Positions 1 to 64,000 of a DNA stretch of 64,000 nucleotides are shown here, piece by piece. The stretch comes from Planctomycetota bacterium (lineage in GTDB: Bacteria; Planctomycetota; Phycisphaerae; Phycisphaerales; UBA1924), in contig JAGWZK010000003.1 in the NCBI GenBank assembly GCA_018968885.1, positions 124,001-188,000 of the forward strand, given 5' to 3'. Each line of letters begins with the position of its first letter. Position 1 is the stretch's first letter. The translations under genes were made by a program, and so were the position numbers. The notes under the pieces are model-generated. The model did not search any database. It was not told the origin of the DNA and saw only the letters and a list, made by a program, of their open reading frames with translations.

Positions 1-1974
1 CTGCGCCGCGTCGCACTGCTGGGCAATCCCAACACCGGAAAGACCACGCTGTTCAACCGTCTCAGCGGCCTGCGTCACAAGACCAGCAACTTTCCCGGCA
101 CCACTCAAGAAGCCCGCAGCGGCCGAGTGGGTTCGGATCTCGATGGATACACGCTCATCGATCTTCCCGGCATCTACTCGATCGAGCTGGATCTGAGTGA
201 GTCCGCGGTGTGCCGCGATCTCTTGGCGGGGCGCACGGCGATTCCCGGCCAGCCGATGGCCGAGCCCGATGCCGTGATCGTTGTTGTCGACGCGACGAAC
301 CTGGCGCGAAATCTGACTTTGGTGGGTGAGGTACTGCGGCGGCGGCTGCCCACGGTGATCTGTCTGAACATGATGGATCTGGCCAAGCGCAGCGGCTTGC
401 GCCTCTCGCTCGCTTCTCTCTCTGAGCACGTGGGCTGCGAGGTCCTGCCCATCTGCGCCCGTTCGGGCGAAGGCGTGGACCACATCGGCCCGGCTCTTCT
501 CCGCGCGACCATTCCCAATCGCACGCCTCCCGGCGAGGTGCATGCCCTGGAGCGGTGGGCCGCCGATGTCGCCGCGGAGGCCATCGCCACCGCGCCCGCA
601 TGCACCGATGAAGAGGCCCACGCCCTGCCCAGCGAGGACGAACTTCTCAAGCGCCGCGCCCGGGCCGACCGCATTGATGCGATGCTGGTGCACCCGGTCA
701 GCGGCACGCTGATTTTCGCGTTTGTGGCCGCCGCGATCTTCTGGCTCATCTTCAGCATCGCGCAGATCCCCATGGATGCGTTGGATGGCCTCTTTGGCAC
801 ATTCGGCGAGTGGGTCGCTTCGCTACTTCCCTCCGGCTTTGTCAACGACCTGATCAGTAAGGGCGTGGTTGGCGGCATTTCCGGCGTACTGATCTTCATC
901 CCCCAGATCGCGCTGCTGTTCTTTGTGATCTCGCTGCTGGAAGACACCGGCTATCTGGCCCGCGCGGCGTTTCTCATGGATCGCGTGCTTCGCCCCTTCG
1001 GCTTGCCCGGGCATGCGTTTGTGCCACTGCTTTCGAGCCATGCATGCGCCATTCCCGGCATCATCAGCACTCGCGCGATTCCTGATCGACGTGAGCGACT
1101 GGCGACGATCATGGTCGCACCCTTCATGACCTGCTCGGCACGGTTGCCAGTCTACGTGCTGGTCACCAGCGTGCTCTTTCCCACCAGCCCCGCGCTCGCA
1201 GCGCTTGCCTTCGTCGGCTGTTACGCACTGGGCATCGGTGCTGGATTGTTCACGGCGTTGCTCTTCCGCCGCACAATTCTGAAAGGCTCTGGACGGCCGA
1301 TGGCTCTGGAGCTGCCCAGCTACAAGCGCCCCAGTTTCCGCACCGCGCTCCTCGCGGCGTACGACCGCTCACTCATCTTCCTGAAGAAGGCCGGCACCAA
1401 CATCCTCGCCATCAGCATCATCCTGTGGTGGCTGAGCGCGTTTCCTCGCACAGGCGAGACTGCCGAAGCGATGGACCTGCGCACCCAAGCGACGGCAGCG
1501 GTCCAGACGGGTGACTCTAACGCGAGCGACTTGCTCGCTCAGGCCGACGAACTGGATGCCAAGGCCCAGGCACGCAACTCTCTGATCGGCCAACTCGGCC
1601 GATTCGCCGAGCCCGCCTTCCGCCCCCTTGGGTATGACTGGCAGTTGACGATCGGAGTGCTTTCCAGCTTTGCCGCGCGCGAGGTCTTTGTCTCGACCAT
1701 GGCGGTGGTGGTCACGGGACATGAATCCACGGATGATGATGGCGTGCTGGATCGCCTGTCTTCAGCGCGGCGCGATGATGGTGTCACGCCCGTCTTCAGC
1801 GCTGCGGCATCATGGTCGCTCTTGGTCTTCTTTGTGCTGGCCATGCAGTGCGTCAGCACTTTGGTGATTACCGCGCGGGAAACCGGGTCGTGGAAGTGGT
1901 CGCTCTTGCAGCTTGGCTGGATGACGGGGTTGGCGTATGTACTGGCGATGATCGTCTATCACGCGATGGCATAG
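1..1974 (+). CDS. feoB: Ferrous iron transporter FeoB (5' end outside window)
   Basis: Inner-membrane GTP-dependent Fe2+ uptake protein. The reading frame is open from the first base, so the N-terminus (and any FeoA-like part) lies upstream. Visible: G1 loop GNPNTGKT (residues 8-15), G2-region NFPGTT, G3 DLPG (about 54-57), G4 NMMD (about 123), then the transport domain with several membrane segments, the second-gate motif MVAPFMTCSARLPVY, and a conserved C-terminal block (FAAREVFVSTMAVV). The first gate reads GLPGHAFVPLLSSHACAIPG, differing from the usual GxSGKSFIPLLxGFGCNVPA pattern known for the family. A charged, Ala-rich insertion of about 60 residues sits between late membrane helices. 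657 residues are visible, near the usual length for a gene lacking only a few N-terminal residues. The small membrane ORF downstream is probably co-transcribed. Confidence 0.95.
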   Translation: MRRVALLGNPNTGKTTLFNRLSGLRHKTSNFPGTTQEARSGRVGSDLDGYTLIDLPGIYSIELDLSESAVCRDLLAGRTAIPGQPMAEPDAVIVVVDATNLARNLTLVGEVLRRRLPTVICLNMMDLAKRSGLRLSLASLSEHVGCEVLPICARSGEGVDHIGPALLRATIPNRTPPGEVHALERWAADVAAEAIATAPACTDEEAHALPSEDELLKRRARADRIDAMLVHPVSGTLIFAFVAAAIFWLIFSIAQIPMDALDGLFGTFGEWVASLLPSGFVNDLISKGVVGGISGVLIFIPQIALLFFVISLLEDTGYLARAAFLMDRVLRPFGLPGHAFVPLLSSHACAIPGIISTRAIPDRRERLATIMVAPFMTCSARLPVYVLVTSVLFPTSPALAALAFVGCYALGIGAGLFTALLFRRTILKGSGRPMALELPSYKRPSFRTALLAAYDRSLIFLKKAGTNILAISIILWWLSAFPRTGETAEAMDLRTQATAAVQTGDSNASDLLAQADELDAKAQARNSLIGQLGRFAEPAFRPLGYDWQLTIGVLSSFAAREVFVSTMAVVVTGHESTDDDGVLDRLSSARRDDGVTPVFSAAASWSLLVFFVLAMQCVSTLVITARETGSWKWSLLQLGWMTGLAYVLAMIVYHAMA

Positions 1975-1999
1975 CAGAAGTGCGAACTACACTGTGTTG

Positions 2000-2209
2000 A
2001 TGCCGCAGTCTTCGACAACTTCACAAGAAACAGATGCGCCCGCGCAGCAATCGCTTGCCAGCGACCCTCAGTTCTGGATCGTGACCGTCATCGCGATCGC
2101 GGCGCTGATCTTCATCCTCCGCGCGCTGTTGCCCAAGCTCGGCCTTCGACGCGCCAAGGGAGTTTCGACGCGGGCGCAACTGACGATTGAGCGGCGAAAG
2201 CCAGAGTGA
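2000..2209 (+). CDS. Small single-pass membrane protein downstream of feoB
   Basis: About 69 residues: a polar N-terminus, one hydrophobic segment (FWIVTVIAIAALIFILRALL) and a basic C-terminal tail rich in Arg and Lys. It begins 25 bases after the feoB stop, so co-transcription is likely. It sits where small FeoB-associated membrane proteins are often found, but it has no cysteine, so it is not the Cys-rich Fe-S type. GTG (1994), TTG and ATG (2000) start codons are adjacent; I chose the ATG. Function unknown. Confidence 0.6.
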   Translation: MPQSSTTSQETDAPAQQSLASDPQFWIVTVIAIAALIFILRALLPKLGLRRAKGVSTRAQLTIERRKPE

Positions 2210-2439
2210 TATTGAGTGGGCATTCCAGAACTCGCTCACATTTGGTATGCCCACTAGGTACTTTGAGATTCCCAACCAAGCAGTAACTCACAGTTGATCT
2301 TCGCAACGCTTGCAAGTCGGTCCCAGCTCACTGATTTGGGTACCTTATCTCACCACGACTGGATATCCTATGAAGCGCTGTATTCTAAAGTAGTGTGATC
2401 AGCCCATGTTGAGCGGTACACGGAGGGGAGATCGTCGCT

Positions 2440-3849
2440 ATGAAAACACTCCGCACAGTTCTTGCTTTTTTTCCAGCCTTGGGGGTATTCGCCATCCTCA
2501 CTCTGACCTGTATTCACGTCGCACCCTGTAGCGCGCAGGACAGCCCACCATTGCAGGATTCGGAAATGGTTCAGCCGGACGGTCCCAGAGACACGGTCGT
2601 CTTGTTGAATGGCAAGACGTTTGTAGGGATCATTCAAACCGAATCTGAGACCACCGTTGGCATGATCGTGTTTGTTGGTGCGATGAAGGCGGAGACGACG
2701 ATTGATCGAAAGGACATCAGAGTAATCAAACGTGACTGGGTTGATCCGTCAACCAAAGCCCAATCTTCTCCGCAATCACAAAGCGGGTATGTCAAGCCAC
2801 AAGATGTCGTTCTGGTTACTCCAATCCTTGTCAGAGCGTCAGCTGTCGCGCTGAACATCGATCGCTCATCGCCCAAAGGTGCTGTCGCCCATGGAGGCGA
2901 AGCCAGTTTGGTCGGTTACATTTCATGTCCTGATTTCTTCGCAAAGTTCTATGTACCTGGAAGAGTACTCGAACCAGGAGAGGTTGCTCGTTTTAACATC
3001 GAAGGGGTGGTTCGTGCAACTGCACAGACAACTCTCAAGGACCAATCGCGGATTCAGTACTTGATCGCTCGGCGCGCTGTCGATTACGAAGCAGATTTCA
3101 GGAACATGGAACTGCGCTTCTATGCCGTCCATCGCGGCGTGATTCTTGAAGGCCGATTGTGCCGTGAGCGCCCGAGTGAGCTGGCACCCTCACCAGGAAA
3201 GTGTCCTGCGGATCAATATGAACGACAGTTACTCATTGAATGGAGACAACCCGCAAAGGTAATCGGAACGAACGCTCTTCTGCTCACGATGTTCGGACCA
3301 ACGCACCGTGCTCTCGCCGCCCAATTTGACGCGGCCGCAGCTCGATCTCAGGAGGAAATTGACGCAGTGGACGATCTCCTCAGCAATGGAATTCCCATCG
3401 GCTGCTCACACTGCGGCGGCGATGGCGAGCTCACAGGTGCCGACTCCAGTCGATTCTCATATGAAGAAGCCGAAGAGTATCAACGCCGGATTTCAGCGTT
3501 CGCAGCTGGTGCAGGCAACGGCTTTTCCAAAAGCCGAATAGTTGTTTCTTGCCGATCTTGTCGAGGGAGCGGCATCGCCAGTCACAAAAAACCAAGCGGG
3601 GAGCTGATGAAACGCTCGATGGAGTACAAGCGAATCCATGAGCGATTTTTGCAAGCGAACGAGGCCACCGCGAAGCAACTGCTCGAACAGGTGCGAGTTT
3701 GGCAGGACAATCCCTCAGGAGGACCTGACTTGGCAGAGGGTAGAGCTCGTGTCTTGTTGGCAGAAGAGAGCCTGAGACGCACGCTTGAAGATGCCCCTCG
3801 ATCACGAGAAGTGCTGGAGGAAATCAAACGACTCTTACGCGATGAATAG
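2440..3849 (+). CDS. Exported protein with DnaJ-like CxxCxGxG zinc motifs
   Basis: Hypothetical exported protein of 469 residues. The N-terminus is a signal peptide (basic start, hydrophobic core, Ala-Gln cleavage-like end CSAQ near residue 33). Residues about 50-110 (VVLLNGKTFVGIIQ onward) resemble a small beta-barrel found in planctomycete exported proteins. Near residues 323-380 there are two motifs, CSHCGGDGE and CRSCRGSG, of the CxxCxGxG type seen in the DnaJ zinc-binding region. The C-terminal 100 residues are charged and look helical. A good ribosome site (GGAGG) lies upstream of the ATG. No enzymatic family was recognised. The 230 bases before it hold no recognisable gene. Confidence 0.75.
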   Translation: MKTLRTVLAFFPALGVFAILTLTCIHVAPCSAQDSPPLQDSEMVQPDGPRDTVVLLNGKTFVGIIQTESETTVGMIVFVGAMKAETTIDRKDIRVIKRDWVDPSTKAQSSPQSQSGYVKPQDVVLVTPILVRASAVALNIDRSSPKGAVAHGGEASLVGYISCPDFFAKFYVPGRVLEPGEVARFNIEGVVRATAQTTLKDQSRIQYLIARRAVDYEADFRNMELRFYAVHRGVILEGRLCRERPSELAPSPGKCPADQYERQLLIEWRQPAKVIGTNALLLTMFGPTHRALAAQFDAAAARSQEEIDAVDDLLSNGIPIGCSHCGGDGELTGADSSRFSYEEAEEYQRRISAFAAGAGNGFSKSRIVVSCRSCRGSGIASHKKPSGELMKRSMEYKRIHERFLQANEATAKQLLEQVRVWQDNPSGGPDLAEGRARVLLAEESLRRTLEDAPRSREVLEEIKRLLRDE

Positions 3850-4002
3850 CGCATAATAAACGTGATCACGATTTCGATTTTCCTTCGCGTCACGGCACGC
3901 TTTGGGTGGCTAACGGGCTCATTCCCATATCGCACACGTCCGCAGATACAGTGAATATCTGCTCGAAACCGAAAGCGTGCGGCCTTCATTCCAAGGCCAG
4001 GT

Positions 4003-5751
4003 TCACCCCCCCACGCGCACACACTCGCCCTTGAGTCGCTCGCACAGGCCGCGGAGCGTCTCGCCAGCGAACTCCGGGCCGCACACAGTGCTGATGTCCA
4101 TGTCGGGGCTTTGCTCCAGTTGCCCGGTCAGGCGTTGGTGAGCAGTAATCACCGTGCTGTGATTGGGACGGCGCATAGCCCGCGCGATCTCGGGATAACT
4201 CAGCGTGGTCAATTCACGCGCCAGTTGCACCGTCACCGCACGTGCCAGCACCACGCGCTTGTGACGGCCAGTGCCCGCAAACTCACCCGGATCCACTCGC
4301 AGTTCGCGGCACACCACATGCAGAATCGCCTCCATCGGCACCGGGCGCTTGGCTCGCACCGTGCGGCCGTCGCCATCGTTGATTCCCAAGGCCGTCCGCA
4401 CTGTCGCCAGCCCCACCGTGCCGCCGGTTGACAGATTGGGGAGCAGGCGATGCGCCGCTTCGACTTGGGTCAACAACCCCTCCAACTCACGCACGCTGCC
4501 GCCGACGCCGGGAACGGCCGACACACCGCTGCGCTCTGCGATGAGGCGCGCGGCAGAATCATCGAGCATCAAACCGCGCCGCAGGGCAAAGGCGCGAGCC
4601 AACTCCTCACGCAACTTCATATCCGGCGGATCAATCCGCGCAACCAAGCCAGAGAGGAAACGGGAGATCAGCGATTTGGAGACGCGCTCGATCTCACGTG
4701 GATGCTCATCGCTCGCCAGCACGATGCGCGCACCAGAAAGCCCGATGGCATCAAAGGTGTGCAGAAGCTCCGCCTGAGTCGCCTCTTTACTGGCGACGAA
4801 ATGCACATCGTCGATACAGAGCAGATCAACGCGGCGGTACACCGCGCGGAAAGCCTCGACCTTGTTGGTCTTGATGGCGGCCACAAACTCGTTGGTGAAG
4901 GCCTCACCGGTGGTGCACTTCACACGCGCGTTAGGGTTCAACTCGCGATAGCGCGCAGCGATTCCCTGCACCAGATGCGTCTTGCCCATGCCGCAGGAGC
5001 CGTGCAGAAACAGTGGCCCCAAGTGCGTCGCCATCGACGTTTCAGCGGTCTGGAGGGCGGCGTTATAGGCCAGGCGGTTGGAATGGCCGACGATGAAATT
5101 CTTCAGCAGCAACTGCCGCGGCGTGCGCGACGCCGTTTCCGCTGTTCGAGGAGCGGCGGCCCGTGCACTCACAGCAGCGGCGGGGGTTGTGGTATTGGAA
5201 ACTGGCGCACCGGCAATTTCCGTGGCCCGCGTATTGCGATTCGCAGCGGCAGCCGAAGCCGCATCCACGGCTGCGTTGATTGGCGGGGCGATCACCACAA
5301 ACCGCACCAGGGCGTTGCGACCGATCACCGAATCGGCAACCGCCCGCAGATTGCCAGCAAAGCGCCGATCCAGCAGCTCGGCGACCTGCCGCGATGGGAC
5401 GACCACTTCGAGGATGTGGCCGTCCACCACGCGCAAACGCGCCTGGCCAGCAAAGAAACGCTGATAGCGATCCGCGGTGATGTTGGTCGCCAGTTGATCG
5501 GCGAGTTCCTTCTCCGTGATCGGGGTGGAGCGAGGTGCCTCGGCACGCGCAGTGCTCGAGGCGCTGCCAGGAGCGCTCGCGGCAGGCGCGGTCAGTCGGG
5601 CGAGATTGGTCAAGGGGGTGGCGCGGCGGCCGGGGACATACCCCTCAGTCGAGGTGCTCGAGGTCGAAGTGGTCGATGAGCCCGTCGATGAGACAGCACG
5701 ATCCGATGAAGTGGATGGAGTCGGGTTCACTCTTTGCCAATCTGCCCACAC
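4003..5751 (-). CDS. dnaA: Chromosomal replication initiator DnaA
   Basis: AAA+ initiator that binds DnaA boxes and opens oriC. The frame stays open up to 6003 (666 codons), but its first 80-90 codons encode a Trp/Ser/Arg-rich, non-conserved stretch, so I place the start at the GTG at 5751 (582 aa); GTG at 5730 is also possible. Domain I homology begins near ITEKELADQLATNI. A Pro/Ala-rich linker follows, then Walker A (GSCGMGKTH), Walker B (LLCIDDVHF), sensor I (LASDEHP) and the C-terminal helix-turn-helix with RPNHSTVITAH where most DnaA proteins have GRDHTTVLHA. DnaA boxes lie upstream at 6128-6148. Neither dnaN nor recF is adjacent. Confidence 0.93.
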   Translation of the reverse strand: MWADWQRVNPTPSTSSDRAVSSTGSSTTSTSSTSTEGYVPGRRATPLTNLARLTAPAASAPGSASSTARAEAPRSTPITEKELADQLATNITADRYQRFFAGQARLRVVDGHILEVVVPSRQVAELLDRRFAGNLRAVADSVIGRNALVRFVVIAPPINAAVDAASAAAANRNTRATEIAGAPVSNTTTPAAAVSARAAAPRTAETASRTPRQLLLKNFIVGHSNRLAYNAALQTAETSMATHLGPLFLHGSCGMGKTHLVQGIAARYRELNPNARVKCTTGEAFTNEFVAAIKTNKVEAFRAVYRRVDLLCIDDVHFVASKEATQAELLHTFDAIGLSGARIVLASDEHPREIERVSKSLISRFLSGLVARIDPPDMKLREELARAFALRRGLMLDDSAARLIAERSGVSAVPGVGGSVRELEGLLTQVEAAHRLLPNLSTGGTVGLATVRTALGINDGDGRTVRAKRPVPMEAILHVVCRELRVDPGEFAGTGRHKRVVLARAVTVQLARELTTLSYPEIARAMRRPNHSTVITAHQRLTGQLEQSPDMDISTVCGPEFAGETLRGLCERLKGECVRVGG

Positions 5752-6239
5752 ACGGGGCCGCAGACTGAAACACCAAGGTTGGGGCGATTTCTCGAGCCGC
5801 CGCGATGCCAGCCATGCTGACACTTCGGCGAAGCGAGAAGACGCCCCAGATGCGAATCCGTTCCACGCGAAGCAACCGGACCCGGACCTCCAGACACATG
5901 AGACACCCTCACGTCGCGGGCCGTAAATTTGGCCGTGCAAGTGTTGGTTCCCCACGATGCTCCTGATTTGGTCCGGGCGAATAGCCCCGTCGGTCGAGTC
6001 CATGACCGCATGAGAGCATCAAGGTAGAAGCTTGCTCGCCCGGGTTCAATCCCCCTGCCTCTGACGCAAACTGGCGAATGGTTGCGAAGGCCGTCATTTG
6101 CTGGCACTTACAGCACGAAAGAAAAACTTATCCACACCATGTGGACAACTTGCCTCGCGATTGTGCAAAAATCTGTCGAATTGTGAACCTCTCGCGCCTT
6201 AGTGCTTGTCACATCGCCACTTTGGTCTGAACCTGCCCT
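5752..6239. other. dnaA upstream region, candidate oriC or autoregulatory region
   Basis: This stretch lies between the likely dnaA start and the end of the GNAT gene. The dnaA frame stays open to 6003, but the translated sequence looks non-coding. It contains an inverted DnaA-box pair (6128-6148), an A-rich patch (6119-6126), and at 5956-6043 a set of complementary arms that could form a pseudoknot. No other coding potential was recognised. Confidence 0.5.
6128..6148. promoter_or_regulatory. Inverted pair of DnaA boxes
   Basis: TTATCCACA at 6128-6136 is an exact match to the consensus box. TGTGGACAA at 6140-6148 is a one-mismatch box on the other strand. Three bases separate them, and the core TCCACA/TGTGGA is a perfect inverted repeat. 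The position upstream of dnaA suits autoregulation or origin function. Only two clear boxes are visible, fewer than in a typical oriC. Confidence 0.75.
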
Positions 6240-7274
6240 TCACACCCGCTTCACAAAGGCAATGCGCTGCGCAAAGCTGGTGAAGCCAAATCGCTCATAC
6301 AAGGCGATCGCCGGCGCGTTCCGCATGTCGACAGCGCACGTCGTCTCCTCAGCGTGGCGACCCAAACGATGCGCGAGCGCTGCAGTCAAACCCTGAGTCA
6401 GAACACGCTTTCCCAACCCCTGGCCCCTTAGCTCTGGAGAGAGTCCCAAATATACCAATTCGATCGACTGCTGATCCGGGCATGGATTCAGAAGCAGGCA
6501 TCCTTCCGGTTGTGCATCCTTATATATGACCCACCACAGATCGGGGGTCCACACGCCCGTCGAGCGATGCGAAGCAAGAATGTCTTCCGTGCGCCGCATG
6601 CCGCAGAGCTCCGGACAATCCATGGTGTCGCGATACGAACGATCCAAGGCCAGCGTCACCAACCGATCGTGATCCGACACAGGCGTGTCACTGAGTGGCG
6701 TCATCCGTACATTCGGCGGAAGCATCGTGTTTGGCATTGGCGCAAGTCGCGCACTCGATGGGCGACGCATGTAATACAGCTTGCCCACGCACGTAAACCC
6801 AGATTTTTCATACGCTTGCGTCGCATGAATCTCTGCCGGGTCGGGCAAGGCCTGCATGACTGCTGGCACATTCGGACCCAGCCGCAGGTGCCGCTGGGCG
6901 GCGTGCAGGCACGCGGCACGATCGATCGCTCCTTGTTCAGCACCTCCCACGTCACCGCCCGGAGGGACCGAAGACACAAACACCATCGTGGTCCGGCCAG
7001 AACCTCGAACAATCAGACAGACCTGTCTAATACGAACCGGGGCCGAGCTGCTCCGAGGGTGAGGCGAGTCAATTACCGCGAACATCAGGCTCAAATCAAT
7101 CCCGTGCTCCGGGGCATTGTGAACCAATCGCCTAGCCGCGACCTCGGTTTCACTGTTCTGGCTCACCAAACGCCGCGCGGCCGCCAGCCGAAGCGACACG
7201 GGAACGACTTCGGCGACCGGAGAGGGGTCGAGCAGGCCTGAAGCATGTGAAGATGGGCCGGGTCCGATACTCAC
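6240..7274 (-). CDS. GNAT acetyltransferase, probably two tandem GNAT domains
   Basis: 344 residues starting at GTG. The C-terminal half is a clear GNAT domain: the acetyl-CoA loop PELRGQGLGKRVL (R/Q-x-x-G-x-G/A pattern), then VDMRNAPAIALYERFGF, the usual end of the fold. The N-terminal half has a weaker, similar ending (ATQAYEKSGFTCVGKLYYMRR) preceded by an Ala/Gly-rich region, suggesting a degenerate first GNAT domain, as in mycothiol-synthase-like tandem proteins. The substrate cannot be told from sequence. It lies upstream of dnaA on the same strand. Confidence 0.8.
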   Translation of the reverse strand: MSIGPGPSSHASGLLDPSPVAEVVPVSLRLAAARRLVSQNSETEVAARRLVHNAPEHGIDLSLMFAVIDSPHPRSSSAPVRIRQVCLIVRGSGRTTMVFVSSVPPGGDVGGAEQGAIDRAACLHAAQRHLRLGPNVPAVMQALPDPAEIHATQAYEKSGFTCVGKLYYMRRPSSARLAPMPNTMLPPNVRMTPLSDTPVSDHDRLVTLALDRSYRDTMDCPELCGMRRTEDILASHRSTGVWTPDLWWVIYKDAQPEGCLLLNPCPDQQSIELVYLGLSPELRGQGLGKRVLTQGLTAALAHRLGRHAEETTCAVDMRNAPAIALYERFGFTSFAQRIAFVKRV

Positions 7275-7489
7275 GCAGAGAGACTAGTCGGACGGCGTCG
7301 CCTGCGGCGTACAGAATCTGCGTTCTCAACGCCATTTCGGCCAACCCGGTTAAGACACTGCTACCCCCCGGGATCTCTACGATGGGCCAAACCTAACGGC
7401 CGCGGCACGGTACACTCTTGACCGCCTCGGACCCGCCGGTGGCTGGCTCGACGGGGCTCACTCGCCTGCTCTCTGCCAAGGAATTCATG

Positions 7490-8152
7490 ATGACGACTGG
7501 ATGCACAATTCGCTCGCTTGCATTGCCAGCCCGGCTGGCTTCGTTGCTTGTGGCCTTGGTTGCCATGGTGGCATCGATTCTGCCCATGGCTGGCTTTGCT
7601 CCTGAGCCCGATGCCGTGTCGAAAAAGTGGGAATTGTCGGCCAAATTCGGGGCATTGCGTGTCGCGACGGTTGAGATCGATGGCTCCCCCCGCTCATTCC
7701 TGTATATGACCTACACCGTGACGAACAACACGGCCGGTGACATTCTCTTTGCCCCCTCTTTTGAGCTGGCCAATGACGAAGGTGACGTCCTCAAGAGCGG
7801 AGCGAGCGTCCCCGCCGCGGCGACAAAGGCGATTCTGGCCCGCCTGAACCAGCCTCTTCTGCAAGACCAGATTTCCATCGTCGGCAATTTGTTGCGGGGC
7901 GAGGAAAACGCCAAAGACGGCTTGATTGTCTGGCCCTTGACCGACCTTTCCGTCAACGAGATCAGCGTCTTTGCTGCTGGCTTCTCCGGCGAAACCAAAT
8001 CGATCACCGTCCCGGATCGGAAGACCGGCAAGGAAACCGTCGTCAACCTGCGCAAGACCATGTCTTTGCGCTACAAGCTCAGTGGTGAGATGCACAACAT
8101 CGCAGCTGGCGACGAACTCCCCTTGGTTGAGAAGCGCTGGATCCTCCGCTGA
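7490..8152 (+). CDS. Exported or membrane-anchored hypothetical protein
   Basis: 220 residues from the second of two adjacent ATGs (7487, 7490). AAGGA at 7478-7482 gives the better spacing to 7490, although the frame is open from 7418. The N-terminus is a hydrophobic signal or anchor (ARLASLLVALVAMVASILPMAG). The rest is a beta-rich domain with FLYMTYTVTNNTAGDILFAP, resembling domains that describe conventional protein-protein or cell-envelope proteins of planctomycetes; no named family is assigned. The conserved end LPLVEKRWILR closes the protein. It precedes rpmA by 200 bases on the same strand. Function unknown. Confidence 0.75.
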   Translation: MTTGCTIRSLALPARLASLLVALVAMVASILPMAGFAPEPDAVSKKWELSAKFGALRVATVEIDGSPRSFLYMTYTVTNNTAGDILFAPSFELANDEGDVLKSGASVPAAATKAILARLNQPLLQDQISIVGNLLRGEENAKDGLIVWPLTDLSVNEISVFAAGFSGETKSITVPDRKTGKETVVNLRKTMSLRYKLSGEMHNIAAGDELPLVEKRWILR

Positions 8153-8351
8153 AAAGTTATCCGGACGTTGATAGCCTTTGGAGCTCTGCCAGAGTTGGCC
8201 TGGCGGGTAGAAGGCACTTGAGGTTGTCGCCTATCATCCCCCCCTGCCTTGGATTCGACGGGCTTTTGGTTCTTAGGTTCATTGCAGGTACACACGCACG
8301 CATGTCAGGTTCGGCTGGACCGGGTTCTGACTCTGATTTGAGGATTTCGTC

Positions 8352-8633
8352 ATGGCACACAAGAAGGGTCAGGGTTCAACCCGCAACGGCCGCGATTCCA
8401 ACCCCCAGTACTTGGGCATCAAGCTCTACGGCGGTGAAGAGGCCAAGTCTGGCTCGATCATCGTTCGTCAGCGTGGCACCCCCTTCGAGGCGGGTTTCAA
8501 TGTGAAGCGCGGCAAGGACGACACCCTCTTTGCGTTGGTCGAAGGCACTGTGATCTTCTCCGGCCGCAAGGTGCACGTCACCCCCGCCGACAAGAAGATG
8601 CAGCGTCCGTCATGGCTCGCGGCTCACAACTGA
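8352..8633 (+). CDS. rpmA: 50S ribosomal protein L27
   Basis: 93-residue basic protein with the L27 N-terminus [16 protein letters not shown] and [10 protein letters not shown], followed by [27 protein letters not shown]. In other bacteria the L27 N-terminus reaches the peptidyl transferase centre. Here the N-terminus starts directly with the mature-type MAHKK, without the Firmicutes cleavable extension. GAGG lies 9-12 bases before the ATG. rplU (L21), the usual upstream partner, is absent. A strong intrinsic terminator follows at 8661. Confidence 0.98.
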
Positions 8634-8660
8634 GCAAGTGACCCAATTGAGTTCTTCACC

Positions 8661-8690
8661 AACCCTACCTTCCGGTGGGGTTGTTTTTTG
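8661..8690 (+). terminator. Rho-independent terminator after rpmA
   Basis: AACCCTACC (8661-8669), loop TTCC, GGTGGGGTT (8674-8682), then a T-rich run. A nine-pair stem with one G-T pair. Confidence 0.9.
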
Positions 8691-8712
8691 TATAGATGCG
8701 CCTGATTGATCG

Positions 8713-9660
8713 ATGGTGGTGAGAATTGACGTGAGCAAGCGCGATGCCCCGCACATTCCGGTCATGATGGAGCAGGTTCTGAGCGTGCTTGCGCCAAAGG
8801 CCGGGCAGACGATCGTCGATTGCACGTTGGGATTGGGTGGGCACACCGGGGCGATGCTGCCGCGGGTTCACCCCGGCGGACGGCTGATCGGCATCGACAT
8901 GGATTCATCCAATCTGGCGCTGGCGCGTGAGTACCTGACGTGGGTCGGCGGGAAGTTTGATCTCTTTCACAACAACTTTGCCGCGCTGCCGACGGTGCTG
9001 ATCCAGGCCGGGGTTGAAGATGGCCGCGTCGACGGCATCCTCGCTGATGTTGGTGTCGCCAGCACGCAGATCGATGACGCGGCACGCGGATTCTCATATC
9101 GCCGCCCCGGACCACTCGACATGCGCATGGACCCGACACGAGGCCGGCCAGCGTCGGTGCTGGTGAACACCATGAAGCAGGACGAACTGGAAGCCGCGTT
9201 TTTGGAACTCGGTGACGAGACGGACGCGCCGCAGATCGCCAAACTGATTGTCGAACGGCGCGCCCAGAAGCCCATCACGACGACCGAGGAACTCACCGCG
9301 ATCGTGTGCGAAGCACGAGACTTCACTCTGGAGCGAGCACTGGGCGCGAAACTCCACCCGGCGGCACGAACGTTTCAGGCGATTCGCCTGCTGGTGAATC
9401 GGGAGTTGGCGAATCTGGAACGCCTGCTGGCAGTGTTGCCTCAATCGCTGAAACCAGGCGGTGTCGCCGCGATCATCAGCTTTCACAGTGGGGAAGATCG
9501 ACTCGTCAAGCAATCATTCCGCAATGGTCTCAACGTTGGTATCTATTCAGCCATCAGCGAAGAACCCTTGATTGCCGACGAAGCCGAGATCAAATTCAAT
9601 CCACGCTCACGCTCCGCCAAGTTGCGCTGGGCGCGTCTGGCGGAAAAGTCTGATCCGTAA
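8713..9660 (+). CDS. rsmH: 16S rRNA (cytosine1402-N4)-methyltransferase RsmH
   Basis: SAM-dependent methyltransferase that modifies C1402 in the ribosomal P site. 315 residues, the usual length. The family N-terminus HIPVMMEQVL is followed by the SAM-binding motif VDCTLGLGGHTGAML, the acidic IGIDMD, then ILADVGVASTQIDDAARGFSYR with PLDMRMD, and the C-terminal block IISFHSGEDRLVKQSFR. The ATG at 8713 is used; two GTGs follow directly. It is not in a mraZ-ftsL-ftsI cluster: the next gene is an unrelated membrane protein on the other strand. Confidence 0.97.
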   Translation: MVVRIDVSKRDAPHIPVMMEQVLSVLAPKAGQTIVDCTLGLGGHTGAMLPRVHPGGRLIGIDMDSSNLALAREYLTWVGGKFDLFHNNFAALPTVLIQAGVEDGRVDGILADVGVASTQIDDAARGFSYRRPGPLDMRMDPTRGRPASVLVNTMKQDELEAAFLELGDETDAPQIAKLIVERRAQKPITTTEELTAIVCEARDFTLERALGAKLHPAARTFQAIRLLVNRELANLERLLAVLPQSLKPGGVAAIISFHSGEDRLVKQSFRNGLNVGIYSAISEEPLIADEAEIKFNPRSRSAKLRWARLAEKSDP

Positions 9661-9665
9661 CAGCA

Positions 9666-10235
9666 TCAAGACATCAAGGCAAGCCGCGACGTCATCATTA
9701 GGATCAGCACTGAGAGGGCGATCAGCCCCAGCCCTTCGCCGACGATTCGCCATGCTGGCTTGTGATGAATTGCTCTCTTCTGCTTTCGCCACACGATGAC
9801 GATGAGAAAAGTGGAAAGAAAGATCAGCGAGACCGCCACACCGCGAATCGCTGAGATGGCAAACATGCGCGGGGCAAATCCGACGGCAAGCACCACGCCG
9901 CAGATTCCCAGCAGCCAGAGCCAGGGGTTGATGCGATCCCAGATGGCATAGCGCTGCTGTCGCGCATCACGAGCACCGTTGGCGGTAAGTGGGCGGGGAA
10001 TGATGCAGGCGCATTCAGGACAACGGATCGAGCGTGTGCCGCGGAGTTGATAGCCGCATTGCTCGCAGAGTTGATCGATGATCTCAAACTTGGGTGAGGC
10101 AGTGGCCTCGTGGACATCGATCTTGGTGGTGACGGGAGTAACGAGTGGCAATTCAGGCGCAAGCTCTCGGCTCGGAGCGTCAGGCGACGCCGGAGGCACC
10201 GCTTCCGTGGGCTTGAGCGTTGGCTGAGTTGCCAT
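9666..10235 (-). CDS. Zinc-ribbon membrane protein
   Basis: 189 residues. The Pro-rich N-terminal 50 residues are followed by a zinc ribbon with two pairs of cysteines, CEQCGYQLRG and CPECACIIP (about residues 57-82), then at least three hydrophobic helices (WLLGICGVVLAVGF, GVAVSLIFLSTFLIVIVW, GLIALSVLILMM). It starts 3 bases after the aldehyde dehydrogenase stop on the same strand, so the two are probably one operon. Zinc-ribbon plus multi-helix proteins of this sort are common and uncharacterised in planctomycetes. No function assigned. Confidence 0.75.
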   Translation of the reverse strand: MATQPTLKPTEAVPPASPDAPSRELAPELPLVTPVTTKIDVHEATASPKFEIIDQLCEQCGYQLRGTRSIRCPECACIIPRPLTANGARDARQQRYAIWDRINPWLWLLGICGVVLAVGFAPRMFAISAIRGVAVSLIFLSTFLIVIVWRKQKRAIHHKPAWRIVGEGLGLIALSVLILMMTSRLALMS

Positions 10236-10238
10236 GCT

Positions 10239-11873
10239 TCACTCTCCCTGCACACACACCGGGCGACACCAACGCTCGATGGCACGCGCCCCTACCGCCG
10301 TCGATTGGGGCTGGCTCGTCGCCGGATACGGTCCGCCGTGCACCATCGCCGGGGAAATCTCCACTCCTGTGGGAACTCCATTGACGATCACACGCCCGGC
10401 GCGTGACATCAAGATACTCATGAACGAGACGGGATCAAAGGGTAATTCGCCCAAAGAGGCCTTGCCCCAGAAGACGCTCGCCGTAAGGGTGCCAGCGATG
10501 GTCCGGGCAATTTCCGGAAACTGTGCCTGAGAATCGCACACCACCACCACCGTGGATGGGCCGAAAGTCTCTTCGCGCAGAGGAGCGTGTTCGAGCACAG
10601 CCGCCGCCGTCGCTCGCCAGAGCGCGGCGACAGTCTGGTACGGACCGCGATTGGGAAGGGTGCCAAGACCAGGGGCGTGCGGGTCAGGATCCAGGGGTGG
10701 AGCCAGCCGCGAACGCACAACCAATTTGACATTCGGCAACGCGACCGTGCCCATCAGTCGCCGGTGATACGCCTCGCGAATCCGCAGGGACAGCATGGTG
10801 AGAGACCCCTCACCGGCGAAATTGATCGACATGCGCGACAGAAACGCGTCGGCTGCCGGGCCCTGTTCGATCACGATCAGCCCCGGCTTGGTGCATTGCT
10901 GACCTGATGAACCCAGCACGGAACGCGAGAGCTGGTTGGCGATCTCTTCACCACGCTCCTGCAGGGCAGCGGTCGTAATGAACACTGGATTGACCGACCC
11001 CATCTCCGCAAAGACGCGGACGGGATCAGGGCCAAGCGGCCCCTCGCGCTGCATTGCCAAGCGCGCCAGCGCCATGCCGCCAGCGTGCGAACCGGTGAAC
11101 CCGACCGCGCGAATGGCGTTGTGCGTCACCAGTTCCTTACCGACGGCGGATTCTCGCGCCCCGCCGCCACCTGAATGAAGAAAGCTGAAGATTCCGGCAG
11201 GCATGCCAGTGGCGCGTGCCGCGGCAGTGATGCACTGGGCCACGATTTCACCGGTGCCGGGGTGGCAGGGGTGCCCCTTGACCACGATCGGGCATCCGGC
11301 GGCGAGAGCGCTGCTGGCATCGGTTCCGGCGGTGCTGTAGGCAAGAGGAAAATTCGACGACCCAAAGACCGCGATCGGACCCAATGGCACAAGGTGAGTC
11401 CGCAATCGTGGCCGGGGTGTGGGCTCGCGATCCGGCACTGCGGGGTCATTGAACGTGCGACGCCATTGCCCAGCACGCACCACCGAGGCAAACATGCGGA
11501 GATTCCGCACCGTGCGATCGCGCTCGCTGCTCAACCGAGGCGTCGGGGCCAGCCCGGTTTCCTGCGAGGCGAACTCGAGCAGCGCATCGCCCATGTGTTC
11601 GATACGGGTGGCGATGTCATCGAGAAAATCGCCACGACGTTGATCATCGGCGAGGGCAGGATCTTCCATGGCTTGGGCTGCCGCTATACACGCCGCGTTG
11701 ACATCTTCGGTGGTGGCGTTGTGATACAACTCGGGGAGCTCGCCACCCGTCATGGGGTTAAACGAAGCGAAAGAGTTGACGGCCTCCCCGGCGGCGGAAC
11801 GCGCGCCGGCGATAATGGACAGCCCGGCGGGCGTTGGAGAATTGGTGAATGAAGGGGAGGCGGAGGTACTCAT
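10239..11873 (-). CDS. Aldehyde dehydrogenase, 2-oxoglutarate semialdehyde type
   Basis: NAD(P)-dependent aldehyde dehydrogenase of about 544 residues, starting at the ATG at 11873 (frame open to 11963). The N-terminal NPMTGGELPELYHNA, the cofactor-region VPLGPIAVFGSSNFPLAYS, the active-site Glu in FAEMGSVNPVF, and the catalytic Cys in GSSGQQCTKPGLI match the 2,5-dioxovalerate/alpha-ketoglutarate semialdehyde dehydrogenase group, which finishes non-phosphorylative sugar-acid or hydroxyproline degradation. No other gene of such a pathway is adjacent, so the physiological substrate stays open. It is transcribed divergently from the comM-like gene. Confidence 0.9.
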   Translation of the reverse strand: MSTSASPSFTNSPTPAGLSIIAGARSAAGEAVNSFASFNPMTGGELPELYHNATTEDVNAACIAAAQAMEDPALADDQRRGDFLDDIATRIEHMGDALLEFASQETGLAPTPRLSSERDRTVRNLRMFASVVRAGQWRRTFNDPAVPDREPTPRPRLRTHLVPLGPIAVFGSSNFPLAYSTAGTDASSALAAGCPIVVKGHPCHPGTGEIVAQCITAAARATGMPAGIFSFLHSGGGGARESAVGKELVTHNAIRAVGFTGSHAGGMALARLAMQREGPLGPDPVRVFAEMGSVNPVFITTAALQERGEEIANQLSRSVLGSSGQQCTKPGLIVIEQGPAADAFLSRMSINFAGEGSLTMLSLRIREAYHRRLMGTVALPNVKLVVRSRLAPPLDPDPHAPGLGTLPNRGPYQTVAALWRATAAAVLEHAPLREETFGPSTVVVVCDSQAQFPEIARTIAGTLTASVFWGKASLGELPFDPVSFMSILMSRAGRVIVNGVPTGVEISPAMVHGGPYPATSQPQSTAVGARAIERWCRPVCVQGE

Positions 11874-11949
11874 GCGACCCTGGATCGTTGGCCGCCGACA
11901 GGGGCGAGGGTGTGCGGCACGGGTGATTCTGCCCCGGTAATCTTGGGGC

Positions 11950-13566
11950 GTGATTGCACGCATTCAGTCTTATCTTCTGACCGGGATCGATGCTCAGGGC
12001 TGCGAAATCGAGGTAGCCATCGATCCGACCGATGAGCAGCCGGAAAAGGTTCGCCCTTCGATCGTGGGACTACCGGATTCCGCGGTGAAGGAATCGCTGG
12101 ACCGAGTGCGGGCTGCGCTGACGGCGTGCGGATACAACTTTCCCGGCGGCCGCGTCGTCATCAATCTGGCTCCGGCGGATGTGCGGAAGGAAGGTCCGGT
12201 GTACGACCTGCCGGTGGCTCTGGGGATGCTGTCGTGTTTGGCGATCGTGGGGCGCGAATCCAAGCCCCGCACGGTGGTACCCAAGGAGCTTCAGGACTCT
12301 GCGGCATTTGCCAAGTTGGAAGGGCGCGAGCACACGCCTCACGGACCATTAGACCTGCGCAAGTTCCTGGTCGCAGGCGAATTGGCATTGGATGGTCGCA
12401 TTCGACCGATTAAGGGTGCGATCGCGCTCGCAGCACTGGCCAAGAGCCAGGGGTGCGCTGGGATCATTCTGCCAGCGGAGAACGCGACCGAAGCCGCGAT
12501 CGTCGGTGGTATTGATGTGATCGGTGTGCGCACGCTGACCGAAACGGTGGGCGTGCTCAATGGAGTGATCGAACCGAACGTTGCCCCCGCGCCTGATGCG
12601 CTCAGCATGCTGACCACGGCGGCGCCGCCCATCGATTTTCTCGAGGTGCGTGGTCAGGAGGGTGTGAAACGCGCGATGATGATCGCTGCGGCGGGGTCGC
12701 ACAACCTGCTCATGCTCGGGCCTGCGGGCACGGGCAAGACGATGATGGCCAAGGCCCTGCCGGGCATTCTGCCGCCACTGACTCCTGAAGAAGCGATCGA
12801 CATCACACGGATTTATTCAAGCGCGGGCATGCTTGATCCCGGACAAGGGTTGGTTACGACGCGCCCCGTGCGCACACCTCACCACACGGCGAGCGCTCAG
12901 GCGATCGTGGGTGGCGGTGCGATCCCGCGTCCCGGTGAGATTTCGCTGGCTCATCACGGTGTGCTGTTCCTGGATGAATTGCCAGAGTTCCCGCGTGTGG
13001 TGCTGGAAACCCTGCGGCAGCCCTTGGAAGATCACGTCGTCACCATCGCCCGCGCCAGTGGCAGTCTGAAATTCCCCGCCAGCTTCATGCTCGTCGCGGC
13101 CATGAACCCGACCCCCAAGGGAGACATGGCGACGGATGGGATCAGTAAGGCGGCAATGGAGCGGTACCTTTCCAAGCTCTCCGGCCCACTGCTGGATCGC
13201 ATCGATCTGCACGTGGAAGCGCCCGCCGTGCCGTGGAAAGAACTTTCCAAGGCCCCCACTGGCACGAGCACGAAGGAGATGCGCGAGATTGTGCTCAAGG
13301 CCCGCACCGTGCAGCATACGCGGCAGGGTGTGCTCACCCCCAATGCACGACTCAGCGGCAAGCAACTGGATGTGCTGGCTGTGCTCGATGATGATGCGCG
13401 GACGCTGCTCGGCCAAGCGATGACGGAGATGGGGTTGTCAGCGCGTGCGTATGACAAGATCCGCCGAGTCGCGCGGACGATTGCGGATATGGATGGGTCA
13501 GATCGCGTGGAGATGGCGCATGTGAGCGAGGCCGTGCAGTATCGACTGCTGGACAGGAAGGTGTGA
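11950..13566 (+). CDS. comM: YifB/ComM family Mg-chelatase-like AAA ATPase
   Basis: 538 residues from GTG. The Lon-protease-like N-terminal fold (VGLPDSAVKESLDRVRAAL) leads to the AAA+ core with Walker A MLGPAGTGKTMMAKALPGILPP (positions about 255-270), Walker B GVLFLDELPEF and the C-terminal Mg-chelatase helical domain. In other bacteria ComM is a hexameric helicase that helps branch migration during natural transformation. Compared with typical family members there is an insertion of about 30 residues after GMLSCLAIVG (IVGRESKPRTVVPKELQ region). dprA, also a transformation gene, is elsewhere in this window. Start with only a weak ribosome site. Confidence 0.93.
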   Translation: MIARIQSYLLTGIDAQGCEIEVAIDPTDEQPEKVRPSIVGLPDSAVKESLDRVRAALTACGYNFPGGRVVINLAPADVRKEGPVYDLPVALGMLSCLAIVGRESKPRTVVPKELQDSAAFAKLEGREHTPHGPLDLRKFLVAGELALDGRIRPIKGAIALAALAKSQGCAGIILPAENATEAAIVGGIDVIGVRTLTETVGVLNGVIEPNVAPAPDALSMLTTAAPPIDFLEVRGQEGVKRAMMIAAAGSHNLLMLGPAGTGKTMMAKALPGILPPLTPEEAIDITRIYSSAGMLDPGQGLVTTRPVRTPHHTASAQAIVGGGAIPRPGEISLAHHGVLFLDELPEFPRVVLETLRQPLEDHVVTIARASGSLKFPASFMLVAAMNPTPKGDMATDGISKAAMERYLSKLSGPLLDRIDLHVEAPAVPWKELSKAPTGTSTKEMREIVLKARTVQHTRQGVLTPNARLSGKQLDVLAVLDDDARTLLGQAMTEMGLSARAYDKIRRVARTIADMDGSDRVEMAHVSEAVQYRLLDRKV

Positions 13567-13569
13567 AGT

Positions 13570-13838
13570 ATGCCACGGATTTCTGAGTTTTTCGGCATCA
13601 CGGTGTACATGTACTACGATGACCATGCACCACCTCACTTTCATGCCAAATATGCATGAGGCGAAGCAGTCATAGAGATTGAGACGCATCGCATCATGGC
13701 TGGAGCGCTTTCGCCTCGCGCGCAAGGCCTTGTCACAGAGTGGGCTGCATTGCGCAGAAATGAGTTGCTCGACGCGTGGGCGAAAGCTGAAGAAATGCAG
13801 CCACTTCCGTGGATTGAAGCACTTCCCTGGGATTACTT
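13570..13838 (+). pseudogene. DUF4160 gene broken by an in-frame TGA
   Basis: The frame begins MPRISEFFGITVYMYYDDH and APPHFHAKYA, the signature of DUF4160, then meets TGA at 13657-13659. The same frame continues with the rest of the family (GEAVIEIETHRIMAGALSP, GLVTEWAALRRNELLDAW) to about 13827. Homologues read through here, and a single CGA-to-TGA or GGA-to-TGA change would explain the stop. DUF4160 usually pairs with a DUF2442 gene, and the intact DUF2442 gene follows directly. The restored frame also lacks the normal stop at the end of the family domain. Pseudogene is more likely than recoding: no SECIS-type signal was recognised. Confidence 0.8.
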
Positions 13839-14126
13839 ATGCCTCCACGCATTGCCGAATGTCGAGCAATCGGAAACTACCAACTTTGGCTGCGGTTCTC
13901 GACCGGCCAAACCGGCGAAGTTGATCTTTCGCATCTGGCAGGCAGGGGCGTGTTTGCTTCCTGGCTTCAATCAGGTGTTTTTGAATCAGTGCGCATCGAT
14001 CCCATTTCAGGAACAGTGAGTTGGCCCGGCGGCATAGATCTTGATCCCGATGTGCTTCTGCACAAGATCATCGGTACACCACTTCCTGGCACGCATCCGG
14101 GCACATCCAGCACGTCCGCAGCTTGA
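13839..14126 (+). CDS. DUF2442 domain protein
   Basis: 95 residues, typical DUF2442: a small beta domain with YQLWLRFSTGQTGEVDLSHL and SGTVSWPGGIDLDPDVL. DUF2442 and DUF4160 genes are frequent neighbours, with a suggested toxin-antitoxin-like role that is not established. The ATG lies just after the DUF4160 homology ends, as is usual for the pair. A Ser/Thr-rich tail (GTHPGTSSTSAA) follows the domain. The gene is intact although its partner is interrupted. Confidence 0.85.
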   Translation: MPPRIAECRAIGNYQLWLRFSTGQTGEVDLSHLAGRGVFASWLQSGVFESVRIDPISGTVSWPGGIDLDPDVLLHKIIGTPLPGTHPGTSSTSAA

Positions 14127-14129
14127 CTC

Positions 14130-15224
14130 TCACACAGGTTGTCTCTTGTCGACCTGAACCTGCGTCGGATATGCAAACTCGATTTTCTCCGCAGCAAAAC
14201 GCTCGATCAGCGCCAGCAGGATGTTCTGCTGCACGTCCATAAAGAGGCGATAATCGCTGGATCTGACAAAGAAGACGATTTCGGCATCGACCGAGTATGC
14301 GCCGAGACGGAAGATGTGGCAGCGGTCAAAGCGCACTTGCTCCTGCTTCTCGACGATCTCTTGCACGATCTGGGGAATATGCCGCAGCTTCTCCGGTGGG
14401 CACTCGTACACCACACCCACAGTGAAGGCGACGCGGCGTTCCTCCATCCGCTTGAAATTCTGTATGCGCGCGGCAAGAAGATCGCTGTTACCGAAAATCA
14501 GCTGCTCGCCACTGGTGGCGCGGATGCGCGTCGTCTTGATGCCGATGGTCTCGACTGTTCCCGACTGCGTGCCCACCTGAATGGCATCACCAACCACGAA
14601 TGGTTTATCCAACAGAATGGAGATGCTGGCGAGGAGGTCACCCAGCACGCGCTGCACGGCGAGGGCGACCGCGATGCCGCCGATGCCAAGACCGGTGAGC
14701 ATGGGACCCACCTGCACGCCCAGATTCTCAAGCGCCAGCAGCAGCACAATCACACCCAGCACCAGCATGATGACAAAGCGGAGCACGACCATCGACGTGC
14801 GCAGTGTCGGGTCGGGCTCGCCGTGCTCGGTGCGCGAACGCTCAATCAGCCTCGCAAGGCCGAAATCAACGACCAGGCGGCTGGAGAGGAGCAGTTGCAG
14901 GCCCAGCGCTGTCACCGTGGCGATCTGCAGCACCTTCATGGTGACAGGACCGAAACTCAGGCCATACGAGGCAATGCCGAGCGCCACGACCAGAGTGAGC
15001 CAGAAGCGGACATCCTCGACCAGTTCGACCAGGAGGTCATCCCACTTGGTCGCTGTGGTGGAAGCAATCTTGCGGAGTCGATGCGCGGCGAGGCGCTTCA
15101 CCAACCATACCGCCGCCATGATGGCGACCATGGTGGCAAAGGCAGTCAACCACTCAGCATACGAGTTGTTGAACAACCGATGCGATGCCAGAAAGTCATA
15201 GGCGGATTGCACGGGAGTGGGCAT
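14130..15224 (-). CDS. Mechanosensitive channel, MscS family
   Basis: 364 residues. About four N-terminal hydrophobic helices are followed by the MscS pore helix and beta domain: LTGLGIGGIAVALAVQRVLG (pore/TM3), then LLASISILLDKPFVVGDAIQV, VETIGIKTTRIRATSGEQLIFGN, LLAARIQNFKRM, and the cytoplasmic alpha/beta region. The family opens under membrane tension and releases solutes during hypo-osmotic shock. It ends 3 bases from the DUF2442 stop, convergent with it. Confidence 0.95.
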   Translation of the reverse strand: MPTPVQSAYDFLASHRLFNNSYAEWLTAFATMVAIMAAVWLVKRLAAHRLRKIASTTATKWDDLLVELVEDVRFWLTLVVALGIASYGLSFGPVTMKVLQIATVTALGLQLLLSSRLVVDFGLARLIERSRTEHGEPDPTLRTSMVVLRFVIMLVLGVIVLLLALENLGVQVGPMLTGLGIGGIAVALAVQRVLGDLLASISILLDKPFVVGDAIQVGTQSGTVETIGIKTTRIRATSGEQLIFGNSDLLAARIQNFKRMEERRVAFTVGVVYECPPEKLRHIPQIVQEIVEKQEQVRFDRCHIFRLGAYSVDAEIVFFVRSSDYRLFMDVQQNILLALIERFAAEKIEFAYPTQVQVDKRQPV

Positions 15225-15271
15225 GGAGAGATTGTCGCCACGCCGTGGCCAAGTTCAATTCGGCGCCTCAC

Positions 15272-15691
15272 TCATCGCAGCAGATCCTGCGCTTCCATGC
15301 GATTTCGCTCCGCGGCACGGTAACGCCCCTTGGCGACAAAGAACAACGGAAGCATGACTGCCAAGGCGACGAACCCGATCAGCGATACGGGATACCACAC
15401 GTGGTAGGGCTGCTTGGAAATCAACGCCACCACACCAGTGATGAGCAGTGCTGTCCCCAATACGCCAATCAACAGCAACGCAGGCAGAATGATGCTCTTA
15501 CCTTTTCCCTTGGGAACGAGAATGCCCATCGCGGGGCCGAGCGTCGCACCCAGAAGCCCGACACCGGCTCCGCCAAAAGCGCCGATCAGGGTCCCTTGCT
15601 GAACACTCCACCAGCCCTCTTGGGATGGTGCGGCAGCCGCAGCTTGCAAAGAGAGAACGCTGTCAACCAATCCAGTCATGAGTGCCTGCAT
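15272..15691 (-). CDS. Multi-pass membrane protein paired with a DUF2089 regulator
   Basis: 139 residues from the ATG at 15691, chosen because AAGGAG lies 6 bases upstream; a TTG start at 15709 would overlap that site. At least three hydrophobic segments are visible (GAFGGAGVGLLGATLGPAMG, ILPALLLIGVLGTALLITGVVAL, YPVSLIGFVALAVMLPLFFV) with a basic C-terminus. It follows the DUF2089 gene on the same strand by 36 bases, and pairs of a DUF2089 protein with a membrane protein recur in bacteria. Function unknown. Confidence 0.7.
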   Translation of the reverse strand: MQALMTGLVDSVLSLQAAAAAPSQEGWWSVQQGTLIGAFGGAGVGLLGATLGPAMGILVPKGKGKSIILPALLLIGVLGTALLITGVVALISKQPYHVWYPVSLIGFVALAVMLPLFFVAKGRYRAAERNRMEAQDLLR

Positions 15692-15727
15692 GTCCATCTC
15701 CTTTTCCAAATCGTGCTTTGCGTGATC

Positions 15728-16045
15728 TCAGACCTCGGAATCAGTGGCCGCGACTTTGCGGGCGGTGTCGCGAATCGATCTTGCGGCAGAGGGGGCCAAC
15801 TCGCCCCGCTCCACCATTTGCGCGAGCAAGACGGAGAGGGCATCCGGCGTGCGGCCATCGAGAGCGAGCTTCAGACGCTCGATGATCCGATCCAGCCGCA
15901 GACGGATCGTGGGGTATGACACGCCGTATGACTCGGCGACCTCCTTGAGTGAACCAGACCGCAGCACCAATTCGGTGATGAAGTCCAAGTCCTCAGGAGG
16001 AAGTGAGGCCAGAACGTGCTTAGAGTTTGATGAATCGAAAGCCAT
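15728..16045 (-). CDS. DUF2089-like putative transcription factor
   Basis: 105 residues. An N-terminal sigma-region-4-like helix-turn-helix, LPPEDLDFITELVLRSGSLKEVAESYGVSYPTIRLRLDRIIERL, is followed by a helical tail (LAQMVERGELAPSAARSIRDTA). This is the DUF2089 pattern without the N-terminal zinc part. The sequence upstream of its start has a striking set of inverted repeats (16046-16083), suggesting autoregulation. It is the first gene of a pair with the membrane protein. Confidence 0.85.
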   Translation of the reverse strand: MAFDSSNSKHVLASLPPEDLDFITELVLRSGSLKEVAESYGVSYPTIRLRLDRIIERLKLALDGRTPDALSVLLAQMVERGELAPSAARSIRDTARKVAATDSEV

Positions 16046-16083
16046 CTTGCGTAATCCTAAAGAATGATTACGATTTACGCAAG
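16046..16083. promoter_or_regulatory. Palindromic operator upstream of the DUF2089 gene
   Basis: CTTGCGTAA (16046-16054) and TTACGCAAG (16075-16083) form a perfect inverted repeat. A third half-site GATTACG (16066-16072) is also inverted relative to CGTAATC (16050-16056). It lies directly against the start codon of the regulator (minus strand), where binding would block transcription or translation initiation. Confidence 0.7.
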
Positions 16084-16122
16084 TCTAGTTTCACAATCAG
16101 AAAGAAACGGCCTCAGATTTAT

Positions 16123-17256
16123 TTATCGGACTTTCTCGGCTTTTTTCTCTCTGGTCATCAGTGCACTGATGCCTGCGATGGGATCGAGCCCTTCAAAGAG
16201 GGCCATACGAACGGTGTCGGTGATGGGCATTTCCACCTTGTACTTCGTCGCCAGCTTGCTCACGGCCTTGGTCGTCCAGACACCCTCCACCGTGGCCCCG
16301 GTGCGCTTCAGGTAGTCCTCGAGCTTTTCACCCTTACCCAATGCCTCGCCGCAGGTACGGTTGCGGCCTTCGGGGCTGAAGCAACTGGTTGCCAAGTCGC
16401 CAGCCCCAGCAATTCCAAAGAAGGTGTCTGGGGTCGCTCCCATGGCAGTGCCGAGCCGCACGATCTCGGCCAGGCCCCGGGCCAGAAGCGCACTTTTTGC
16501 GTTATTGCCGGCCTTGAGGCCGTCGATCACGCCTGCCGCGATGGCAATGATGTTCTTGGCGGCACCAGCCAGCTCGACACCCAAGACATCAGAATTTGTG
16601 TACACGCGCATCCATGATGTGGTGAAAAGGTGCTGGACGCGTGCGGCAAAAATCGGATCGTCACTGGCTGCGATCAGGGTGGCCGGGAGACAACGTGCGA
16701 GTTCGGCGGCGATTGTGGGGCCAGAAAGAGCTGCGAGGGGGCGGGGCTTGCCATCGGGGTCGTCGCGGCCAGATTTGGCCAGAACATCAGCGATGATCTG
16801 CGTGGGACGAAGGAGAGTCTTGACCTCGATTCCCTTGGCAACCGAGACCACCCCCACTCCCGGCGGGACGAATTTGGCAATCTTGGTCCAGGCCTGACGG
16901 GTGTGCTGCACCGGGACGGCCGAGACGATCAGGGTTGCCCCTTGCAGGGCCTGAGCCGCGTCAAGGCAGACCAGCACTTCACGTGGCAGAAAGTAACCTG
17001 GTAGGCGAGGGCTGCGGCGGGATTGGGCCAGCGTGGTGAGTTCGTCTTTGTCGCGACCCCACATGGCGACTTCTAACCCTTTGTCCCGCATGTTGTTGCG
17101 CGAGCCATCCGGACCTGGCTCGGGGCTGGTGAGCAGCCCGGCACACACCAAACCCATCTGTCCCGGTCCGATCACGGCGATGCGCTGACGAGGTGCCCCC
17201 CCTTTTTTGGTCGGTGCGGATCGAGAAGCGGGTTCCTTGGTGGGGCGTTTGGCCAT
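16123..17256 (-). CDS. gpsA: NAD(P)-dependent glycerol-3-phosphate dehydrogenase
   Basis: Reduces dihydroxyacetone phosphate to sn-glycerol-3-phosphate for phospholipid synthesis. 377 residues from the ATG at 17256 (frame open to 17439 but the extension looks non-coding). Dinucleotide-binding loop VIGPGQMGLVCAGLL, then LSGPTIAAELARCLPATLIAA, the catalytic-Lys motif LAGAAKNIIAIAAGVIDGL, and FFGIAGAGDLATSCFSPEGRN. Slightly longer than the usual 330 because of an N-terminal Lys/Pro-rich extension and an insertion after the GPGQMG loop. Shares a divergent upstream region with the metal ATPase. Confidence 0.95.
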   Translation of the reverse strand: MAKRPTKEPASRSAPTKKGGAPRQRIAVIGPGQMGLVCAGLLTSPEPGPDGSRNNMRDKGLEVAMWGRDKDELTTLAQSRRSPRLPGYFLPREVLVCLDAAQALQGATLIVSAVPVQHTRQAWTKIAKFVPPGVGVVSVAKGIEVKTLLRPTQIIADVLAKSGRDDPDGKPRPLAALSGPTIAAELARCLPATLIAASDDPIFAARVQHLFTTSWMRVYTNSDVLGVELAGAAKNIIAIAAGVIDGLKAGNNAKSALLARGLAEIVRLGTAMGATPDTFFGIAGAGDLATSCFSPEGRNRTCGEALGKGEKLEDYLKRTGATVEGVWTTKAVSKLATKYKVEMPITDTVRMALFEGLDPIAGISALMTREKKAEKVR

Positions 17257-17495
17257 GGGATTTGGCGAGGCGGTTGAATGAGCCGGGTGAACCGCTGTGA
17301 GCGCGGACCCGTACAGAATGGACCCGTATGGTAATGTCTCTCCGACCGTTGGGTTGGGGAACGGGGGAAAGTCCGAGCCGGGTTCTCCGGTTTGGTGAGC
17401 TCTTGGGCCGATGCAGAAAGGCCGCGAGGGCGAGCACATGTTGAGTCATTGATCTGAGGCGGCACGACGCCTCTTGCCGGGAGCAGATTTTTCCT
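17257..17495. other. Divergent gpsA / metal ATPase intergenic region
   Basis: Contains a direct repeat GGACCCGTA at 17305-17313 and 17320-17328 (15-base period) and a hairpin GAGGCG-GCACGA-CGCCTC (17456-17473) 22 bases before the ATPase start. Promoters for both genes must lie here; I could not assign them. Confidence 0.4.
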
Positions 17496-19577
17496 ATGGG
17501 TCACTCACACGCCGGACATAAGCACGATCATGATCACAAGCACGGCCCTGATTGCGATCATGGCCATGAACACAGCGAGACGTACATCGAGGCGTGTAAC
17601 CACGAGGCAGATGCCGAGCGGCACATGGCCCTGTACCTGATCGGTGCGGTGTGCGTGCTGACGACGCCGGTCGCTTCGTGGCTTGGGTTCTCTGAATCGG
17701 TGGCACAGATCCCGGCGTGGATTGGTTCGCTGGTTCTGGCCTACCCGTTGCTGAAAGGCGCGTGGGAAGAGATCCGCAAGGGCAAGCCGGGTTCAAGCAC
17801 CCTGGTGGCTGTGGCCATCTGTGCCGCGATCGCCAGTCGGCAGTTCTTCGCCGCGGGCATTCTGGCGTTTGTGCTGCTCTTTATCGGTGTGTTGATCCGC
17901 CGCACGGCCTTTGGTGCGCAACGCGCCATCGCTGAGCTGGTGGCCCTTACTCCTGATGTGGCCCGCGTGGTCATCGATGGTGTTGAGCAGGAAGTAAAGC
18001 TCTCGGATGTGAAGGTCGGCATGACCGTTCGCGTCCGCGCTGGCGAGAATCTGCCGGTGGACGGCAAGGTGGTCAGCGGGCGCACCACGATCAACCAGGC
18101 CTCGCTGACTGGTGAATCCGTCCCTGTTGAAGTGCAGACCGGCGATCCTGTTTATGCAGGCACCACCAACCTCACGGGCATGATCGACCTGATGGTGACT
18201 CAGGTCGGTGCGGAAACCACCATCGGCAAGGTGACTTCGCTGATTTCCAAAGCCGAGCAGACGCGCTCGCCTCGTCAGTTGCTCATTGAGCAGGTCGCAC
18301 GCTTCTTTGTGCCCATCGCGCTTTCAGTCGCGGCGATCGTGTGGTTCATCAAGAGCCAGAGCGAGGATGCTGTGGTGCAGGCCTCCGCCGCCAGCACCGC
18401 AATCACCGTTCTGGTCGTGACATGCCCCGTCGCCCTCATTCTCTCGAGCCCCACGGCCATGCTCGCGGCATTCGCGGCGTGCGCACGGCTGGGCATCCTG
18501 GTCAAGGATCCGGCTTATCTTGAGGCCGCAGGCACAGTCGACACGGTTGTGCTGGATAAGACTGGCACGATCACCACTGGCAAGTTCCAAGTGACCAAGC
18601 TAGCCCCGGCGCCGGGGATCGAGGGTGTTGACCTGTTGCGTGCCGCGGCGAGCGCGGAACAGCAGTCCAACCACCCCTTGGCCGAGTCGATTGTGACTAC
18701 GGCGAAGGCAGCACGCGTGGCTTTGGACAACGCCGAGTCTTACGAAGAGATTCACGGGCGAGGTGTACGGACAAGGATTGGCGGCAGCGAACTTTGCGTG
18801 GGCCGTGCATCATGGCTAATGGAACTGAATCCAGCGATCAAGCCGACGCTGGACCTTGTTGAGCGCGACATTGAAGGGATGTCGGGCGTGCACGTGATGC
18901 GAAATGGGCAATATCTGGGCGCTGTGGGCCTGGAAGACACGGTTCGCGGCAACGCCAAGACCGTCATGCAGCGACTGCGCGAGCTGGGCGTGCGACAGAT
19001 CGCGATCTTCACCGGTGACCGCCTGAGCGTGGCCAAGCGCGTGGGCAGCAACATTGGTGTGGATGCGATTGAGGCCGAGTGCCTGCCTGAAGAGAAGCAC
19101 GAGCAGATTCAGATTCTGGCCAAGAACGGTCAGCGTACATTGATGGTCGGTGACGGCATCAACGACGGCCCCTCACTGGCGACTGCGGATGTGGGCGTGG
19201 CGATGGGATTGTCTGGCAGCGACATCGCGGCGAACTCTGCTGGCGTGGCGCTGATGAATGATGACCTGTCGCGCATTCCATTCCTGATTGAAATCAGCCG
19301 CAAACAGCGGACGATCGTGGCTCAGAACATCGCGGCGAGTATTGTGATTGTGCTGGTGGGCCTTGTGCTGGCGGCGACTGGTGTGTTTGCCGCGGCGGGC
19401 AACGAAGCGGGCACGGGCCTTGCAGGTCTGTACCACTTTGTGGGTGAGATTTTCGTCTTGGGCAACAGCTTCCGGCTCTTCCGCTTTGGTGAAGAGTTTG
19501 TGACGGCCGAACAGGTGAGCGACGGCATCAAACGCCGCGCCGCCAGCGTCCGTGGGTTGAAGGCGCAGACTGCGTAA
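17496..19577 (+). CDS. P1B-type heavy-metal ATPase with His-rich N-terminus
   Basis: 693-residue transition-metal pump. Residues 2-27 hold many His and Asp (MGHSHAGHKHDHDHKHG), replacing an HMA domain. Membrane helices follow, then the actuator motif TGESVPVE, the ion-channel motif TCPVALILSSPTA, the phosphorylation site DKTGTITTG, HPLAES, and the hinge GDGINDGPSLA. The usual P1B channel motif is CPC, SPC or CPH; CPV here is atypical. His-rich tails and HP motifs are known for Zn/Cd/Cu exporters, but the metal is not certain. Followed by a terminator at 19623. Confidence 0.93.
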   Translation: MGHSHAGHKHDHDHKHGPDCDHGHEHSETYIEACNHEADAERHMALYLIGAVCVLTTPVASWLGFSESVAQIPAWIGSLVLAYPLLKGAWEEIRKGKPGSSTLVAVAICAAIASRQFFAAGILAFVLLFIGVLIRRTAFGAQRAIAELVALTPDVARVVIDGVEQEVKLSDVKVGMTVRVRAGENLPVDGKVVSGRTTINQASLTGESVPVEVQTGDPVYAGTTNLTGMIDLMVTQVGAETTIGKVTSLISKAEQTRSPRQLLIEQVARFFVPIALSVAAIVWFIKSQSEDAVVQASAASTAITVLVVTCPVALILSSPTAMLAAFAACARLGILVKDPAYLEAAGTVDTVVLDKTGTITTGKFQVTKLAPAPGIEGVDLLRAAASAEQQSNHPLAESIVTTAKAARVALDNAESYEEIHGRGVRTRIGGSELCVGRASWLMELNPAIKPTLDLVERDIEGMSGVHVMRNGQYLGAVGLEDTVRGNAKTVMQRLRELGVRQIAIFTGDRLSVAKRVGSNIGVDAIEAECLPEEKHEQIQILAKNGQRTLMVGDGINDGPSLATADVGVAMGLSGSDIAANSAGVALMNDDLSRIPFLIEISRKQRTIVAQNIAASIVIVLVGLVLAATGVFAAAGNEAGTGLAGLYHFVGEIFVLGNSFRLFRFGEEFVTAEQVSDGIKRRAASVRGLKAQTA

Positions 19578-19622
19578 GTACGGATCTGACTGATTCAGCC
19601 GTCAATCCATCAAAGCTCAATC

Positions 19623-19653
19623 AAACCCCTCGTCAAACGGCGAGGGGTTTTTG
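19623..19653 (+). terminator. Rho-independent terminator after the metal ATPase
   Basis: AAACCCCTCG (19623-19632) and CGAGGGGTTT (19641-19650) form a 10-pair perfect stem, followed by a T-rich stretch. Separates the ATPase from the DUF1428 gene. Confidence 0.93.
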
Positions 19654-19742
19654 TTGGTGCTGTGTGCGTCGCAAGCTCGATAGACCGCAATCAGTTTGTG
19701 GTATGCTGCGTGGAGTGGGTACGGGCAATCAAGGAGCACGGC

Positions 19743-20105
19743 ATGGCCAAGTATGTGGATGGATATGTGATTCCGATCGCCAAGAAACACCTCGCGGCGT
19801 ACAAGAAGATGGCCACCTTGGGACGCAAGGTGTGGATGAGGCATGGCGCGCTGGACTATCGCGAGTGCATCGGCGACGACTTGAATGTTGGTTTTGGTCT
19901 GCCCTTTGCCAAATTGGCCAAGACCAAGCCTAGCGAGACAGTGGTGTTTGCGTACATCGTGTACAAGAGCAAGGCGCATCGGAATGCGGTGAACAAGAAG
20001 GTGATGAAAGATCCGGAGCTCGCCGCGATGTGCGATCCTAAGAAAATGCCCTTTGACCCGATGAAAATGGCGGTGGGCGGGTTCAACACATTGGTCGGTG
20101 TTTGA
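19743..20105 (+). CDS. DUF1428 family protein
   Basis: 120 residues from the ATG at 19743, chosen because AAGGAGCACG (19731-19740) provides a ribosome site; the frame is open from 19662. MAKYVDGYVIPIAKKHLAAYKKMA is the DUF1428 start, followed by WMRHGALDYRECIGDDL and the C-terminal block FDPMKMAVGGFNTLV. DUF1428 proteins have a ferredoxin-like alpha/beta fold and are often soluble. Function unknown. Confidence 0.9.
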   Translation: MAKYVDGYVIPIAKKHLAAYKKMATLGRKVWMRHGALDYRECIGDDLNVGFGLPFAKLAKTKPSETVVFAYIVYKSKAHRNAVNKKVMKDPELAAMCDPKKMPFDPMKMAVGGFNTLVGV

Positions 20106-20155
20106 CTGTCGGCAAGCCGTGCCGGTGGGTGGCAATCGCGGTAGAGTGTGCCTGC

Positions 20156-20821
20156 ATGGATGCACGGATCGAGCAAGCCAAACAGGTGATGGCGGCAGGG
20201 CTGCCGGGGATGTTCATCGCCTTTGAAGGTCCCGATGGGAGCGGAAAATCCACGCAATTCCGCCGCTTTGCCGCGCTAGCGCGAGAGGCGGGCGTGACGG
20301 TGTGCGAAGTGCGCGAACCCGGCGGCACGCCGATCGGGGAGCAGATTCGCCACGTTTTGCTTGATCGCCAGAACGAAGTGATGTGTGTGCGCTGCGAAAT
20401 GCTGCTGTACATGGCCTCGCGAGCCCAACTGGTGGAGCAGACGATTCGTCCGGCTCTCGCGGCAGGGCAACTGGTGTTGGCTGATCGCTTTGTCGCCAGC
20501 ACACTTGTCTACCAAGGCGCGGCGGGAGGCATGGGACAGGATGAAATCGCGGCGGTGGCGGCGGTGGCGACTGGCGGATTGGAGCCCGATCTGAATGTGG
20601 TATTCGATGTTGATACGGAGACCGCATCGGGGCGGCTCAGCCCCCTGTTGGATCGCATGGAGGCCAAGGGCCGCGCGTTTCATGAGAAAGTGAGAGCGGG
20701 ATATCAGGGCTTGGTGCGATCTAGGCCTGATCGGTATGTGTCGATCGATGCTTCGCGAGATCCGGAAGAAGTGTGGAAGTCGTGCCTGGAGACGATGGTT
20801 GGGCGGATCTCGCGAAAGTGA
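20156..20821 (+). CDS. tmk: Thymidylate kinase
   Basis: Phosphorylates dTMP to dTDP with ATP. P-loop FIAFEGPDGSGKSTQ, then VREPGGTPIGEQIRHVLL with the DR/E-type motif and the family block LADRFVASTLVYQGAAGG. 221 residues from the ATG at 20156, close to the usual 210; an in-frame ATG at 20189 is also possible. The C-terminal arm looks complete. It is close to DUF1428 (about 50 bases). A common neighbour, holB, is not visible here. Confidence 0.95.
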   Translation: MDARIEQAKQVMAAGLPGMFIAFEGPDGSGKSTQFRRFAALAREAGVTVCEVREPGGTPIGEQIRHVLLDRQNEVMCVRCEMLLYMASRAQLVEQTIRPALAAGQLVLADRFVASTLVYQGAAGGMGQDEIAAVAAVATGGLEPDLNVVFDVDTETASGRLSPLLDRMEAKGRAFHEKVRAGYQGLVRSRPDRYVSIDASRDPEEVWKSCLETMVGRISRK

Positions 20822-20870
20822 ATCTCGCGATGGAGTTGACCGTGTTGCATCGCTGAAGGCACGGACTGTA

Positions 20871-21965
20871 CTAAGACGTTGCTGGCCCTGCGTCCATCCA
20901 CTTGCGATTCCCTATCAAACGCTGATCGTCAGGGGCGTGCGAGATTGCCAGTTCCAGTTGCTCGCTTGCAAGCTTTTTCGCGCCAAGATGCCACGCGCAG
21001 ATGCTGGCGATATCGTGCGGCCAGGCGCCATGTGCCGCGGCATTGGCATGCATGCCCGGACACGCCGCTGGAATTGACGTGGCGCGAAACGATGCCCATA
21101 AGCCGCCAGCGTAATCGCCTCGTGCGTACAGCATTTGCGCGAGCTCGCACCAGGGATCGCGCCAGCCGCGACCTGTGGCATTCCACGCTTCGATGCCCGC
21201 GTGCACAAACCATGTCGTAGCTTCATCGACACGCTGCAGATCGCGCAGGCAGCGCGCGATGTACAGCATCGATTGGCCACGCTCCACATACCACGTCGCC
21301 GCGGGGAGCGAGAGGTGGCGTTTGAGTTCGGCGATGGCGGCATCGAACTGTCCCACGAACATCAACTCGCGCCCGAAATAGTGGGCCATGCGGGCATCGC
21401 CGGGGAGTTCTTGTGCGCCGGTGCGGAGGAGTTCGAGGTATGAGGAGCGGGATTTGGTCTGGTCGGGGTGGTGTTCGATGACCAGATCGGGGCATTGCGC
21501 GGCAATCTCGATCAGGCCATCCTTGATGACCAGACACTCATGGGCCGGATATCGCCAGCGATGTGTGTGCCGCGCATGGATCTTGTCACCCATGAAGGTG
21601 GAGATGGGTTTGCCATCTTTGAGTGCCCAGTGATAGGTGTATCGGGCCCGGTTGGTCGTCGCGGTCCAGGCGCGTTCGAGAGCTTGGCGCCAACCAGGAA
21701 GCAGGACTTCATCCATGTCGAGCGCAATGCACACATCAATATCCTGCGGAATCAGGTCGAGGTTGCGGCTGCGAGCGTGGTCGAAGCGCCAGGGCGCTAC
21801 GCGAATCGCCTGAACGTGCACGCCAAGTGCCGTGAGGTCGCCGACGGTGGAATCGGTACTGCCGGTATCGGCGACGAGGCGGAGATCGGCCTCGGCGCAC
21901 GATTCGGCCCAACGGCGGGCAAACTGGGCCTCATTCAGAGCGATGGAGTAGACCGCGATTTTCAT
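20871..21965 (-). CDS. Family 2 glycosyltransferase
   Basis: 364 residues. MKIAVYSIALNEAQFARRW, ADTGSTDSTV and the nucleotide-sugar/metal motif in ICALDMDEVLLPGW (DxD) define a GT-A glycosyltransferase. The C-terminal half is helical and TPR-like (RYLLRTGAQELPGDARMAHYFGRE and ARCLRDLQRVDEATTWFVHAG region). The donor and acceptor are not inferable. The start codon overlaps the FkbM gene stop by 4 bases (ATGA), so the two are translationally coupled. Confidence 0.85.
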   Translation of the reverse strand: MKIAVYSIALNEAQFARRWAESCAEADLRLVADTGSTDSTVGDLTALGVHVQAIRVAPWRFDHARSRNLDLIPQDIDVCIALDMDEVLLPGWRQALERAWTATTNRARYTYHWALKDGKPISTFMGDKIHARHTHRWRYPAHECLVIKDGLIEIAAQCPDLVIEHHPDQTKSRSSYLELLRTGAQELPGDARMAHYFGRELMFVGQFDAAIAELKRHLSLPAATWYVERGQSMLYIARCLRDLQRVDEATTWFVHAGIEAWNATGRGWRDPWCELAQMLYARGDYAGGLWASFRATSIPAACPGMHANAAAHGAWPHDIASICAWHLGAKKLASEQLELAISHAPDDQRLIGNRKWMDAGPATS

Positions 21966-22879
21966 GAGGCCGACTCCGGCGCGGCTTCGATTGCAGTTTC
22001 AAACCGAGCGGCGTTGGGAACGCTGTTGAGGGCAGCAAGATAGGCGGGGGCATCGCGCCCACCGGTGCGCTGATCGATGTGGAGCAGCAATGAGTAAGAG
22101 AGATCGAAACTGCCGTAAAGATCGTGAAGGAGCAGGGCCAAAGACGCAAGACGCGCGGCGGAAAGGGAAGCCCAGCGATCAAAGGCCGGAATGAAGATGG
22201 CATCGGCATCAAAGACCTGACTGAGCCCGAAGTAGATATCGCTATTGATGAGCATGGGCCGCAGGGTGCGCGATTTCAGCGGCCAGAAGCGATGGAGCAT
22301 GAAGCCCTTGGAGCGCAGGAAGAGTTCGACTTCGGAGAAGAGGGGTTGATTGTGATACAGGGGAAGGAACTCGACTTCGGTCTGAACCAGAAGGAGAGAA
22401 TCCAGCACGCGCGGGGCGTGCTTGAAGACTTCAAGTTCAAAGCCCTGGATATCGATCTTGAGCATGTCGGCGGGGTGAGCGCCGGGGACGCTGTCGAGAG
22501 TGACGGTGGGAACTGGAACGGTGCGAAGCACTTTGCCCCAGTGTGAGAATCCGTGAAAGCGGGCGAGAAGCTCGGCGTTCGGTTTGAGCAGTGAAGTCAT
22601 GCCGCCAGCAGCACACATATGCAGCGTGTGCTGCCGACCATCGCCAACGGCGGTCTGGTGATAGGTTTCATGCGGACTCTTGATCTGCTGTAAGCGGGAA
22701 AAGGCCGCCTCATCCGGCTCAAAGCCGATGACGGAGCAGCGGTTCTGATCCAGCAATGTGCGATACGGAGGAACGCCATCGATGGGGTTGGCACCGACGT
22801 CGATGATCTTGAGGCGCGGCACATCGCGGGTGGCAACGGGGGCACACTGAGCAAAGACTGGGTAACGCGTCACGCTCAT
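21962..22879 (-). CDS. FkbM family methyltransferase
   Basis: 305 residues. The SAM-binding region KIIDVGANPIDGVPPY, VIGFEPDEAAFSRL and the FkbM signature LKIDIQGFELEVFKHA are present. These enzymes methylate hydroxyl groups, often on polysaccharides or secondary metabolites. The ATG at 22877-22879 follows a purine-rich stretch. Overlaps the glycosyltransferase gene by four bases; together they may modify a cell-surface glycan (inference). Confidence 0.85.
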   Translation of the reverse strand: MSVTRYPVFAQCAPVATRDVPRLKIIDVGANPIDGVPPYRTLLDQNRCSVIGFEPDEAAFSRLQQIKSPHETYHQTAVGDGRQHTLHMCAAGGMTSLLKPNAELLARFHGFSHWGKVLRTVPVPTVTLDSVPGAHPADMLKIDIQGFELEVFKHAPRVLDSLLLVQTEVEFLPLYHNQPLFSEVELFLRSKGFMLHRFWPLKSRTLRPMLINSDIYFGLSQVFDADAIFIPAFDRWASLSAARLASLALLLHDLYGSFDLSYSLLLHIDQRTGGRDAPAYLAALNSVPNAARFETAIEAAPESAS

Positions 22880-22906
22880 GGGGAGAGGATACGGCGGGAA
22901 AGCAAC

Positions 22907-22939
22907 GCGGCCCCTGCATCGGCTGGATGCAAGGGCCGC
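22907..22939 (-). terminator. Hairpin after the Ig-repeat dockerin gene
   Basis: GCGGCCC (22907-22913) with GGGCCGC (22933-22939), and inner TGCATC/GATGCA, loop GGCTG. The stem is strong but the U-tract on the minus strand is weak. It separates the dockerin gene (ends 22968) from the FkbM gene. Confidence 0.6.
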
Positions 22940-22967
22940 ATGAGGTCATCTTGTGAGCACTGCGAGT

Positions 22968-25900
22968 TCAGCAGGGCGTGCTGAAGGCGGCGACAAAGTC
23001 GAGGTAATCGAAGAAGTCGATTCCGCCATCACCATTGAAATCGGCAGTGGGGTCGTTGCTGCTGAAGGCGGCGACAAAGTCGAGATAGTCAAAGAAGTCC
23101 ACACCACCATCACAGTTGAAGTCTGCGGGGCAGCTCGTCAGGTTGGCTGCTGAAGTGGTGACGGTGTTGCAGATGTTGGTGATGATGCAGTCATACGAGC
23201 CTACCACACCGGAATTGACCGGCGAAACGGTGAGCGTGGCGGTATCAGTTCCTGAGTAGCTGCCACCATCGGCGATGTTGGCGGAATTGAAGCGCCACTG
23301 ATAGGCCAGGGGCGTTGCGCCGGTTGCGGCAACCGTGAACGACACGCTGCCTCCCGAGCATGCAGATGCATCGGCCGGCTGCGTGGTGATCACAACATCG
23401 TCAGAGATCGTGAGTGTCGCTGCGGCAGAGGTTGTGCTGCCGCAATTCTGAGTGCTTACCACGCAGTCGTAGGAATCGGCATCGCCCGCGCCGACGGGGT
23501 TGATTGTGAGGGTGTCGGCGGTGGCTCCGCTGATGGGGTTGCCACCCTTGCGCCACTGGTAGGTGAGGGACGATCCTGTCGCGGCGACAGTGAACGACGC
23601 CGACGAGCCAACGCAAGCGATCGCGTTGGAGGGTTGAGTGGTGATGGATGGGCCGCTGGAGAGGGTCACGTTGGCGGAGTTTGAAGTGCGCGTGCCGCAG
23701 GTGTTGGTGATGACGCAGTCGTAGGACCCAACATCACCAGCCGACATCGACGGAACTGAGTAGGTGGGCGCGGTGGCACCGCCGATGTTGATGGTGTTCT
23801 TGCGCCATTGGAAGTTCAGAGAACCTCCGGTCGCCGCGACGGTCAATGACAGGGGCGAGCCGGGGCAGGGCGCAGAGCCGACGGGCTGCTGGGTGATCGC
23901 CGGAATGGTCTCCATGGTCAGCGTCGCGGCAGAGGATGTCACGCCGCCACAACTGTTGGAAACCACGCAGTCATACGCGCCAGCATCGGACGCAACGGGT
24001 GAAGGAATGGAGTACGAAGCCGATGTAGCTCCACCGATATTCACTGTGTCCTTACGCCATTGGAAGCCGGTAGCACCGGTGGCGGCAACCGAGAAGCTGG
24101 CGGCTGTGCCTTCGCAGCGCGTGAGAGATGTGGGCTGGGTGGTGATGGAAGGAAGTGGATCGACGGTAAGCGTCGCGCTGTTGGAGGTGACGGAGCCACA
24201 GGGTCCGGTGATCACGCAGTTATAGCTGCCCGCATTGGCAGTCGTGAGCGAGCTGATGGAGTAGGTCGGTCCCGTGGCACCACCGATGTTGATGACACCC
24301 TTTCTCCACTGATATCCAGATGCTCCCGAGGCCACCACGGTGAATGAGAATGGTTGGCCCTGGCATGCGGTGCCGCCAGATGGCTGAGTGGTGATCGAAG
24401 GCGGAGCATTCACCACCACCGCAGCGGCGGATGAGGTGATCGTGCCGCACGAGTTTGTGGCGACACAGTCATAGGAGCCGGTGTCCGAGGCGACAGGGGA
24501 CGGAATGGAATAGGTCGGTGCACCAGCGCCGGGAATGTTGACCCCGTTCTTACGCCATTGCAGCGAAGGGCCGGGATTGCCGCTGAATGATGATGTGAGT
24601 GAGATGGAAGTGCCTTCGCAAACTGTGGTTCCGGTGGGGTTGCCAGTGACGGCAGGAGGAACGCAGGCACCGCCGGTGATCGAGAAGATCGTTGAAGCGG
24701 TGGCGATCTGACCGTCGGGGTTGGTGACGTTGATCGTGCGATTTCCGGCTGCCGCGCCGCCAGAAACCGTGATGTTCAGCGTGGCCTGGGTCGGACTGTT
24801 CCACGTCACAGAATTGACCGTGACATCAGATGAGAAGGAGAAGGTCAGGCGATTCATCCCCGCCTCAGTGTCGTAGAACTCGGAGCCGGCGACGGATGTG
24901 CCAGAGATGACGACATTTCCCGTGAATCCGGCAGCGACTGAAGACGGCGTGCTGGTCGTGGGTGTGACGGGCGGAGGCGCGAGCAGCTTCTGTACGTGCA
25001 CACCCCAGCTGTTGGAAGCATTGCACACCGTGTTGAAGGCCCACATGGTCTGGTCGTCCGCTGGATCAACGGCGATGACGCCGTAATCTCCCCAGCGCTG
25101 GGGGTCCGTGGCCTGAGCGTTGTAGTTGGTCGTGCTGGTGTAGGCAAGTGCGGGCGCTTGTGTCACGCCTGCGCCATCGGTACGGAGTCGGCCGGCGACA
25201 GCGTGTCCGGCGCGGTCGGCAGCACCTCCAAAGGTGGTGCTGATGGCCATGTGGCCTTGTCCGCTCATGGCCACAGCGGGGAACCAGTAACTGCGCGGGT
25301 TGGTTGCCGCGCTGTCAAAGAGTGTTCCGGCTTGCGAAGCGGTGGGAGTGCCGGTGAAATTGGAAATGCGATACCAACGGCTGCCATTACGCCCGCCACC
25401 GCCTGCTGCACCAGTGTTGGTAACCTGGAAGTTGTGCGCAGTCCAGAGATAGCGGGTGTTGGAGATGCGGTCGCGGCGGATCATGGCAGAGAAGAGCCGG
25501 TTGTCGATCGCAGAGAGGGGGTTGTTGCTACCGAGCACCGCAGGATTAATGGGGTTGCCAGAGGCGACGGTGGTGATGCTGATGTTGGAAGAGATAGCGG
25601 GTGTTCCACCTGGAGTCGTGATGCGGCGCATCACCAGGCGACCGAGGGTCGTGAGACTTGAACCAATGAAGTACCCTTCGGTGGCGGAGGCATCGTCGTT
25701 GTCTACGCCCTGCGGGGCCAGCGGTCCATCGCCGCCTGCGCCATCGAGATTGCGGAAAGCGGTGACGTTGAGTGTGCCGGTGAGAAGGGTGCTCTTGCGG
25801 ACCACAAACACGGTGGGCCCGACAAACCCGCCCACGAACATGTTGCCACCGATGTAGAGGGCGTTGTTGTCGACGCCGAGCGAGGGATAGTCAAAGAGGC

Positions 25901-26705
25901 CGCCCGCATCGCCTCCAGGCGTGCCTACGGCATCCTGCGTGAACTGGTAGAAGGTGAAGCTCGAGGTTGCGGTCACTGTTGAAGAGTTGGAGACGGCGAT
26001 GAGCACGCGATTGGGACTGCTGACGTTGATGATGATGATGAACCAGCGGCCGCTCAAGCGGTCATAGCGGACGCGGGGGTCGCTGGTGCCCGACGCATTT
26101 CGCACAGAATTGAAGAACGAATCGGTGCTGACGTTGAAGATGTCTGTGCTTAATGAGGTTTTGTTGCGAAACTTGATGCGACCATTGGCGATGATGCAGA
26201 CCTGCGTGGGGCTGACACCACCGTGGGCATCCGGTGGCACAGCACCTGATTCGCCCAACGTGATACCAACGAACGACGAGGAAAGGCCCTGCGGCGCAAC
26301 CGGCATCATGTTCCAGACATTGCCAACGACGGGCTTGTCTGGCCGACCGGAGCGATGCCCGCCCAGAAGCAGCCAATCCGGATCGGGGAGCACGTTGGGG
26401 TTCATTGGTCTCTGGCGCAGCAGATCTCGCAGATTTCGCTTCCCTTCACGGATCGGTCGATCCTCAACGTCGACGGGAATGAAGCCACTCCACACCGGTG
26501 CTTTCGCATCGCGGTCCATGATCTGTTGCACCGTCTCGACAATCCCGGGCTCGCCGGTCCATACCACGCCGGGCGTGTACGTCACGGCTGCATCAACAGC
26601 ATCCGCGGCAGCCGGCTGCATAGTCGCCACGGCTCCATAAGCAACGGTGCCAACCGCAAGCGTTGAGAGTGCCGCGGCCAAAATCGCGCGTGTCCGTAAA
26701 GCCAT
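22968..26705 (-). CDS. Secreted protein, six Ig-like repeats, C-terminal dockerin pair
   Basis: 1245 residues from the ATG at 26705 (AAAGGGAAG upstream). Signal peptide AILAAALSTLAVGTVAYGA. N-terminal about 580 residues form one large beta-rich domain (no family name). Then a TIG-like part (VTPTTSTPSSVAAGFTGNV), then six Ig-like repeats of about 85 residues, each with a Q-W-R-K/F core and G-S-Y-D/N-C. The last 54 residues are two Ca-loop repeats: CPADFNCDGGVDFFDYLDF, then ADFNGDGGIDFFDYLDFVA ending STPC. The Cys at both ends could pair. Six other window genes carry the same tail. Exported, probably surface or anchored; partner unknown. Confidence 0.85.
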   Translation of the reverse strand: MALRTRAILAAALSTLAVGTVAYGAVATMQPAAADAVDAAVTYTPGVVWTGEPGIVETVQQIMDRDAKAPVWSGFIPVDVEDRPIREGKRNLRDLLRQRPMNPNVLPDPDWLLLGGHRSGRPDKPVVGNVWNMMPVAPQGLSSSFVGITLGESGAVPPDAHGGVSPTQVCIIANGRIKFRNKTSLSTDIFNVSTDSFFNSVRNASGTSDPRVRYDRLSGRWFIIIINVSSPNRVLIAVSNSSTVTATSSFTFYQFTQDAVGTPGGDAGGLFDYPSLGVDNNALYIGGNMFVGGFVGPTVFVVRKSTLLTGTLNVTAFRNLDGAGGDGPLAPQGVDNDDASATEGYFIGSSLTTLGRLVMRRITTPGGTPAISSNISITTVASGNPINPAVLGSNNPLSAIDNRLFSAMIRRDRISNTRYLWTAHNFQVTNTGAAGGGGRNGSRWYRISNFTGTPTASQAGTLFDSAATNPRSYWFPAVAMSGQGHMAISTTFGGAADRAGHAVAGRLRTDGAGVTQAPALAYTSTTNYNAQATDPQRWGDYGVIAVDPADDQTMWAFNTVCNASNSWGVHVQKLLAPPPVTPTTSTPSSVAAGFTGNVVISGTSVAGSEFYDTEAGMNRLTFSFSSDVTVNSVTWNSPTQATLNITVSGGAAAGNRTINVTNPDGQIATASTIFSITGGACVPPAVTGNPTGTTVCEGTSISLTSSFSGNPGPSLQWRKNGVNIPGAGAPTYSIPSPVASDTGSYDCVATNSCGTITSSAAAVVVNAPPSITTQPSGGTACQGQPFSFTVVASGASGYQWRKGVINIGGATGPTYSISSLTTANAGSYNCVITGPCGSVTSNSATLTVDPLPSITTQPTSLTRCEGTAASFSVAATGATGFQWRKDTVNIGGATSASYSIPSPVASDAGAYDCVVSNSCGGVTSSAATLTMETIPAITQQPVGSAPCPGSPLSLTVAATGGSLNFQWRKNTINIGGATAPTYSVPSMSAGDVGSYDCVITNTCGTRTSNSANVTLSSGPSITTQPSNAIACVGSSASFTVAATGSSLTYQWRKGGNPISGATADTLTINPVGAGDADSYDCVVSTQNCGSTTSAAATLTISDDVVITTQPADASACSGGSVSFTVAATGATPLAYQWRFNSANIADGGSYSGTDTATLTVSPVNSGVVGSYDCIITNICNTVTTSAANLTSCPADFNCDGGVDFFDYLDFVAAFSSNDPTADFNGDGGIDFFDYLDFVAAFSTPC

Positions 26706-26868
26706 GAATCTTCCCTTTCGCAACGAACCCACAGACGTGACGCCACCGCAACCCCCGAATGGGGTGTAGCGACAGTCGACACCACTCCTATATATCAGAT
26801 CGACCCAGGAAGATTCAACACAATCTTGGCAGTAAGAACGCGGCGATCGGCAAACACCAACCGTCCCA

Positions 26869-26911
26869 ATACATAACTTGCCTGCTTGCGAGCCAGGCCA
26901 GTGTTATGTAT
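26869..26911 (-). terminator. Two-part hairpin after the metalloprotease gene
   Basis: ATACATAAC (26869-26877) with GTTATGTAT (26903-26911), inner GCCTG (26880-26884) with CAGGC (26894-26898). Nine plus five perfect pairs. It lies just after the protease stop (26918, minus). There is no U-tract, so it may be a non-canonical terminator or an RNA-stability element. Confidence 0.5.
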
Positions 26912-26917
26912 GGGTTC

Positions 26918-28612
26918 TCAGCTACAAGGCGAGCTGAACGCGGCGACAAAGTCGAGATAGTCGAAGAAATCGATGCTGCCATCACCGTTGAAATTTGCCT
27001 CGCTTGCGCCAGAGCTGAATGCGGCGACAAAGTCAAGATAGTCAAAGAAATCAACTGTGCCGTCGGTGTTGAAGTCGGCGGCACATCGGACCGTGATCAC
27101 CGCCGGCTCAGATTCACGTGACCCGCAGTCATTGCTGACCACACAGGTGTAGGTGCCGGCCTGCGCTCTGGTCCAGGATGAATAGCCGAACCGATTCAGT
27201 CGTGCGCCGTTGATGTTCACGCCGTTGCGCTTCCATTGATACCCGGTGGCGCCACTGGAACCTGTCGTCATGATGTAGCTGTCGCCAACGAGGAGACTGG
27301 CTGAACTCGGACCGAACTGAATCGAAGGTCCACGCGTCGTGCGAATGCCACACCCGGTGAGATTGTCGATGAAGGGCAGCATGTTTTCGCTGATCGTGCG
27401 CGGATGGAACGCCAACTGAATGTTGCTCATCCCGCCATTGCAGACATGGCAATATGACATGATCGTGCCACCATACGCCTGAGAGCAATTGCCGGTGCCA
27501 CAACCATCAATCTGAGGCGACACATCATGCGTGTGTGGTGCACCAAAGTTGTGACCCAGTTCGTGCGCAGTCACCATCAGATCCCAATTGCCCCAGTTGT
27601 AGTTCTGCAACGGCGACGGGAAAGATCCGCCCAGGTGTCCCGACACGCCGTACTGATACGTGCTGCACACCGTGCTCAGGTACGCCACGCCACCAGCCCC
27701 AGCCGCCTGCCCGGTGAGCATGAACGACGTGTGACGCGATACCGATCCCATGTTGTTGATCCAGTAGTTTGTGAATTCGCTCAGTCGCGTGTTCACATCT
27801 GAACCATCAGGATAAGGATCGGTGTTCGTGGTCCACAATCGCACGTATGGGAGGGTGAAACTGATGCCCACATCGCGTGAGTAGATCGTCGTCATCGCGG
27901 CAAACAGTTGTGTGATGTACGCATTCGCATTGGCTGTGTTGCCCCCGAATATCCGCGTGAGAAATTCGTAGTCCGTTTCCAAAGCCAGGCGCACAGTGCC
28001 GCATGGGTCAACCGCCGGTGAAACACTCCCGGCGTCGTGCGCATCACCAATCTGCAAACGGGGATCAGAGGTCGGGTCTATCGCCCCGCCACAGGATGGA
28101 ATGTTCATGGGCATCACACCCGCAGGCAACTGCCGCGGGTCATAGATATTGACCGTCCCATCCCCATCCCAACGGCCACTGCTGATGACTCGAGTCCGTT
28201 CACCTTGCGTCACAAAGCCGTATATGCCCGCCGAAGAGAACGACAGGAAGACCGTGCTGGATTCATCACCGGCAATCGTGCCCCGCAGGCACACCACGTC
28301 GGGGCGGGGCAACTGCTGCCCAGTCGAACCATCAATGAACTGCGCATCCGGGGAAAGCACATCTACGGAAGAGAGAATCACGTCCCGCGACTCGCCCTGA
28401 CCCAAAGGGAAATTGCGGATTCGCGCCTCAGGCAACGAACGCAGCGCCGAAAGAATCGCCTGCTGGTCTGCCGCACGCTCAAGCACCAGCGTGTATCCAT
28501 ACGGCTGCACCTGTGCCGCGGTCAGTGGTGAAGGCACGTCCACAGGATCGGCAACAGCCGCAGCACGACCAGCCACCAGACAGAGCAACGACGCGTACAT
28601 GACACACTTCAT
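26918..28612 (-). CDS. Secreted metzincin metalloprotease with dockerin tail
   Basis: 564 residues from the ATG at 28612, preceded by AAAGGATC (frame open to 28885, extension looks non-coding). Signal peptide MKCVMYASLLCLVAGRAAA. The catalytic zinc motif is HELGHNFGAPHTHD (HExxHxxGxxH), followed by the Met-turn IMSYCHVC, which places it among metzincins, probably the M12B/adamalysin-like group. After it come an Ig-like domain (YQWKRNGVNINGA; GTYTCVVSNDCG) and a C-terminal dockerin pair: CAADFNTDGTVDFFDYLDF and ANFNGDGSIDFFDYLDF, ending SSPCS. Probably digests extracellular proteins. Confidence 0.9.
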   Translation of the reverse strand: MKCVMYASLLCLVAGRAAAVADPVDVPSPLTAAQVQPYGYTLVLERAADQQAILSALRSLPEARIRNFPLGQGESRDVILSSVDVLSPDAQFIDGSTGQQLPRPDVVCLRGTIAGDESSTVFLSFSSAGIYGFVTQGERTRVISSGRWDGDGTVNIYDPRQLPAGVMPMNIPSCGGAIDPTSDPRLQIGDAHDAGSVSPAVDPCGTVRLALETDYEFLTRIFGGNTANANAYITQLFAAMTTIYSRDVGISFTLPYVRLWTTNTDPYPDGSDVNTRLSEFTNYWINNMGSVSRHTSFMLTGQAAGAGGVAYLSTVCSTYQYGVSGHLGGSFPSPLQNYNWGNWDLMVTAHELGHNFGAPHTHDVSPQIDGCGTGNCSQAYGGTIMSYCHVCNGGMSNIQLAFHPRTISENMLPFIDNLTGCGIRTTRGPSIQFGPSSASLLVGDSYIMTTGSSGATGYQWKRNGVNINGARLNRFGYSSWTRAQAGTYTCVVSNDCGSRESEPAVITVRCAADFNTDGTVDFFDYLDFVAAFSSGASEANFNGDGSIDFFDYLDFVAAFSSPCS

Positions 28613-28739
28613 GAGTTCTTGATCCTTTGGAATTGAGTATCCGAGTTCCCTATTCTGACGTGCAGCGGCACGCGATGCAAGTTGATTTGCTGGGGGAAGG
28701 CCCGATATTTCGATTGAATACTCACTCCGGCACACTGTT

Positions 28740-29033
28740 TCACACCATGAGTCGCTGCCGCACGGCTTCCACTGAAAGACCACGAATCCGCACGGTCTTC
28801 TCCGGACTTGTTTCACCCTTGACCAGCGCGATATCTGCTCGCGCGATCTGCAGAGTTTCGGCCAAGAGTGCCTCCACAGCGGCATTCGCCCGCCCTTTTT
28901 CAGGTGCCGCCGCCACCTTGATCTTCAAACGCGAACCCAGCACCCCAGCCACCACGTCGCGGCTCGATGCGGGCACCACTTTCAGGTGCAAGAGCACTGC
29001 GCCGGGGGTCACTGGATCGGGCTCAATCATCAT
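28740..29033 (-). CDS. DUF167 (YggU-like) protein
   Basis: 97 residues. VLLHLKVVPASSRDVVAGVLG, KIKVAAAPEKGRANAAVEALLAETL and IALVKGETSPEKTVRIRGLS match the DUF167/YggU family, a small conserved alpha/beta protein of unknown function. Two adjacent ATGs (29033, 29030) are possible. It is divergent to the exported protein that follows. Confidence 0.88.
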   Translation of the reverse strand: MMIEPDPVTPGAVLLHLKVVPASSRDVVAGVLGSRLKIKVAAAPEKGRANAAVEALLAETLQIARADIALVKGETSPEKTVRIRGLSVEAVRQRLMV

Positions 29034-29068
29034 GGCAAGCGTATTGACGTTTGCGGTACATTGTGTCC

Positions 29069-29893
29069 ATGAAGCAGATGTTCCGACCTTTGCTCCTGGT
29101 GAGCTTCTTGGCAACTCACGCCGCGTTGGCAGCGCAGCCGCTGGCGCTGCACGTGGTGGCATCGACAGTCGCAGAACCCCTGGTGCTGCGGGTCCGGAGT
29201 ATCGACGAGTCGCGCGAGATTGCCTGGCCCCATGCTGCCGATATTCGCTGGCTCTTCGTGCGAGTCAGTGGCACACAAGAGAATCGTGATTCCAACGAAC
29301 TCGGCAACGTGGATACCGATGGCGCACGACGCGTCATGCCCGGTGCCGCTGGCACCGCTCTCGTGGGGGTCGACCTGCACACCACGCTGGAAGAATGGAG
29401 TGCTGCGGAAGCCAACGCCTTTGCCGCCAAATGTCGTCTTGATGCAGTTTGCTTGAATAAGCCCATCTCGGTACGGCACAGCGTCAGCGCGGCATCGATA
29501 GTGCCCATCGCCCCCTCACCCGCAGATCCACAGCAACCACGAAACAACCAGGCGGCCACCAGCAAGAGCGGCCAATCCGCCGAGATTCGCCCATTGATGG
29601 ACCCGACGCTGATCTCAGGCGGCGATCTGGCCGTTCGCGTCTATGTAGGTGGTGAGGCCGTGGCCGGTGCACAGGTCCGCGCCATTCACGCCTCATCAGG
29701 GCACATCCAGACGGCGCAAGCCGATTCCAAGGGAATCGCCATATTCAACGTGGATCTCCCTGGCGACTGGCGCATCGACTTTCACACGTTGGTGTCGCTT
29801 GGTGAGGTGTGGCAAGCCACATCGAGCACGCTCACATTTCTTGCCAAAGGCAGCAACATTTCGGCGGAAGCGGGCACGGAGGTGAAGCCATGA
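29069..29893 (+). CDS. Exported protein, DUF4198-like C-terminus
   Basis: 274 residues from the ATG at 29069. Signal peptide MFRPLLLVSFLATHAALA. An acidic N-terminal domain is followed by a region (GDLAVRVYVGGEAVAGAQVRA, DSKGIAIFNVDLPGDWRIDFH) that resembles the beta-sandwich of DUF4198 proteins; the match is tentative. The stop overlaps the ATG of the next gene (ATGA), so translation is coupled to the Asp-box dockerin protein. The pair may form a surface complex (inference). Confidence 0.65.
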   Translation: MKQMFRPLLLVSFLATHAALAAQPLALHVVASTVAEPLVLRVRSIDESREIAWPHAADIRWLFVRVSGTQENRDSNELGNVDTDGARRVMPGAAGTALVGVDLHTTLEEWSAAEANAFAAKCRLDAVCLNKPISVRHSVSAASIVPIAPSPADPQQPRNNQAATSKSGQSAEIRPLMDPTLISGGDLAVRVYVGGEAVAGAQVRAIHASSGHIQTAQADSKGIAIFNVDLPGDWRIDFHTLVSLGEVWQATSSTLTFLAKGSNISAEAGTEVKP

Positions 29894-32127
29894 GAAGACT
29901 CCTCTCGTGCATCCTGCTTTCGTCGCTCACATCCGTAACGTTCGCCCAGACTTGGCGAGAACTCGGTCCGGCCCCCATCTCCAACGCTGGCGACACCGGA
30001 CGCGTCTCCGCGATCGCATGCCACCCCACTCTTGCTGATCGCTACTACGTGGGTGGCGCCGATGGTGGTGTGTGGCGCACGAACGATGGCGGTGCGACGT
30101 GGTCTGTCATCAGCAATCAGCTCCCCACCACTTCCGTCGGCGCAATCGCGATTTCTGCCGCGCTCCCCGACACGCTCTTCATCGGCACAGGCGAGGCCAA
30201 TTTTGCCAATCACAGCCGCTATGGCCAAGGCATATTCATGAGTACCGATGGAGGCGGCTATTGGATCAATGTCGCTCCGCAGCTCGCAGGTCGCTGCATT
30301 TCCAAAATCGTGGTCGATCCGATCGACCCATCGCGGGCCTACGCCGGCGTCACAACAGCTGGCGGCTTTCCCGCCCTTGCCGCAGCAAAGGGGCATCCGG
30401 GCGCAAATGGCCCCCTCGGCCTGTGGACCTCCTATGACGGCGGTTCATCGTGGAACCAGGTTCTGAACGGCATTCCGAACCTCTCCGTCACCGATGTGGC
30501 GATGGTCGCAAACGCCCCGCAGGTGGTCTATGCCGCAGTCGGGCACATCTTCGGCAACTCCGCCAACGGCATCTATCGCACGACCGATGGAGGACAGAGT
30601 TGGACCAAGCTCGCTGGAGGTCTGCCCACCACCAACGTCGGTCGCATCGCGCTGGCCATCGCACCCAGCAACTCGCAACGAATCTACGCCCTCATCACTC
30701 GCCCCTCAGACGCCAATGGCAACGCTGCATCCACGCTCGGAGCGTGGCGCAGCGACAATGGGGGCGACTCCTGGACTTCCATCCCCGTCGGTTCAATTCA
30801 ATCCACGTACGGCTGGTTTCTCTGTGTCGCCAGTGTCCGTCCCACCGACCCCAATACCGTCATCATGGGTGGATTGAATCTGGTGCGCTCCACCAACTCC
30901 GGCGGGTCATTTTCAACCATCACGCCGCCGCACGTGGATATGCACGTGATCACCTGGGATGCCGCAGGGCGTCTGATCGTCGGTGATGATGGAGGTGTGC
31001 ATCGCTCAACCAACCTGGGCACTAGTTGGGAAGCCCGCAACAACGGTCTGGGGATTGTCCAGTTCTACCCCGGCATCTCCACCCATCCGACTGACGACCA
31101 GCGCTTCATCGGTGGCACGCAGGACAACGGCAGCAACCTCCGCTCCACCAATACGCTCACCTGGACACGCGTCAACGGTGGTGATGGTGGCTGGACGCAG
31201 TGGGATCAATCCAACGCCCAACGCATCTTCACCGAGTATCAGGGCACCGGCAACATTTTCCTCTCCAGCAACGGTGGCAACAGCTTCTCCGCCTCCGCCT
31301 CGGGCATCACCGGCACCGACCGTAATTGCTTCCTCCCCCCCTACCTCATTCACCCCACTGATTCGACTCGCATGCTCTACGCCACCCATCGCGTCTATCG
31401 CTCTGTCAACAGCGGATCATCGTGGTCCGCCATCAGCGCCGATGTCACCGGCGGCTCAGGTGCCATCCGCGCCATGGCCCAGAGCTCCGTCGATCCGCAG
31501 ACAGTCTATGTTGCCACCAACGACGGCCGCGTGCTCAGTTCCATCGACGGTGGACAGACCTTTACCCTGCGGCTATCTGGCAACCCCGGCCCACCCCGAC
31601 TCACCAAGGAACTCTCCGCCGATCCCATCGACGCCGCCACGGCCTATCTGGCCGGGACCAACTTCAACATGCCTAACGTCCGCCGCACCAGAGATCGCGG
31701 CGCAACCTGGGAAACCCTGGATGGCGACCTACCCAACGCCCCGGTCAACACCGTGGTCGCGGTACCCGGATGTCGCGGCAGGGTCCTCTTTGCCGGCACC
31801 GACATCGGCGTGTATCGCTCCACCAACGACGGCACAACGTGGACTCCCTTTGGCGATGGGCTACCCACTGCCTGCGTCATCGACCTCGTACCCCAACTCA
31901 CCCGAGGGCGCCTGATCGCCGCGACTCAGGGGCGGGGGGCCTGGGATATCCCATTGAACCTCTGCGGGGCGGATTTCAACTGCGACGGCGTGGTGGACTT
32001 CTTTGATTACCTGGATTTCGTCGCCGAATTCAGCTCCAACGGCTCCGGCGCCGACTTCAACGCCGACACCGTGATCGATTTCTTTGACTATCTGGACTTT
32101 GTCGCGGCGTTCTCGTTGGGGTGCTGA
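29890..32127 (+). CDS. Secreted Asp-box beta-propeller with dockerin pair
   Basis: 745 residues from the ATG at 29890, coupled to the previous gene. Signal peptide MRRLLSCILLSSLTSVTFA. About twelve Asp-box (BNR-type) motifs are visible: TNDGGATW, TDGGGYW, YDGGSSW, TTDGGQSW, SDNGGDSW, SVNSGSSW, IDGGQTF, TRDRGATW and TNDGTTW among them. Such repeats build sialidase-type or GH74/VPS10-like propellers, but no catalytic motif was recognised. The last 54 residues are a dockerin pair, CGADFNCDGVVDFFDYLDF and ADFNADTVIDFFDYLDF, ending SLGC. The second loop has Thr-Val where most copies have Gly-x. Confidence 0.88.
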   Translation: MRRLLSCILLSSLTSVTFAQTWRELGPAPISNAGDTGRVSAIACHPTLADRYYVGGADGGVWRTNDGGATWSVISNQLPTTSVGAIAISAALPDTLFIGTGEANFANHSRYGQGIFMSTDGGGYWINVAPQLAGRCISKIVVDPIDPSRAYAGVTTAGGFPALAAAKGHPGANGPLGLWTSYDGGSSWNQVLNGIPNLSVTDVAMVANAPQVVYAAVGHIFGNSANGIYRTTDGGQSWTKLAGGLPTTNVGRIALAIAPSNSQRIYALITRPSDANGNAASTLGAWRSDNGGDSWTSIPVGSIQSTYGWFLCVASVRPTDPNTVIMGGLNLVRSTNSGGSFSTITPPHVDMHVITWDAAGRLIVGDDGGVHRSTNLGTSWEARNNGLGIVQFYPGISTHPTDDQRFIGGTQDNGSNLRSTNTLTWTRVNGGDGGWTQWDQSNAQRIFTEYQGTGNIFLSSNGGNSFSASASGITGTDRNCFLPPYLIHPTDSTRMLYATHRVYRSVNSGSSWSAISADVTGGSGAIRAMAQSSVDPQTVYVATNDGRVLSSIDGGQTFTLRLSGNPGPPRLTKELSADPIDAATAYLAGTNFNMPNVRRTRDRGATWETLDGDLPNAPVNTVVAVPGCRGRVLFAGTDIGVYRSTNDGTTWTPFGDGLPTACVIDLVPQLTRGRLIAATQGRGAWDIPLNLCGADFNCDGVVDFFDYLDFVAEFSSNGSGADFNADTVIDFFDYLDFVAAFSLGC

Positions 32128-32241
32128 TCTGCTAGGGGTCTGGCCTGCCGGTTGCGGGAATCGACCGTGCGCGGTACCGTGCACCCTGCCGCCGAACGCG
32201 CGTCACTGGCGATTCGCGGCACATCCCGGAGTTTACCCAGC

Positions 32242-34329
32242 ATGGCTAGCCCCGATGGCTCCTCGAGTGGTCCTGTTTCCTCCTCCAGCGATGCGCCTCC
32301 GGTGCAGTATTCACCTAGTGGCGAAGTGATCCCGCCCTTGCCTGCGGATGCGACTCCTGACCAGAAGGATGCCCACTGGTTCCGCTATGTCTACCAGGGC
32401 GACCGCATGCCCCAGCTCACGGTTCGAGCCGTGCTGGTGGGCGGCTTCCTGGGCATGATCATGTCGGCGGCCAACCTCTACACCACTCTCAGCATCGGCT
32501 GGGCATTCGGAATCGCCATCACTGCGTGTGTCATCTCCTTTGTGATGTGGAACTTTGTCGTCCTCATCAGTGGTAAAACGGTTTCGCAGATGTCCATCTT
32601 GGAGAACGCCTGCATGGCCAGCACGGCCAGCGCGGCGGGGTATGCCACCGGCTCCACCATCGCCACCATGTTCGGTGCCATCGTCCTTCTTCAGAATCCG
32701 CCTGTGGATGCCAACGGCGTTGCCGTCACCGGCGAGGCCTACACGCAATGGGCCCGAAGTGTCAAGACCTGGGATGTAACAGCCCCGTGGATCACCGTGG
32801 TCTTCACCTTGTGCACGGGGCTTATGGGTGTCTTTCTGGCCATTCCCATGAAGCGCCAGATGATCAATCACGAACGCTTGCCCTTCCCCACCGGAACCGC
32901 GGCGGCGGCGACACTGAGCTCCCTGTACACCCGAAGTGCCGAATCCATTGCCAAGGCATATGCACTGGTGATCGCGTTGGGAGCGGGTCTGCTGATCGGC
33001 TTCCTGCGCGTCGGCGATGAGATTCTCGAAAAGGTTGAACCCCTTAAGAAGCTCTTCTCCGGCTTCATGGAAAAGCTGCGCATTCCTGCGGATATTCACC
33101 TGGGATTCATTGATCGCTTGTACCCGCGCGGCGTACACCCCAACGGCTTTGCCTTTGAGCCATCCGCGCTTCTCATCGCCGCAGGCATGATCGTGGGCAT
33201 GCGCATCAGTTTGTCGCTCGTCGTTTCCAGCGTGATCCTGTATTTCTTCGTGGCTCCGCACCTTGCCCACATGGATGATGCCAATCGAGCCGTCGAGGGG
33301 TACAAGCTCAGCTTCATCTGGCCGGGCGGTGCGACTGGCACCGACGTCGTCATCACACGCTGGTCCCTCTGGGGCGGCACCGCAGTGATGGTCTTCGCCT
33401 CCTTGGCGAGCGTGGCATTGCAGTGGAAGTCGCTGGCACGCGCCTTCACCGGCACCAAGGGCGGTGCCAACGCCAGTGAGAGCGCGGCGATGAGCGCTAT
33501 CGAAGTTCCCGGCAAGTGGATGATCATCGGCATGGTCCCCATCACCATCGCCATGGTCGCCCTGCAGATCTTGGCTTTCAGCGTGTCGTGGTGGGCAGGG
33601 TTGATTGCTGTCGCCGCCAGCTTTGTGCTTTCGCTGGTCGCCAGCCGCGCTACGGGCGAGACCGATACGACACCGATCGGCGCGATGGGCAAGGTGATGC
33701 AGCTGCTCTTCGCAGGACTCGCGCCCGGAAACATCAATGCCAACCTCGCCAGCGCCGGCATCGCGGCCAACAGCGCAAGTTCCAGTGCTGACCTCCTCAC
33801 CGACCTCAAGACGGGTTATCTGCTCGGTGCAAATCCGCGCAAGCAGTTTCTTGCTCAGTTCTTCGGCGTCTTCTTTGGCACGATCGCCATTGTCCCCATC
33901 TGGTATCTGATGGTGCCGACACGCGAAGCATTGGAGAAGTTTGCCCTTCCCGCCACTCGCTCTTGGGAAGCAGTCGCTCGCGTGCTTGTCAAGGGTGTCG
34001 GCGAACTCCCTGAATCAGCCCGCTGGGCCATCCTCATCGGCGGCCTCATCGGCATCGGGCTACCGATTATCGAGAAGTTCACACCCGCCAACGCACGCAA
34101 GTTCCTCCCCTCGGCCTCGGCCATGGGCTTGGCGTGGGTCATGCCCTTCCAGAACAGCTTCAGCTTCCTGGTCGGTGCGTGCATCGCGCTGCTCTGGATG
34201 CAGATCTCGCGCCGGTCTCAGGAAAAGTTCAACGTTCCCGTTGCTTCAGGTCTGGTCGCGGGTGAATCATTGATGTCTGCGGGATTGGCAATCTCTGCCA
34301 CCATCGCTGGCCTGCTCGCTTCTAAATGA
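32242..34329 (+). CDS. OPT family oligopeptide transporter
   Basis: About 695 residues from the ATG at 32242 (a TTG at 32152 would add 30 residues). It has many membrane helices and the OPT block VSQMSILENACMASTASAAG followed by GYATGSTIATMFGA, then PFPTGTAAAATLSSLYT. OPT proteins carry oligopeptides or metal-chelate complexes. It lies directly downstream of the Asp-box gene on the same strand. The substrate is not inferable. Confidence 0.92.
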   Translation: MASPDGSSSGPVSSSSDAPPVQYSPSGEVIPPLPADATPDQKDAHWFRYVYQGDRMPQLTVRAVLVGGFLGMIMSAANLYTTLSIGWAFGIAITACVISFVMWNFVVLISGKTVSQMSILENACMASTASAAGYATGSTIATMFGAIVLLQNPPVDANGVAVTGEAYTQWARSVKTWDVTAPWITVVFTLCTGLMGVFLAIPMKRQMINHERLPFPTGTAAAATLSSLYTRSAESIAKAYALVIALGAGLLIGFLRVGDEILEKVEPLKKLFSGFMEKLRIPADIHLGFIDRLYPRGVHPNGFAFEPSALLIAAGMIVGMRISLSLVVSSVILYFFVAPHLAHMDDANRAVEGYKLSFIWPGGATGTDVVITRWSLWGGTAVMVFASLASVALQWKSLARAFTGTKGGANASESAAMSAIEVPGKWMIIGMVPITIAMVALQILAFSVSWWAGLIAVAASFVLSLVASRATGETDTTPIGAMGKVMQLLFAGLAPGNINANLASAGIAANSASSSADLLTDLKTGYLLGANPRKQFLAQFFGVFFGTIAIVPIWYLMVPTREALEKFALPATRSWEAVARVLVKGVGELPESARWAILIGGLIGIGLPIIEKFTPANARKFLPSASAMGLAWVMPFQNSFSFLVGACIALLWMQISRRSQEKFNVPVASGLVAGESLMSAGLAISATIAGLLASK

Positions 34330-34356
34330 TGTAATCGTTTCGCGGATCGGAATGGA

Positions 34357-35463
34357 ATGTTCGTCGCACACGCCCACACGCTGGGTCAGCAGACGCGCCT
34401 GGCGGTGACGCTGGCGTGGGTCGCGGGGTACACAAATCTCGTCTCGCTCGTGGTCTGCGGGCACGCCGCCAGCCACGTCTCGGGCACAGTCTCGCAGTGG
34501 GGTCTGGATGTGGTGCAGGGGCAGTGGCCTCTTGCCATTCTGACCACCTTTATTCTCATCGCCTTCTTTGCTGGTGCGGTCCTCTCCGGCTGGTCTGCAG
34601 AGTTTGGCCTGCACCGGCGGTGGCGATCGCTCTACATTCTGCCCATGGCGATCGAGGCAGGCCTCCTCGCACTCTTTGCCATTCTGATCGAAGTGATCGC
34701 CACGCCAGTCTCGCAGGGCACCGCTCTCTACGCACTCATCGGCACTGCAGCGCTCGCCATGGGATTGCAGAACGCCACCATCACGCGCATCTCCGGCGGT
34801 GTGGTACGCACGACGCACATGACTGGAGTCCTGACGGATCTTGGTCTTGAATCGGCGCGGCTGATGTGCTCCCCGTGGCACGGCTCACGTACTGCAGCCG
34901 TTCGCCGCAGCGCGATGAGGCGCGTGCTCTTGCTGGCTTCGTTGCTCGCCAGCTTTGCATTGGGAGCCGGGCTTGGAGCTCTCGCTCATGCCCACTTTCC
35001 GCGACTGGTCATGTTTCCGCCCGTGCTCTTCCTGCTGTGGATCGTCTATCAGGATGCGCGGCTGCCGATCTGCGAAGTCACTGCCTCAACGCCGCAAAGC
35101 GCTGAACTCCGCGCTGTGCTTCCTGAACATGTCGCAATCTACACGATCATCCAGGATTCATTTCGCTCCGGCTCTCTGCATCGCCTGCCAGATCTCGAAG
35201 CGTGGTGGGATGGACTTCCTGAACATGAACGCGTGGTTATTCTGGACCTGGGCACCGATGTCCAACTTGGTCACAATGCCGCGGGAGAGTTGGAACTCGT
35301 CGCGGCCCGGGCCAGACACACCGCACGCCGCCTGATTATCAGCGGCTTATCACGCGAGGCATTTCTGCGACTGGGCGGCAATGCGAGCATGCCCTCTCTC
35401 TCTGCGGAGAACGTCTGCCCGGATCTTGAGCTTGCCGCGGCACGGGCTCTGAATGACTCATGA
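34357..35463 (+). CDS. DUF1275 membrane protein with extra C-terminal domain
   Basis: 368 residues. The first 220 form the DUF1275 (YoaK-like) multi-helix unit: VAGYTNLVSLVVCGHAASHVSGTV, ALAMGLQNATITRISGG and VVRTTHMTGVLTDLGLE. The remaining 140 residues are soluble: ELRAVLPEHVAIYTIIQDSF, RVVILDLGTDVQLGHNAAGE and ARHTARRLIISGLSREAF. That part reads like a STAS (anti-sigma antagonist/SulP-tail) domain. DUF1275 proteins are usually about 220 residues, so the fusion is unusual. Function unknown; a SulP-like transport or regulatory role is a guess. Starts 27 bases after the OPT stop. Confidence 0.85.
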   Translation: MFVAHAHTLGQQTRLAVTLAWVAGYTNLVSLVVCGHAASHVSGTVSQWGLDVVQGQWPLAILTTFILIAFFAGAVLSGWSAEFGLHRRWRSLYILPMAIEAGLLALFAILIEVIATPVSQGTALYALIGTAALAMGLQNATITRISGGVVRTTHMTGVLTDLGLESARLMCSPWHGSRTAAVRRSAMRRVLLLASLLASFALGAGLGALAHAHFPRLVMFPPVLFLLWIVYQDARLPICEVTASTPQSAELRAVLPEHVAIYTIIQDSFRSGSLHRLPDLEAWWDGLPEHERVVILDLGTDVQLGHNAAGELELVAARARHTARRLIISGLSREAFLRLGGNASMPSLSAENVCPDLELAAARALNDS

Positions 35464-35469
35464 AACAAC

Positions 35470-35494
35470 AAGGCCCGACGCGAAGTCGGGCCTT
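35470..35494. terminator. Bidirectional terminator between convergent genes
   Basis: AAGGCCCGAC (35470-35479), loop GCGAA, GTCGGGCCTT (35485-35494). Ten perfect pairs. It lies between the convergent stops of the DUF1275 gene (35463) and the dockerin gene (35520) and can serve both strands; neither flank has a long U-tract. Confidence 0.8.
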
Positions 35495-35519
35495 GCATTA
35501 TTCACATCGTGCTCACTGA

Positions 35520-37316
35520 TCAGCAGTTGCCGCTGAACGCTGCGACAAAGTCGAGGTAGTCAAAGAAGTCGATGGTGGTGTCGGCGTTGAAGTCCGAAGA
35601 AGCTTCATTGGCCGAGAAAGCCGCGACGAAATCCAGATAATCGAAGAAGTCGACGATGGTGTCGGCATTGAAGTCGGCCGGGCAGCCGCCAGCCGAGGGA
35701 ACCGGCAGACCGGGCATCTCAAGCGTTCCCGCCACCTTGTGGAAGGAAAGCGTGGCCGAACCCGTGGTCGGCGGAGTCGTCGCCCGCAGTGAGAAGGTGT
35801 GGGTAGTACCCCAGCGGATCACGCCAGCGTTGGGGTTCTGGGCAAAGGTCTGAGCAGCAGTCCAACCGGCTGTGCCGTTGGAGTTATTGAACACCATGAA
35901 GTCGTTGAAGGTGGTGGGCTCGCCTGAGTGATACAGGGGGCGATAGTGCAGGGGGCTGGTGATGGTGGTACGCACGGCGGGCACCGAGAAACCGCCACCG
36001 TTGCGATCGCTGTTGAGATTGAAGACGGCGTAAATGTAGTCCCACGTGCCATCGTTGTTGTTCACAACCTTGGCGCCGACCCAGTAGCGGCACTTGATCA
36101 CGCCATCCATGTAGTCGTAGCTGTTGACAACGACGGTGGGATCAACCACCTGCCAGTGCTTGAGAGCGGGCTGCATCCGCACCGTACTGCCAGGAAGGGC
36201 AAAAGAACCCGTGGCCTGATTGCTGGTGAGATTCATCAGGCGGTAAGAGACGTTGTTCAACCCATTGATGGCGGTGTTGGTCGTGGTGTTCTGGAAGACC
36301 GCATCGTCGGAAGAGACGTATTGCGACTCGCCGACATACACCGCGCCAGCGCGGAAGAGGTCCGAAGCATTCACAGTCATGCGACGACCGATGGTCGTGG
36401 CGGCAGCTGGCGGAACGATGTAGCCAGCCCCAGGAGCAGTGAAGGGATAGGGATAGAAACCGTTGGTCGCGTTGACGTGCGAACGAGGACCAAGTCGACC
36501 CTGATCGCCGTTCAGCGACGCAACGTAGGGATCAGAGCAGCCGACACCCAACACCGCGCCACCCTGACCGGAGCATGTCGCGCACAGGTTCTGCGTGAGG
36601 GCGGTGAAACCATGCTTGAGCCAAGAGTTACCGATCTGCTCAAAGCGGTTGTTCTGGATGCGATACAGATTCTGACCGATCACCGGGTGCTGGTTGGTGT
36701 TGGCGATCCACAAGAGGTTGGTGTCGCCGATGTTGCACGACGTGGTACCGATGGAGTATGCACGCTGGGTGCCGACGGCGCCCCAGTAGTAACCGTCGGA
36801 AAGATCGCCGACAATCACGTCAGGACCAGAGTTGGACGGGGGCTGCACATCCTGAATCGTGAAGACCAGGCGGAAAGTGCCGGTCACACCGTTCTTCGAA
36901 GCCACGCGGCAATAAATGGTCTCGCCTGGTTGCACGGTCGTTGAAATACGACTGGCGTTGGGCACCGACGTGCAAGTTGACGAATTGTCACTGCACGCCA
37001 ACTCGGCACCGCCGCAGGTGCTGAAGGTGGACAGCACGGTGTCAAACTGAGTGTTTGTGTTGCACGTCGAAAACACCACGGTCTTGGCATTGCCGCCGGA
37101 AGGAACCGTGACTTTGTACCACACGCTCGGGCTCGCGGCAGTGTCAAAGCAGGATGACGTGCCGTCGGGCGTCGCGGCCACGACCGTTCCCAGATATGTG
37201 CCGCTGCTGGACAGCGTGGTGGCAGTTGCACAGTTATCGTTGACAGGTTGAGCCATGGCCATGCCAGCACAGGCAGAGAGAGTGGCGACGGCGAAAGCGC
37301 GAGCAGCGAATGTCAT
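35520..37316 (-). CDS. Secreted dockerin-pair protein, PPC-like N-terminus
   Basis: 598 residues from the ATG at 37316, with GGAGAAG upstream. Signal peptide MTFAARAFAVATLSACAGMAMA. The N-terminal domain (NDNCATATTLSSSGTYLGTV, SVWYKVTVPSGG) looks like a bacterial pre-peptidase C-terminal-like beta-sandwich. The middle 400 residues (DLSDGYYWGAVGTQRAYSIG, LCATCSGQGGAVLGVGCSDP) are not recognised. The C-terminal 54 residues are a dockerin pair: CPADFNADTIVDFFDYLDF and SDFNADTTIDFFDYLDF, ending SGNC. Both loops have Thr where Gly is usual. Exported. An inverted repeat (37443-37464) lies upstream. Confidence 0.8.
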   Translation of the reverse strand: MTFAARAFAVATLSACAGMAMAQPVNDNCATATTLSSSGTYLGTVVAATPDGTSSCFDTAASPSVWYKVTVPSGGNAKTVVFSTCNTNTQFDTVLSTFSTCGGAELACSDNSSTCTSVPNASRISTTVQPGETIYCRVASKNGVTGTFRLVFTIQDVQPPSNSGPDVIVGDLSDGYYWGAVGTQRAYSIGTTSCNIGDTNLLWIANTNQHPVIGQNLYRIQNNRFEQIGNSWLKHGFTALTQNLCATCSGQGGAVLGVGCSDPYVASLNGDQGRLGPRSHVNATNGFYPYPFTAPGAGYIVPPAAATTIGRRMTVNASDLFRAGAVYVGESQYVSSDDAVFQNTTTNTAINGLNNVSYRLMNLTSNQATGSFALPGSTVRMQPALKHWQVVDPTVVVNSYDYMDGVIKCRYWVGAKVVNNNDGTWDYIYAVFNLNSDRNGGGFSVPAVRTTITSPLHYRPLYHSGEPTTFNDFMVFNNSNGTAGWTAAQTFAQNPNAGVIRWGTTHTFSLRATTPPTTGSATLSFHKVAGTLEMPGLPVPSAGGCPADFNADTIVDFFDYLDFVAAFSANEASSDFNADTTIDFFDYLDFVAAFSGNC

Positions 37317-37442
37317 GCTGATCTTCTCCAATTGGAACGAAATGAGTCCCTTTCGAGATCGGTAGTTTACCGCAACAAGTGAGACGCGCCAAGGCAAAAG
37401 TTTGGGAAATGAATGGGGGTTTTACTGAATATTGATCGCGAA

Positions 37443-37464
37443 ACACATTAGACCGATAATGTGT
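37443..37464. terminator. Inverted repeat downstream of tpiA
   Basis: ACACATTA (37443-37450), loop GACCGA, TAATGTGT (37457-37464). Eight perfect pairs. It could end tpiA (minus, stop 37483) or act in the upstream region of the dockerin gene that begins at 37316. No strong U-tract. Confidence 0.5.
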
Positions 37465-37482
37465 CCATGCTGAGATGAGAAC

Positions 37483-38262
37483 TCAGGCAGGCACAGATTC
37501 CGCCGCAGCGCGGCAGATGGCGACGAACTCGTCGCTCTTGAGTGATGCCCCGCCGATCAAACCACCATCGACATCGGGCTGTTTGAAAATGTCGCGGGCG
37601 TTGCTGGCTTTGAGTGAGCCACCGTACTGAATGCGGATGCGGTCTGCCGCCTCTTGGCCATAGAGTTGAGCGAGCACAGCACGAATGCGTTGCTGTGCAG
37701 TCTGCGCATCTTCGGGGGTGGCCACTTTGCCAGTGCCGATCGCCCACACGGGCTCGTAGGCGATGGTGAGGCGCGAGAGGTACTCGCCGGGGACACCGGC
37801 AAGCCCGGCGCGGATCTGGCGTTCGTTCACGGTGTCGGTGAGGTTGGAGACGCGCTGCTCAAGCTTCTCGCCGCAGCAGAGGATGCACTCCAGCCCGGCC
37901 TCTAGCGTGGCCTTGACCTTCTTGTTGATGAGTTCATCGGATTCGCCAAGCACGTGGCGGCGTTCAGAGTGCCCGGCCAGCACAACATCTACACCGATGT
38001 CCTTGAGCATGGCGAGCGATACCTCGCCCGTGAACGCGCCATCGGGCTCAAAGTAGCAATCCTGAGCACCAAGCTTCACCGCAGAGTTCCGCTCGCGGAG
38101 GATCTGGCGGATGGTCATGAGGTAGGGGAAGGGGGGGAAGATCGCGACATCTACCGCCGCTCGAATGGAATTCACACCGTCAGAGACGGCGCGGGCCAGG
38201 TCCGAGCCAGAGGCGCGGCTGGTGTTCATTTTCCAATTTCCACCGATGAAGGGCTTTCGCAT
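37483..38262 (-). CDS. tpiA: Triosephosphate isomerase
   Basis: Glycolytic TIM-barrel enzyme interconverting dihydroxyacetone phosphate and glyceraldehyde 3-phosphate. 259 residues. Motifs: FIGGNWKMNTS (catalytic Lys), VVLAGHSERRHVLGE (catalytic His) and AYEPVWAIGTG (catalytic Glu), with QYGGSLKASNA near the end. The ATG is at 38262. surE lies upstream on the same strand with only 35 bases between them. Confidence 0.97.
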   Translation of the reverse strand: MRKPFIGGNWKMNTSRASGSDLARAVSDGVNSIRAAVDVAIFPPFPYLMTIRQILRERNSAVKLGAQDCYFEPDGAFTGEVSLAMLKDIGVDVVLAGHSERRHVLGESDELINKKVKATLEAGLECILCCGEKLEQRVSNLTDTVNERQIRAGLAGVPGEYLSRLTIAYEPVWAIGTGKVATPEDAQTAQQRIRAVLAQLYGQEAADRIRIQYGGSLKASNARDIFKQPDVDGGLIGGASLKSDEFVAICRAAAESVPA

Positions 38263-38297
38263 AGGTCGCTAGGGTAGCGAAGCAGAGAAACAGATTG

Positions 38298-39140
38298 CTA
38301 GTTATTAATGCGCTCAGCCCATGGACCCAGACGATCATGCCGCGTCAGGTCGAAGGACAACGGCGTCACGGTGATTCGCCGGTGTTTCAGCAGATGTTCC
38401 ACATCGGTGCCGGGGATGGTGTCACGGAAGTTCAGCCCGTGGCCGGTGGACCAGAAATACGCCTCGCCGCGGGGGCTGGTGCGTTCCTCGTATGAATCCA
38501 CCAGACCGTGGGTGTTCATCGGGCAGACCACGATCGGTGGCATGTCGGGGCGCGAACCCATCTCCGTCGTCGGGATGTTGACGCTCAGACACTCGTGGCG
38601 ATTGGGAAGGCCGCCTGCGAGCAATCGCTCCAACGTGCGGCGCGCGAACCACGCGGCGGTGTCGAAATCCGGCTGACCACGGCCGAGCTGCAAACTGACA
38701 GCGATGGATGGGACGCCCAGAAAAGCCGCTTCGAGCGCGGCGGCGACGGTGCCGGAATAAATGGTGTTGATGCCGCAGTTGGCTCCGGCGTTCATGCCGC
38801 TGATGACCAGATCGGGCATGGTGCCCGGCCCGTAACGCGTTGGCCACAGGTTGGTGAGGGCGAGTTTGACGCAATCGGCAGGACGGCCGTCGACCGCGGT
38901 GCCAGTGAAGTGAGCAGGCGTCGTGTTCGTCGCGCCGACCCGCACCTCCGTGGTCATGATGGGTTGGTCAAAGGTGACGCCGTGGCTGGTGGCGGATTGG
39001 ACGGTGAGGGGGGCGACGACCTCGACGGAGGCGCCCAGCAGAGGCCCGCCGTGCTGGTTGGCGGCATCGACCAGGGCGTTATGAAGGGCGATGATGCCGG
39101 GGGCGCGGATGCCGTCGTCGTTGGTGAGCAGAATGCGCAT
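38298..39140 (-). CDS. surE: 5'/3'-nucleotidase SurE
   Basis: Metal-dependent nucleotide phosphatase. 280 residues. MRILLTNDDGIRAPG carries the Asp-Asp metal site, then FTGTAVDGRPADCVKLAL and DLVISGMNAGANCGINTIYSGTVAAALEA with the Asn and Ser of the active site. Slightly longer than E. coli SurE (253), mainly through a C-terminal extension. Probably co-transcribed with tpiA. Confidence 0.95.
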   Translation of the reverse strand: MRILLTNDDGIRAPGIIALHNALVDAANQHGGPLLGASVEVVAPLTVQSATSHGVTFDQPIMTTEVRVGATNTTPAHFTGTAVDGRPADCVKLALTNLWPTRYGPGTMPDLVISGMNAGANCGINTIYSGTVAAALEAAFLGVPSIAVSLQLGRGQPDFDTAAWFARRTLERLLAGGLPNRHECLSVNIPTTEMGSRPDMPPIVVCPMNTHGLVDSYEERTSPRGEAYFWSTGHGLNFRDTIPGTDVEHLLKHRRITVTPLSFDLTRHDRLGPWAERINN

Positions 39141-39265
39141 GGGGCGGGAGGATAGGTGCGGACTGCCGTTGGGCCATATATAAGGTATGTGTTTGGACGT
39201 TTTCGCGCCTGTCAGGGCTTCCGCGTGATGCCTTTTCCGGCCCCCCCGTCTACCATCCCGACCCT

Positions 39266-40138
39266 ATGGCAAAGACCCGTGAACTCAAGCGTCGCATCAA
39301 GGCGGTGGCCAACACCAAGCGCATCACTAAGACGATGCAGATGATCGCGACGGCCAAGTTTGCCCAGTCGCAGCAGCGCGCCACGGCTGGCAAGCCGTAC
39401 ACCGAGTCACTGTTTGATCTGGTGGGTCAGTTGCGTGATGCCGCGGGCGAAGTCGATCACCCTTTGCTCAAGCCCGGCAACCCCAAGGCCCCGGCCCTGA
39501 CGCTGGTCATCACCAGCGATCGCGGCTTGTGCGGCCCATACAACGGCGCGGTGCTTCGCGCCTTTGCAGCGCACCTGCGCGAGACTCCCGGCGCCAAGGG
39601 CGGTCGTGTGGAGCTCGTGGGCAAGAAGGGTCTGGCCTGGCTGAAGTTCAACAAGATCGATGCCGCCGTTCATCACACGCAGTTTGGCGATAAGCCCAGC
39701 TACGAGAGCGTACAGGCCCTGGCCAACGAATACATCCGCATGTACGTCGCTGGCGAGGTGTCGAGCGTGTCGGTGGTGTACATGAAGTTTGTGTCGGCGG
39801 GCAAGCAGGTGCCGACTGTCGCCAAGCTGCTCCCCTTCGATGCCAGCGGCATGAAGTCAGGCGGCACCGGTGGCATGAACAAGGTGTACGAGTTCAGCCC
39901 CGATGCCGCGGAACTGCTGGGCGATCTGCTCCCCGCTGCGGTCAAGGCCGTGCTCTTCCAGCTCTTCAACGATGCGATCGTGAGCGAACACATCGCCCGC
40001 ATGGTGGCGATGAAGAGCGCGACAGACGCCGCAGGCAAGATGGGCAAGAGCTACAGCCGCCGCTTCAACCGCGCACGGCAGGCCCAGATCACGACGGAGC
40101 TGATGGAAGTGATTTCGGGCGCTGCGGCGTTGAAATAA
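39266..40138 (+). CDS. atpG: F1F0 ATP synthase gamma subunit
   Basis: Central stalk subunit of ATP synthase. 290 residues. The N-terminal helix AKTRELKRRIKAVANTKRITKTMQMIATAKF and the C-terminal helix FNDAIVSEHIARMVAMKSATDAAGK, with FNRARQAQITTELMEVISGAAAL, are highly typical. ITSDRGLCGPYN lies in between. It starts divergently from surE and is followed by the SRPBCC gene after 22 bases. No atpA, atpD or atpC gene is next to it, which is unusual. Confidence 0.97.
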   Translation: MAKTRELKRRIKAVANTKRITKTMQMIATAKFAQSQQRATAGKPYTESLFDLVGQLRDAAGEVDHPLLKPGNPKAPALTLVITSDRGLCGPYNGAVLRAFAAHLRETPGAKGGRVELVGKKGLAWLKFNKIDAAVHHTQFGDKPSYESVQALANEYIRMYVAGEVSSVSVVYMKFVSAGKQVPTVAKLLPFDASGMKSGGTGGMNKVYEFSPDAAELLGDLLPAAVKAVLFQLFNDAIVSEHIARMVAMKSATDAAGKMGKSYSRRFNRARQAQITTELMEVISGAAALK

Positions 40139-40160
40139 TACATTTCATCCGAGGATTGTC

Positions 40161-40676
40161 ATGTGGCTGTATGCGCTCGTCGGGCTGATTGGCCTGATCA
40201 TTTTCCTCATTAGTTTGCTGGGCGTGCTCGGCTCGCGTTTGCCCGCGACGCATGTGGCGAGCACCTCTGAAGAGATCAATTCGCCGCGTGATCGCGTCTT
40301 TGCACTCGTCTCTGACCCCGCCACTCACTCCACGTGGGCTCAGGGCGTCGATGCCGTCAACGTGCTCCCCGAGCGCGATGGCAAGCCCTGCTTTGAGTGG
40401 ATCATGGGCCGCAATAGGTTCATCACGGTCACGACATCACTGCAGGCACCTGCCTTGTGCGAGTGGACCATCGACGACAACGCCAAGTTCTTTTCCGGGT
40501 CTTGGAAGTATGAGCTTGCGGACACTCCCGGTGGCTGCAAAGTGACGCTGACCGAAACCGGGACTATTCCTTCACCGATTCCCCGCGCCATCATCCGCTA
40601 TATCGTCGGCGAGGATCTGTACATCAAGCGCAATCTGACTGCACTCAAGAAGAAGATGGACTTGCTTCCCGGATGA
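40161..40676 (+). CDS. SRPBCC family protein with N-terminal membrane helix
   Basis: 171 residues. One N-terminal hydrophobic helix (WLYALVGLIGLIIFLISLLGVL) is followed by a START/SRPBCC-type domain: EEINSPRDRVFALVSDPATHSTWAQGV, then GGCKVTLTETGTIPSPIPRAII. Such proteins bind hydrophobic ligands or act in polyketide or antibiotic-like pathways; no ligand is inferable. Probably co-transcribed with atpG. Ends 6 bases before the convergent TPR gene. Confidence 0.85.
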   Translation: MWLYALVGLIGLIIFLISLLGVLGSRLPATHVASTSEEINSPRDRVFALVSDPATHSTWAQGVDAVNVLPERDGKPCFEWIMGRNRFITVTTSLQAPALCEWTIDDNAKFFSGSWKYELADTPGGCKVTLTETGTIPSPIPRAIIRYIVGEDLYIKRNLTALKKKMDLLPG

Positions 40677-40681
40677 GCGGT

Positions 40682-42283
40682 TTACTTCCGCCACACGCCG
40701 CGCACTAACTCGAGCAACGCCTCATCGGCCTGGGTGTTCTGCTGCAAAGAAGCACGCTTGCGAATCCACGCCGATACGGCATCCAGTCCCGTCACTACAT
40801 CAGGCTGACCGGCATCTCCCTGCTGATATCCAAGATACGCCAGAATCAAGCCCGATTCACCTGGAATGCGATTGGCTTCGATGTTTCCTCGCAGAGACTG
40901 CCGCACGGTCGCGGCACGATCAGCCCCGCCCAACAGATCATCTGAATAGGTGATCCCGACGGCCTCAGGATGCTCGGCCAGGATGTTGCGCAGATTTGCC
41001 GCAGCAGAAACCGTCAATCCACCAGCAATCTGCGCGTGCAGACGACCCACCAACGCGGGCAAATCTCCGGGATGCGCAGCCAGCGCCAGCGCAAATCGTT
41101 CTTCCGCATCAAAATACCGACCTGCTTTCACCAATTCCTGCCCCTTGGTCATGTGCTGCAGGTACTGATCCGCCACAGCAGGCAGCGGCACCGCCATATC
41201 GGCACGTTCGACCAAAGAAGTCGCTTTGTCGGTGGCGCGAAGCGACTTCAGCTCTTCTTCGCTGAGCTTGATTATGCCAGGGTCCGCAGTTCCGCTCTTA
41301 CCATTCTCTATACTGCCGGTGAGAGACTGACGCAGACCGAAGAGTCGCTGTTGCAACGCGCTCAGGGACTCATTTGCAGTCGATCCGGTGGCTGCGGGCG
41401 CAACCGGCGCCGCTGCGGGATCTGCGGGAGTCGCGCTCACCGGGCGATTTGCCATCGGCGAGGATGCCAGGCGATCCACCGTGCGACTGAAAGGCGTGGA
41501 GAGCAACCTCTGTGTTGTTGCCGAATTTGTGCCCGTGTCTGCAGCCGGCGCTTCCGCGAACGGCGTCGCATCCCACGGTTGAAACTGCAAGCCGTATGTT
41601 GGCGATGCCACCAGCCGCTCATACTCCCCCGTTGCCGGAGAGCGAAATCCAACAAACGATGGCCGCAACGAGCGCTGGGCGGCATATGCCGAAGAGGATC
41701 GGATTGCACCACTCACTTGGTTGGCATCACTGCGACGCAACTCTGCGGTGTTGGCATTGGTGGTGTTGAAAGCCAGTTCGGCGGTGCCGCGACCGAGCAT
41801 CAACGATGACCCGGCCAGCGACGAGGGCGCGCTGGCGCTGTTGCCGGTGGAAAGTGCAAATTGATACTGCAGCGCGTCAGTGCCACGCACGCCCATTCCG
41901 GCTGCGCCGGAAAACAGCGAGTCACGCTTGAAGGCAAAGAGATCATCCGAACCAAGCTTGCCTCGGAAGTCCATGGAGTCTGTGTATCCCACCTTGCCTC
42001 GAAAAGCCGCGCCACCACCCACATTGCCAGTCACGATCGAATTGCGAAAGCGCACTTCCGCGGCAAAGTCGCGCGTCGTGCCCGGCGCTGGTGTGCCCGT
42101 TCCCGGCACCTGCAGGTCTCGCTGCAACCCGTTACTGCCACGCTGCAAACCCTGATTGCTCTTCTGCAGGCCCGTGCCATCGCCCAAGGGGCTCTGCCGG
42201 GCGAGGGCCACCGAGGCACTCCATGTCGCAACCAGGCCATAGACCAGGCCGGAGATCACAATCATCATGCGTGTTGAACTCAT
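40682..42283 (-). CDS. Exported TPR-like protein with Gln/Leu-rich motif
   Basis: 533 residues from the ATG at 42283 (frame open to 42373). Signal peptide RMMIVISGLVYGLVATWSASVALA. Directly after it are three near-repeats of GLQ (GLQKSNQGLQRGSNGLQRDL). The middle is long, low-complexity and rich in Ala, Ser and Thr. The C-terminal 200 residues contain TPR-like helices (AGRYFDAEERFALALAAHPGDLPALVGR). Exported protein of unknown role. Its homologues may be limited to planctomycetes (inference). Confidence 0.7.
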   Translation of the reverse strand: MSSTRMMIVISGLVYGLVATWSASVALARQSPLGDGTGLQKSNQGLQRGSNGLQRDLQVPGTGTPAPGTTRDFAAEVRFRNSIVTGNVGGGAAFRGKVGYTDSMDFRGKLGSDDLFAFKRDSLFSGAAGMGVRGTDALQYQFALSTGNSASAPSSLAGSSLMLGRGTAELAFNTTNANTAELRRSDANQVSGAIRSSSAYAAQRSLRPSFVGFRSPATGEYERLVASPTYGLQFQPWDATPFAEAPAADTGTNSATTQRLLSTPFSRTVDRLASSPMANRPVSATPADPAAAPVAPAATGSTANESLSALQQRLFGLRQSLTGSIENGKSGTADPGIIKLSEEELKSLRATDKATSLVERADMAVPLPAVADQYLQHMTKGQELVKAGRYFDAEERFALALAAHPGDLPALVGRLHAQIAGGLTVSAAANLRNILAEHPEAVGITYSDDLLGGADRAATVRQSLRGNIEANRIPGESGLILAYLGYQQGDAGQPDVVTGLDAVSAWIRKRASLQQNTQADEALLELVRGVWRK

Positions 42284-42403
42284 GGCCAGTCTCCAAAAGA
42301 GTACCGCTGCCGAATTAGAACTGTAACGCTCTGAGTTATCGACCAGTTCGAGGGATTGAGTGAGATGTTGCACAAACCATCCCCGAACTTTGTCCGATCT
42401 GCG

Positions 42404-43522
42404 TCAACATGGTGGCCATTGCTGCGCAATCTTGCGTGCCCTGTCGCACACGCGCTCATCACCAACCCACGTCACGTGGCCCACCTTGCGACCCTGCCTT
42501 GGCTCTTTGCCATACAAGTGCAGGTGTGCTCCCTCCAACTGCAGCAAGGTCCGGGCAATCTGAACTGAAGGCGGCACCGCCCCAATCAGGTTCACCATCG
42601 CCGCTCGCGTCGCTCCCGCAGCCATCGCCGTAGTCCCCAAGGGCAGCCCCGCCACCGCGCGCATGTGATTCTCAAACTGGCTCGTCACGCTCCCCTCGAT
42701 CGTCCAATGCCCGGTGTTATGCACCCGCGGCGCCATCTCATTAGGAATCAACTTCACACCTTCTGCCGTGCGCACTTCAAACATCTCAATCGCCAGCACA
42801 CCCACGTGCTGCAATCGGTTCAACAGTGCTGTGATGCGCTCCCGCGCCTGCGTTGCCACGCCTGCTTCAACACTCCCATTGCCGAAGGATACATGCAATA
42901 TGCCATCCTTGTGCACATTCTCCGCGATCGGGTAATGCACGATCGCGCCATCTCGACCTCGACACGCGATGATCGAGAGTTCACGAGCAAACGGCACAAA
43001 CGCCTCGTACACCGCCGGGCGCGAGCCGATCGACTCCCACGCCTGCTGCGCCATTGCGGCATCGCGGATCACCGCCTGACCTTTGCCGTCGTATCCGCCA
43101 CGCCGCGCCTTCAGCACTCCCGGCACACCCACAGTCGTGATCGCCTTGGCAAGATCGGCCGCGTTCTCAACCAGCACGTAGGGCGGCACATCAAACCCCA
43201 CTTGCGTAAACGCCACCTTCTCATTCGCCCGATCCTGCCCCGTGGTCAATGACATCGGCCCCGGAAATGTCGGCACCCGCGCGGCTACAAACTCCAGCGT
43301 CCCCGCCGGCACATTCTCGAATTCAAATGTGCAGGCATCCAGCCCGGCACAGAAGCGTGTCAAAACCGCCTCATCCGACCACTCACCTCGCACGTGCTCA
43401 GCACAATGCCCTGCGCACGCCGACGGATCCGGGTCATAGACGCGCAGACGCACATCCAGCGGCAACGCCGCCAGCGCCAACATCCGCCCCAGTTGACCAC
43501 CACCCAGACAGCCAATCAGCAT
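42404..43522 (-). CDS. purK: N5-carboxyaminoimidazole ribonucleotide synthase
   Basis: ATP-grasp enzyme carboxylating AIR in purine biosynthesis. 372 residues from the ATG at 43522 (frame open to 43657). N-terminus MLIGCLGGGQLGRMLALAA, then FEFENVPAGTLEFVAARV, GVPGVLKARRGGYDGKGQAVI and the C-terminal NEMAPRVHNTGHWTIEGSVTSQF motif are characteristic. It follows purE on the same strand; from this start the two genes are separated by 49 bases. Confidence 0.96.
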   Translation of the reverse strand: MLIGCLGGGQLGRMLALAALPLDVRLRVYDPDPSACAGHCAEHVRGEWSDEAVLTRFCAGLDACTFEFENVPAGTLEFVAARVPTFPGPMSLTTGQDRANEKVAFTQVGFDVPPYVLVENAADLAKAITTVGVPGVLKARRGGYDGKGQAVIRDAAMAQQAWESIGSRPAVYEAFVPFARELSIIACRGRDGAIVHYPIAENVHKDGILHVSFGNGSVEAGVATQARERITALLNRLQHVGVLAIEMFEVRTAEGVKLIPNEMAPRVHNTGHWTIEGSVTSQFENHMRAVAGLPLGTTAMAAGATRAAMVNLIGAVPPSVQIARTLLQLEGAHLHLYGKEPRQGRKVGHVTWVGDERVCDRARKIAQQWPPC

Positions 43523-43571
43523 GCGCGGAGGATAGTTCACAACCACCGCCGACAACCGCCTCACCCCCAAC

Positions 43572-44120
43572 TCACACCCTCGGATCGCGCGCACCCAGAA
43601 CATCATCGGTGCGGCTGGTCCGCCACGCGCTGAGCCGCTGCGCCACTCCGCCATCACTCAATCCCAAAATCGACGCGGCAAACACCGCCGCGTTGGTCGC
43701 CCCCGCCTTGCCAATCGCCAATGTCCCCACCGGCACACCCCCCGGCATCTGCACGATGGACAGGAGTGAATCCAGCCCTTGCAGGTGCTTTGATTCAACG
43801 GGCACCCCCAGCACCGGCAAAGTCGTCTTGCTGGCGCACATCCCCGGCAGGTGAGCGGCGCCCCCGGCCCCGGCAATGATCACCTTGATCCCACGCCCCT
43901 GCGCTGATGAGGCATACTCAAACAGCCAATCCGGCGTGCGATGGGCCGACACCACCACACACTCGTGCGCAATGCCAAGATCATCCAGCGTCGTTGAGGC
44001 GTGCTTCATGGTGTCCCAGTCAGACTTGGAGCCCATGATCACACCCACCACGGGCTTGCTGGTGCTGGCGGGTGGCTTGGCGACCGATGGCTGCGGCTTG
44101 GTTGGCTTGGGCATGTACAA
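43572..44120 (-). CDS. purE: N5-carboxyaminoimidazole ribonucleotide mutase
   Basis: 182 residues. [16 protein letters not shown] and [38 protein letters not shown] and [35 protein letters not shown] are the PurE class I blocks, with the GSKSDW site and the conserved His. A Pro/Lys-rich 18-residue N-terminal extension is present. purE and purK together convert N5-CAIR to CAIR. The dockerin gene terminator lies just upstream. Confidence 0.97.
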
Positions 44121-44152
44121 TCGTTGGCGTGCTGATTGGCCAGTGACGAAAA

Positions 44153-44179
44153 AGCCCCGCGACAGACTGCCGCGGGGCT
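44153..44179 (-). terminator. Rho-independent terminator after the NHL-like dockerin gene
   Basis: AGCCCCGCG (44153-44161), loop ACAGACTGC, CGCGGGGCT (44171-44179). Nine perfect pairs. On the minus strand the stem is followed by TTTTTCGTC. It isolates the dockerin gene (ends 44208) from purE. Confidence 0.9.
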
Positions 44180-44207
44180 CAACAAAGTCTCAGAATAACC
44201 GGCCCGA

Positions 44208-45248
44208 TCAGCACCCACTGCTGAACGCGGCGACAAAGTCCAGGTAATCAAAGAAATCCACCACGCCATCAAGGTTGTAATCCGCATCCCATTCTGCGGT
44301 GCTGAAAGCGGACACAAAATCGAGGTAGTCAAAGAAGTCCACCGTACCGTCATCGTTGTAATCCGCCAGGCAGTTGTTGAACACCTGCAGATTTTGGGCG
44401 TTGGTGCCCGGAGTGGCGTTGAGGGTGAGACCAAGCACATCATCCTTCACCCAAGTGCCGGAACCGTTGGTCCAGATCAGATTGCCATTATCCAGACGCC
44501 ATGCGCTCCGCAGGCCATTGTTCGGAGCGGTGATGTGTGCGCCCAGTTGGTTGCCGCTCAGGTCAAACCACTTCAAGGGTCCAGTTGTCGGCGTGTTGAA
44601 GCACCCGATGTAGATCTCACCACCCTTGCGAACGATGCCCTGAGGCCAATCCAGAGGAGCATTGGCCGTGCTGTCCACGAATGTGCCCAGGATGTTCCCG
44701 TTCGCGTCCACGCGGATGATGTCATCGGTGTCCTGATCGGCGACCAGTACTTCATTGCCCAGACGGGTGCAATCAAAAGAACCGCCGATGTTCACTGTGG
44801 CCGCTGGAGTCACACCATCGCTCACGTTGAAAATGACGACCTTGTTGATAAACACGCCACTATCGCAGCAGATGTACACCTTGCCGAACGCGAGCTCAAA
44901 CCCGCGGATGTTGTCGATCCCCGAAGTAGCGAGATTGGTGAAGTCTCCAAGGTACTGCGTTCCATCCAGCGAATAACGCCGAACCGCATCCTCAACCTGA
45001 TCCGCAACCCAGATCTCGCTACCGATCCGGCGCGCCTTCTTGGGGGAGCTGAGGGCGGGCATCGCGGGATTGATGGTGTTATCAACGATGAAGTTGGGGT
45101 TGATGATGGAGCCATCCTCGCGGCTCAGCAGCATGATGCGGTCCCCAGTCCAATCCGGGACAAGCAACCCACGCACCGGATCGGCCTGCGCCACACTCGC
45201 CAAAGTCATCGCCATACCACAAACCGCTAGTGCCGCACGCGTCTTCAT
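44208..45248 (-). CDS. Secreted propeller-type dockerin-pair protein
   Basis: 346 residues from the ATG at 45248, with AAGGAG upstream (frame open to 45440, overlapping livF). Signal peptide MKTRAALAVCGMAMTLASVAQA. The central 260 residues have spaced repeats (LLVPDWTGDRIMLLSREDG, EIWVADQVEDAVRRYSLDG, EVLVADQDTDDIIRVDANG) typical of NHL/six-bladed propellers. The last 54 residues are a dockerin pair: CLADYNDDGTVDFFDYLDF and ADYNLDGVVDFFDYLDF, ending SSGC. DYN replaces DFN in both loops. Exported. A strong terminator follows. Confidence 0.85.
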   Translation of the reverse strand: MKTRAALAVCGMAMTLASVAQADPVRGLLVPDWTGDRIMLLSREDGSIINPNFIVDNTINPAMPALSSPKKARRIGSEIWVADQVEDAVRRYSLDGTQYLGDFTNLATSGIDNIRGFELAFGKVYICCDSGVFINKVVIFNVSDGVTPAATVNIGGSFDCTRLGNEVLVADQDTDDIIRVDANGNILGTFVDSTANAPLDWPQGIVRKGGEIYIGCFNTPTTGPLKWFDLSGNQLGAHITAPNNGLRSAWRLDNGNLIWTNGSGTWVKDDVLGLTLNATPGTNAQNLQVFNNCLADYNDDGTVDFFDYLDFVSAFSTAEWDADYNLDGVVDFFDYLDFVAAFSSGC

Positions 45249-45384
45249 GATCCGCTCCTTCTGCAATGCCGCCACGTGGCGGCTTCGCCGCGCTCTCTCA
45301 CCATCAGCATATTCGCCGCGTCCAGACCCCATACCAACCTTGACTCGATTCACAACGCCCGATAATGCCGCTGCGCGTGTCCGC

Positions 45385-46098
45385 TCAGTGCCCCAAATAC
45401 GCCTTCCGAACCACATCGCTCGATGCCAGTTCCTTGGCATCCCCCTGATTCACAATCTTCCCCGTCTCCAACACATACGCCCGGTGCGACACCTGCAACG
45501 CCATCCGCGCGTTCTGCTCCACCAGCAAGATTGTGGTGCCACTCGCATTGATCTCGCGGATGATCTTGAAAATTGTCTGAACGATCTGTGGCGCGAGACC
45601 CAGCGACGGTTCATCGAGCAAGAGCAAACGCGGCTTGGTCAACATCGCTCTCGCCATCGCCAGCATCTGCTGCTCTCCACCCGAAAGCGTCCCCGCCATC
45701 TGCCCCATCCGCTCACGCAAGCGCGGAAACAAGCCAAGCGCTCGCTCCAAGTCCTTGGCAATCTCTGCATGGTCATTGCGAATGAACGCACCCAGGTCCA
45801 GATTTTCCGCCACCGTCATATTCGGAAAAACTCCGCGACCCTCGGGCGACTGCACCAAACCCGAGCGCACGATCGCGTGCGCCGCCTGCCGCGAGATATC
45901 AGCGCCGTTGAAGACAATGCTGCCGCTCGCTGCGCGCCGAATCCCACTGATCGCACGCAATGTCGTTGTCTTTCCCGCGCCATTGCTCCCGATCAAAGAC
46001 ACAATCTCGCCCTGATTCACAGTCAGCGAAATGCCATGCAGGGCTTCGATCGCGCCGTACTTCACCACCAGGTCTTTGACTTCCAGAAGAGCACTCAT
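45385..46098 (-). CDS. livF: Branched-chain amino acid ABC transporter ATP-binding protein LivF
   Basis: 237 residues. Walker A GSNGAGKTTTL, Q-loop GLVQSPEGRGVFPNMTV, signature LSGGEQQMLAMARAM, Walker B LLLLDEPSLGLAPQ and the H-loop are intact. The GRGVFPNMTVAENLDLG block is specific for LivF. It is the last gene of the livKHMGF operon and overlaps livG by 4 bases. Confidence 0.96.
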   Translation of the reverse strand: MSALLEVKDLVVKYGAIEALHGISLTVNQGEIVSLIGSNGAGKTTTLRAISGIRRAASGSIVFNGADISRQAAHAIVRSGLVQSPEGRGVFPNMTVAENLDLGAFIRNDHAEIAKDLERALGLFPRLRERMGQMAGTLSGGEQQMLAMARAMLTKPRLLLLDEPSLGLAPQIVQTIFKIIREINASGTTILLVEQNARMALQVSHRAYVLETGKIVNQGDAKELASSDVVRKAYLGH

Positions 46099-46910
46099 AC
46101 TGCGCCCCCAACCACACCCTCCGCCGTTTCCTCAACTCCCAGATAGGCCTCGATCACTTTGGGGTCATTCTGCACCTGGCTCGGTGTGCCCGAACAAATC
46201 GTCTGACCGTGATCCAGCACCGTGATCCGCTCGCAGATCTTCATCACCAGACCCATGTCATGCTCAATCAACAGAATCGCCAGCCCAAAGCGATCGCGAA
46301 TCGCACGGATCGACTCTGCCAGCTCCACCTTCTCCGTCGGATTCATCCCTGCCGCCGGCTCATCCAACAAAAGCACCTTCGGTTGCGTCGCCAGCGCGCG
46401 GCAGATCTCCAACCTCCTCTGATCTCCATACGGCAAGTTCCGCGCCGATTCATCCGCCACCCGTTCCAACCCGAATATCGACAGCAGTTCCATCGCCTGA
46501 AGTCGCATCGCCTCTTCCTGTGCGACAAATCGTGGCGAGCGCAAGAGCGTCCCCAACAACGTGTGCTTCCCTCGCAGGTGGCATGCCAGTTTCACATTAT
46601 CCAAAACTGACAACTCACCAAACAGCCGAATGTTCTGAAACGTCCGCGCGATCCCCGCCGCCGCGATCTGATGGGGCTTGAGCGTCTCAATTCGCTTTCC
46701 CGCCAGCGTGGTCATTCCCGTCTGCGTCGTATACACACCCGTCAACAGGTTGAACGCCGTGGTCTTTCCCGCGCCATTCGGCCCGATCAATCCATACAAC
46801 CCGCGTGGGGGCAGCGCAATCGAAAAATCCTGCACCGCCTTCAAACCGCCGAAAGAAATCCCAATCCCGCGCACATCCAACAGCGCTGTCGTTGATTCAG
46901 CAGTGCTCAC
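46095..46910 (-). CDS. livG: Branched-chain amino acid ABC transporter ATP-binding protein LivG
   Basis: 271 residues. GPNGAGKTTAFNLLTGVY (Walker A), the LivG-specific ARTFQNIRLFGELSVLDNVKL, LPYGDQRRLEICRALA and LLLDEPAAGMNPTEK (Walker B) are present, and the C-terminal LIEHDMGLVMKICERITVLDHG completes the fold. Overlaps livF and livM by four bases each (ATGA), so the operon is tightly coupled. Confidence 0.96.
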   Translation of the reverse strand: MSTAESTTALLDVRGIGISFGGLKAVQDFSIALPPRGLYGLIGPNGAGKTTAFNLLTGVYTTQTGMTTLAGKRIETLKPHQIAAAGIARTFQNIRLFGELSVLDNVKLACHLRGKHTLLGTLLRSPRFVAQEEAMRLQAMELLSIFGLERVADESARNLPYGDQRRLEICRALATQPKVLLLDEPAAGMNPTEKVELAESIRAIRDRFGLAILLIEHDMGLVMKICERITVLDHGQTICSGTPSQVQNDPKVIEAYLGVEETAEGVVGGAV

Positions 46911-48019
46911 TTGGCACCTGCCTTCCGCTCACGGCGCTTTCCACTGAACCAGCCGGTGAACCAGTCAAGTTCCCAGATTTCCTTGACGCCAAAGAGCCCC
47001 TTGGGACGCACAATCATCATGATGATGAGCAAGAGCGCGAAAATGATCAGGCGATACTGCTGCGCCTCGCGCAGCACCTCGGGGAGCAGGATCAACACGA
47101 TCGCCGCCAGCACGCTGCCACTGATCGACCCCAGCCCACCCAGCACCACCAGCAGAATCACATCAAACGAGCGTTGAAAACCCGCATCCGTCGGCGATGG
47201 GTTCGCTCCGATGTGCGAATAAAGCCCACCCGCTACACCGCCCAAGGCCGCCGCCAAGACAAACGCCCGCACCTTGTACTTGGTCAGATCCACACCCATC
47301 GACCGCGCGGCGATCTCATCCTCACGAATCGAAAGCAGCGCCCGACCCGTGCTCGAATACTTGATCCGGTACGCGATCAGGCATGTCACACTCACAAACA
47401 GGAATATCCAGAACAGATTTGCGTACGAGGGAATCCCAAAGAACCCCGACGGCCCATTCAGGTGGATCAGCAGCTTGGCGCCTGCATCCTTTACTGCCGC
47501 CGCGTTGTCCAACTGCCCCTTGGTCAACTCCAGCATCACGCGAATGATCTCGCCAAAGCCAAGCGTGACGATCGCCAGATAATCACCCCGCAAGCGAAGC
47601 GAGGGGAGCCCGACCAGATATCCCGCGATCGCCGCGACCACGCACCCCAGCCCGATCCCTCCCAGCATCAGCCCGATGCCCTGGTAGTAGAAATTCGGAT
47701 CATTCACCGATCCATGCAGCAGCAGCGACCCGTAATACGTCGTCGCCCCCGCCACGTACGCGCCCACCGCCATAAAGCCGGCATGTCCCATCGAGAACTG
47801 CCCGGCGTATCCATTCACAATGTTCAATGACACCGCGGCAATCACAAACACACCCACGCGCCGCAACACATTCTGCCAATACTCATTCACCAGCACGGGT
47901 GAAGCAAAATGCACTACCAACGCCACCACGATGCACGCCACCCACGGCAGCAGCATCACGTCCCAGCGTGTCGCCACTTTGCCGGGGACATCCTGCTGAT
48001 GTTGCGCGAGGGTCTTCAT
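46907..48019 (-). CDS. livM: Branched-chain amino acid ABC permease LivM
   Basis: 370 residues. Many hydrophobic helices; LNIVNGYAGQFSMGHAGFMAVGAYVAG is the family motif near the N-terminus, and GVAGGLYSHIGANPSPTDAGF with SFDVILLVVLGGLGSISGSVLAA near the C-terminus is the coupling region. The stop overlaps the livG start; the start overlaps the livH stop (TGATG). Confidence 0.95.
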   Translation of the reverse strand: MKTLAQHQQDVPGKVATRWDVMLLPWVACIVVALVVHFASPVLVNEYWQNVLRRVGVFVIAAVSLNIVNGYAGQFSMGHAGFMAVGAYVAGATTYYGSLLLHGSVNDPNFYYQGIGLMLGGIGLGCVVAAIAGYLVGLPSLRLRGDYLAIVTLGFGEIIRVMLELTKGQLDNAAAVKDAGAKLLIHLNGPSGFFGIPSYANLFWIFLFVSVTCLIAYRIKYSSTGRALLSIREDEIAARSMGVDLTKYKVRAFVLAAALGGVAGGLYSHIGANPSPTDAGFQRSFDVILLVVLGGLGSISGSVLAAIVLILLPEVLREAQQYRLIIFALLLIIMMIVRPKGLFGVKEIWELDWFTGWFSGKRRERKAGAK

Positions 48020-49281
48020 CAGACTTTCTCCCGCGCTGTTGATCCCAAGAGTCCGCTAGGACGCAGCAGCAGCACCAGGATCAGAAGTCCAAAAACATAC
48101 ACATCCCGCAGTTCCGTGCTCACATAGCGCGAGCCAAAGAACTCAATCAGCGCGATCAGGAATCCACCAAGCACCGCGCCGCGCACATTGCCGATCCCCC
48201 CCACCACCGCCGCCACAAATGCCTTCAGGCCTAGGAGCACCCAGATGCCGTGGGCCGTCTGATTCACCAATGGATACTTCAAGGGATACAGGAACGCCGC
48301 CGCCGCCGCCAGCGCACTGCCAAGCACAAACGTGAAACTGATCACCGCGTTGGTGTTGATCCCCATCAGCGATGCCGTCTCAACACTGTGCGACACCGCC
48401 CGCATCGCCCGACCCAGCTTGGTCTTGAAAACCAATATCTGCAACCCGATCATCAGCCCAATCGACCCAGTCACGATCAGCACATCGATCAACCGGATCG
48501 GCACCAGGGGCGAACGCAGCACGCGGTACTTGGTTCCTTCAACGTCCTTTGCATTCCGCCGTGGCTGGGTGGAAATCTCCTCCCCCGCCGCGATCGTTCC
48601 CGGCTCTGCCACCACCACATTCAATGTCTCGATGCTGCTCTGTGCCCCTGCCGGTGCATCCGCCGCCGGGGGCTTCACATACTCAATCCGGTACTGCCGC
48701 TCGGCTTCAATCGTCAGGTTCTGATCCAGTTTCACCGTGCCGCGCTTGGAGCCCCCTGCCATCGTCCCCTCTGCCACACTCGTCTCATTCAGCACCCGAT
48801 CTTCAATCAGCGCGGGCATATTGCGGGGAATCGCGCCAAAGGGAATTGTCGCCGCAGGCGATCCGCCACTCTCGGCCACCGTCTTCCCCGGCAACTGACC
48901 CACGTTCTGCAAAAGCAGCGAGACGCCAATCGCCGTGATCAGCACATTCAACCGCGGCGCGCCTCGCAAGGGCCGATACGCAAATCGTTCGATGCAATAT
49001 CCAAACGTGGCGCACATCGCGATCGCAAGCAGAAACACGCACATCGCCACCCACCACGGCGCATGCTCCGGTTCGATCCCCATCTTGTTGGTGATCACCA
49101 CCGCCGCCGTCAGCGACGTCCACGTCCCCAAGACAAATATATCCGAGTGAGCAAAGTTGATGAACTTCAGCACGCCATACACAAGCGTGTACCCCAGCGC
49201 CACCAGCGCGTAGAGACTCCCCACGGCGATCGCGGCAATCAGAGTTTGGACAAAATCAGCCACGCGAATTCTTATTCCCAT
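48019..49281 (-). CDS. livH: Branched-chain amino acid ABC permease LivH with extended loop
   Basis: 420 residues from the ATG at 49281 (frame open to 49311). The LivH blocks are clear: SLYALVALGYTLVYGVLKFINFAHSD, LNVLITAIGVSLLLQN, ASLMGINTNAVISFTFVLGSALAA and KAFVAAVVGGIGNVRGAVLG. E. coli LivH has 308 residues; here about 100 extra residues (VAESGGSPAATIPFGAIPRN to about KDVEGTKYRVLRSPLVPIRL) sit in a loop after the LLLQN segment. The insert is Ala/Thr/Glu-rich and soluble, with no match that I recognise. An intrinsic terminator separates livK from livH. Confidence 0.9.
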   Translation of the reverse strand: MGIRIRVADFVQTLIAAIAVGSLYALVALGYTLVYGVLKFINFAHSDIFVLGTWTSLTAAVVITNKMGIEPEHAPWWVAMCVFLLAIAMCATFGYCIERFAYRPLRGAPRLNVLITAIGVSLLLQNVGQLPGKTVAESGGSPAATIPFGAIPRNMPALIEDRVLNETSVAEGTMAGGSKRGTVKLDQNLTIEAERQYRIEYVKPPAADAPAGAQSSIETLNVVVAEPGTIAAGEEISTQPRRNAKDVEGTKYRVLRSPLVPIRLIDVLIVTGSIGLMIGLQILVFKTKLGRAMRAVSHSVETASLMGINTNAVISFTFVLGSALAAAAAFLYPLKYPLVNQTAHGIWVLLGLKAFVAAVVGGIGNVRGAVLGGFLIALIEFFGSRYVSTELRDVYVFGLLILVLLLRPSGLLGSTAREKV

Positions 49282-49377
49282 CGCCCCCGCCGGTAACCAC
49301 ACACCTGCCACCCGCCCGGGGGGTCCAGTTTAGCAGAGAATCTCATCATCACGCACCCGAACTCTGCATCAGACCAA

Positions 49378-49404
49378 ACAAAAACCCGGACTTCCGCCCG
49401 GGTT
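49378..49404 (-). terminator. Attenuating terminator between livK and livH
   Basis: AACCCGG (49383-49389) pairs with CCGGGTT (49398-49404). On the minus strand it is followed by a T-rich run (TTTTTGTTTGG). It lies between the livK stop (49455) and livH start, so the binding protein is probably made in excess over the permease genes. Confidence 0.75.
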
Positions 49405-49454
49405 CAGGTGATTCAACTTTGGCAATCGTGATCACCAAACCGACGCAGCCGGAA

Positions 49455-50609
49455 TCACTCCGGTGTCACGGTCGTCACATACTTGGGCTCAGGCGGGTTA
49501 CCCGTCATCTCCACCACCACCGCGCTCTTGGTCGCATCGCGGTTGGAGTTAATGGTGATCTTCCCGGTCACACCTGCGAAATCCTTGGTGTCGGCGATCG
49601 CATCCCGCAGATCACGCCCACCCGGGGTCTTGGCCTTTTTCATCGCTGCAAACAGGATGTTCGCGGCGTCATATCCCAGCGCTGCCAATCCGTCCGGAGT
49701 CGAGCCGCCAAACTCCTTCTTGTACGACTTGATGAACGTCTGCACCGCGGCATCGGGCTGATCCGGCGCGTAGTGATTGGTGTAATAGCACCCCTCAATC
49801 GCGTCCTTGCCAATCTTGGCCAACTGCTCCGAATCCCATCCGTCGCCACCCAGAAGCGGCGCAGTAATGCCCAGTTTGCGGGCCTGCAGGGCGATGTTCG
49901 CGACGTCCGTGTAATAACCGGGGATGTACACCACATCCGGCTTGCTGCTGCGAATGCTCGTCAACTGAGCGGTGAAATCCGTCGCTCCGCCCGTGTACGT
50001 CTGCTCTGTTGAGATCGTTCCGCCCATCTTCTTGTAGTTCAGCACGAATTGCTCTGCCAAGCCCACCGCATACGCCTGGGCCTGATCCACCAGCACCGCC
50101 GCGTTCTTGGCCTTCAACTCTTCACGAGCAAATTTCGCGCCCGCAAACCCCTGGAATGGATCGATAAAGCACACGCGGAAGACCATGTCTCCCACTGCCG
50201 TCACCTTGGGGTTCGTCGAAGACGGCGTGATCATCGGCACGCCCGCCTCCTGGCACACCGGGCCACCCGCCAGCGACAGCTTGCTCGCCACTTCGCCCAG
50301 GACAGCCGCGACCTTGTCGCTCTTGCACAGGCGCTCCACCGCGAGTTTGGCCTCGCCAGCATCGCCTCGCGTGTCGTATTCCTTCAGTTCGATCATCTGG
50401 CCATTCAAGCCACCCTTGGCATTGAACTCCTTGATCGCGAGCTTGATGCCGTTCGAGGTCGATTGACCAAAAGTCGCCTCCGAACCTGTCAGCGATCCAT
50501 AGTGTCCGATCTTGATCGGGTCGGCCGAAGCGACCGCCGCCAATGCCGAGCCACTCATCGCCAACACTGCCCCGATCGTCGCCAACGCGCGTTTTGCAAC
50601 TGTGAACAT
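49455..50609 (-). CDS. livK: Branched-chain amino acid ABC transporter substrate-binding protein
   Basis: 384 residues, periplasmic-binding protein type I fold. Signal peptide ALATIGAVLAMSGSALAAVASA, then IKIGHYGSLTGSEATFGQ, GGLNGQMIELKEYDTRGD, VPMITPSSTNPKVT and LRDAIADTKDFAGVTGKITIN. The ATG at 50609 begins MFTVAKRALATIG. It is the first gene of the liv operon and is divergent to the GH15 gene. Confidence 0.94.
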   Translation of the reverse strand: MFTVAKRALATIGAVLAMSGSALAAVASADPIKIGHYGSLTGSEATFGQSTSNGIKLAIKEFNAKGGLNGQMIELKEYDTRGDAGEAKLAVERLCKSDKVAAVLGEVASKLSLAGGPVCQEAGVPMITPSSTNPKVTAVGDMVFRVCFIDPFQGFAGAKFAREELKAKNAAVLVDQAQAYAVGLAEQFVLNYKKMGGTISTEQTYTGGATDFTAQLTSIRSSKPDVVYIPGYYTDVANIALQARKLGITAPLLGGDGWDSEQLAKIGKDAIEGCYYTNHYAPDQPDAAVQTFIKSYKKEFGGSTPDGLAALGYDAANILFAAMKKAKTPGGRDLRDAIADTKDFAGVTGKITINSNRDATKSAVVVEMTGNPPEPKYVTTVTPE

Positions 50610-50928
50610 GTGTCCTCATCCCTGCTGGAATTGTGATCTGACCGGGAAATCCGGCCCTCTCATGACGCAGCGAAAGGTATCAGGTTCCCCATTCTGCCGC
50701 GCGTCGCAACCTCATGACACTCTGGTTTGGACCTTGACAGGAAGGCGCAAGGTTCGAGAAAGAAAAGAGTTAGAGTGGATTCCCGGATTTGGGTCGATTC
50801 GGCGCCATTCTGCATGAATTCCCTTGACGACCTCACCATCACCGGTCAAAGTATGAGGTCATTCGAGAGCCAACTCGCCAAAGTCCGAGAAATTTCGGAC
50901 CCGGCGATCATTGTTTTTGGAGCAGGTT
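50610..50928. other. Divergent livK / GH15 intergenic region
   Basis: 319 bases. A perfect inverted repeat GTCCGA-GAAATT-TCGGAC lies at 50883-50900, about 30 bases before the GH15 start. A TTGACA-like hexamer near 50733 lacks a clear -10. No gene recognised. Confidence 0.5.
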
Positions 50929-53900
50929 ATGACTCGAGCTATCTATACCCGTCTGTATACCTTCATCGCGGCACTCGCCCTTTCGTCCCTCGCCGCCGCC
51001 ATCCCCTCACAGGTCGAGCACACACCCGGCCAACAGGCCTTCGGCGAACCCTCCGACGTCACCATGCGCGAGCCCGAGACCCCCCGCGAGACCGAACCAG
51101 TCCGCATTTACACCAGGGTCTCCTTCCAGTTCACCTACGACCGCGTCTGCATCTATTACACCACCGATGGTTCCGAGCCATCCGGCTCCTTCGGCACTCC
51201 CAGCGGCAGCACCCAGGTCCTCACCAACACCGGCGGCCAAGTCACCTTTGTTCGCAACGAATCCAGTGGCGGCACGCGCGATTGGTGGGTCTCCACTCTC
51301 CCCGGTTCGGCCCGCGCCTATGGCCAGAACATCAAGTACAAAATCTCCGCCTGGCAGAATTTCAACGGCCCCGAAGTCTTCACCAATGGTGCCAACACCG
51401 CCGCGGCTGCCAACACATATGTATATGTGAACAAGATCGTGTGGCCCGGTGCTGGTGCCGGACAGGGCAACCCCGCCGCGGGATACCCACCCGTCTCCTT
51501 CTGGAAAGAAGAAGCCATCTTCGGCAACACGTACACCGCCGGCCAGATCGACCAGAACGGCACGGTCTACGACTTCCACTTCCCAACTCCCGGCGGTGTG
51601 CAGGGCGTGGGCACACGCAATGAGGGATACGTCGATGGCGTCGACACCTTTCCCCCCGGCCTGCCCCTGGGCTGGCGTGGTCAGATGCACATCAATCAGG
51701 CCATGCTCGGCATCCGCACTCCCGGCGATGGCATCACTCACTGGCTCAGCAATCCCAACGGCGTCAGCTATAACAACATCCAGCAGAACTACGTCTCCAC
51801 CAGCAACACCATCATCACCAGTCAGCGATTGAACGCTGGTGGCAACAACATCTCCGTTCAACAGGCCGACTTCTCCCCTATGGGGATCACTTTCCCCAAT
51901 GACAATGGCGGAAGTGCTCAACGTCACATCTACATCAAGCGCCTCACCCTCACCAACAACACCGGTTCGGCTCAGGAAGTTTCCCTTTACTGGTACGTCG
52001 ATCACGCCCTCAATGGTGGCGATGGCTATGACGCTGCGTTTGTCGATGCACCTCGCAGCGCCATGGTCGCCTACGACAACACCTTCCGCGTGGTCACCGG
52101 CACAGGCACCGGCTTCACTGCTCCCAACGAATACAACCCCACCACCTCGCCCGGCTACACCAAGGACATTTCTCTCTATCTCGCCAGCGCCATGAAGTTG
52201 CTCGCTCCCAATGGCAGCGTGCAGAGCACCGCGACCGACTTCTGGCGCGACACGAGTGCCGATGGCGACAAGGGTTGGATGGGCATGCGTGTGAATCTGC
52301 CACCGGGCGTTCCCGTCAAGGTCGACATCTTGATGGTCGGTGTCGATGATCGCTTCGCCGGTGCCAGCGGCACATACGGCTTCAAAGCCGCCAATGTCGT
52401 CGATTGGTTCTACAACACCGACATGGGCTCGGTCCAAGCCGCGACTGATCTCTATTGGACCAACTGGCTTGCCAGTGGCGTCACTGTCTCCACACCTGAT
52501 CCCGCCTACGACGCCTTCATGCGTCGCTCACTCCTCGCGACCGCGTTGCACGTCGATGCCGTGAACGGCGGCGTGATCGCAGGGTTCCACAACGGCGCGT
52601 ATCCCTACGTCTGGCCCCGCGATGCCGTGTATGCCGCGGTGACGCTGGCCCGCACCGGCCACCTCAACGAAGCCGCGAATGTGTACCAGTGGATGAAGAC
52701 CACAACCTATCGCGACTTTGAGCCCTGGGGCCGCAAGGGCTTCTGGAAGCAGAAGTACTCCACCGACGGCTATGTCATCTGGGGTGCGCCGCAGATCGAT
52801 GAGACCGCCGTCTTCCCCTGGGGCCTCTGGTATCAGTACAAACTCACCGGCGACTCCTTCTTCCTCTCGCAATTTGTGGAGCAGGTCCGCGACTCGGTTG
52901 AGAGCATGACCCGAGATTCCTCGGACTCTCGCCTGCGTTACGAAGAGGCCTTCAACCTTGTCTACTCCAACAACGTGTGGGAAGATAGTTACGACACCTT
53001 TGTCTACTCCAATGCCAACGTGGTTCGCGGCTTGTGGGATGCCGGCAGCATCTTCAACGCCCTCGGCCTCTTCAGTGAGGGCGCCAGCGCCACCGGCAAG
53101 GGCAACATGATCAAGTCTGGCCTGGATGCGCGGCTGGATTGGAACGGTGAGAACACCGACATCAGCCAGCTCGGCATCGTCTACCCCTTCAATGTCTACT
53201 CGGCCACTGACTCGCGCTCGACTCGCGTGATTGATCGCATCAACGGCGTCGCCGCCGACACCTTTGGCAACATTCATCCCCTGGTCAACAACTCCGGCGA
53301 GCACGCCGGCACCATCAATCGCTACTGGGGCGATGGATATTGGAATGGCGGCCCTTGGTTCCTCTCCACGGCGTGGTACGGCCTTTATTACGCCGAGCGT
53401 CAGCACCTGACTCCCAACACCGGCGACATCGACAATCACAAACTGCGTCTGGACATCCTCAAGTCCAAGCTTGGCCCGACCGGCCTCGGCGCTGAACAGA
53501 TCGCTTTCTCGAACTCTTACCTCTATCCCGGTCAATCCGATTTCACACTGCAGACCGCCTGGCCCAACGCATGGGAAAGCATGAGCACCTTTGCCGATGG
53601 CATCATGAAGTTTGTCGAATTTGCCCCCAACGCCCCTAACAACTCCATGTCTTTCCGTCCCAACCTTCCCTCCTCCTGGGCCGACATGACCTTCAATGGC
53701 ATCAAGATGCGTGTGGCCCCCGCCAATGTCGAGCATCGTGTGAATCTCACCGTCCGCCGCCTGTCGGACGGCGCTGAACATCAGTTCACCAACGTCACCG
53801 GCAACACGCTGGGCCTGACCACCACCCTGCGCGTTCCTGCCGGCAGCAGCATCGGGCGTGTCACCATCAATGGCTGCCCCGCAACCTACACGTACAACAG

Positions 53901-54147
53901 CACCCTCGGCACCGTTCTGGTCGCGAACTTCCCAGCGGCTACAGGCCCGAACGCGACCACGCTGGTCAAGGCCTTCATCGGCTGCCCGGCGGACTTCAAC
54001 TCCGATGGCACTGTGGACTTCTTTGACTACCTCGACTTTGTCGCCGCATTCAGCAGCAACGATTGTTCCGCAGACTTCAACGTCGATGGCACCATCGACT
54101 TCTTTGATTACCTCGACTTTGTCGCCGCCTTCAGCTCGCCGTGCTGA
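50929..54147 (+). CDS. Secreted GH15-type glucan hydrolase with dockerin pair
   Basis: 1072 residues from the ATG at 50929, with GGAGCAGG upstream. Signal peptide MTRAIYTRLYTFIAALALSS. The N-terminal part (RVSFQFTYDRVCIYYTTDG) looks beta-rich. The central domain has YPYVWPRDAVYAAVTLARTG, close to the glucoamylase YxWPRDxxY motif, then ETAVFPWGLWYQYK, a good match for an (alpha/alpha)6 GH15-like catalytic domain. Such enzymes release glucose from starch-like glucans. C-terminal dockerin pair: CPADFNSDGTVDFFDYLDF and SADFNVDGTIDFFDYLDF, ending SSPC. The broken dockerin gene follows 27 bases later. Confidence 0.9.
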   Translation: MTRAIYTRLYTFIAALALSSLAAAIPSQVEHTPGQQAFGEPSDVTMREPETPRETEPVRIYTRVSFQFTYDRVCIYYTTDGSEPSGSFGTPSGSTQVLTNTGGQVTFVRNESSGGTRDWWVSTLPGSARAYGQNIKYKISAWQNFNGPEVFTNGANTAAAANTYVYVNKIVWPGAGAGQGNPAAGYPPVSFWKEEAIFGNTYTAGQIDQNGTVYDFHFPTPGGVQGVGTRNEGYVDGVDTFPPGLPLGWRGQMHINQAMLGIRTPGDGITHWLSNPNGVSYNNIQQNYVSTSNTIITSQRLNAGGNNISVQQADFSPMGITFPNDNGGSAQRHIYIKRLTLTNNTGSAQEVSLYWYVDHALNGGDGYDAAFVDAPRSAMVAYDNTFRVVTGTGTGFTAPNEYNPTTSPGYTKDISLYLASAMKLLAPNGSVQSTATDFWRDTSADGDKGWMGMRVNLPPGVPVKVDILMVGVDDRFAGASGTYGFKAANVVDWFYNTDMGSVQAATDLYWTNWLASGVTVSTPDPAYDAFMRRSLLATALHVDAVNGGVIAGFHNGAYPYVWPRDAVYAAVTLARTGHLNEAANVYQWMKTTTYRDFEPWGRKGFWKQKYSTDGYVIWGAPQIDETAVFPWGLWYQYKLTGDSFFLSQFVEQVRDSVESMTRDSSDSRLRYEEAFNLVYSNNVWEDSYDTFVYSNANVVRGLWDAGSIFNALGLFSEGASATGKGNMIKSGLDARLDWNGENTDISQLGIVYPFNVYSATDSRSTRVIDRINGVAADTFGNIHPLVNNSGEHAGTINRYWGDGYWNGGPWFLSTAWYGLYYAERQHLTPNTGDIDNHKLRLDILKSKLGPTGLGAEQIAFSNSYLYPGQSDFTLQTAWPNAWESMSTFADGIMKFVEFAPNAPNNSMSFRPNLPSSWADMTFNGIKMRVAPANVEHRVNLTVRRLSDGAEHQFTNVTGNTLGLTTTLRVPAGSSIGRVTINGCPATYTYNSTLGTVLVANFPAATGPNATTLVKAFIGCPADFNSDGTVDFFDYLDFVAAFSSNDCSADFNVDGTIDFFDYLDFVAAFSSPC

Positions 54148-54174
54148 TTTACGATTTGAATTTCATTCAAAGGG

Positions 54175-55002
54175 ATAAAGAAGCTCAACCGCCTTGCACT
54201 GTTGTCTATCGCCGCTGCCACATCCGTGGCCTGCGCTCAGTTCAGCCCCACCTTGCAGTACGATGCTGGCAATGGCTCATTGCCTACCGCCCAGTGCCGG
54301 GATTTCAACGGCGTCAACTCGCCGGCTCCGCAGGTGGTGAATGGCGAACTGCTGACCGGTCCGGTCGCAGTCGCTTCGACTCAGTTCTACGACCACGAAT
54401 TGCTCTACGACTTTGATCGCGACACCGTGATCTTTGAGTGGGAGTTGCAGGTCGTCTCCAGCGGTTACAACCCCAATTCCTGCGGCACCGGTCAGCGTGC
54501 TGGCTAGTACGCACCGGTCACAGACGTTGATGGACGAATCGTGATGTGTGGTATTGGCTCAGGAACTGTCTTTCTCTCAAACAACAGCGCTTCATTTGTC
54601 GGCGCGAATGCACCGGCCGCGAGTTTCAACACCACCGGCGCGTATCACCGCTATCGCATGACAATCACGCCCGGCAGCGGGGCGCGACTGTTCATTGATG
54701 GCAATCAAATTCTCAGCATGCCGTTTGGATCCACGGGAGTCACCGCGTCGCGACGCGGCTCTTTCGGAGACACGAGCATCTGCCAGACCAGCCAGACCCG
54801 GCTCCGATCGGTTGTGCTCACACTGCCACCCCAATGCGGCTTTGACTTCAACGAGGATTGCGTCGCGGACTTCTTTGATTATCTGGATTTCGTCGCGGCG
54901 TTTGCAGACAACGACATGCGAGCGGATTTCAATCAGGACGGCGTGCTGGACTTCTTTGACTATCTGGATTTCGTGGCCTTCATCGCCGCCGGATGTGGCT
55001 GA
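54175..55002 (+). pseudogene. Broken lectin-like dockerin-pair gene
   Basis: The frame encodes KKLNRLALLSIAAATSVACA (signal peptide) but begins at ATA (54175), where ATG is expected. It is interrupted by TAG at 54505-54507 and continues in the same frame to the stop at 55000. The central part (GRIVMCGIGSGTVFLSNNS, YHRYRMTITPGSGARLFIDG) resembles a LamG/lectin-like sandwich. The C-terminal 55 residues are a dockerin pair: CGFDFNEDCVADFFDYLDF and ADFNQDGVLDFFDYLDF, ending AAGCG. Both lesions fit G-to-A changes (ATG to ATA, TGG to TAG). A TTG at 54202 could start only a truncated protein. Assembly error is possible. Confidence 0.78.
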
Positions 55003-55027
55003 TCAATCCCGGCGCATACTGTGAGTC

Positions 55028-55489
55028 ATGGCACACTCAACGCTGAACCCCATCAATGCCAGCCGGGTGCAGCGGCTGGTTCCTTTTGTCCATGTTGCCA
55101 CGGTGCAGACGTCAATTGAGTTCTACTCGTTGCTTGGCTTTATGCTCCAGCATGTGATGAGCGATTCATCTGGCAGACCTTTCTGGGCGATGTTGCAGAG
55201 TGGCGATGACGCGAGCAAGGCCGAGATCATGTTCGCGGTTGCCAGCGGGCCGGTGAACGCCAGTCAGCAGGCCGTGCTGTTCTACATGTACTCAAGTGAT
55301 GTAGCAACGCTTCGCCAGCACCTGCTGGCAAGCGGCGTGCGCGACGGCGGTATGTATGCTGGCTGCGCCACGCCGAATGACGGGCCGGGGATGGTGTATG
55401 AGATCGCCCATCCGGCACATATGCCTGCGGGCGAACTGCGTGTGATTGACCCGGATGGGTACGTGATTCTGGTCGGGCAGTTGCAGTAA
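55028..55489 (+). CDS. VOC family protein (glyoxalase/bleomycin-resistance fold)
   Basis: 153 residues. VQRLVPFVHVATVQTSIEFYSLLGF is the VOC start, followed by PGMVYEIAHPAHMPAGELRVIDPDGYVILVGQL. Metal ligands are not clearly assignable. The members include glyoxalases, dioxygenases and resistance proteins; function open. It ends 8 bases from the convergent membrane-anchored gene. Confidence 0.9.
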   Translation: MAHSTLNPINASRVQRLVPFVHVATVQTSIEFYSLLGFMLQHVMSDSSGRPFWAMLQSGDDASKAEIMFAVASGPVNASQQAVLFYMYSSDVATLRQHLLASGVRDGGMYAGCATPNDGPGMVYEIAHPAHMPAGELRVIDPDGYVILVGQLQ

Positions 55490-55497
55490 GTGATCTT

Positions 55498-56019
55498 CTA
55501 CTGCACGCTCAGCACACGGGCATCTTTCACGATGACGCGATAGACGGGTGTGGGCAGTGTTTCGTTCATGATCGCATCGGCATTGTCGATGCGCCCCTGC
55601 ACCCAGACGCGCGACCCCACGCTGACGCGCGGGTCTTTCTGCGCCAGAACGACAATCACCCCGTAGTTGCCACCGAGCACACCGGATGATGACTTCTGCC
55701 AGCGGAGGGCGACACCTTCGTTCTCATCAGTGATCTGCTCGACGACGCCTTCCCATCCTGGCTCAGCGATCCAGTAGTTGGCAAAGCCGCTGACTCCGGG
55801 TGCGGATTCACCGGGCTTGTGCACGTTGCGCACACCGGTCATCATGACGGCCTGTTCATCCTGATCGCGGTGCAGCATGGCGGCACCGGCCGGGGGTCCG
55901 GCAGCGACCGCCGCGGCTTGCTGGGCGGACTTCTGCTGAGTCTTTTTGAAATGGGATACGCCGATCGCGGCGCCGATGCCGATGATCACAACGAGCACGA
56001 CCACCACTTGAGGTTTCAT
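55498..56019 (-). CDS. Membrane-anchored hypothetical protein
   Basis: 173 residues from the ATG at 56019, with GGGAGG upstream (frame open to 56157). One N-terminal helix (VVVVLVVIIGIGAAIGV), a flexible Gln/Ala-rich linker, then a beta-rich domain with VRNVHKPGESAPGVSGFANYW and SRVWVQGRIDNADAIM (OB-fold-like, tentative). Function unknown. Convergent with the VOC gene and downstream of lexA on the same strand. Confidence 0.7.
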   Translation of the reverse strand: MKPQVVVVLVVIIGIGAAIGVSHFKKTQQKSAQQAAAVAAGPPAGAAMLHRDQDEQAVMMTGVRNVHKPGESAPGVSGFANYWIAEPGWEGVVEQITDENEGVALRWQKSSSGVLGGNYGVIVVLAQKDPRVSVGSRVWVQGRIDNADAIMNETLPTPVYRVIVKDARVLSVQ

Positions 56020-56168
56020 GCGACCCTCCCACAAGTCACAACAGACCAAGATCAAGATCCCGACATCAAGTCGTACAGCACAAGGTGTCTGCGTGATGCG
56101 CGTCAGTGCGCGGAACCGCGCCGGAGTGATGACTCTCCGAGCGCGGCGCAGGATCACTTGGGATCTGA

Positions 56169-56807
56169 TCAGCGCCCGTAGCGCCGAATCACACCCTTGA
56201 CGATTCCCTGCACCTGGCAGTACTTCACGCGGATGGGCTCGTAGTTGCTGTTGGCGGGCTGGAGACGGATGTGGTCGTCTTCTTTATAGAACGTCTTGAG
56301 AGTGGTGGCGCCATCCGGGAGAAGCGCGACGACGCGGTCACCATTCTGGGCCACCTCGGTGCGCTCGATAAGGACGAAGTCCCCATCGAGAATGCCTTCA
56401 TCGCGCATGCTGTCCCCTTCGACCTTGAGGGCAAAGGTGCTGTCACCCCGGCCCATCTTGGGGGCAAAGATGCTGGTCAGGTCGATTTCGTCGGCGTCCT
56501 CGACGCGCTCGATGGGCATCCCAGCAGCTATTTTGCCAACCAGAGGGAAGCGCAAGGGTCGCGATTCGTCGGGGACGGCGATGCCATCAGCGATCGACAA
56601 AGAGCGTGCCTTGTTCGCCTCGCGGATCAACGCGCCCTTCTTGATCAGGGCCTCGACGTGCTCGAAGATCGTCACTTTCGACACGCCGATCTCGTCCGCG
56701 AGCTCCTGCATCGTCGGCGAGTAGCCGCGACGGACGCGGCAATCGCGGATCAGCTGCAGAATCCGCAGCTGCTTGGGAGTGAGATTCAATTGATTGGCAC
56801 GGGCCAT
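56169..56807 (-). CDS. lexA: LexA repressor
   Basis: SOS response repressor. 212 residues from the ATG at 56807, fixed by AGGAGG seven bases upstream (frame open to 56888). N-terminal winged helix LTPKQLRILQLIRDCRVRRG, SPTMQELADEIGVSKVTIFEH. The self-cleavage site is in VGKIAAGMPIE (Ala-Gly), the catalytic Ser in GDSMRDEGI and the Lys in GATTLKTFYKED. DNA damage with RecA filaments triggers autoproteolysis. A promoter with an inverted repeat lies 700 bases upstream. Confidence 0.97.
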   Translation of the reverse strand: MARANQLNLTPKQLRILQLIRDCRVRRGYSPTMQELADEIGVSKVTIFEHVEALIKKGALIREANKARSLSIADGIAVPDESRPLRFPLVGKIAAGMPIERVEDADEIDLTSIFAPKMGRGDSTFALKVEGDSMRDEGILDGDFVLIERTEVAQNGDRVVALLPDGATTLKTFYKEDDHIRLQPANSNYEPIRVKYCQVQGIVKGVIRRYGR

Positions 56808-57237
56808 AGGCAACCTCCTCAGGGGCGGATTTCCCGCCAGGGGTGAACACTTGCGATTCCGTCGCTCCATGAACACGAACGCGATCACTCATTGATCGCT
56901 CACTGGACTTGGTTCTGCGCACAGCAAACCGACCGGGGACGGCGTCGCGAGCACTGTCGGCACTGGTGCCCGAGGCCCAGCCCCGCAGTGCCCGCAAACT
57001 GGTGCGAAGCACATTGCCGTGATCGCGGACAATGCGCTCTGCGGCGAGAATCGCGCCCAACGCGGCTTCCAACGCGAGAGCGGGATCGGCTGGCAATGTC
57101 GGCACGGGCGCCGCCGCCTCCATCGGCTCGGGGTGATCGGCGACCAACTGACCCGGCAACTGAGGATCCGCCAGCAGGTCCGTGAGGTAATCCCCACCTG
57201 GACCCAGGCGCACGATGGCAAGTGCTGAGACTGGCAT
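56587..57237 (-). CDS. Possible leader ORF overlapping lexA
   Basis: An open frame starting at ATG 57237 (MPVSALAIVRLGPGGDYLT, ALALEAALGAILAAERIVRD). The first 140 codons look plausibly coding, but the frame runs on into lexA out of frame for 220 bases, which is unusual. The start shares one base with the stop of the next leader frame (TGATG). A truncated or decayed gene is as likely as a real one. Confidence 0.3.
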   Translation of the reverse strand: MPVSALAIVRLGPGGDYLTDLLADPQLPGQLVADHPEPMEAAAPVPTLPADPALALEAALGAILAAERIVRDHGNVLRTSLRALRGWASGTSADSARDAVPGRFAVRRTKSSERSMSDRVRVHGATESQVFTPGGKSAPEEVAYGPCQSIESHSQAAADSAADPRLPRPSRLLADDAGARGRDRRVESDDLRARRGPDQEGRVDPRGEQGTLFVDR

Positions 57238-57455
57238 CAGTGAGCCCCCCGGGTAAGAGGACGACCGGAGGCGATGACAACGCGATCGACACTCATGTGC
57301 GAACGCGATGCGGTGCACGCTGCGGTGATCTCGCGCTGCACGTGACGATGAGGGCGATGCACGCGCGGTGCACTGCAAGACATGACTGACATCATCGAAC
57401 GACGCGTCGCTGCAGCGTTCAGATTCAACAGGTTGTGTTCTGTCGTGTGGTTCAT
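57237..57455 (-). CDS. Possible short leader ORF upstream of lexA
   Basis: 72 codons, MNHTTEHNLLNLNAAATRRS and then a His/Arg-rich tail. No family recognised. It is the first frame after the promoter at 57521-57548 and its stop overlaps the next start (TGATG). No strong ribosome site. It could be a small SOS-regulated gene, a leader peptide, or noise. Confidence 0.3.
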   Translation of the reverse strand: MNHTTEHNLLNLNAAATRRSMMSVMSCSAPRVHRPHRHVQREITAACTASRSHMSVDRVVIASGRPLTRGAH

Positions 57456-57512
57456 GTCAGGTCTATCGAAACCCGATCGCACGCCCGATCAGATTTCTTC
57501 CCGAGCGTTTGG

Positions 57513-57548
57513 GTGTTAGTAGTATAACAGAACACTTCATACTGTCAA
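57513..57548 (-). promoter_or_regulatory. Sigma70-type promoter with inverted repeat, lexA transcription unit
   Basis: On the minus strand: -35 TTGACA (57548-57543), 16-base spacer, extended -10 TGTTATACT with hexamer TATACT (57526-57521). An inverted repeat GTGTT-N13-AACAC (57513-57535) spans the -10. This is a good site for autoregulation by LexA, but the LexA operator of this organism is not known, so the link is inferred. Confidence 0.7.
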
Positions 57549-57713
57549 CTGTCTGTCAGGTTCCTGCAACAATTGCCTGAACCCTCAAAACTGCGGCGTT
57601 TCTGGGCCAAACTGCCAAAAGCGAGCATTTTCAGGCCGCACGCGGATTCTTGCGTAAAGTCTTGTGAAATATGGGTTTATGAAAATTATTCGGAAAATGA
57701 AAGGTACTGAAAA

Positions 57714-58916
57714 TCAGCCATTTGCCACAAACTGGCTTCCCGCCCGTTTGATGCGTTTGTGAATCTCCAAGATCGTGAGATCGCCGCGGATCGCTGCCAC
57801 GGGGCGGCCCGATCGCGCCACCAGTTGATCCAGTGTCTGCGCCGTTTCCAGCATCTCCAGCAGGGTTGCCTGCTCTGGGGTCAGCCCCACCACCTTTTTG
57901 ATTCTGGCCTGTCTCTCCTGCTTTTCCTGATTCGCCGCGAAGAGGCCTGCGTCGGTGTATCGCGACTCGTGCGTCCCTTGGTGCGCGTGCTCGGCAGGAC
58001 GCTCGATCAGCTGCATGACTTCACCCGGTTCAGTAACCAAGTGTGCCCCGCCACTCTTGATGAGTTCGTGGCTTCCCTGGCTGGCGGCAGAATCCACCCG
58101 CCCCGGCACCACCATGACTTCTCGGTGGTGTTCCTCTGCCGCTAATCGAGCAGTGATCAGCGCCCCGGACCGCAACGCGGCTTCAATCACCAGCACGCCA
58201 AGCGACATGCCACTGATGATGCGGTTACGCGCGGGAAAGTTCTCGGGATTCGGAGGCGTATCCAGAGGCAGTTCGCTGATCACTGCGCCTGTCTGAGCGA
58301 TCTTCTCATACATCTCGGCATGTTCGGGTGGGTAGCACTGCGCGTGCCCACACCCCAGCACGGCGATGGTCCGACCCTTGGCACGCAGGGCTGCGCGGTG
58401 TGCCGCAGCGTCGATGCCCTTGGCCCCACCCGACACGATCGTGATCCCCGCCGAGGCGATGACGGTGGAGAAACGCTCGGCCTGCTCCACGCCGTACGCC
58501 GTGCATTTGCGGCTGCCCACCACGGCGAGGGTGAAGCGATCACGCCCGGCGTGATCCAATTGCCCTTTCACATACAGCAATGGGGGTGCGCCAGGAATCT
58601 CTTTCAATAGGGGCGGATATTCATCATCCTGCTGCGAGATGAGCCGCACACCGGTTTGGGCACAGCGTTCCAGTTCGCGCTCGGCCAGATCGGCGGAAGC
58701 GGCAAATGCTGCGACGATGTCGGCCGAGCGTTTGGGGCCGATCTTGTCCACCTGTTCCAAGCCAGACGCGGAAAGCCCAAGAACCACTGCGGGGGAGCGA
58801 AACTGCTCAATGAGGCGGCGAATCAGCACAGGCCCCAGCCCGGGCACCAGCGTCAGCCGCAACAGATCTCGCGTGTGGGCCGCGCTTGCAGAAGGTGATG
58901 AGGTGTGGTCGGCCAT
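57714..58916 (-). CDS. dprA: DNA-processing protein DprA
   Basis: Rossmann-fold protein that loads RecA on incoming single-stranded DNA during transformation. 400 residues. N-terminal helix-hairpin-helix-like part (LVPGLGPVLIRRLIEQF), then VVGSRKCTAYGVEQAERFS, IVSGGAKGIDAAAHRAAL, VLGCGHAQCYPPEHAEMYE, FPARNRIISGMSLGVLVIEAAL, SGALITARLAAEEHHREVMVVPG. The C-terminus is a winged-helix-like domain (TLLEMLETAQTLDQLVARSG). The 170 bases before lexA's promoter are AT-rich. Confidence 0.96.
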   Translation of the reverse strand: MADHTSSPSASAAHTRDLLRLTLVPGLGPVLIRRLIEQFRSPAVVLGLSASGLEQVDKIGPKRSADIVAAFAASADLAERELERCAQTGVRLISQQDDEYPPLLKEIPGAPPLLYVKGQLDHAGRDRFTLAVVGSRKCTAYGVEQAERFSTVIASAGITIVSGGAKGIDAAAHRAALRAKGRTIAVLGCGHAQCYPPEHAEMYEKIAQTGAVISELPLDTPPNPENFPARNRIISGMSLGVLVIEAALRSGALITARLAAEEHHREVMVVPGRVDSAASQGSHELIKSGGAHLVTEPGEVMQLIERPAEHAHQGTHESRYTDAGLFAANQEKQERQARIKKVVGLTPEQATLLEMLETAQTLDQLVARSGRPVAAIRGDLTILEIHKRIKRAGSQFVANG

Positions 58917-58932
58917 GCTCCCCTTGCAGGTA

Positions 58933-59466
58933 TCAGGGTTTCGTGGTAGGGGTGGAGGCGGGGGTTGGGGCGGGGGTTGGGGTCGTGCGAATCAGGCGAT
59001 ATGCCTCACGATCAAGCTTGGCATTGTGAGGGGCTTGCAAGGCGAGAATGCGGACGGGAATGGAGCTTTCCACCCCGCTGGCGACGCGGGCGGGGTGGTT
59101 GGTGGTGGAGTAGACGTAGAGGTTGTTGGGTTCGCGGATGAGGAGGTAGATGTCCTTGCCACCAAAGGAATCGGCGATGTAGGTGATGGCGCATTGGTAG
59201 CCGCCGGTCGGGGTCTTGACGATGAGGACATGCTGCGGGCCGGCGGAATCCAGCGTAATCTCAAGGCCGGAGAAGCGGTCCTCCTCCCCTTCGGGGAAAA
59301 CGGGCTTGGGCGGGGTGCCATAGCAACCACTGAGCGTGAGCACCCCTGTCACCATGACGATTTGGCCCAACAGGGCGAGCCGTAGCGGCCGGGCGCGATG
59401 AATCGGGTTGCTTTTGGCAAAGCCGGATGTGCTGGGCAAATTGTGAGAAAACCGGGTGCTGGTCAA
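58933..59466 (-). CDS. Lipoprotein with Pro/Thr-rich tail
   Basis: 177 residues if TTG at 59466 is used. The lipobox LSGC is near residue 48 (VTGVLTLSGCYGTPPKP), so the protein is probably a lipoprotein with a long signal. The body is beta-rich (ITLDSAGPQHVLIVKTPTGGYQC, DIYLLIREPNNLYVYSTTN). The C-terminal tail TPTPAPTPASTPTTKP is low-complexity. It lies 17 bases after dprA on the same strand. Function unknown; start uncertain. Confidence 0.65.
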   Translation of the reverse strand: MTSTRFSHNLPSTSGFAKSNPIHRARPLRLALLGQIVMVTGVLTLSGCYGTPPKPVFPEGEEDRFSGLEITLDSAGPQHVLIVKTPTGGYQCAITYIADSFGGKDIYLLIREPNNLYVYSTTNHPARVASGVESSIPVRILALQAPHNAKLDREAYRLIRTTPTPAPTPASTPTTKP

Positions 59467-59517
59467 ATCATCCTCCAGGACGTCACTTGCCGATGTTTCG
59501 GGCCAGGAATCATGCTC

Positions 59518-60933
59518 ATGCTATCAAACAACCTTCTCCGTGTCCGATCATCTCGCCCCGCCGCCTGTCTGGTGCTGGGTCTGAGTCTGCTCAGTCTCCC
59601 CGGCTGTCTGAATGACGACGACGGGGATCGCCTGATCCGTGCCCCGTGGCAGGAGCGCGACTCCGGCCCTGCGGTGCAGTTTCGCGACGAGCCCACCATC
59701 AAGGTGCGGCTCGTCGGCGCGATCCCCACGTGTTCGTTGCAAGGGACCGCTCCCCTCTTGGTGCGGCCGGCAGGAGTTGGTGGGGAGACCGGTACGGGTG
59801 CCCGCAGCAACACCTTGACCCCGCCCCTTCAGATTCAGATCTCCTCGGCTGGTATCCGCGTGACCCCGGCCAGTGGCGCCGCAACGCTCTTTCCGATTGG
59901 TCAGGATGTGGAGATTGCCCTTGCCTCGGCCCACGCCCACGTCGGTGCCGTTCGTGGCACCGGCATAGAGACGGCGCGGCTCACTCTCCCCGGCGAGGGG
60001 GCGAGCATGAGTGTTCCCGGAGTGATCACTGTGAAAGGAGATTGGGCAGGCGGGGGCATCCGCATGGATGTGATCTCTGAGATGCCGATGGAGTCGTATG
60101 TCGCTGGTGTGGTGGCGCGCGAGATGTACGCCAGTTGGCCACGCGGGGCATATGAGATGCAGGCCGTCGCATCCCGCAGCTTTGCATTGCATGAGCAGCA
60201 GCGGGCTCGCTCCACCGGTCGGGGATTTGATATTGACTCCTCGCCGGCCAGCAGTCAGGCCTTTGCCGGAACTGCCGCGAGCGCCACAGTTATCGCGGCG
60301 GTAGAAGCGACACGGGGCCAGGTGCTCAGCGATGGGTCGGGGCACATTCTGCGTGCTTACTTCAGCTCGTGCAGTGGCGGGCGCCCTGCTTCGGCCAGTG
60401 ATGTGTGGCCGACGGGGAATGGCTTTGAATACAACCGTGCCTCACCCCTGCAGGCAACGCGGCGAACGGATTACTCGCAGCAATCCCCCAAAGCCCGCTG
60501 GACGGTGAAGCGGAGCAGCGATGATGTCTCACGCCGCGTGAGGATGTGGGGTGATTCATCGGGAGAAGGACTGCGCACGCTGGGGCGGATTCGCGCGATT
60601 GAGGTCAGCAAGCGCAACGAGGCGGATCGGCCGCGCAAATTCAGGATTACTGATGATCGTGGGCAGACCTTTGAACTGGGAGCGGAGTTGATGCGTCAGG
60701 CCCTGAACCACCCGGCGGCGGGAACAGCCGCGATCACCGACACCTCACGGGTGTGGTCCAGCGATATGGAATTCAAAGTGACGGCGACGGATGTGGTGAT
60801 CACAGGTCGCGGCTTTGGCCACGGTGTCGGCATGTGCCAGTGGAGTGCCAAGGCGATGGCCGAAGGTGGGGTGAGCTGGCGGCAGATGGCAACACACTTC
60901 TATCCGGGCAGCGGCGTGCGCAAGGTGTATTGA
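59518..60933 (+). CDS. SpoIID/LytB domain lipoprotein
   Basis: 471 residues from the ATG at 59518, with AGGA 9 bases upstream (59505-59508). Lipobox LPGC near residue 23 (LVLGLSLLSLPGCLNDDD). The SpoIID/LytB domain is clear: SEMPMESYVAGVVAREMYASWP, EMQAVASRSFALHEQQ, ATRGQVLSDGSGHILRAYFSSCSGG and the C-terminal RGFGHGVGMCQWSAKAMAEGG. SpoIID proteins cleave denuded peptidoglycan glycans (lytic transglycosylase) in sporulating Firmicutes; here it probably acts in the cell envelope. Confidence 0.93.
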   Translation: MLSNNLLRVRSSRPAACLVLGLSLLSLPGCLNDDDGDRLIRAPWQERDSGPAVQFRDEPTIKVRLVGAIPTCSLQGTAPLLVRPAGVGGETGTGARSNTLTPPLQIQISSAGIRVTPASGAATLFPIGQDVEIALASAHAHVGAVRGTGIETARLTLPGEGASMSVPGVITVKGDWAGGGIRMDVISEMPMESYVAGVVAREMYASWPRGAYEMQAVASRSFALHEQQRARSTGRGFDIDSSPASSQAFAGTAASATVIAAVEATRGQVLSDGSGHILRAYFSSCSGGRPASASDVWPTGNGFEYNRASPLQATRRTDYSQQSPKARWTVKRSSDDVSRRVRMWGDSSGEGLRTLGRIRAIEVSKRNEADRPRKFRITDDRGQTFELGAELMRQALNHPAAGTAAITDTSRVWSSDMEFKVTATDVVITGRGFGHGVGMCQWSAKAMAEGGVSWRQMATHFYPGSGVRKVY

Positions 60934-61013
60934 AGGATCCTCTTGAATTACAGTCAGCGTGCGGTTGTGGCGCAGGGTCCTGTGCGTCACGACTTTGGTC
61001 TACGCTTGCGATC

Positions 61014-62363
61014 ATGCGAAGAGCGACGTGCATCACGGGTCTGGGAGCAGTGAGTGCAATGGGTGTGGGCGTTCCTGCCTTGTGGGAGGGGCTGGTGGCA
61101 GGGCGGTCGGCGGTGGGCCCGCTGACGAGCATTGATGCCTCGGGATTTGGCGCCAAACTGGGAGGCGAGGTCAAGGACTTTTCCGCCAAGGACCACGTGC
61201 CCAAGCACTATCGCAAGGCCGTGAAGATTATGGCGCGGGATATCGAGTTGGCGGTGGTGGCGGCCAAGGAAGCGGCCGAACACGCGGGACTCATCACTCG
61301 GGCCGGGTTGCCGGAGGGGCAGACGACGGGAACGACGTATCCGGCCGAGCGGATGGGGTGTCACATCGGGGCGGCGTTGATCGCGGCCGAGACTGTTGAG
61401 TTGACCACGGCGATGGCGACTGCGGTGAAGGAGAGCGATGGAGAGTTTGACCTGCAGGCCTGGGGTGGTGCGCCGGGTGGCAAAGGGGCGATGAACAACC
61501 TGACTCCACTGTGGCTTTTGAAGTATCTCCCCAACATGCTCGCAAGTCACGTGACGATTCTGCATGGGGCCGAGGGACCGAGCAACACCATCACCTGCAA
61601 TGAGGCGAGTGCGTTGTTGTCGATCGGGGAATCGATGCGGGTGATCGAGCGTGGGGCGGCGGACGTGTGCTTTTCGGGCGGTGCTGAATCCAATATCAAT
61701 CACATGCGCCTGGCGCGCCTGCAACTGGCGGGGCGGCTTGCGGCAACGGCTGGGGATGACAACGGTGGCGATGTGCCCCGTCCATATGACGCCGCGTCTC
61801 CCGGCACTACACCCGGTGAGGCGGGTGCGGTGGTGATGGTGGAGTCATTGGAGTGTGCGCAAAAGCGTGGTCAGAAGGTGCTGGCGCGGATTGCGGGATT
61901 CGGGGCGGCCCATTCTCCCCCGCCGCAGATTCCACCATTTGCACAGCGGCGAATAGAGCCGGATGAGGGATTGGCACTGTCGATTCTGGCGGCGCTGCGC
62001 GATGCGGGGATCGGGGCGGATGCGATTGATGCGATCGTGCCACACGCCAGCGGAATTGCGGATGTGGATACTCCGGAGCTGGGCGCGCTGCGTCAGGTGT
62101 TTGGAACGCGCTTGAAGGAAATCCCGCTGATCACGCTGACGCCGAATGTGGGGCATTCATTATCAGGACAGGCGGGGTTGATGGTGGCGGCAGGGGTGAT
62201 GGCGCTGACGACACAGACGCTGCCGGGTCGTTTGCACGCGGGATCGCCACCACCGGATGCGCGGGCGGAGAAGTCCTCGTCGCGCAGCGTGAACTTGAGA
62301 TATATCGTGGTGTGCACCTCGTCATTGGGTGGACAGAACGCGGCGATTGTGTTGTCGAACTGA
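61014..62363 (+). CDS. Beta-ketoacyl synthase with atypical motifs
   Basis: 449 residues from the ATG at 61014 (frame open to 60753). The KAS start TCITGLGAVSAMGVGVPALWEGL, the Cys region SNTITCNEASALLSIGES (Cys present, usually TACATG), the first His in VPHASGIADVDTPELGALRQVFG (usually NAHGTSTPLND), and the second His in LTPNVGHSLSGQAGLMVA. All three catalytic residues are kept, but the surrounding motifs differ from FabF. It could act on an unusual acyl chain. A second KAS begins at 63430 and the RGG protein lies between them. Confidence 0.85.
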   Translation: MRRATCITGLGAVSAMGVGVPALWEGLVAGRSAVGPLTSIDASGFGAKLGGEVKDFSAKDHVPKHYRKAVKIMARDIELAVVAAKEAAEHAGLITRAGLPEGQTTGTTYPAERMGCHIGAALIAAETVELTTAMATAVKESDGEFDLQAWGGAPGGKGAMNNLTPLWLLKYLPNMLASHVTILHGAEGPSNTITCNEASALLSIGESMRVIERGAADVCFSGGAESNINHMRLARLQLAGRLAATAGDDNGGDVPRPYDAASPGTTPGEAGAVVMVESLECAQKRGQKVLARIAGFGAAHSPPPQIPPFAQRRIEPDEGLALSILAALRDAGIGADAIDAIVPHASGIADVDTPELGALRQVFGTRLKEIPLITLTPNVGHSLSGQAGLMVAAGVMALTTQTLPGRLHAGSPPPDARAEKSSSRSVNLRYIVVCTSSLGGQNAAIVLSN

Positions 62364-62619
62364 TCTTGAGTATCCAGGCGCAGGTGCAGAGTGCCAAATG
62401 GCCAAAGTTCCAGATGGCGATATTCAGAACACGCCCCCGCATTCGCTAAGGTCACATCCCGCGTGCCTTGATCTGGTCATTTGGTGATCTGGTTATTTGA
62501 AACTTCCCGCCACCACTCTGTGGTGGCGGCCTGCCAACAATCGAGAGCTTCAAGCACGGCCTGGTCATGTCGGCCGGAGCCGCTTCAAGTGCTTCAAGCT
62601 CTTTACAGGAGTGATTGCA
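62364..62619. other. Intergenic region with perfect hairpin
   Basis: Perfect hairpin CCGCCACCAC-TCT-GTGGTGGCGG at 62507-62529, without a T-tract, so it may be an RNA structure rather than a terminator. Two near-identical direct repeats GATCTGGTCATTTG and GATCTGGTTATTTG precede it (about 62470-62499). No gene recognised. Confidence 0.45.
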
Positions 62620-63339
62620 ATGTCAGGCGAGTACCACAGCGACTACAGGAGTGACTACAGAGGCGGCGGTGATCGGGGAGGAGATCGTGGTGGGCGTGGT
62701 CGCGGTCGCGGCGGATACGGCGATCGTGGTGGGGATCGGGGACGGGGTCGTCCTCGTCGTCAGGGAATTCCGCTTTCGGCCCTGGATCAGAACCTCACCA
62801 GCGTGAGCCACAAGATCATCGGCATCGCGACTGAGATTCACAGCACACTGGGCCCGGGCTTTGACCGCGCGGTGTATGTCGAGGCCTTCAAGAACGAGAT
62901 GACTGCCGCGGGAATCAACTTCACCGCTGGCAAGGCATTTGATGTGTCGTACAAGGATCGCGTTGTGGGAAAGACCACCGCCGACTTTGTGATTGAGAAT
63001 CTCTTCATCGTCACCATCAGCGATCGTTCCTCCCACATCGGCGGTTTTGATCGCAGCCAGCTGCGTGGGCAGTTGAAGGCGGCGGATCTGACTCTGGGCC
63101 TGATCGTTTCCTTTGGCGGCCGCCGCCTGAAGGATGGTCTGGTGCGCGTCTTGAACATCGAGAAGCTCAAGCGTGATCACCCCGGCCAGTTTGATCTGGC
63201 GGATGACGAGGGTGGCGAAGGCGGTGGTGAAGGCGCAGGCGAGCACTCTTCCGGCGATTCGGAATGGGATGACCATTCTTCTTCCGGCTCGGATTCGTTT
63301 GGTTCCGGACGTAGCGTCAACTTTGACGACCGCGTGTGA
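62620..63339 (+). CDS. RGG-tailed degenerate GxxExxY protein
   Basis: 239 residues from the ATG at 62620 (AGGAG upstream; frame open to 62497). Residues 5-49 are Arg/Gly/Asp-rich (YRGGGDRGGDRGGRGRGRGG). The middle is a GxxExxY/PDDEXK_3-like domain: KIIGIATEIHSTLGPGFDRAVYVEAF. In homologues the GxxExxY motif is GLLESVY; here the Glu position is Arg. The nuclease-like part TADFVIENLFIVTISD lacks the Glu and Lys of the active site. The C-terminal 40 residues are Glu/Gly/Ser/Asp-rich. It may bind RNA or proteins rather than cleave DNA (inference). Confidence 0.8.
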   Translation: MSGEYHSDYRSDYRGGGDRGGDRGGRGRGRGGYGDRGGDRGRGRPRRQGIPLSALDQNLTSVSHKIIGIATEIHSTLGPGFDRAVYVEAFKNEMTAAGINFTAGKAFDVSYKDRVVGKTTADFVIENLFIVTISDRSSHIGGFDRSQLRGQLKAADLTLGLIVSFGGRRLKDGLVRVLNIEKLKRDHPGQFDLADDEGGEGGGEGAGEHSSGDSEWDDHSSSGSDSFGSGRSVNFDDRV

Positions 63340-63359
63340 ACCATCGGTGCACATATTCA

Positions 63360-63395
63360 CCGCCCCGCCGGGTGATGCCGCCGGGGCGGCTTTGT
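63360..63395 (+). terminator. Rho-independent terminator after the RGG protein gene
   Basis: CCGCCCCG (63360-63367) and CGGGGCGG (63382-63389) with further pairing in the loop, then a T-containing tail (CTTTGTTTG). Lies between the RGG gene and the next KAS. Confidence 0.8.
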
Positions 63396-63429
63396 TTGCA
63401 GAGTGAGTTCTACAAAGGGAATGGACCCC

Positions 63430-64000
63430 ATGGCTCAGCAGCGCGTGGTGATTACCGGGATGGGCTGGGTGACGTCTCTGGGGCATGATCTGGAGACGGT
63501 GTGGAGCGCGCTTCTCAAGCCCAGCAGTGGCGTGGGGCCGATCACGCGCTTCGATGCCTCAACGTTTGAGACCAATTTCGCGGCAGAGGTGAAAAACTTC
63601 TCGCTGGAATCCATCCTGGGTGCCAAAGCCAAGGAGCACGCCGGTGCCGGGTTGCATTCACAGTTTGCGCTCGGCGCGGCGATGCAGGCGTGGAAACAGT
63701 CGGGATTGGCACAGTTTGCAGGATTGGACCGGCGCCGAATGGGGATTTACTTTGCCAGTGGCGAAGGGCCGCTGGATTTTGGAAACTTCGCCCGAACCAA
63801 CTTGGCTTCGTGGAAGCCCGAGACGCGCACGTGCGATGCCGTGGCGTGGGCCACGAAGGCGGCGACGACGCTGGTGGCTGAGCGTGAAGTCGAGCAGGAG
63901 CCGAATCTAGCGTTGACTCATCTGGCGTCGGCATTTGGCTGCCGCGGACCGGCCTTCAACTGTCTGACCGCGTGCGCTGCGAGCAATCAGGCGATTGGAG
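63430..64000 (+). CDS. Beta-ketoacyl synthase (3' end outside window)
   Basis: The frame is open to the end of the window. ATG at 63430 has GGGA 9 bases upstream; ATG at 63421 is also in frame. RVVITGMGWVTSLGHDLETVWSALL is the KAS N-terminus, and the active-site Cys lies in FNCLTACAASNQAIG (63957-64000), the usual TAC(A/T) motif. Compared with the KAS at 61014, the Cys region is more canonical. Both enzymes flank the RGG protein gene, so they may belong to one pathway, possibly a fatty-acid or polyketide-like one. Confidence 0.9.
   Translation, partial: MAQQRVVITGMGWVTSLGHDLETVWSALLKPSSGVGPITRFDASTFETNFAAEVKNFSLESILGAKAKEHAGAGLHSQFALGAAMQAWKQSGLAQFAGLDRRRMGIYFASGEGPLDFGNFARTNLASWKPETRTCDAVAWATKAATTLVAEREVEQEPNLALTHLASAFGCRGPAFNCLTACAASNQAIG

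Follow-up and report, generated by a model that had tools for sequence, protein, structure and literature searches.

The locus and its features

The window, by which we mean the whole 64-kb stretch of DNA that was analysed, contains an open reading frame of 239 aa (62620-63339, ATG start) lying between two beta-ketoacyl synthase (KS) genes, whose products are condensing enzymes of fatty-acid/polyketide type. We refer to this frame as the pseudonuclease gene. The features of the locus are as follows:

61014..62363, + strand: KSbeta, a chain-length-factor-like ketosynthase of 449 aa (Pfam ketoacyl-synt, 8.3e-25), with E197 at the position of the active-site Cys
62607..62611, + strand: Shine-Dalgarno sequence AGGAG, recognised from the sequence and preceding the ATG at 62620
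62620..62763, + strand: RG-rich, Tyr-containing and nearly Lys-free disordered N-arm, residues 1-48 (composition; most of residues 1-42 have an AF2 pLDDT below 50)
62764..63189, + strand: degenerate GxxExxY/PDDEXK_3 core, residues 49-190 (profiles, alignment, AF2 and Foldseek), with the catalytic Lys replaced by S134
63190..63336, + strand: disordered C-terminal tail of residues 191-239, acidic and in this species also rich in Ser (composition, AF2)
63360..63389, + strand: hairpin rich in GC with TTTGTTT after it, resembling a terminator or attenuator, in the gap between the pseudonuclease and KSalpha genes
63430..64000, + strand, running past the window to G000:C14:188764: KSalpha-like ketosynthase of 444 aa (Pfam; NCBIfam fabF, 444 bits), with Cys182 intact

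A chance or frame artefact as the source of the pseudonuclease frame is ruled out by the Shine-Dalgarno sequence, by the existence of orthologues and by low dN/dS. GGAG-type sites occur upstream of nearly all orthologue starts, the positions of which were set by these sites. The location between two KS genes, noted earlier from the sequence alone, was confirmed by Pfam.

The segment of about 53 aa that precedes the core contains 13 Arg, 18 Gly, 5 RGG and 9 RG, and the Arg/Gly-rich N-terminus described in the sequence-only reading is therefore real. The C-terminal tail, of about 51 aa, carries 14 Asp or Glu residues and a net charge of -12. In a PDB sequence search no homologue of the core was found, the matches being mainly to RG tails such as those of 40S uS5 and GAR1. 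A second 'RGG' match in the host genome (L002) was discarded, as the frame it hit lies within a longer ORF with resemblance to PLP-dependent enzymes.

Two minor elements flank the gene. The hairpin at 63360-63389 is strong and is a candidate attenuator or terminator inside the operon, with the regional count of such sites not exceeding shuffle expectation. In the gap 5' of the gene, positions 62387-62491 hold a degenerate repeat, both inverted and direct (TGATCTGGTCATTTGGTGATCTGG...), which may be what is left of a small repeat element.

An inactivated nuclease core under purifying selection

The middle domain matches both PF13366 (E=2.1e-19, 70.5 bits; curated cut-off 22) and the GxxExxY family TIGR04256 (E=1.8e-20, 73.4 bits; curated cut-off 35). 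It is the only PDDEXK_3 gene in the 3.39-Mb host genome, and searches with PF05635 gave no match in this genome or in the control genomes. The earlier description of the domain as PDDEXK_3-like with a lost Glu/Lys site proved correct. Compared with ordinary members, the GxxExxY Glu is replaced by R83, the ExK Glu by T132, the Lys by S134, the His by D144 and the QxxxY Tyr by Q151, so that of the active-site residues the Asp (about D122) and Q147 alone remain. As the ExK position reads T-I-S, the protein lacks the D...ExK arrangement of an active PD-(D/E)XK nuclease.

Loss of active-site residues was scored across the orthologues (n=114). The catalytic Lys is absent in 114/114 orthologues, as compared with 0/45 ordinary GxxExxY genes. 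The GxxExxY Glu is gone in 83 of the 114 (present in 31) and present in 45/45 ordinary genes; the ExK Glu is gone in 71/114, and the Asp is retained in 93/114. In all 35 orthologues scored for it, the QxxxY Tyr is absent, as is the His that precedes the Gln. In the ordinary genes E, D and E are present in 44 of 45 cases and K in all 45. Homologues with intact nuclease residues and no RGG, which would have pointed to a sporadic expansion of low-complexity sequence, were found only as scattered ordinary GxxExxY paralogues. In close orthologue pairs the dN/dS of the core is 0-0.22 and mostly below 0.15, and the pseudonuclease core is under strong purifying selection.

AF2 models the core with high confidence (pLDDT 93, pTM 0.86) and predicts both arms to be disordered. 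The top Foldseek matches of the predicted core are PD-(D/E)XK nucleases: 4ic1 (SSO0001), which we take to be Cas4, LHK-Exo and lambda exonuclease. The match to 4ic1_A has a probability of 1.00, with 3.0 A over 101 columns, and that to lambda exonuclease a probability of 0.99. According to the model the core thus adopts the PD-(D/E)XK alpha/beta fold. It differs from Cas4 and lambda exonuclease in sharing only ~12-15% identity with them, in lacking ExK and in having no iron-sulphur cysteines that we noted. The median net charge is -2 for the orthologue core, -1 for ordinary GxxExxY members and -8 for the whole orthologue protein.

A family-wide protein with conserved disordered arms

Among 60 related genomes, orthologues (E <=2e-30) were found in 34 of the 36 other genomes of the host's GTDB family, in the order Phycisphaerales. 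The two exceptions, G026 (81% complete) and G028 (87% complete), have fragmented assemblies, and in G028 both KS genes are absent along with the pseudonuclease gene. When 248 genomes from across the class were sampled, each of the 16 belonging to the host family scored above 230 bits; outside the family the highest score, 123 bits, came from an ordinary GxxExxY gene. Contigs searched with a single-sequence pattern gave no match; the family was recovered by an alignment search of named genomes, which yielded 142 confirmed loci, 80 of them kept, labelled mostly as Phycisphaerales, Phycisphaeraceae or Planctomycetota. Across the 60 related genomes, the 248-genome class sample and the named records, no orthologue was found outside the host family. 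Three records labelled Cyanobacteria bacterium (L110), Isosphaera sp. (L132) and Leptolyngbya sp. (L133) carry the gene together with one or both KS neighbours, and are probably mislabelled or contaminated.

All 114 orthologues have an intact reading frame and are monophyletic in the tree, with a bootstrap of 71 for the orthologue clade alone and of 100 when their closest intact relatives, five GxxExxY genes from sister families, are included. The orthologues hence constitute one clade that is restricted to a single family of Phycisphaerales.

The RG arm, the core and the acidic tail recur together in most of the more than 100 orthologues. The architecture had been put forward as undescribed, and we found no description of it in the open-access literature, which does not imply absence elsewhere; mentions of GxxExxY there are irrelevant to this architecture and PDDEXK_3 is unmentioned. 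Across orthologues the N-arm consists of 36.5% Gly, 21% Arg and 5.9% Tyr, with 0.2% Lys. Its K/(K+R) ratio of 1%, as opposed to 41% in the core, indicates selection for Arg that goes beyond mere charge. Clustered RG and RGG, Tyr and near absence of Lys within a disordered segment are also the marks of RGG-box proteins, from which the window protein differs in having no RRM, KH or helicase domain and in carrying a dead nuclease core and an acidic tail. Asp and Glu together make up 42% of the tail across orthologues; of the acidic, Ser-rich tail that had been reported, the acidity is a conserved trait and the Ser richness is the window species' own.

The length of the N-arm varies widely among orthologues and correlates with tail length (rho 0.61, not corrected for phylogeny). 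The dN/dS of the arm is mostly low, with many synonymous changes. In one nested subclade only 10-17 residues precede the core and RG is absent, but both the dead core and the neighbouring KS genes are retained. Judged from these sequence comparisons, the RG arm is likely to be old, mostly retained yet dispensable, and not a product of sporadic expansion. Given the bootstrap values of 71 for the orthologue clade and 64 for the RG-less clade, the order in which RG was gained and lost is likely but not proven.

The ketosynthase pair and the origin of the gene

The active-site position of KSbeta is occupied by Glu in 58/63 scored records and otherwise by Asp or Gln, a single His occurring in the first set. 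KSalpha has its active-site Cys in 69/69 records scored. A Glu-for-Cys KSbeta paired with a KSalpha is found almost throughout the order Phycisphaerales. An adjacent pair of which one member has the Cys and the other does not is also seen in the type II PKS KSalpha-KSbeta (KS-CLF) enzymes such as actinorhodin 1tqy. Gln is the usual residue at the replaced Cys in CLFs, whereas KSbeta here has Glu and an extra gene separates the pair. The closest PDB relatives of KSbeta are FabF, with actinorhodin KS-CLF 1tqy also matched, and no type II PKS gene set was noticed beside the pair. A role of KSbeta as a MadA-type decarboxylase was considered and dropped, since MadA and MadB are hot-dog/GNAT proteins (PMC8666670).

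The KSbeta-pseudonuclease-KSalpha trio is complete in 60 of the 80 named records; at least one KS neighbour is present in 74 and neither in 6. In two genomes (G002 and G023) all three genes are unlinked and all are retained. In several genomes the pseudonuclease stop codon overlaps or nearly overlaps the KSalpha start. In 16 loci fetched from sister families of the order, the pseudonuclease gene is absent; the KSbeta-KSalpha gap is 12-103 bp in 13 of them, the remaining three having a different gene in the gap. This adjacency, together with the other genes found in the gap, indicates that the KS pair came first and that its intergenic gap is open to insertions. One such gene is nucleotidyltransferase-like (L162). 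The others (L158:8060-8535 and L155:6723-7189) resemble four-helix-bundle, 23S IVP-like genes and are flanked by inverted repeats of 30-42 nt; all were named from sequence.

Ordinary GxxExxY genes share with the orthologues the fold, the core length, the GPG..Y motif and the EVH, NF and DG positions. Long inverted repeats (gapless, score >=18, with one gene split by stops counted once), typically of the ACCACAGAGGCACAGAG type, flank 18/46 of these ordinary genes, as compared with 3/101 control genes and 0/115 orthologues. The orthologues further differ from the GxxExxY/PDDEXK_3 family in having no catalytic Lys, in carrying RG and acidic arms and in their fixed position. One of the closest intact relatives in the sister families (L187) has such flanking inverted repeats. 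The repeat-flanked loci of Phycisphaerae (L068, L173-L212) have the appearance of small mobile elements, and we found no description of such elements.

Possible roles of the pseudonuclease

With these data in mind, we consider it probable that a GxxExxY (PD-(D/E)XK) gene has been domesticated here, its product being catalytically dead and having a non-cutting role. According to this model, an ordinary mobile-type GxxExxY gene would have inserted between KSbeta and KSalpha in the ancestor of the family, lost its cleavage activity, gained disordered arms and become fixed. Such an insertion is suggested by the adjacency of the KS genes in sister families rather than by an intact element. The dead fold may have been retained through an acquired non-catalytic binding job, in which the conserved core and the charged arms would most likely bind macromolecules and act on the KSbeta-KSalpha system. 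The loss of cleavage with the fold kept, the linkage in most genomes and the co-retention when unlinked all point to a role without catalysis that is bound up with the KS pair. It counts against domestication with a binding job that one subclade has retained the gene but not its RG arm, that the core is not basic and that the KS linkage is broken in some genomes. If correct, domestication would provide a clear case in which an apparently mobile nuclease-fold gene came to encode a conserved host protein that does not cut and has disordered arms in the style of RNA-binding proteins. It would also mark a family-wide uncharacterised accessory to a KS pair whose non-catalytic member has an active-site Glu.

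What the protein binds can be proposed only tentatively. One may speculate that it is an RNA-binding RGG protein, an mRNA regulator or condensate former in which the nuclease fold serves as a nucleic-acid-binding platform. This reading, which we hold as a possibility short of an even chance, draws on the RG- and Tyr-rich, Lys-free disordered arm of most orthologues, on the relatedness of the predicted fold to lambda exonuclease and Cas4, and on the enrichment of bacterial Arg/Gly-rich low-complexity regions in RNA-binding proteins (PMC6821194). As a simple RNA binder it is weakened by the median net charges of the neutral-to-acidic core and the acidic whole protein, and also by the Asp interspersed in the arm and the dispensability of the arm in one clade. 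An autogenous mode, in which the protein would regulate its own KS operon through RNA binding by the RG arm, is probable as the form of such regulation; autogenous or not, RNA-binding regulation of the operon is conceivable and tentatively proposed. Alternatively, the dead core might dock on the KSalpha-KSbeta heterodimer, the Arg-rich arm drawing in the acidic acyl carrier protein (ACP) and the acidic tail tuning or blocking this attraction. The conserved trio, the co-presence with the KS pair even when unlinked, the overlap or near-overlap with KSalpha and the uncorrected arm-tail length correlation are all in keeping with such an accessory. However, sister families have the same KS pair without a pseudonuclease, the subclade without the RG arm still has the pair, and the strict preference for Arg over Lys fits RNA-binding RGG boxes better than a generic attraction of ACP. 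We regard docking on the heterodimer as rather unlikely, and would say the same of any role in which the protein serves the KS pair as a scaffold or recruits ACP to it; RNA-binding regulation of the operon ranks slightly higher.

It is very improbable that the gene is a neutral passenger, that is, a decaying mobile GxxExxY gene stuck in an important operon, with RG and acidic repeats made by GC-rich slippage. The ordinary relatives do look mobile, the codons for Gly and Arg are GC-rich and arm length is highly variable, but the low dN/dS of core and arm in close pairs, the frames intact in 114 orthologues and the keeping of the gene when off the operon argue against decay. Within domestication, it appears unlikely that the protein is a general RNA or DNA factor whose gene just happens to lie in the operon. 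Less likely still is an RG-driven ribonucleoprotein or condensate scaffold, derived from a mobile-element pseudonuclease, that would couple the expression or the assembly of a KSalpha-KSbeta lipid/polyketide synthase pair throughout the family.
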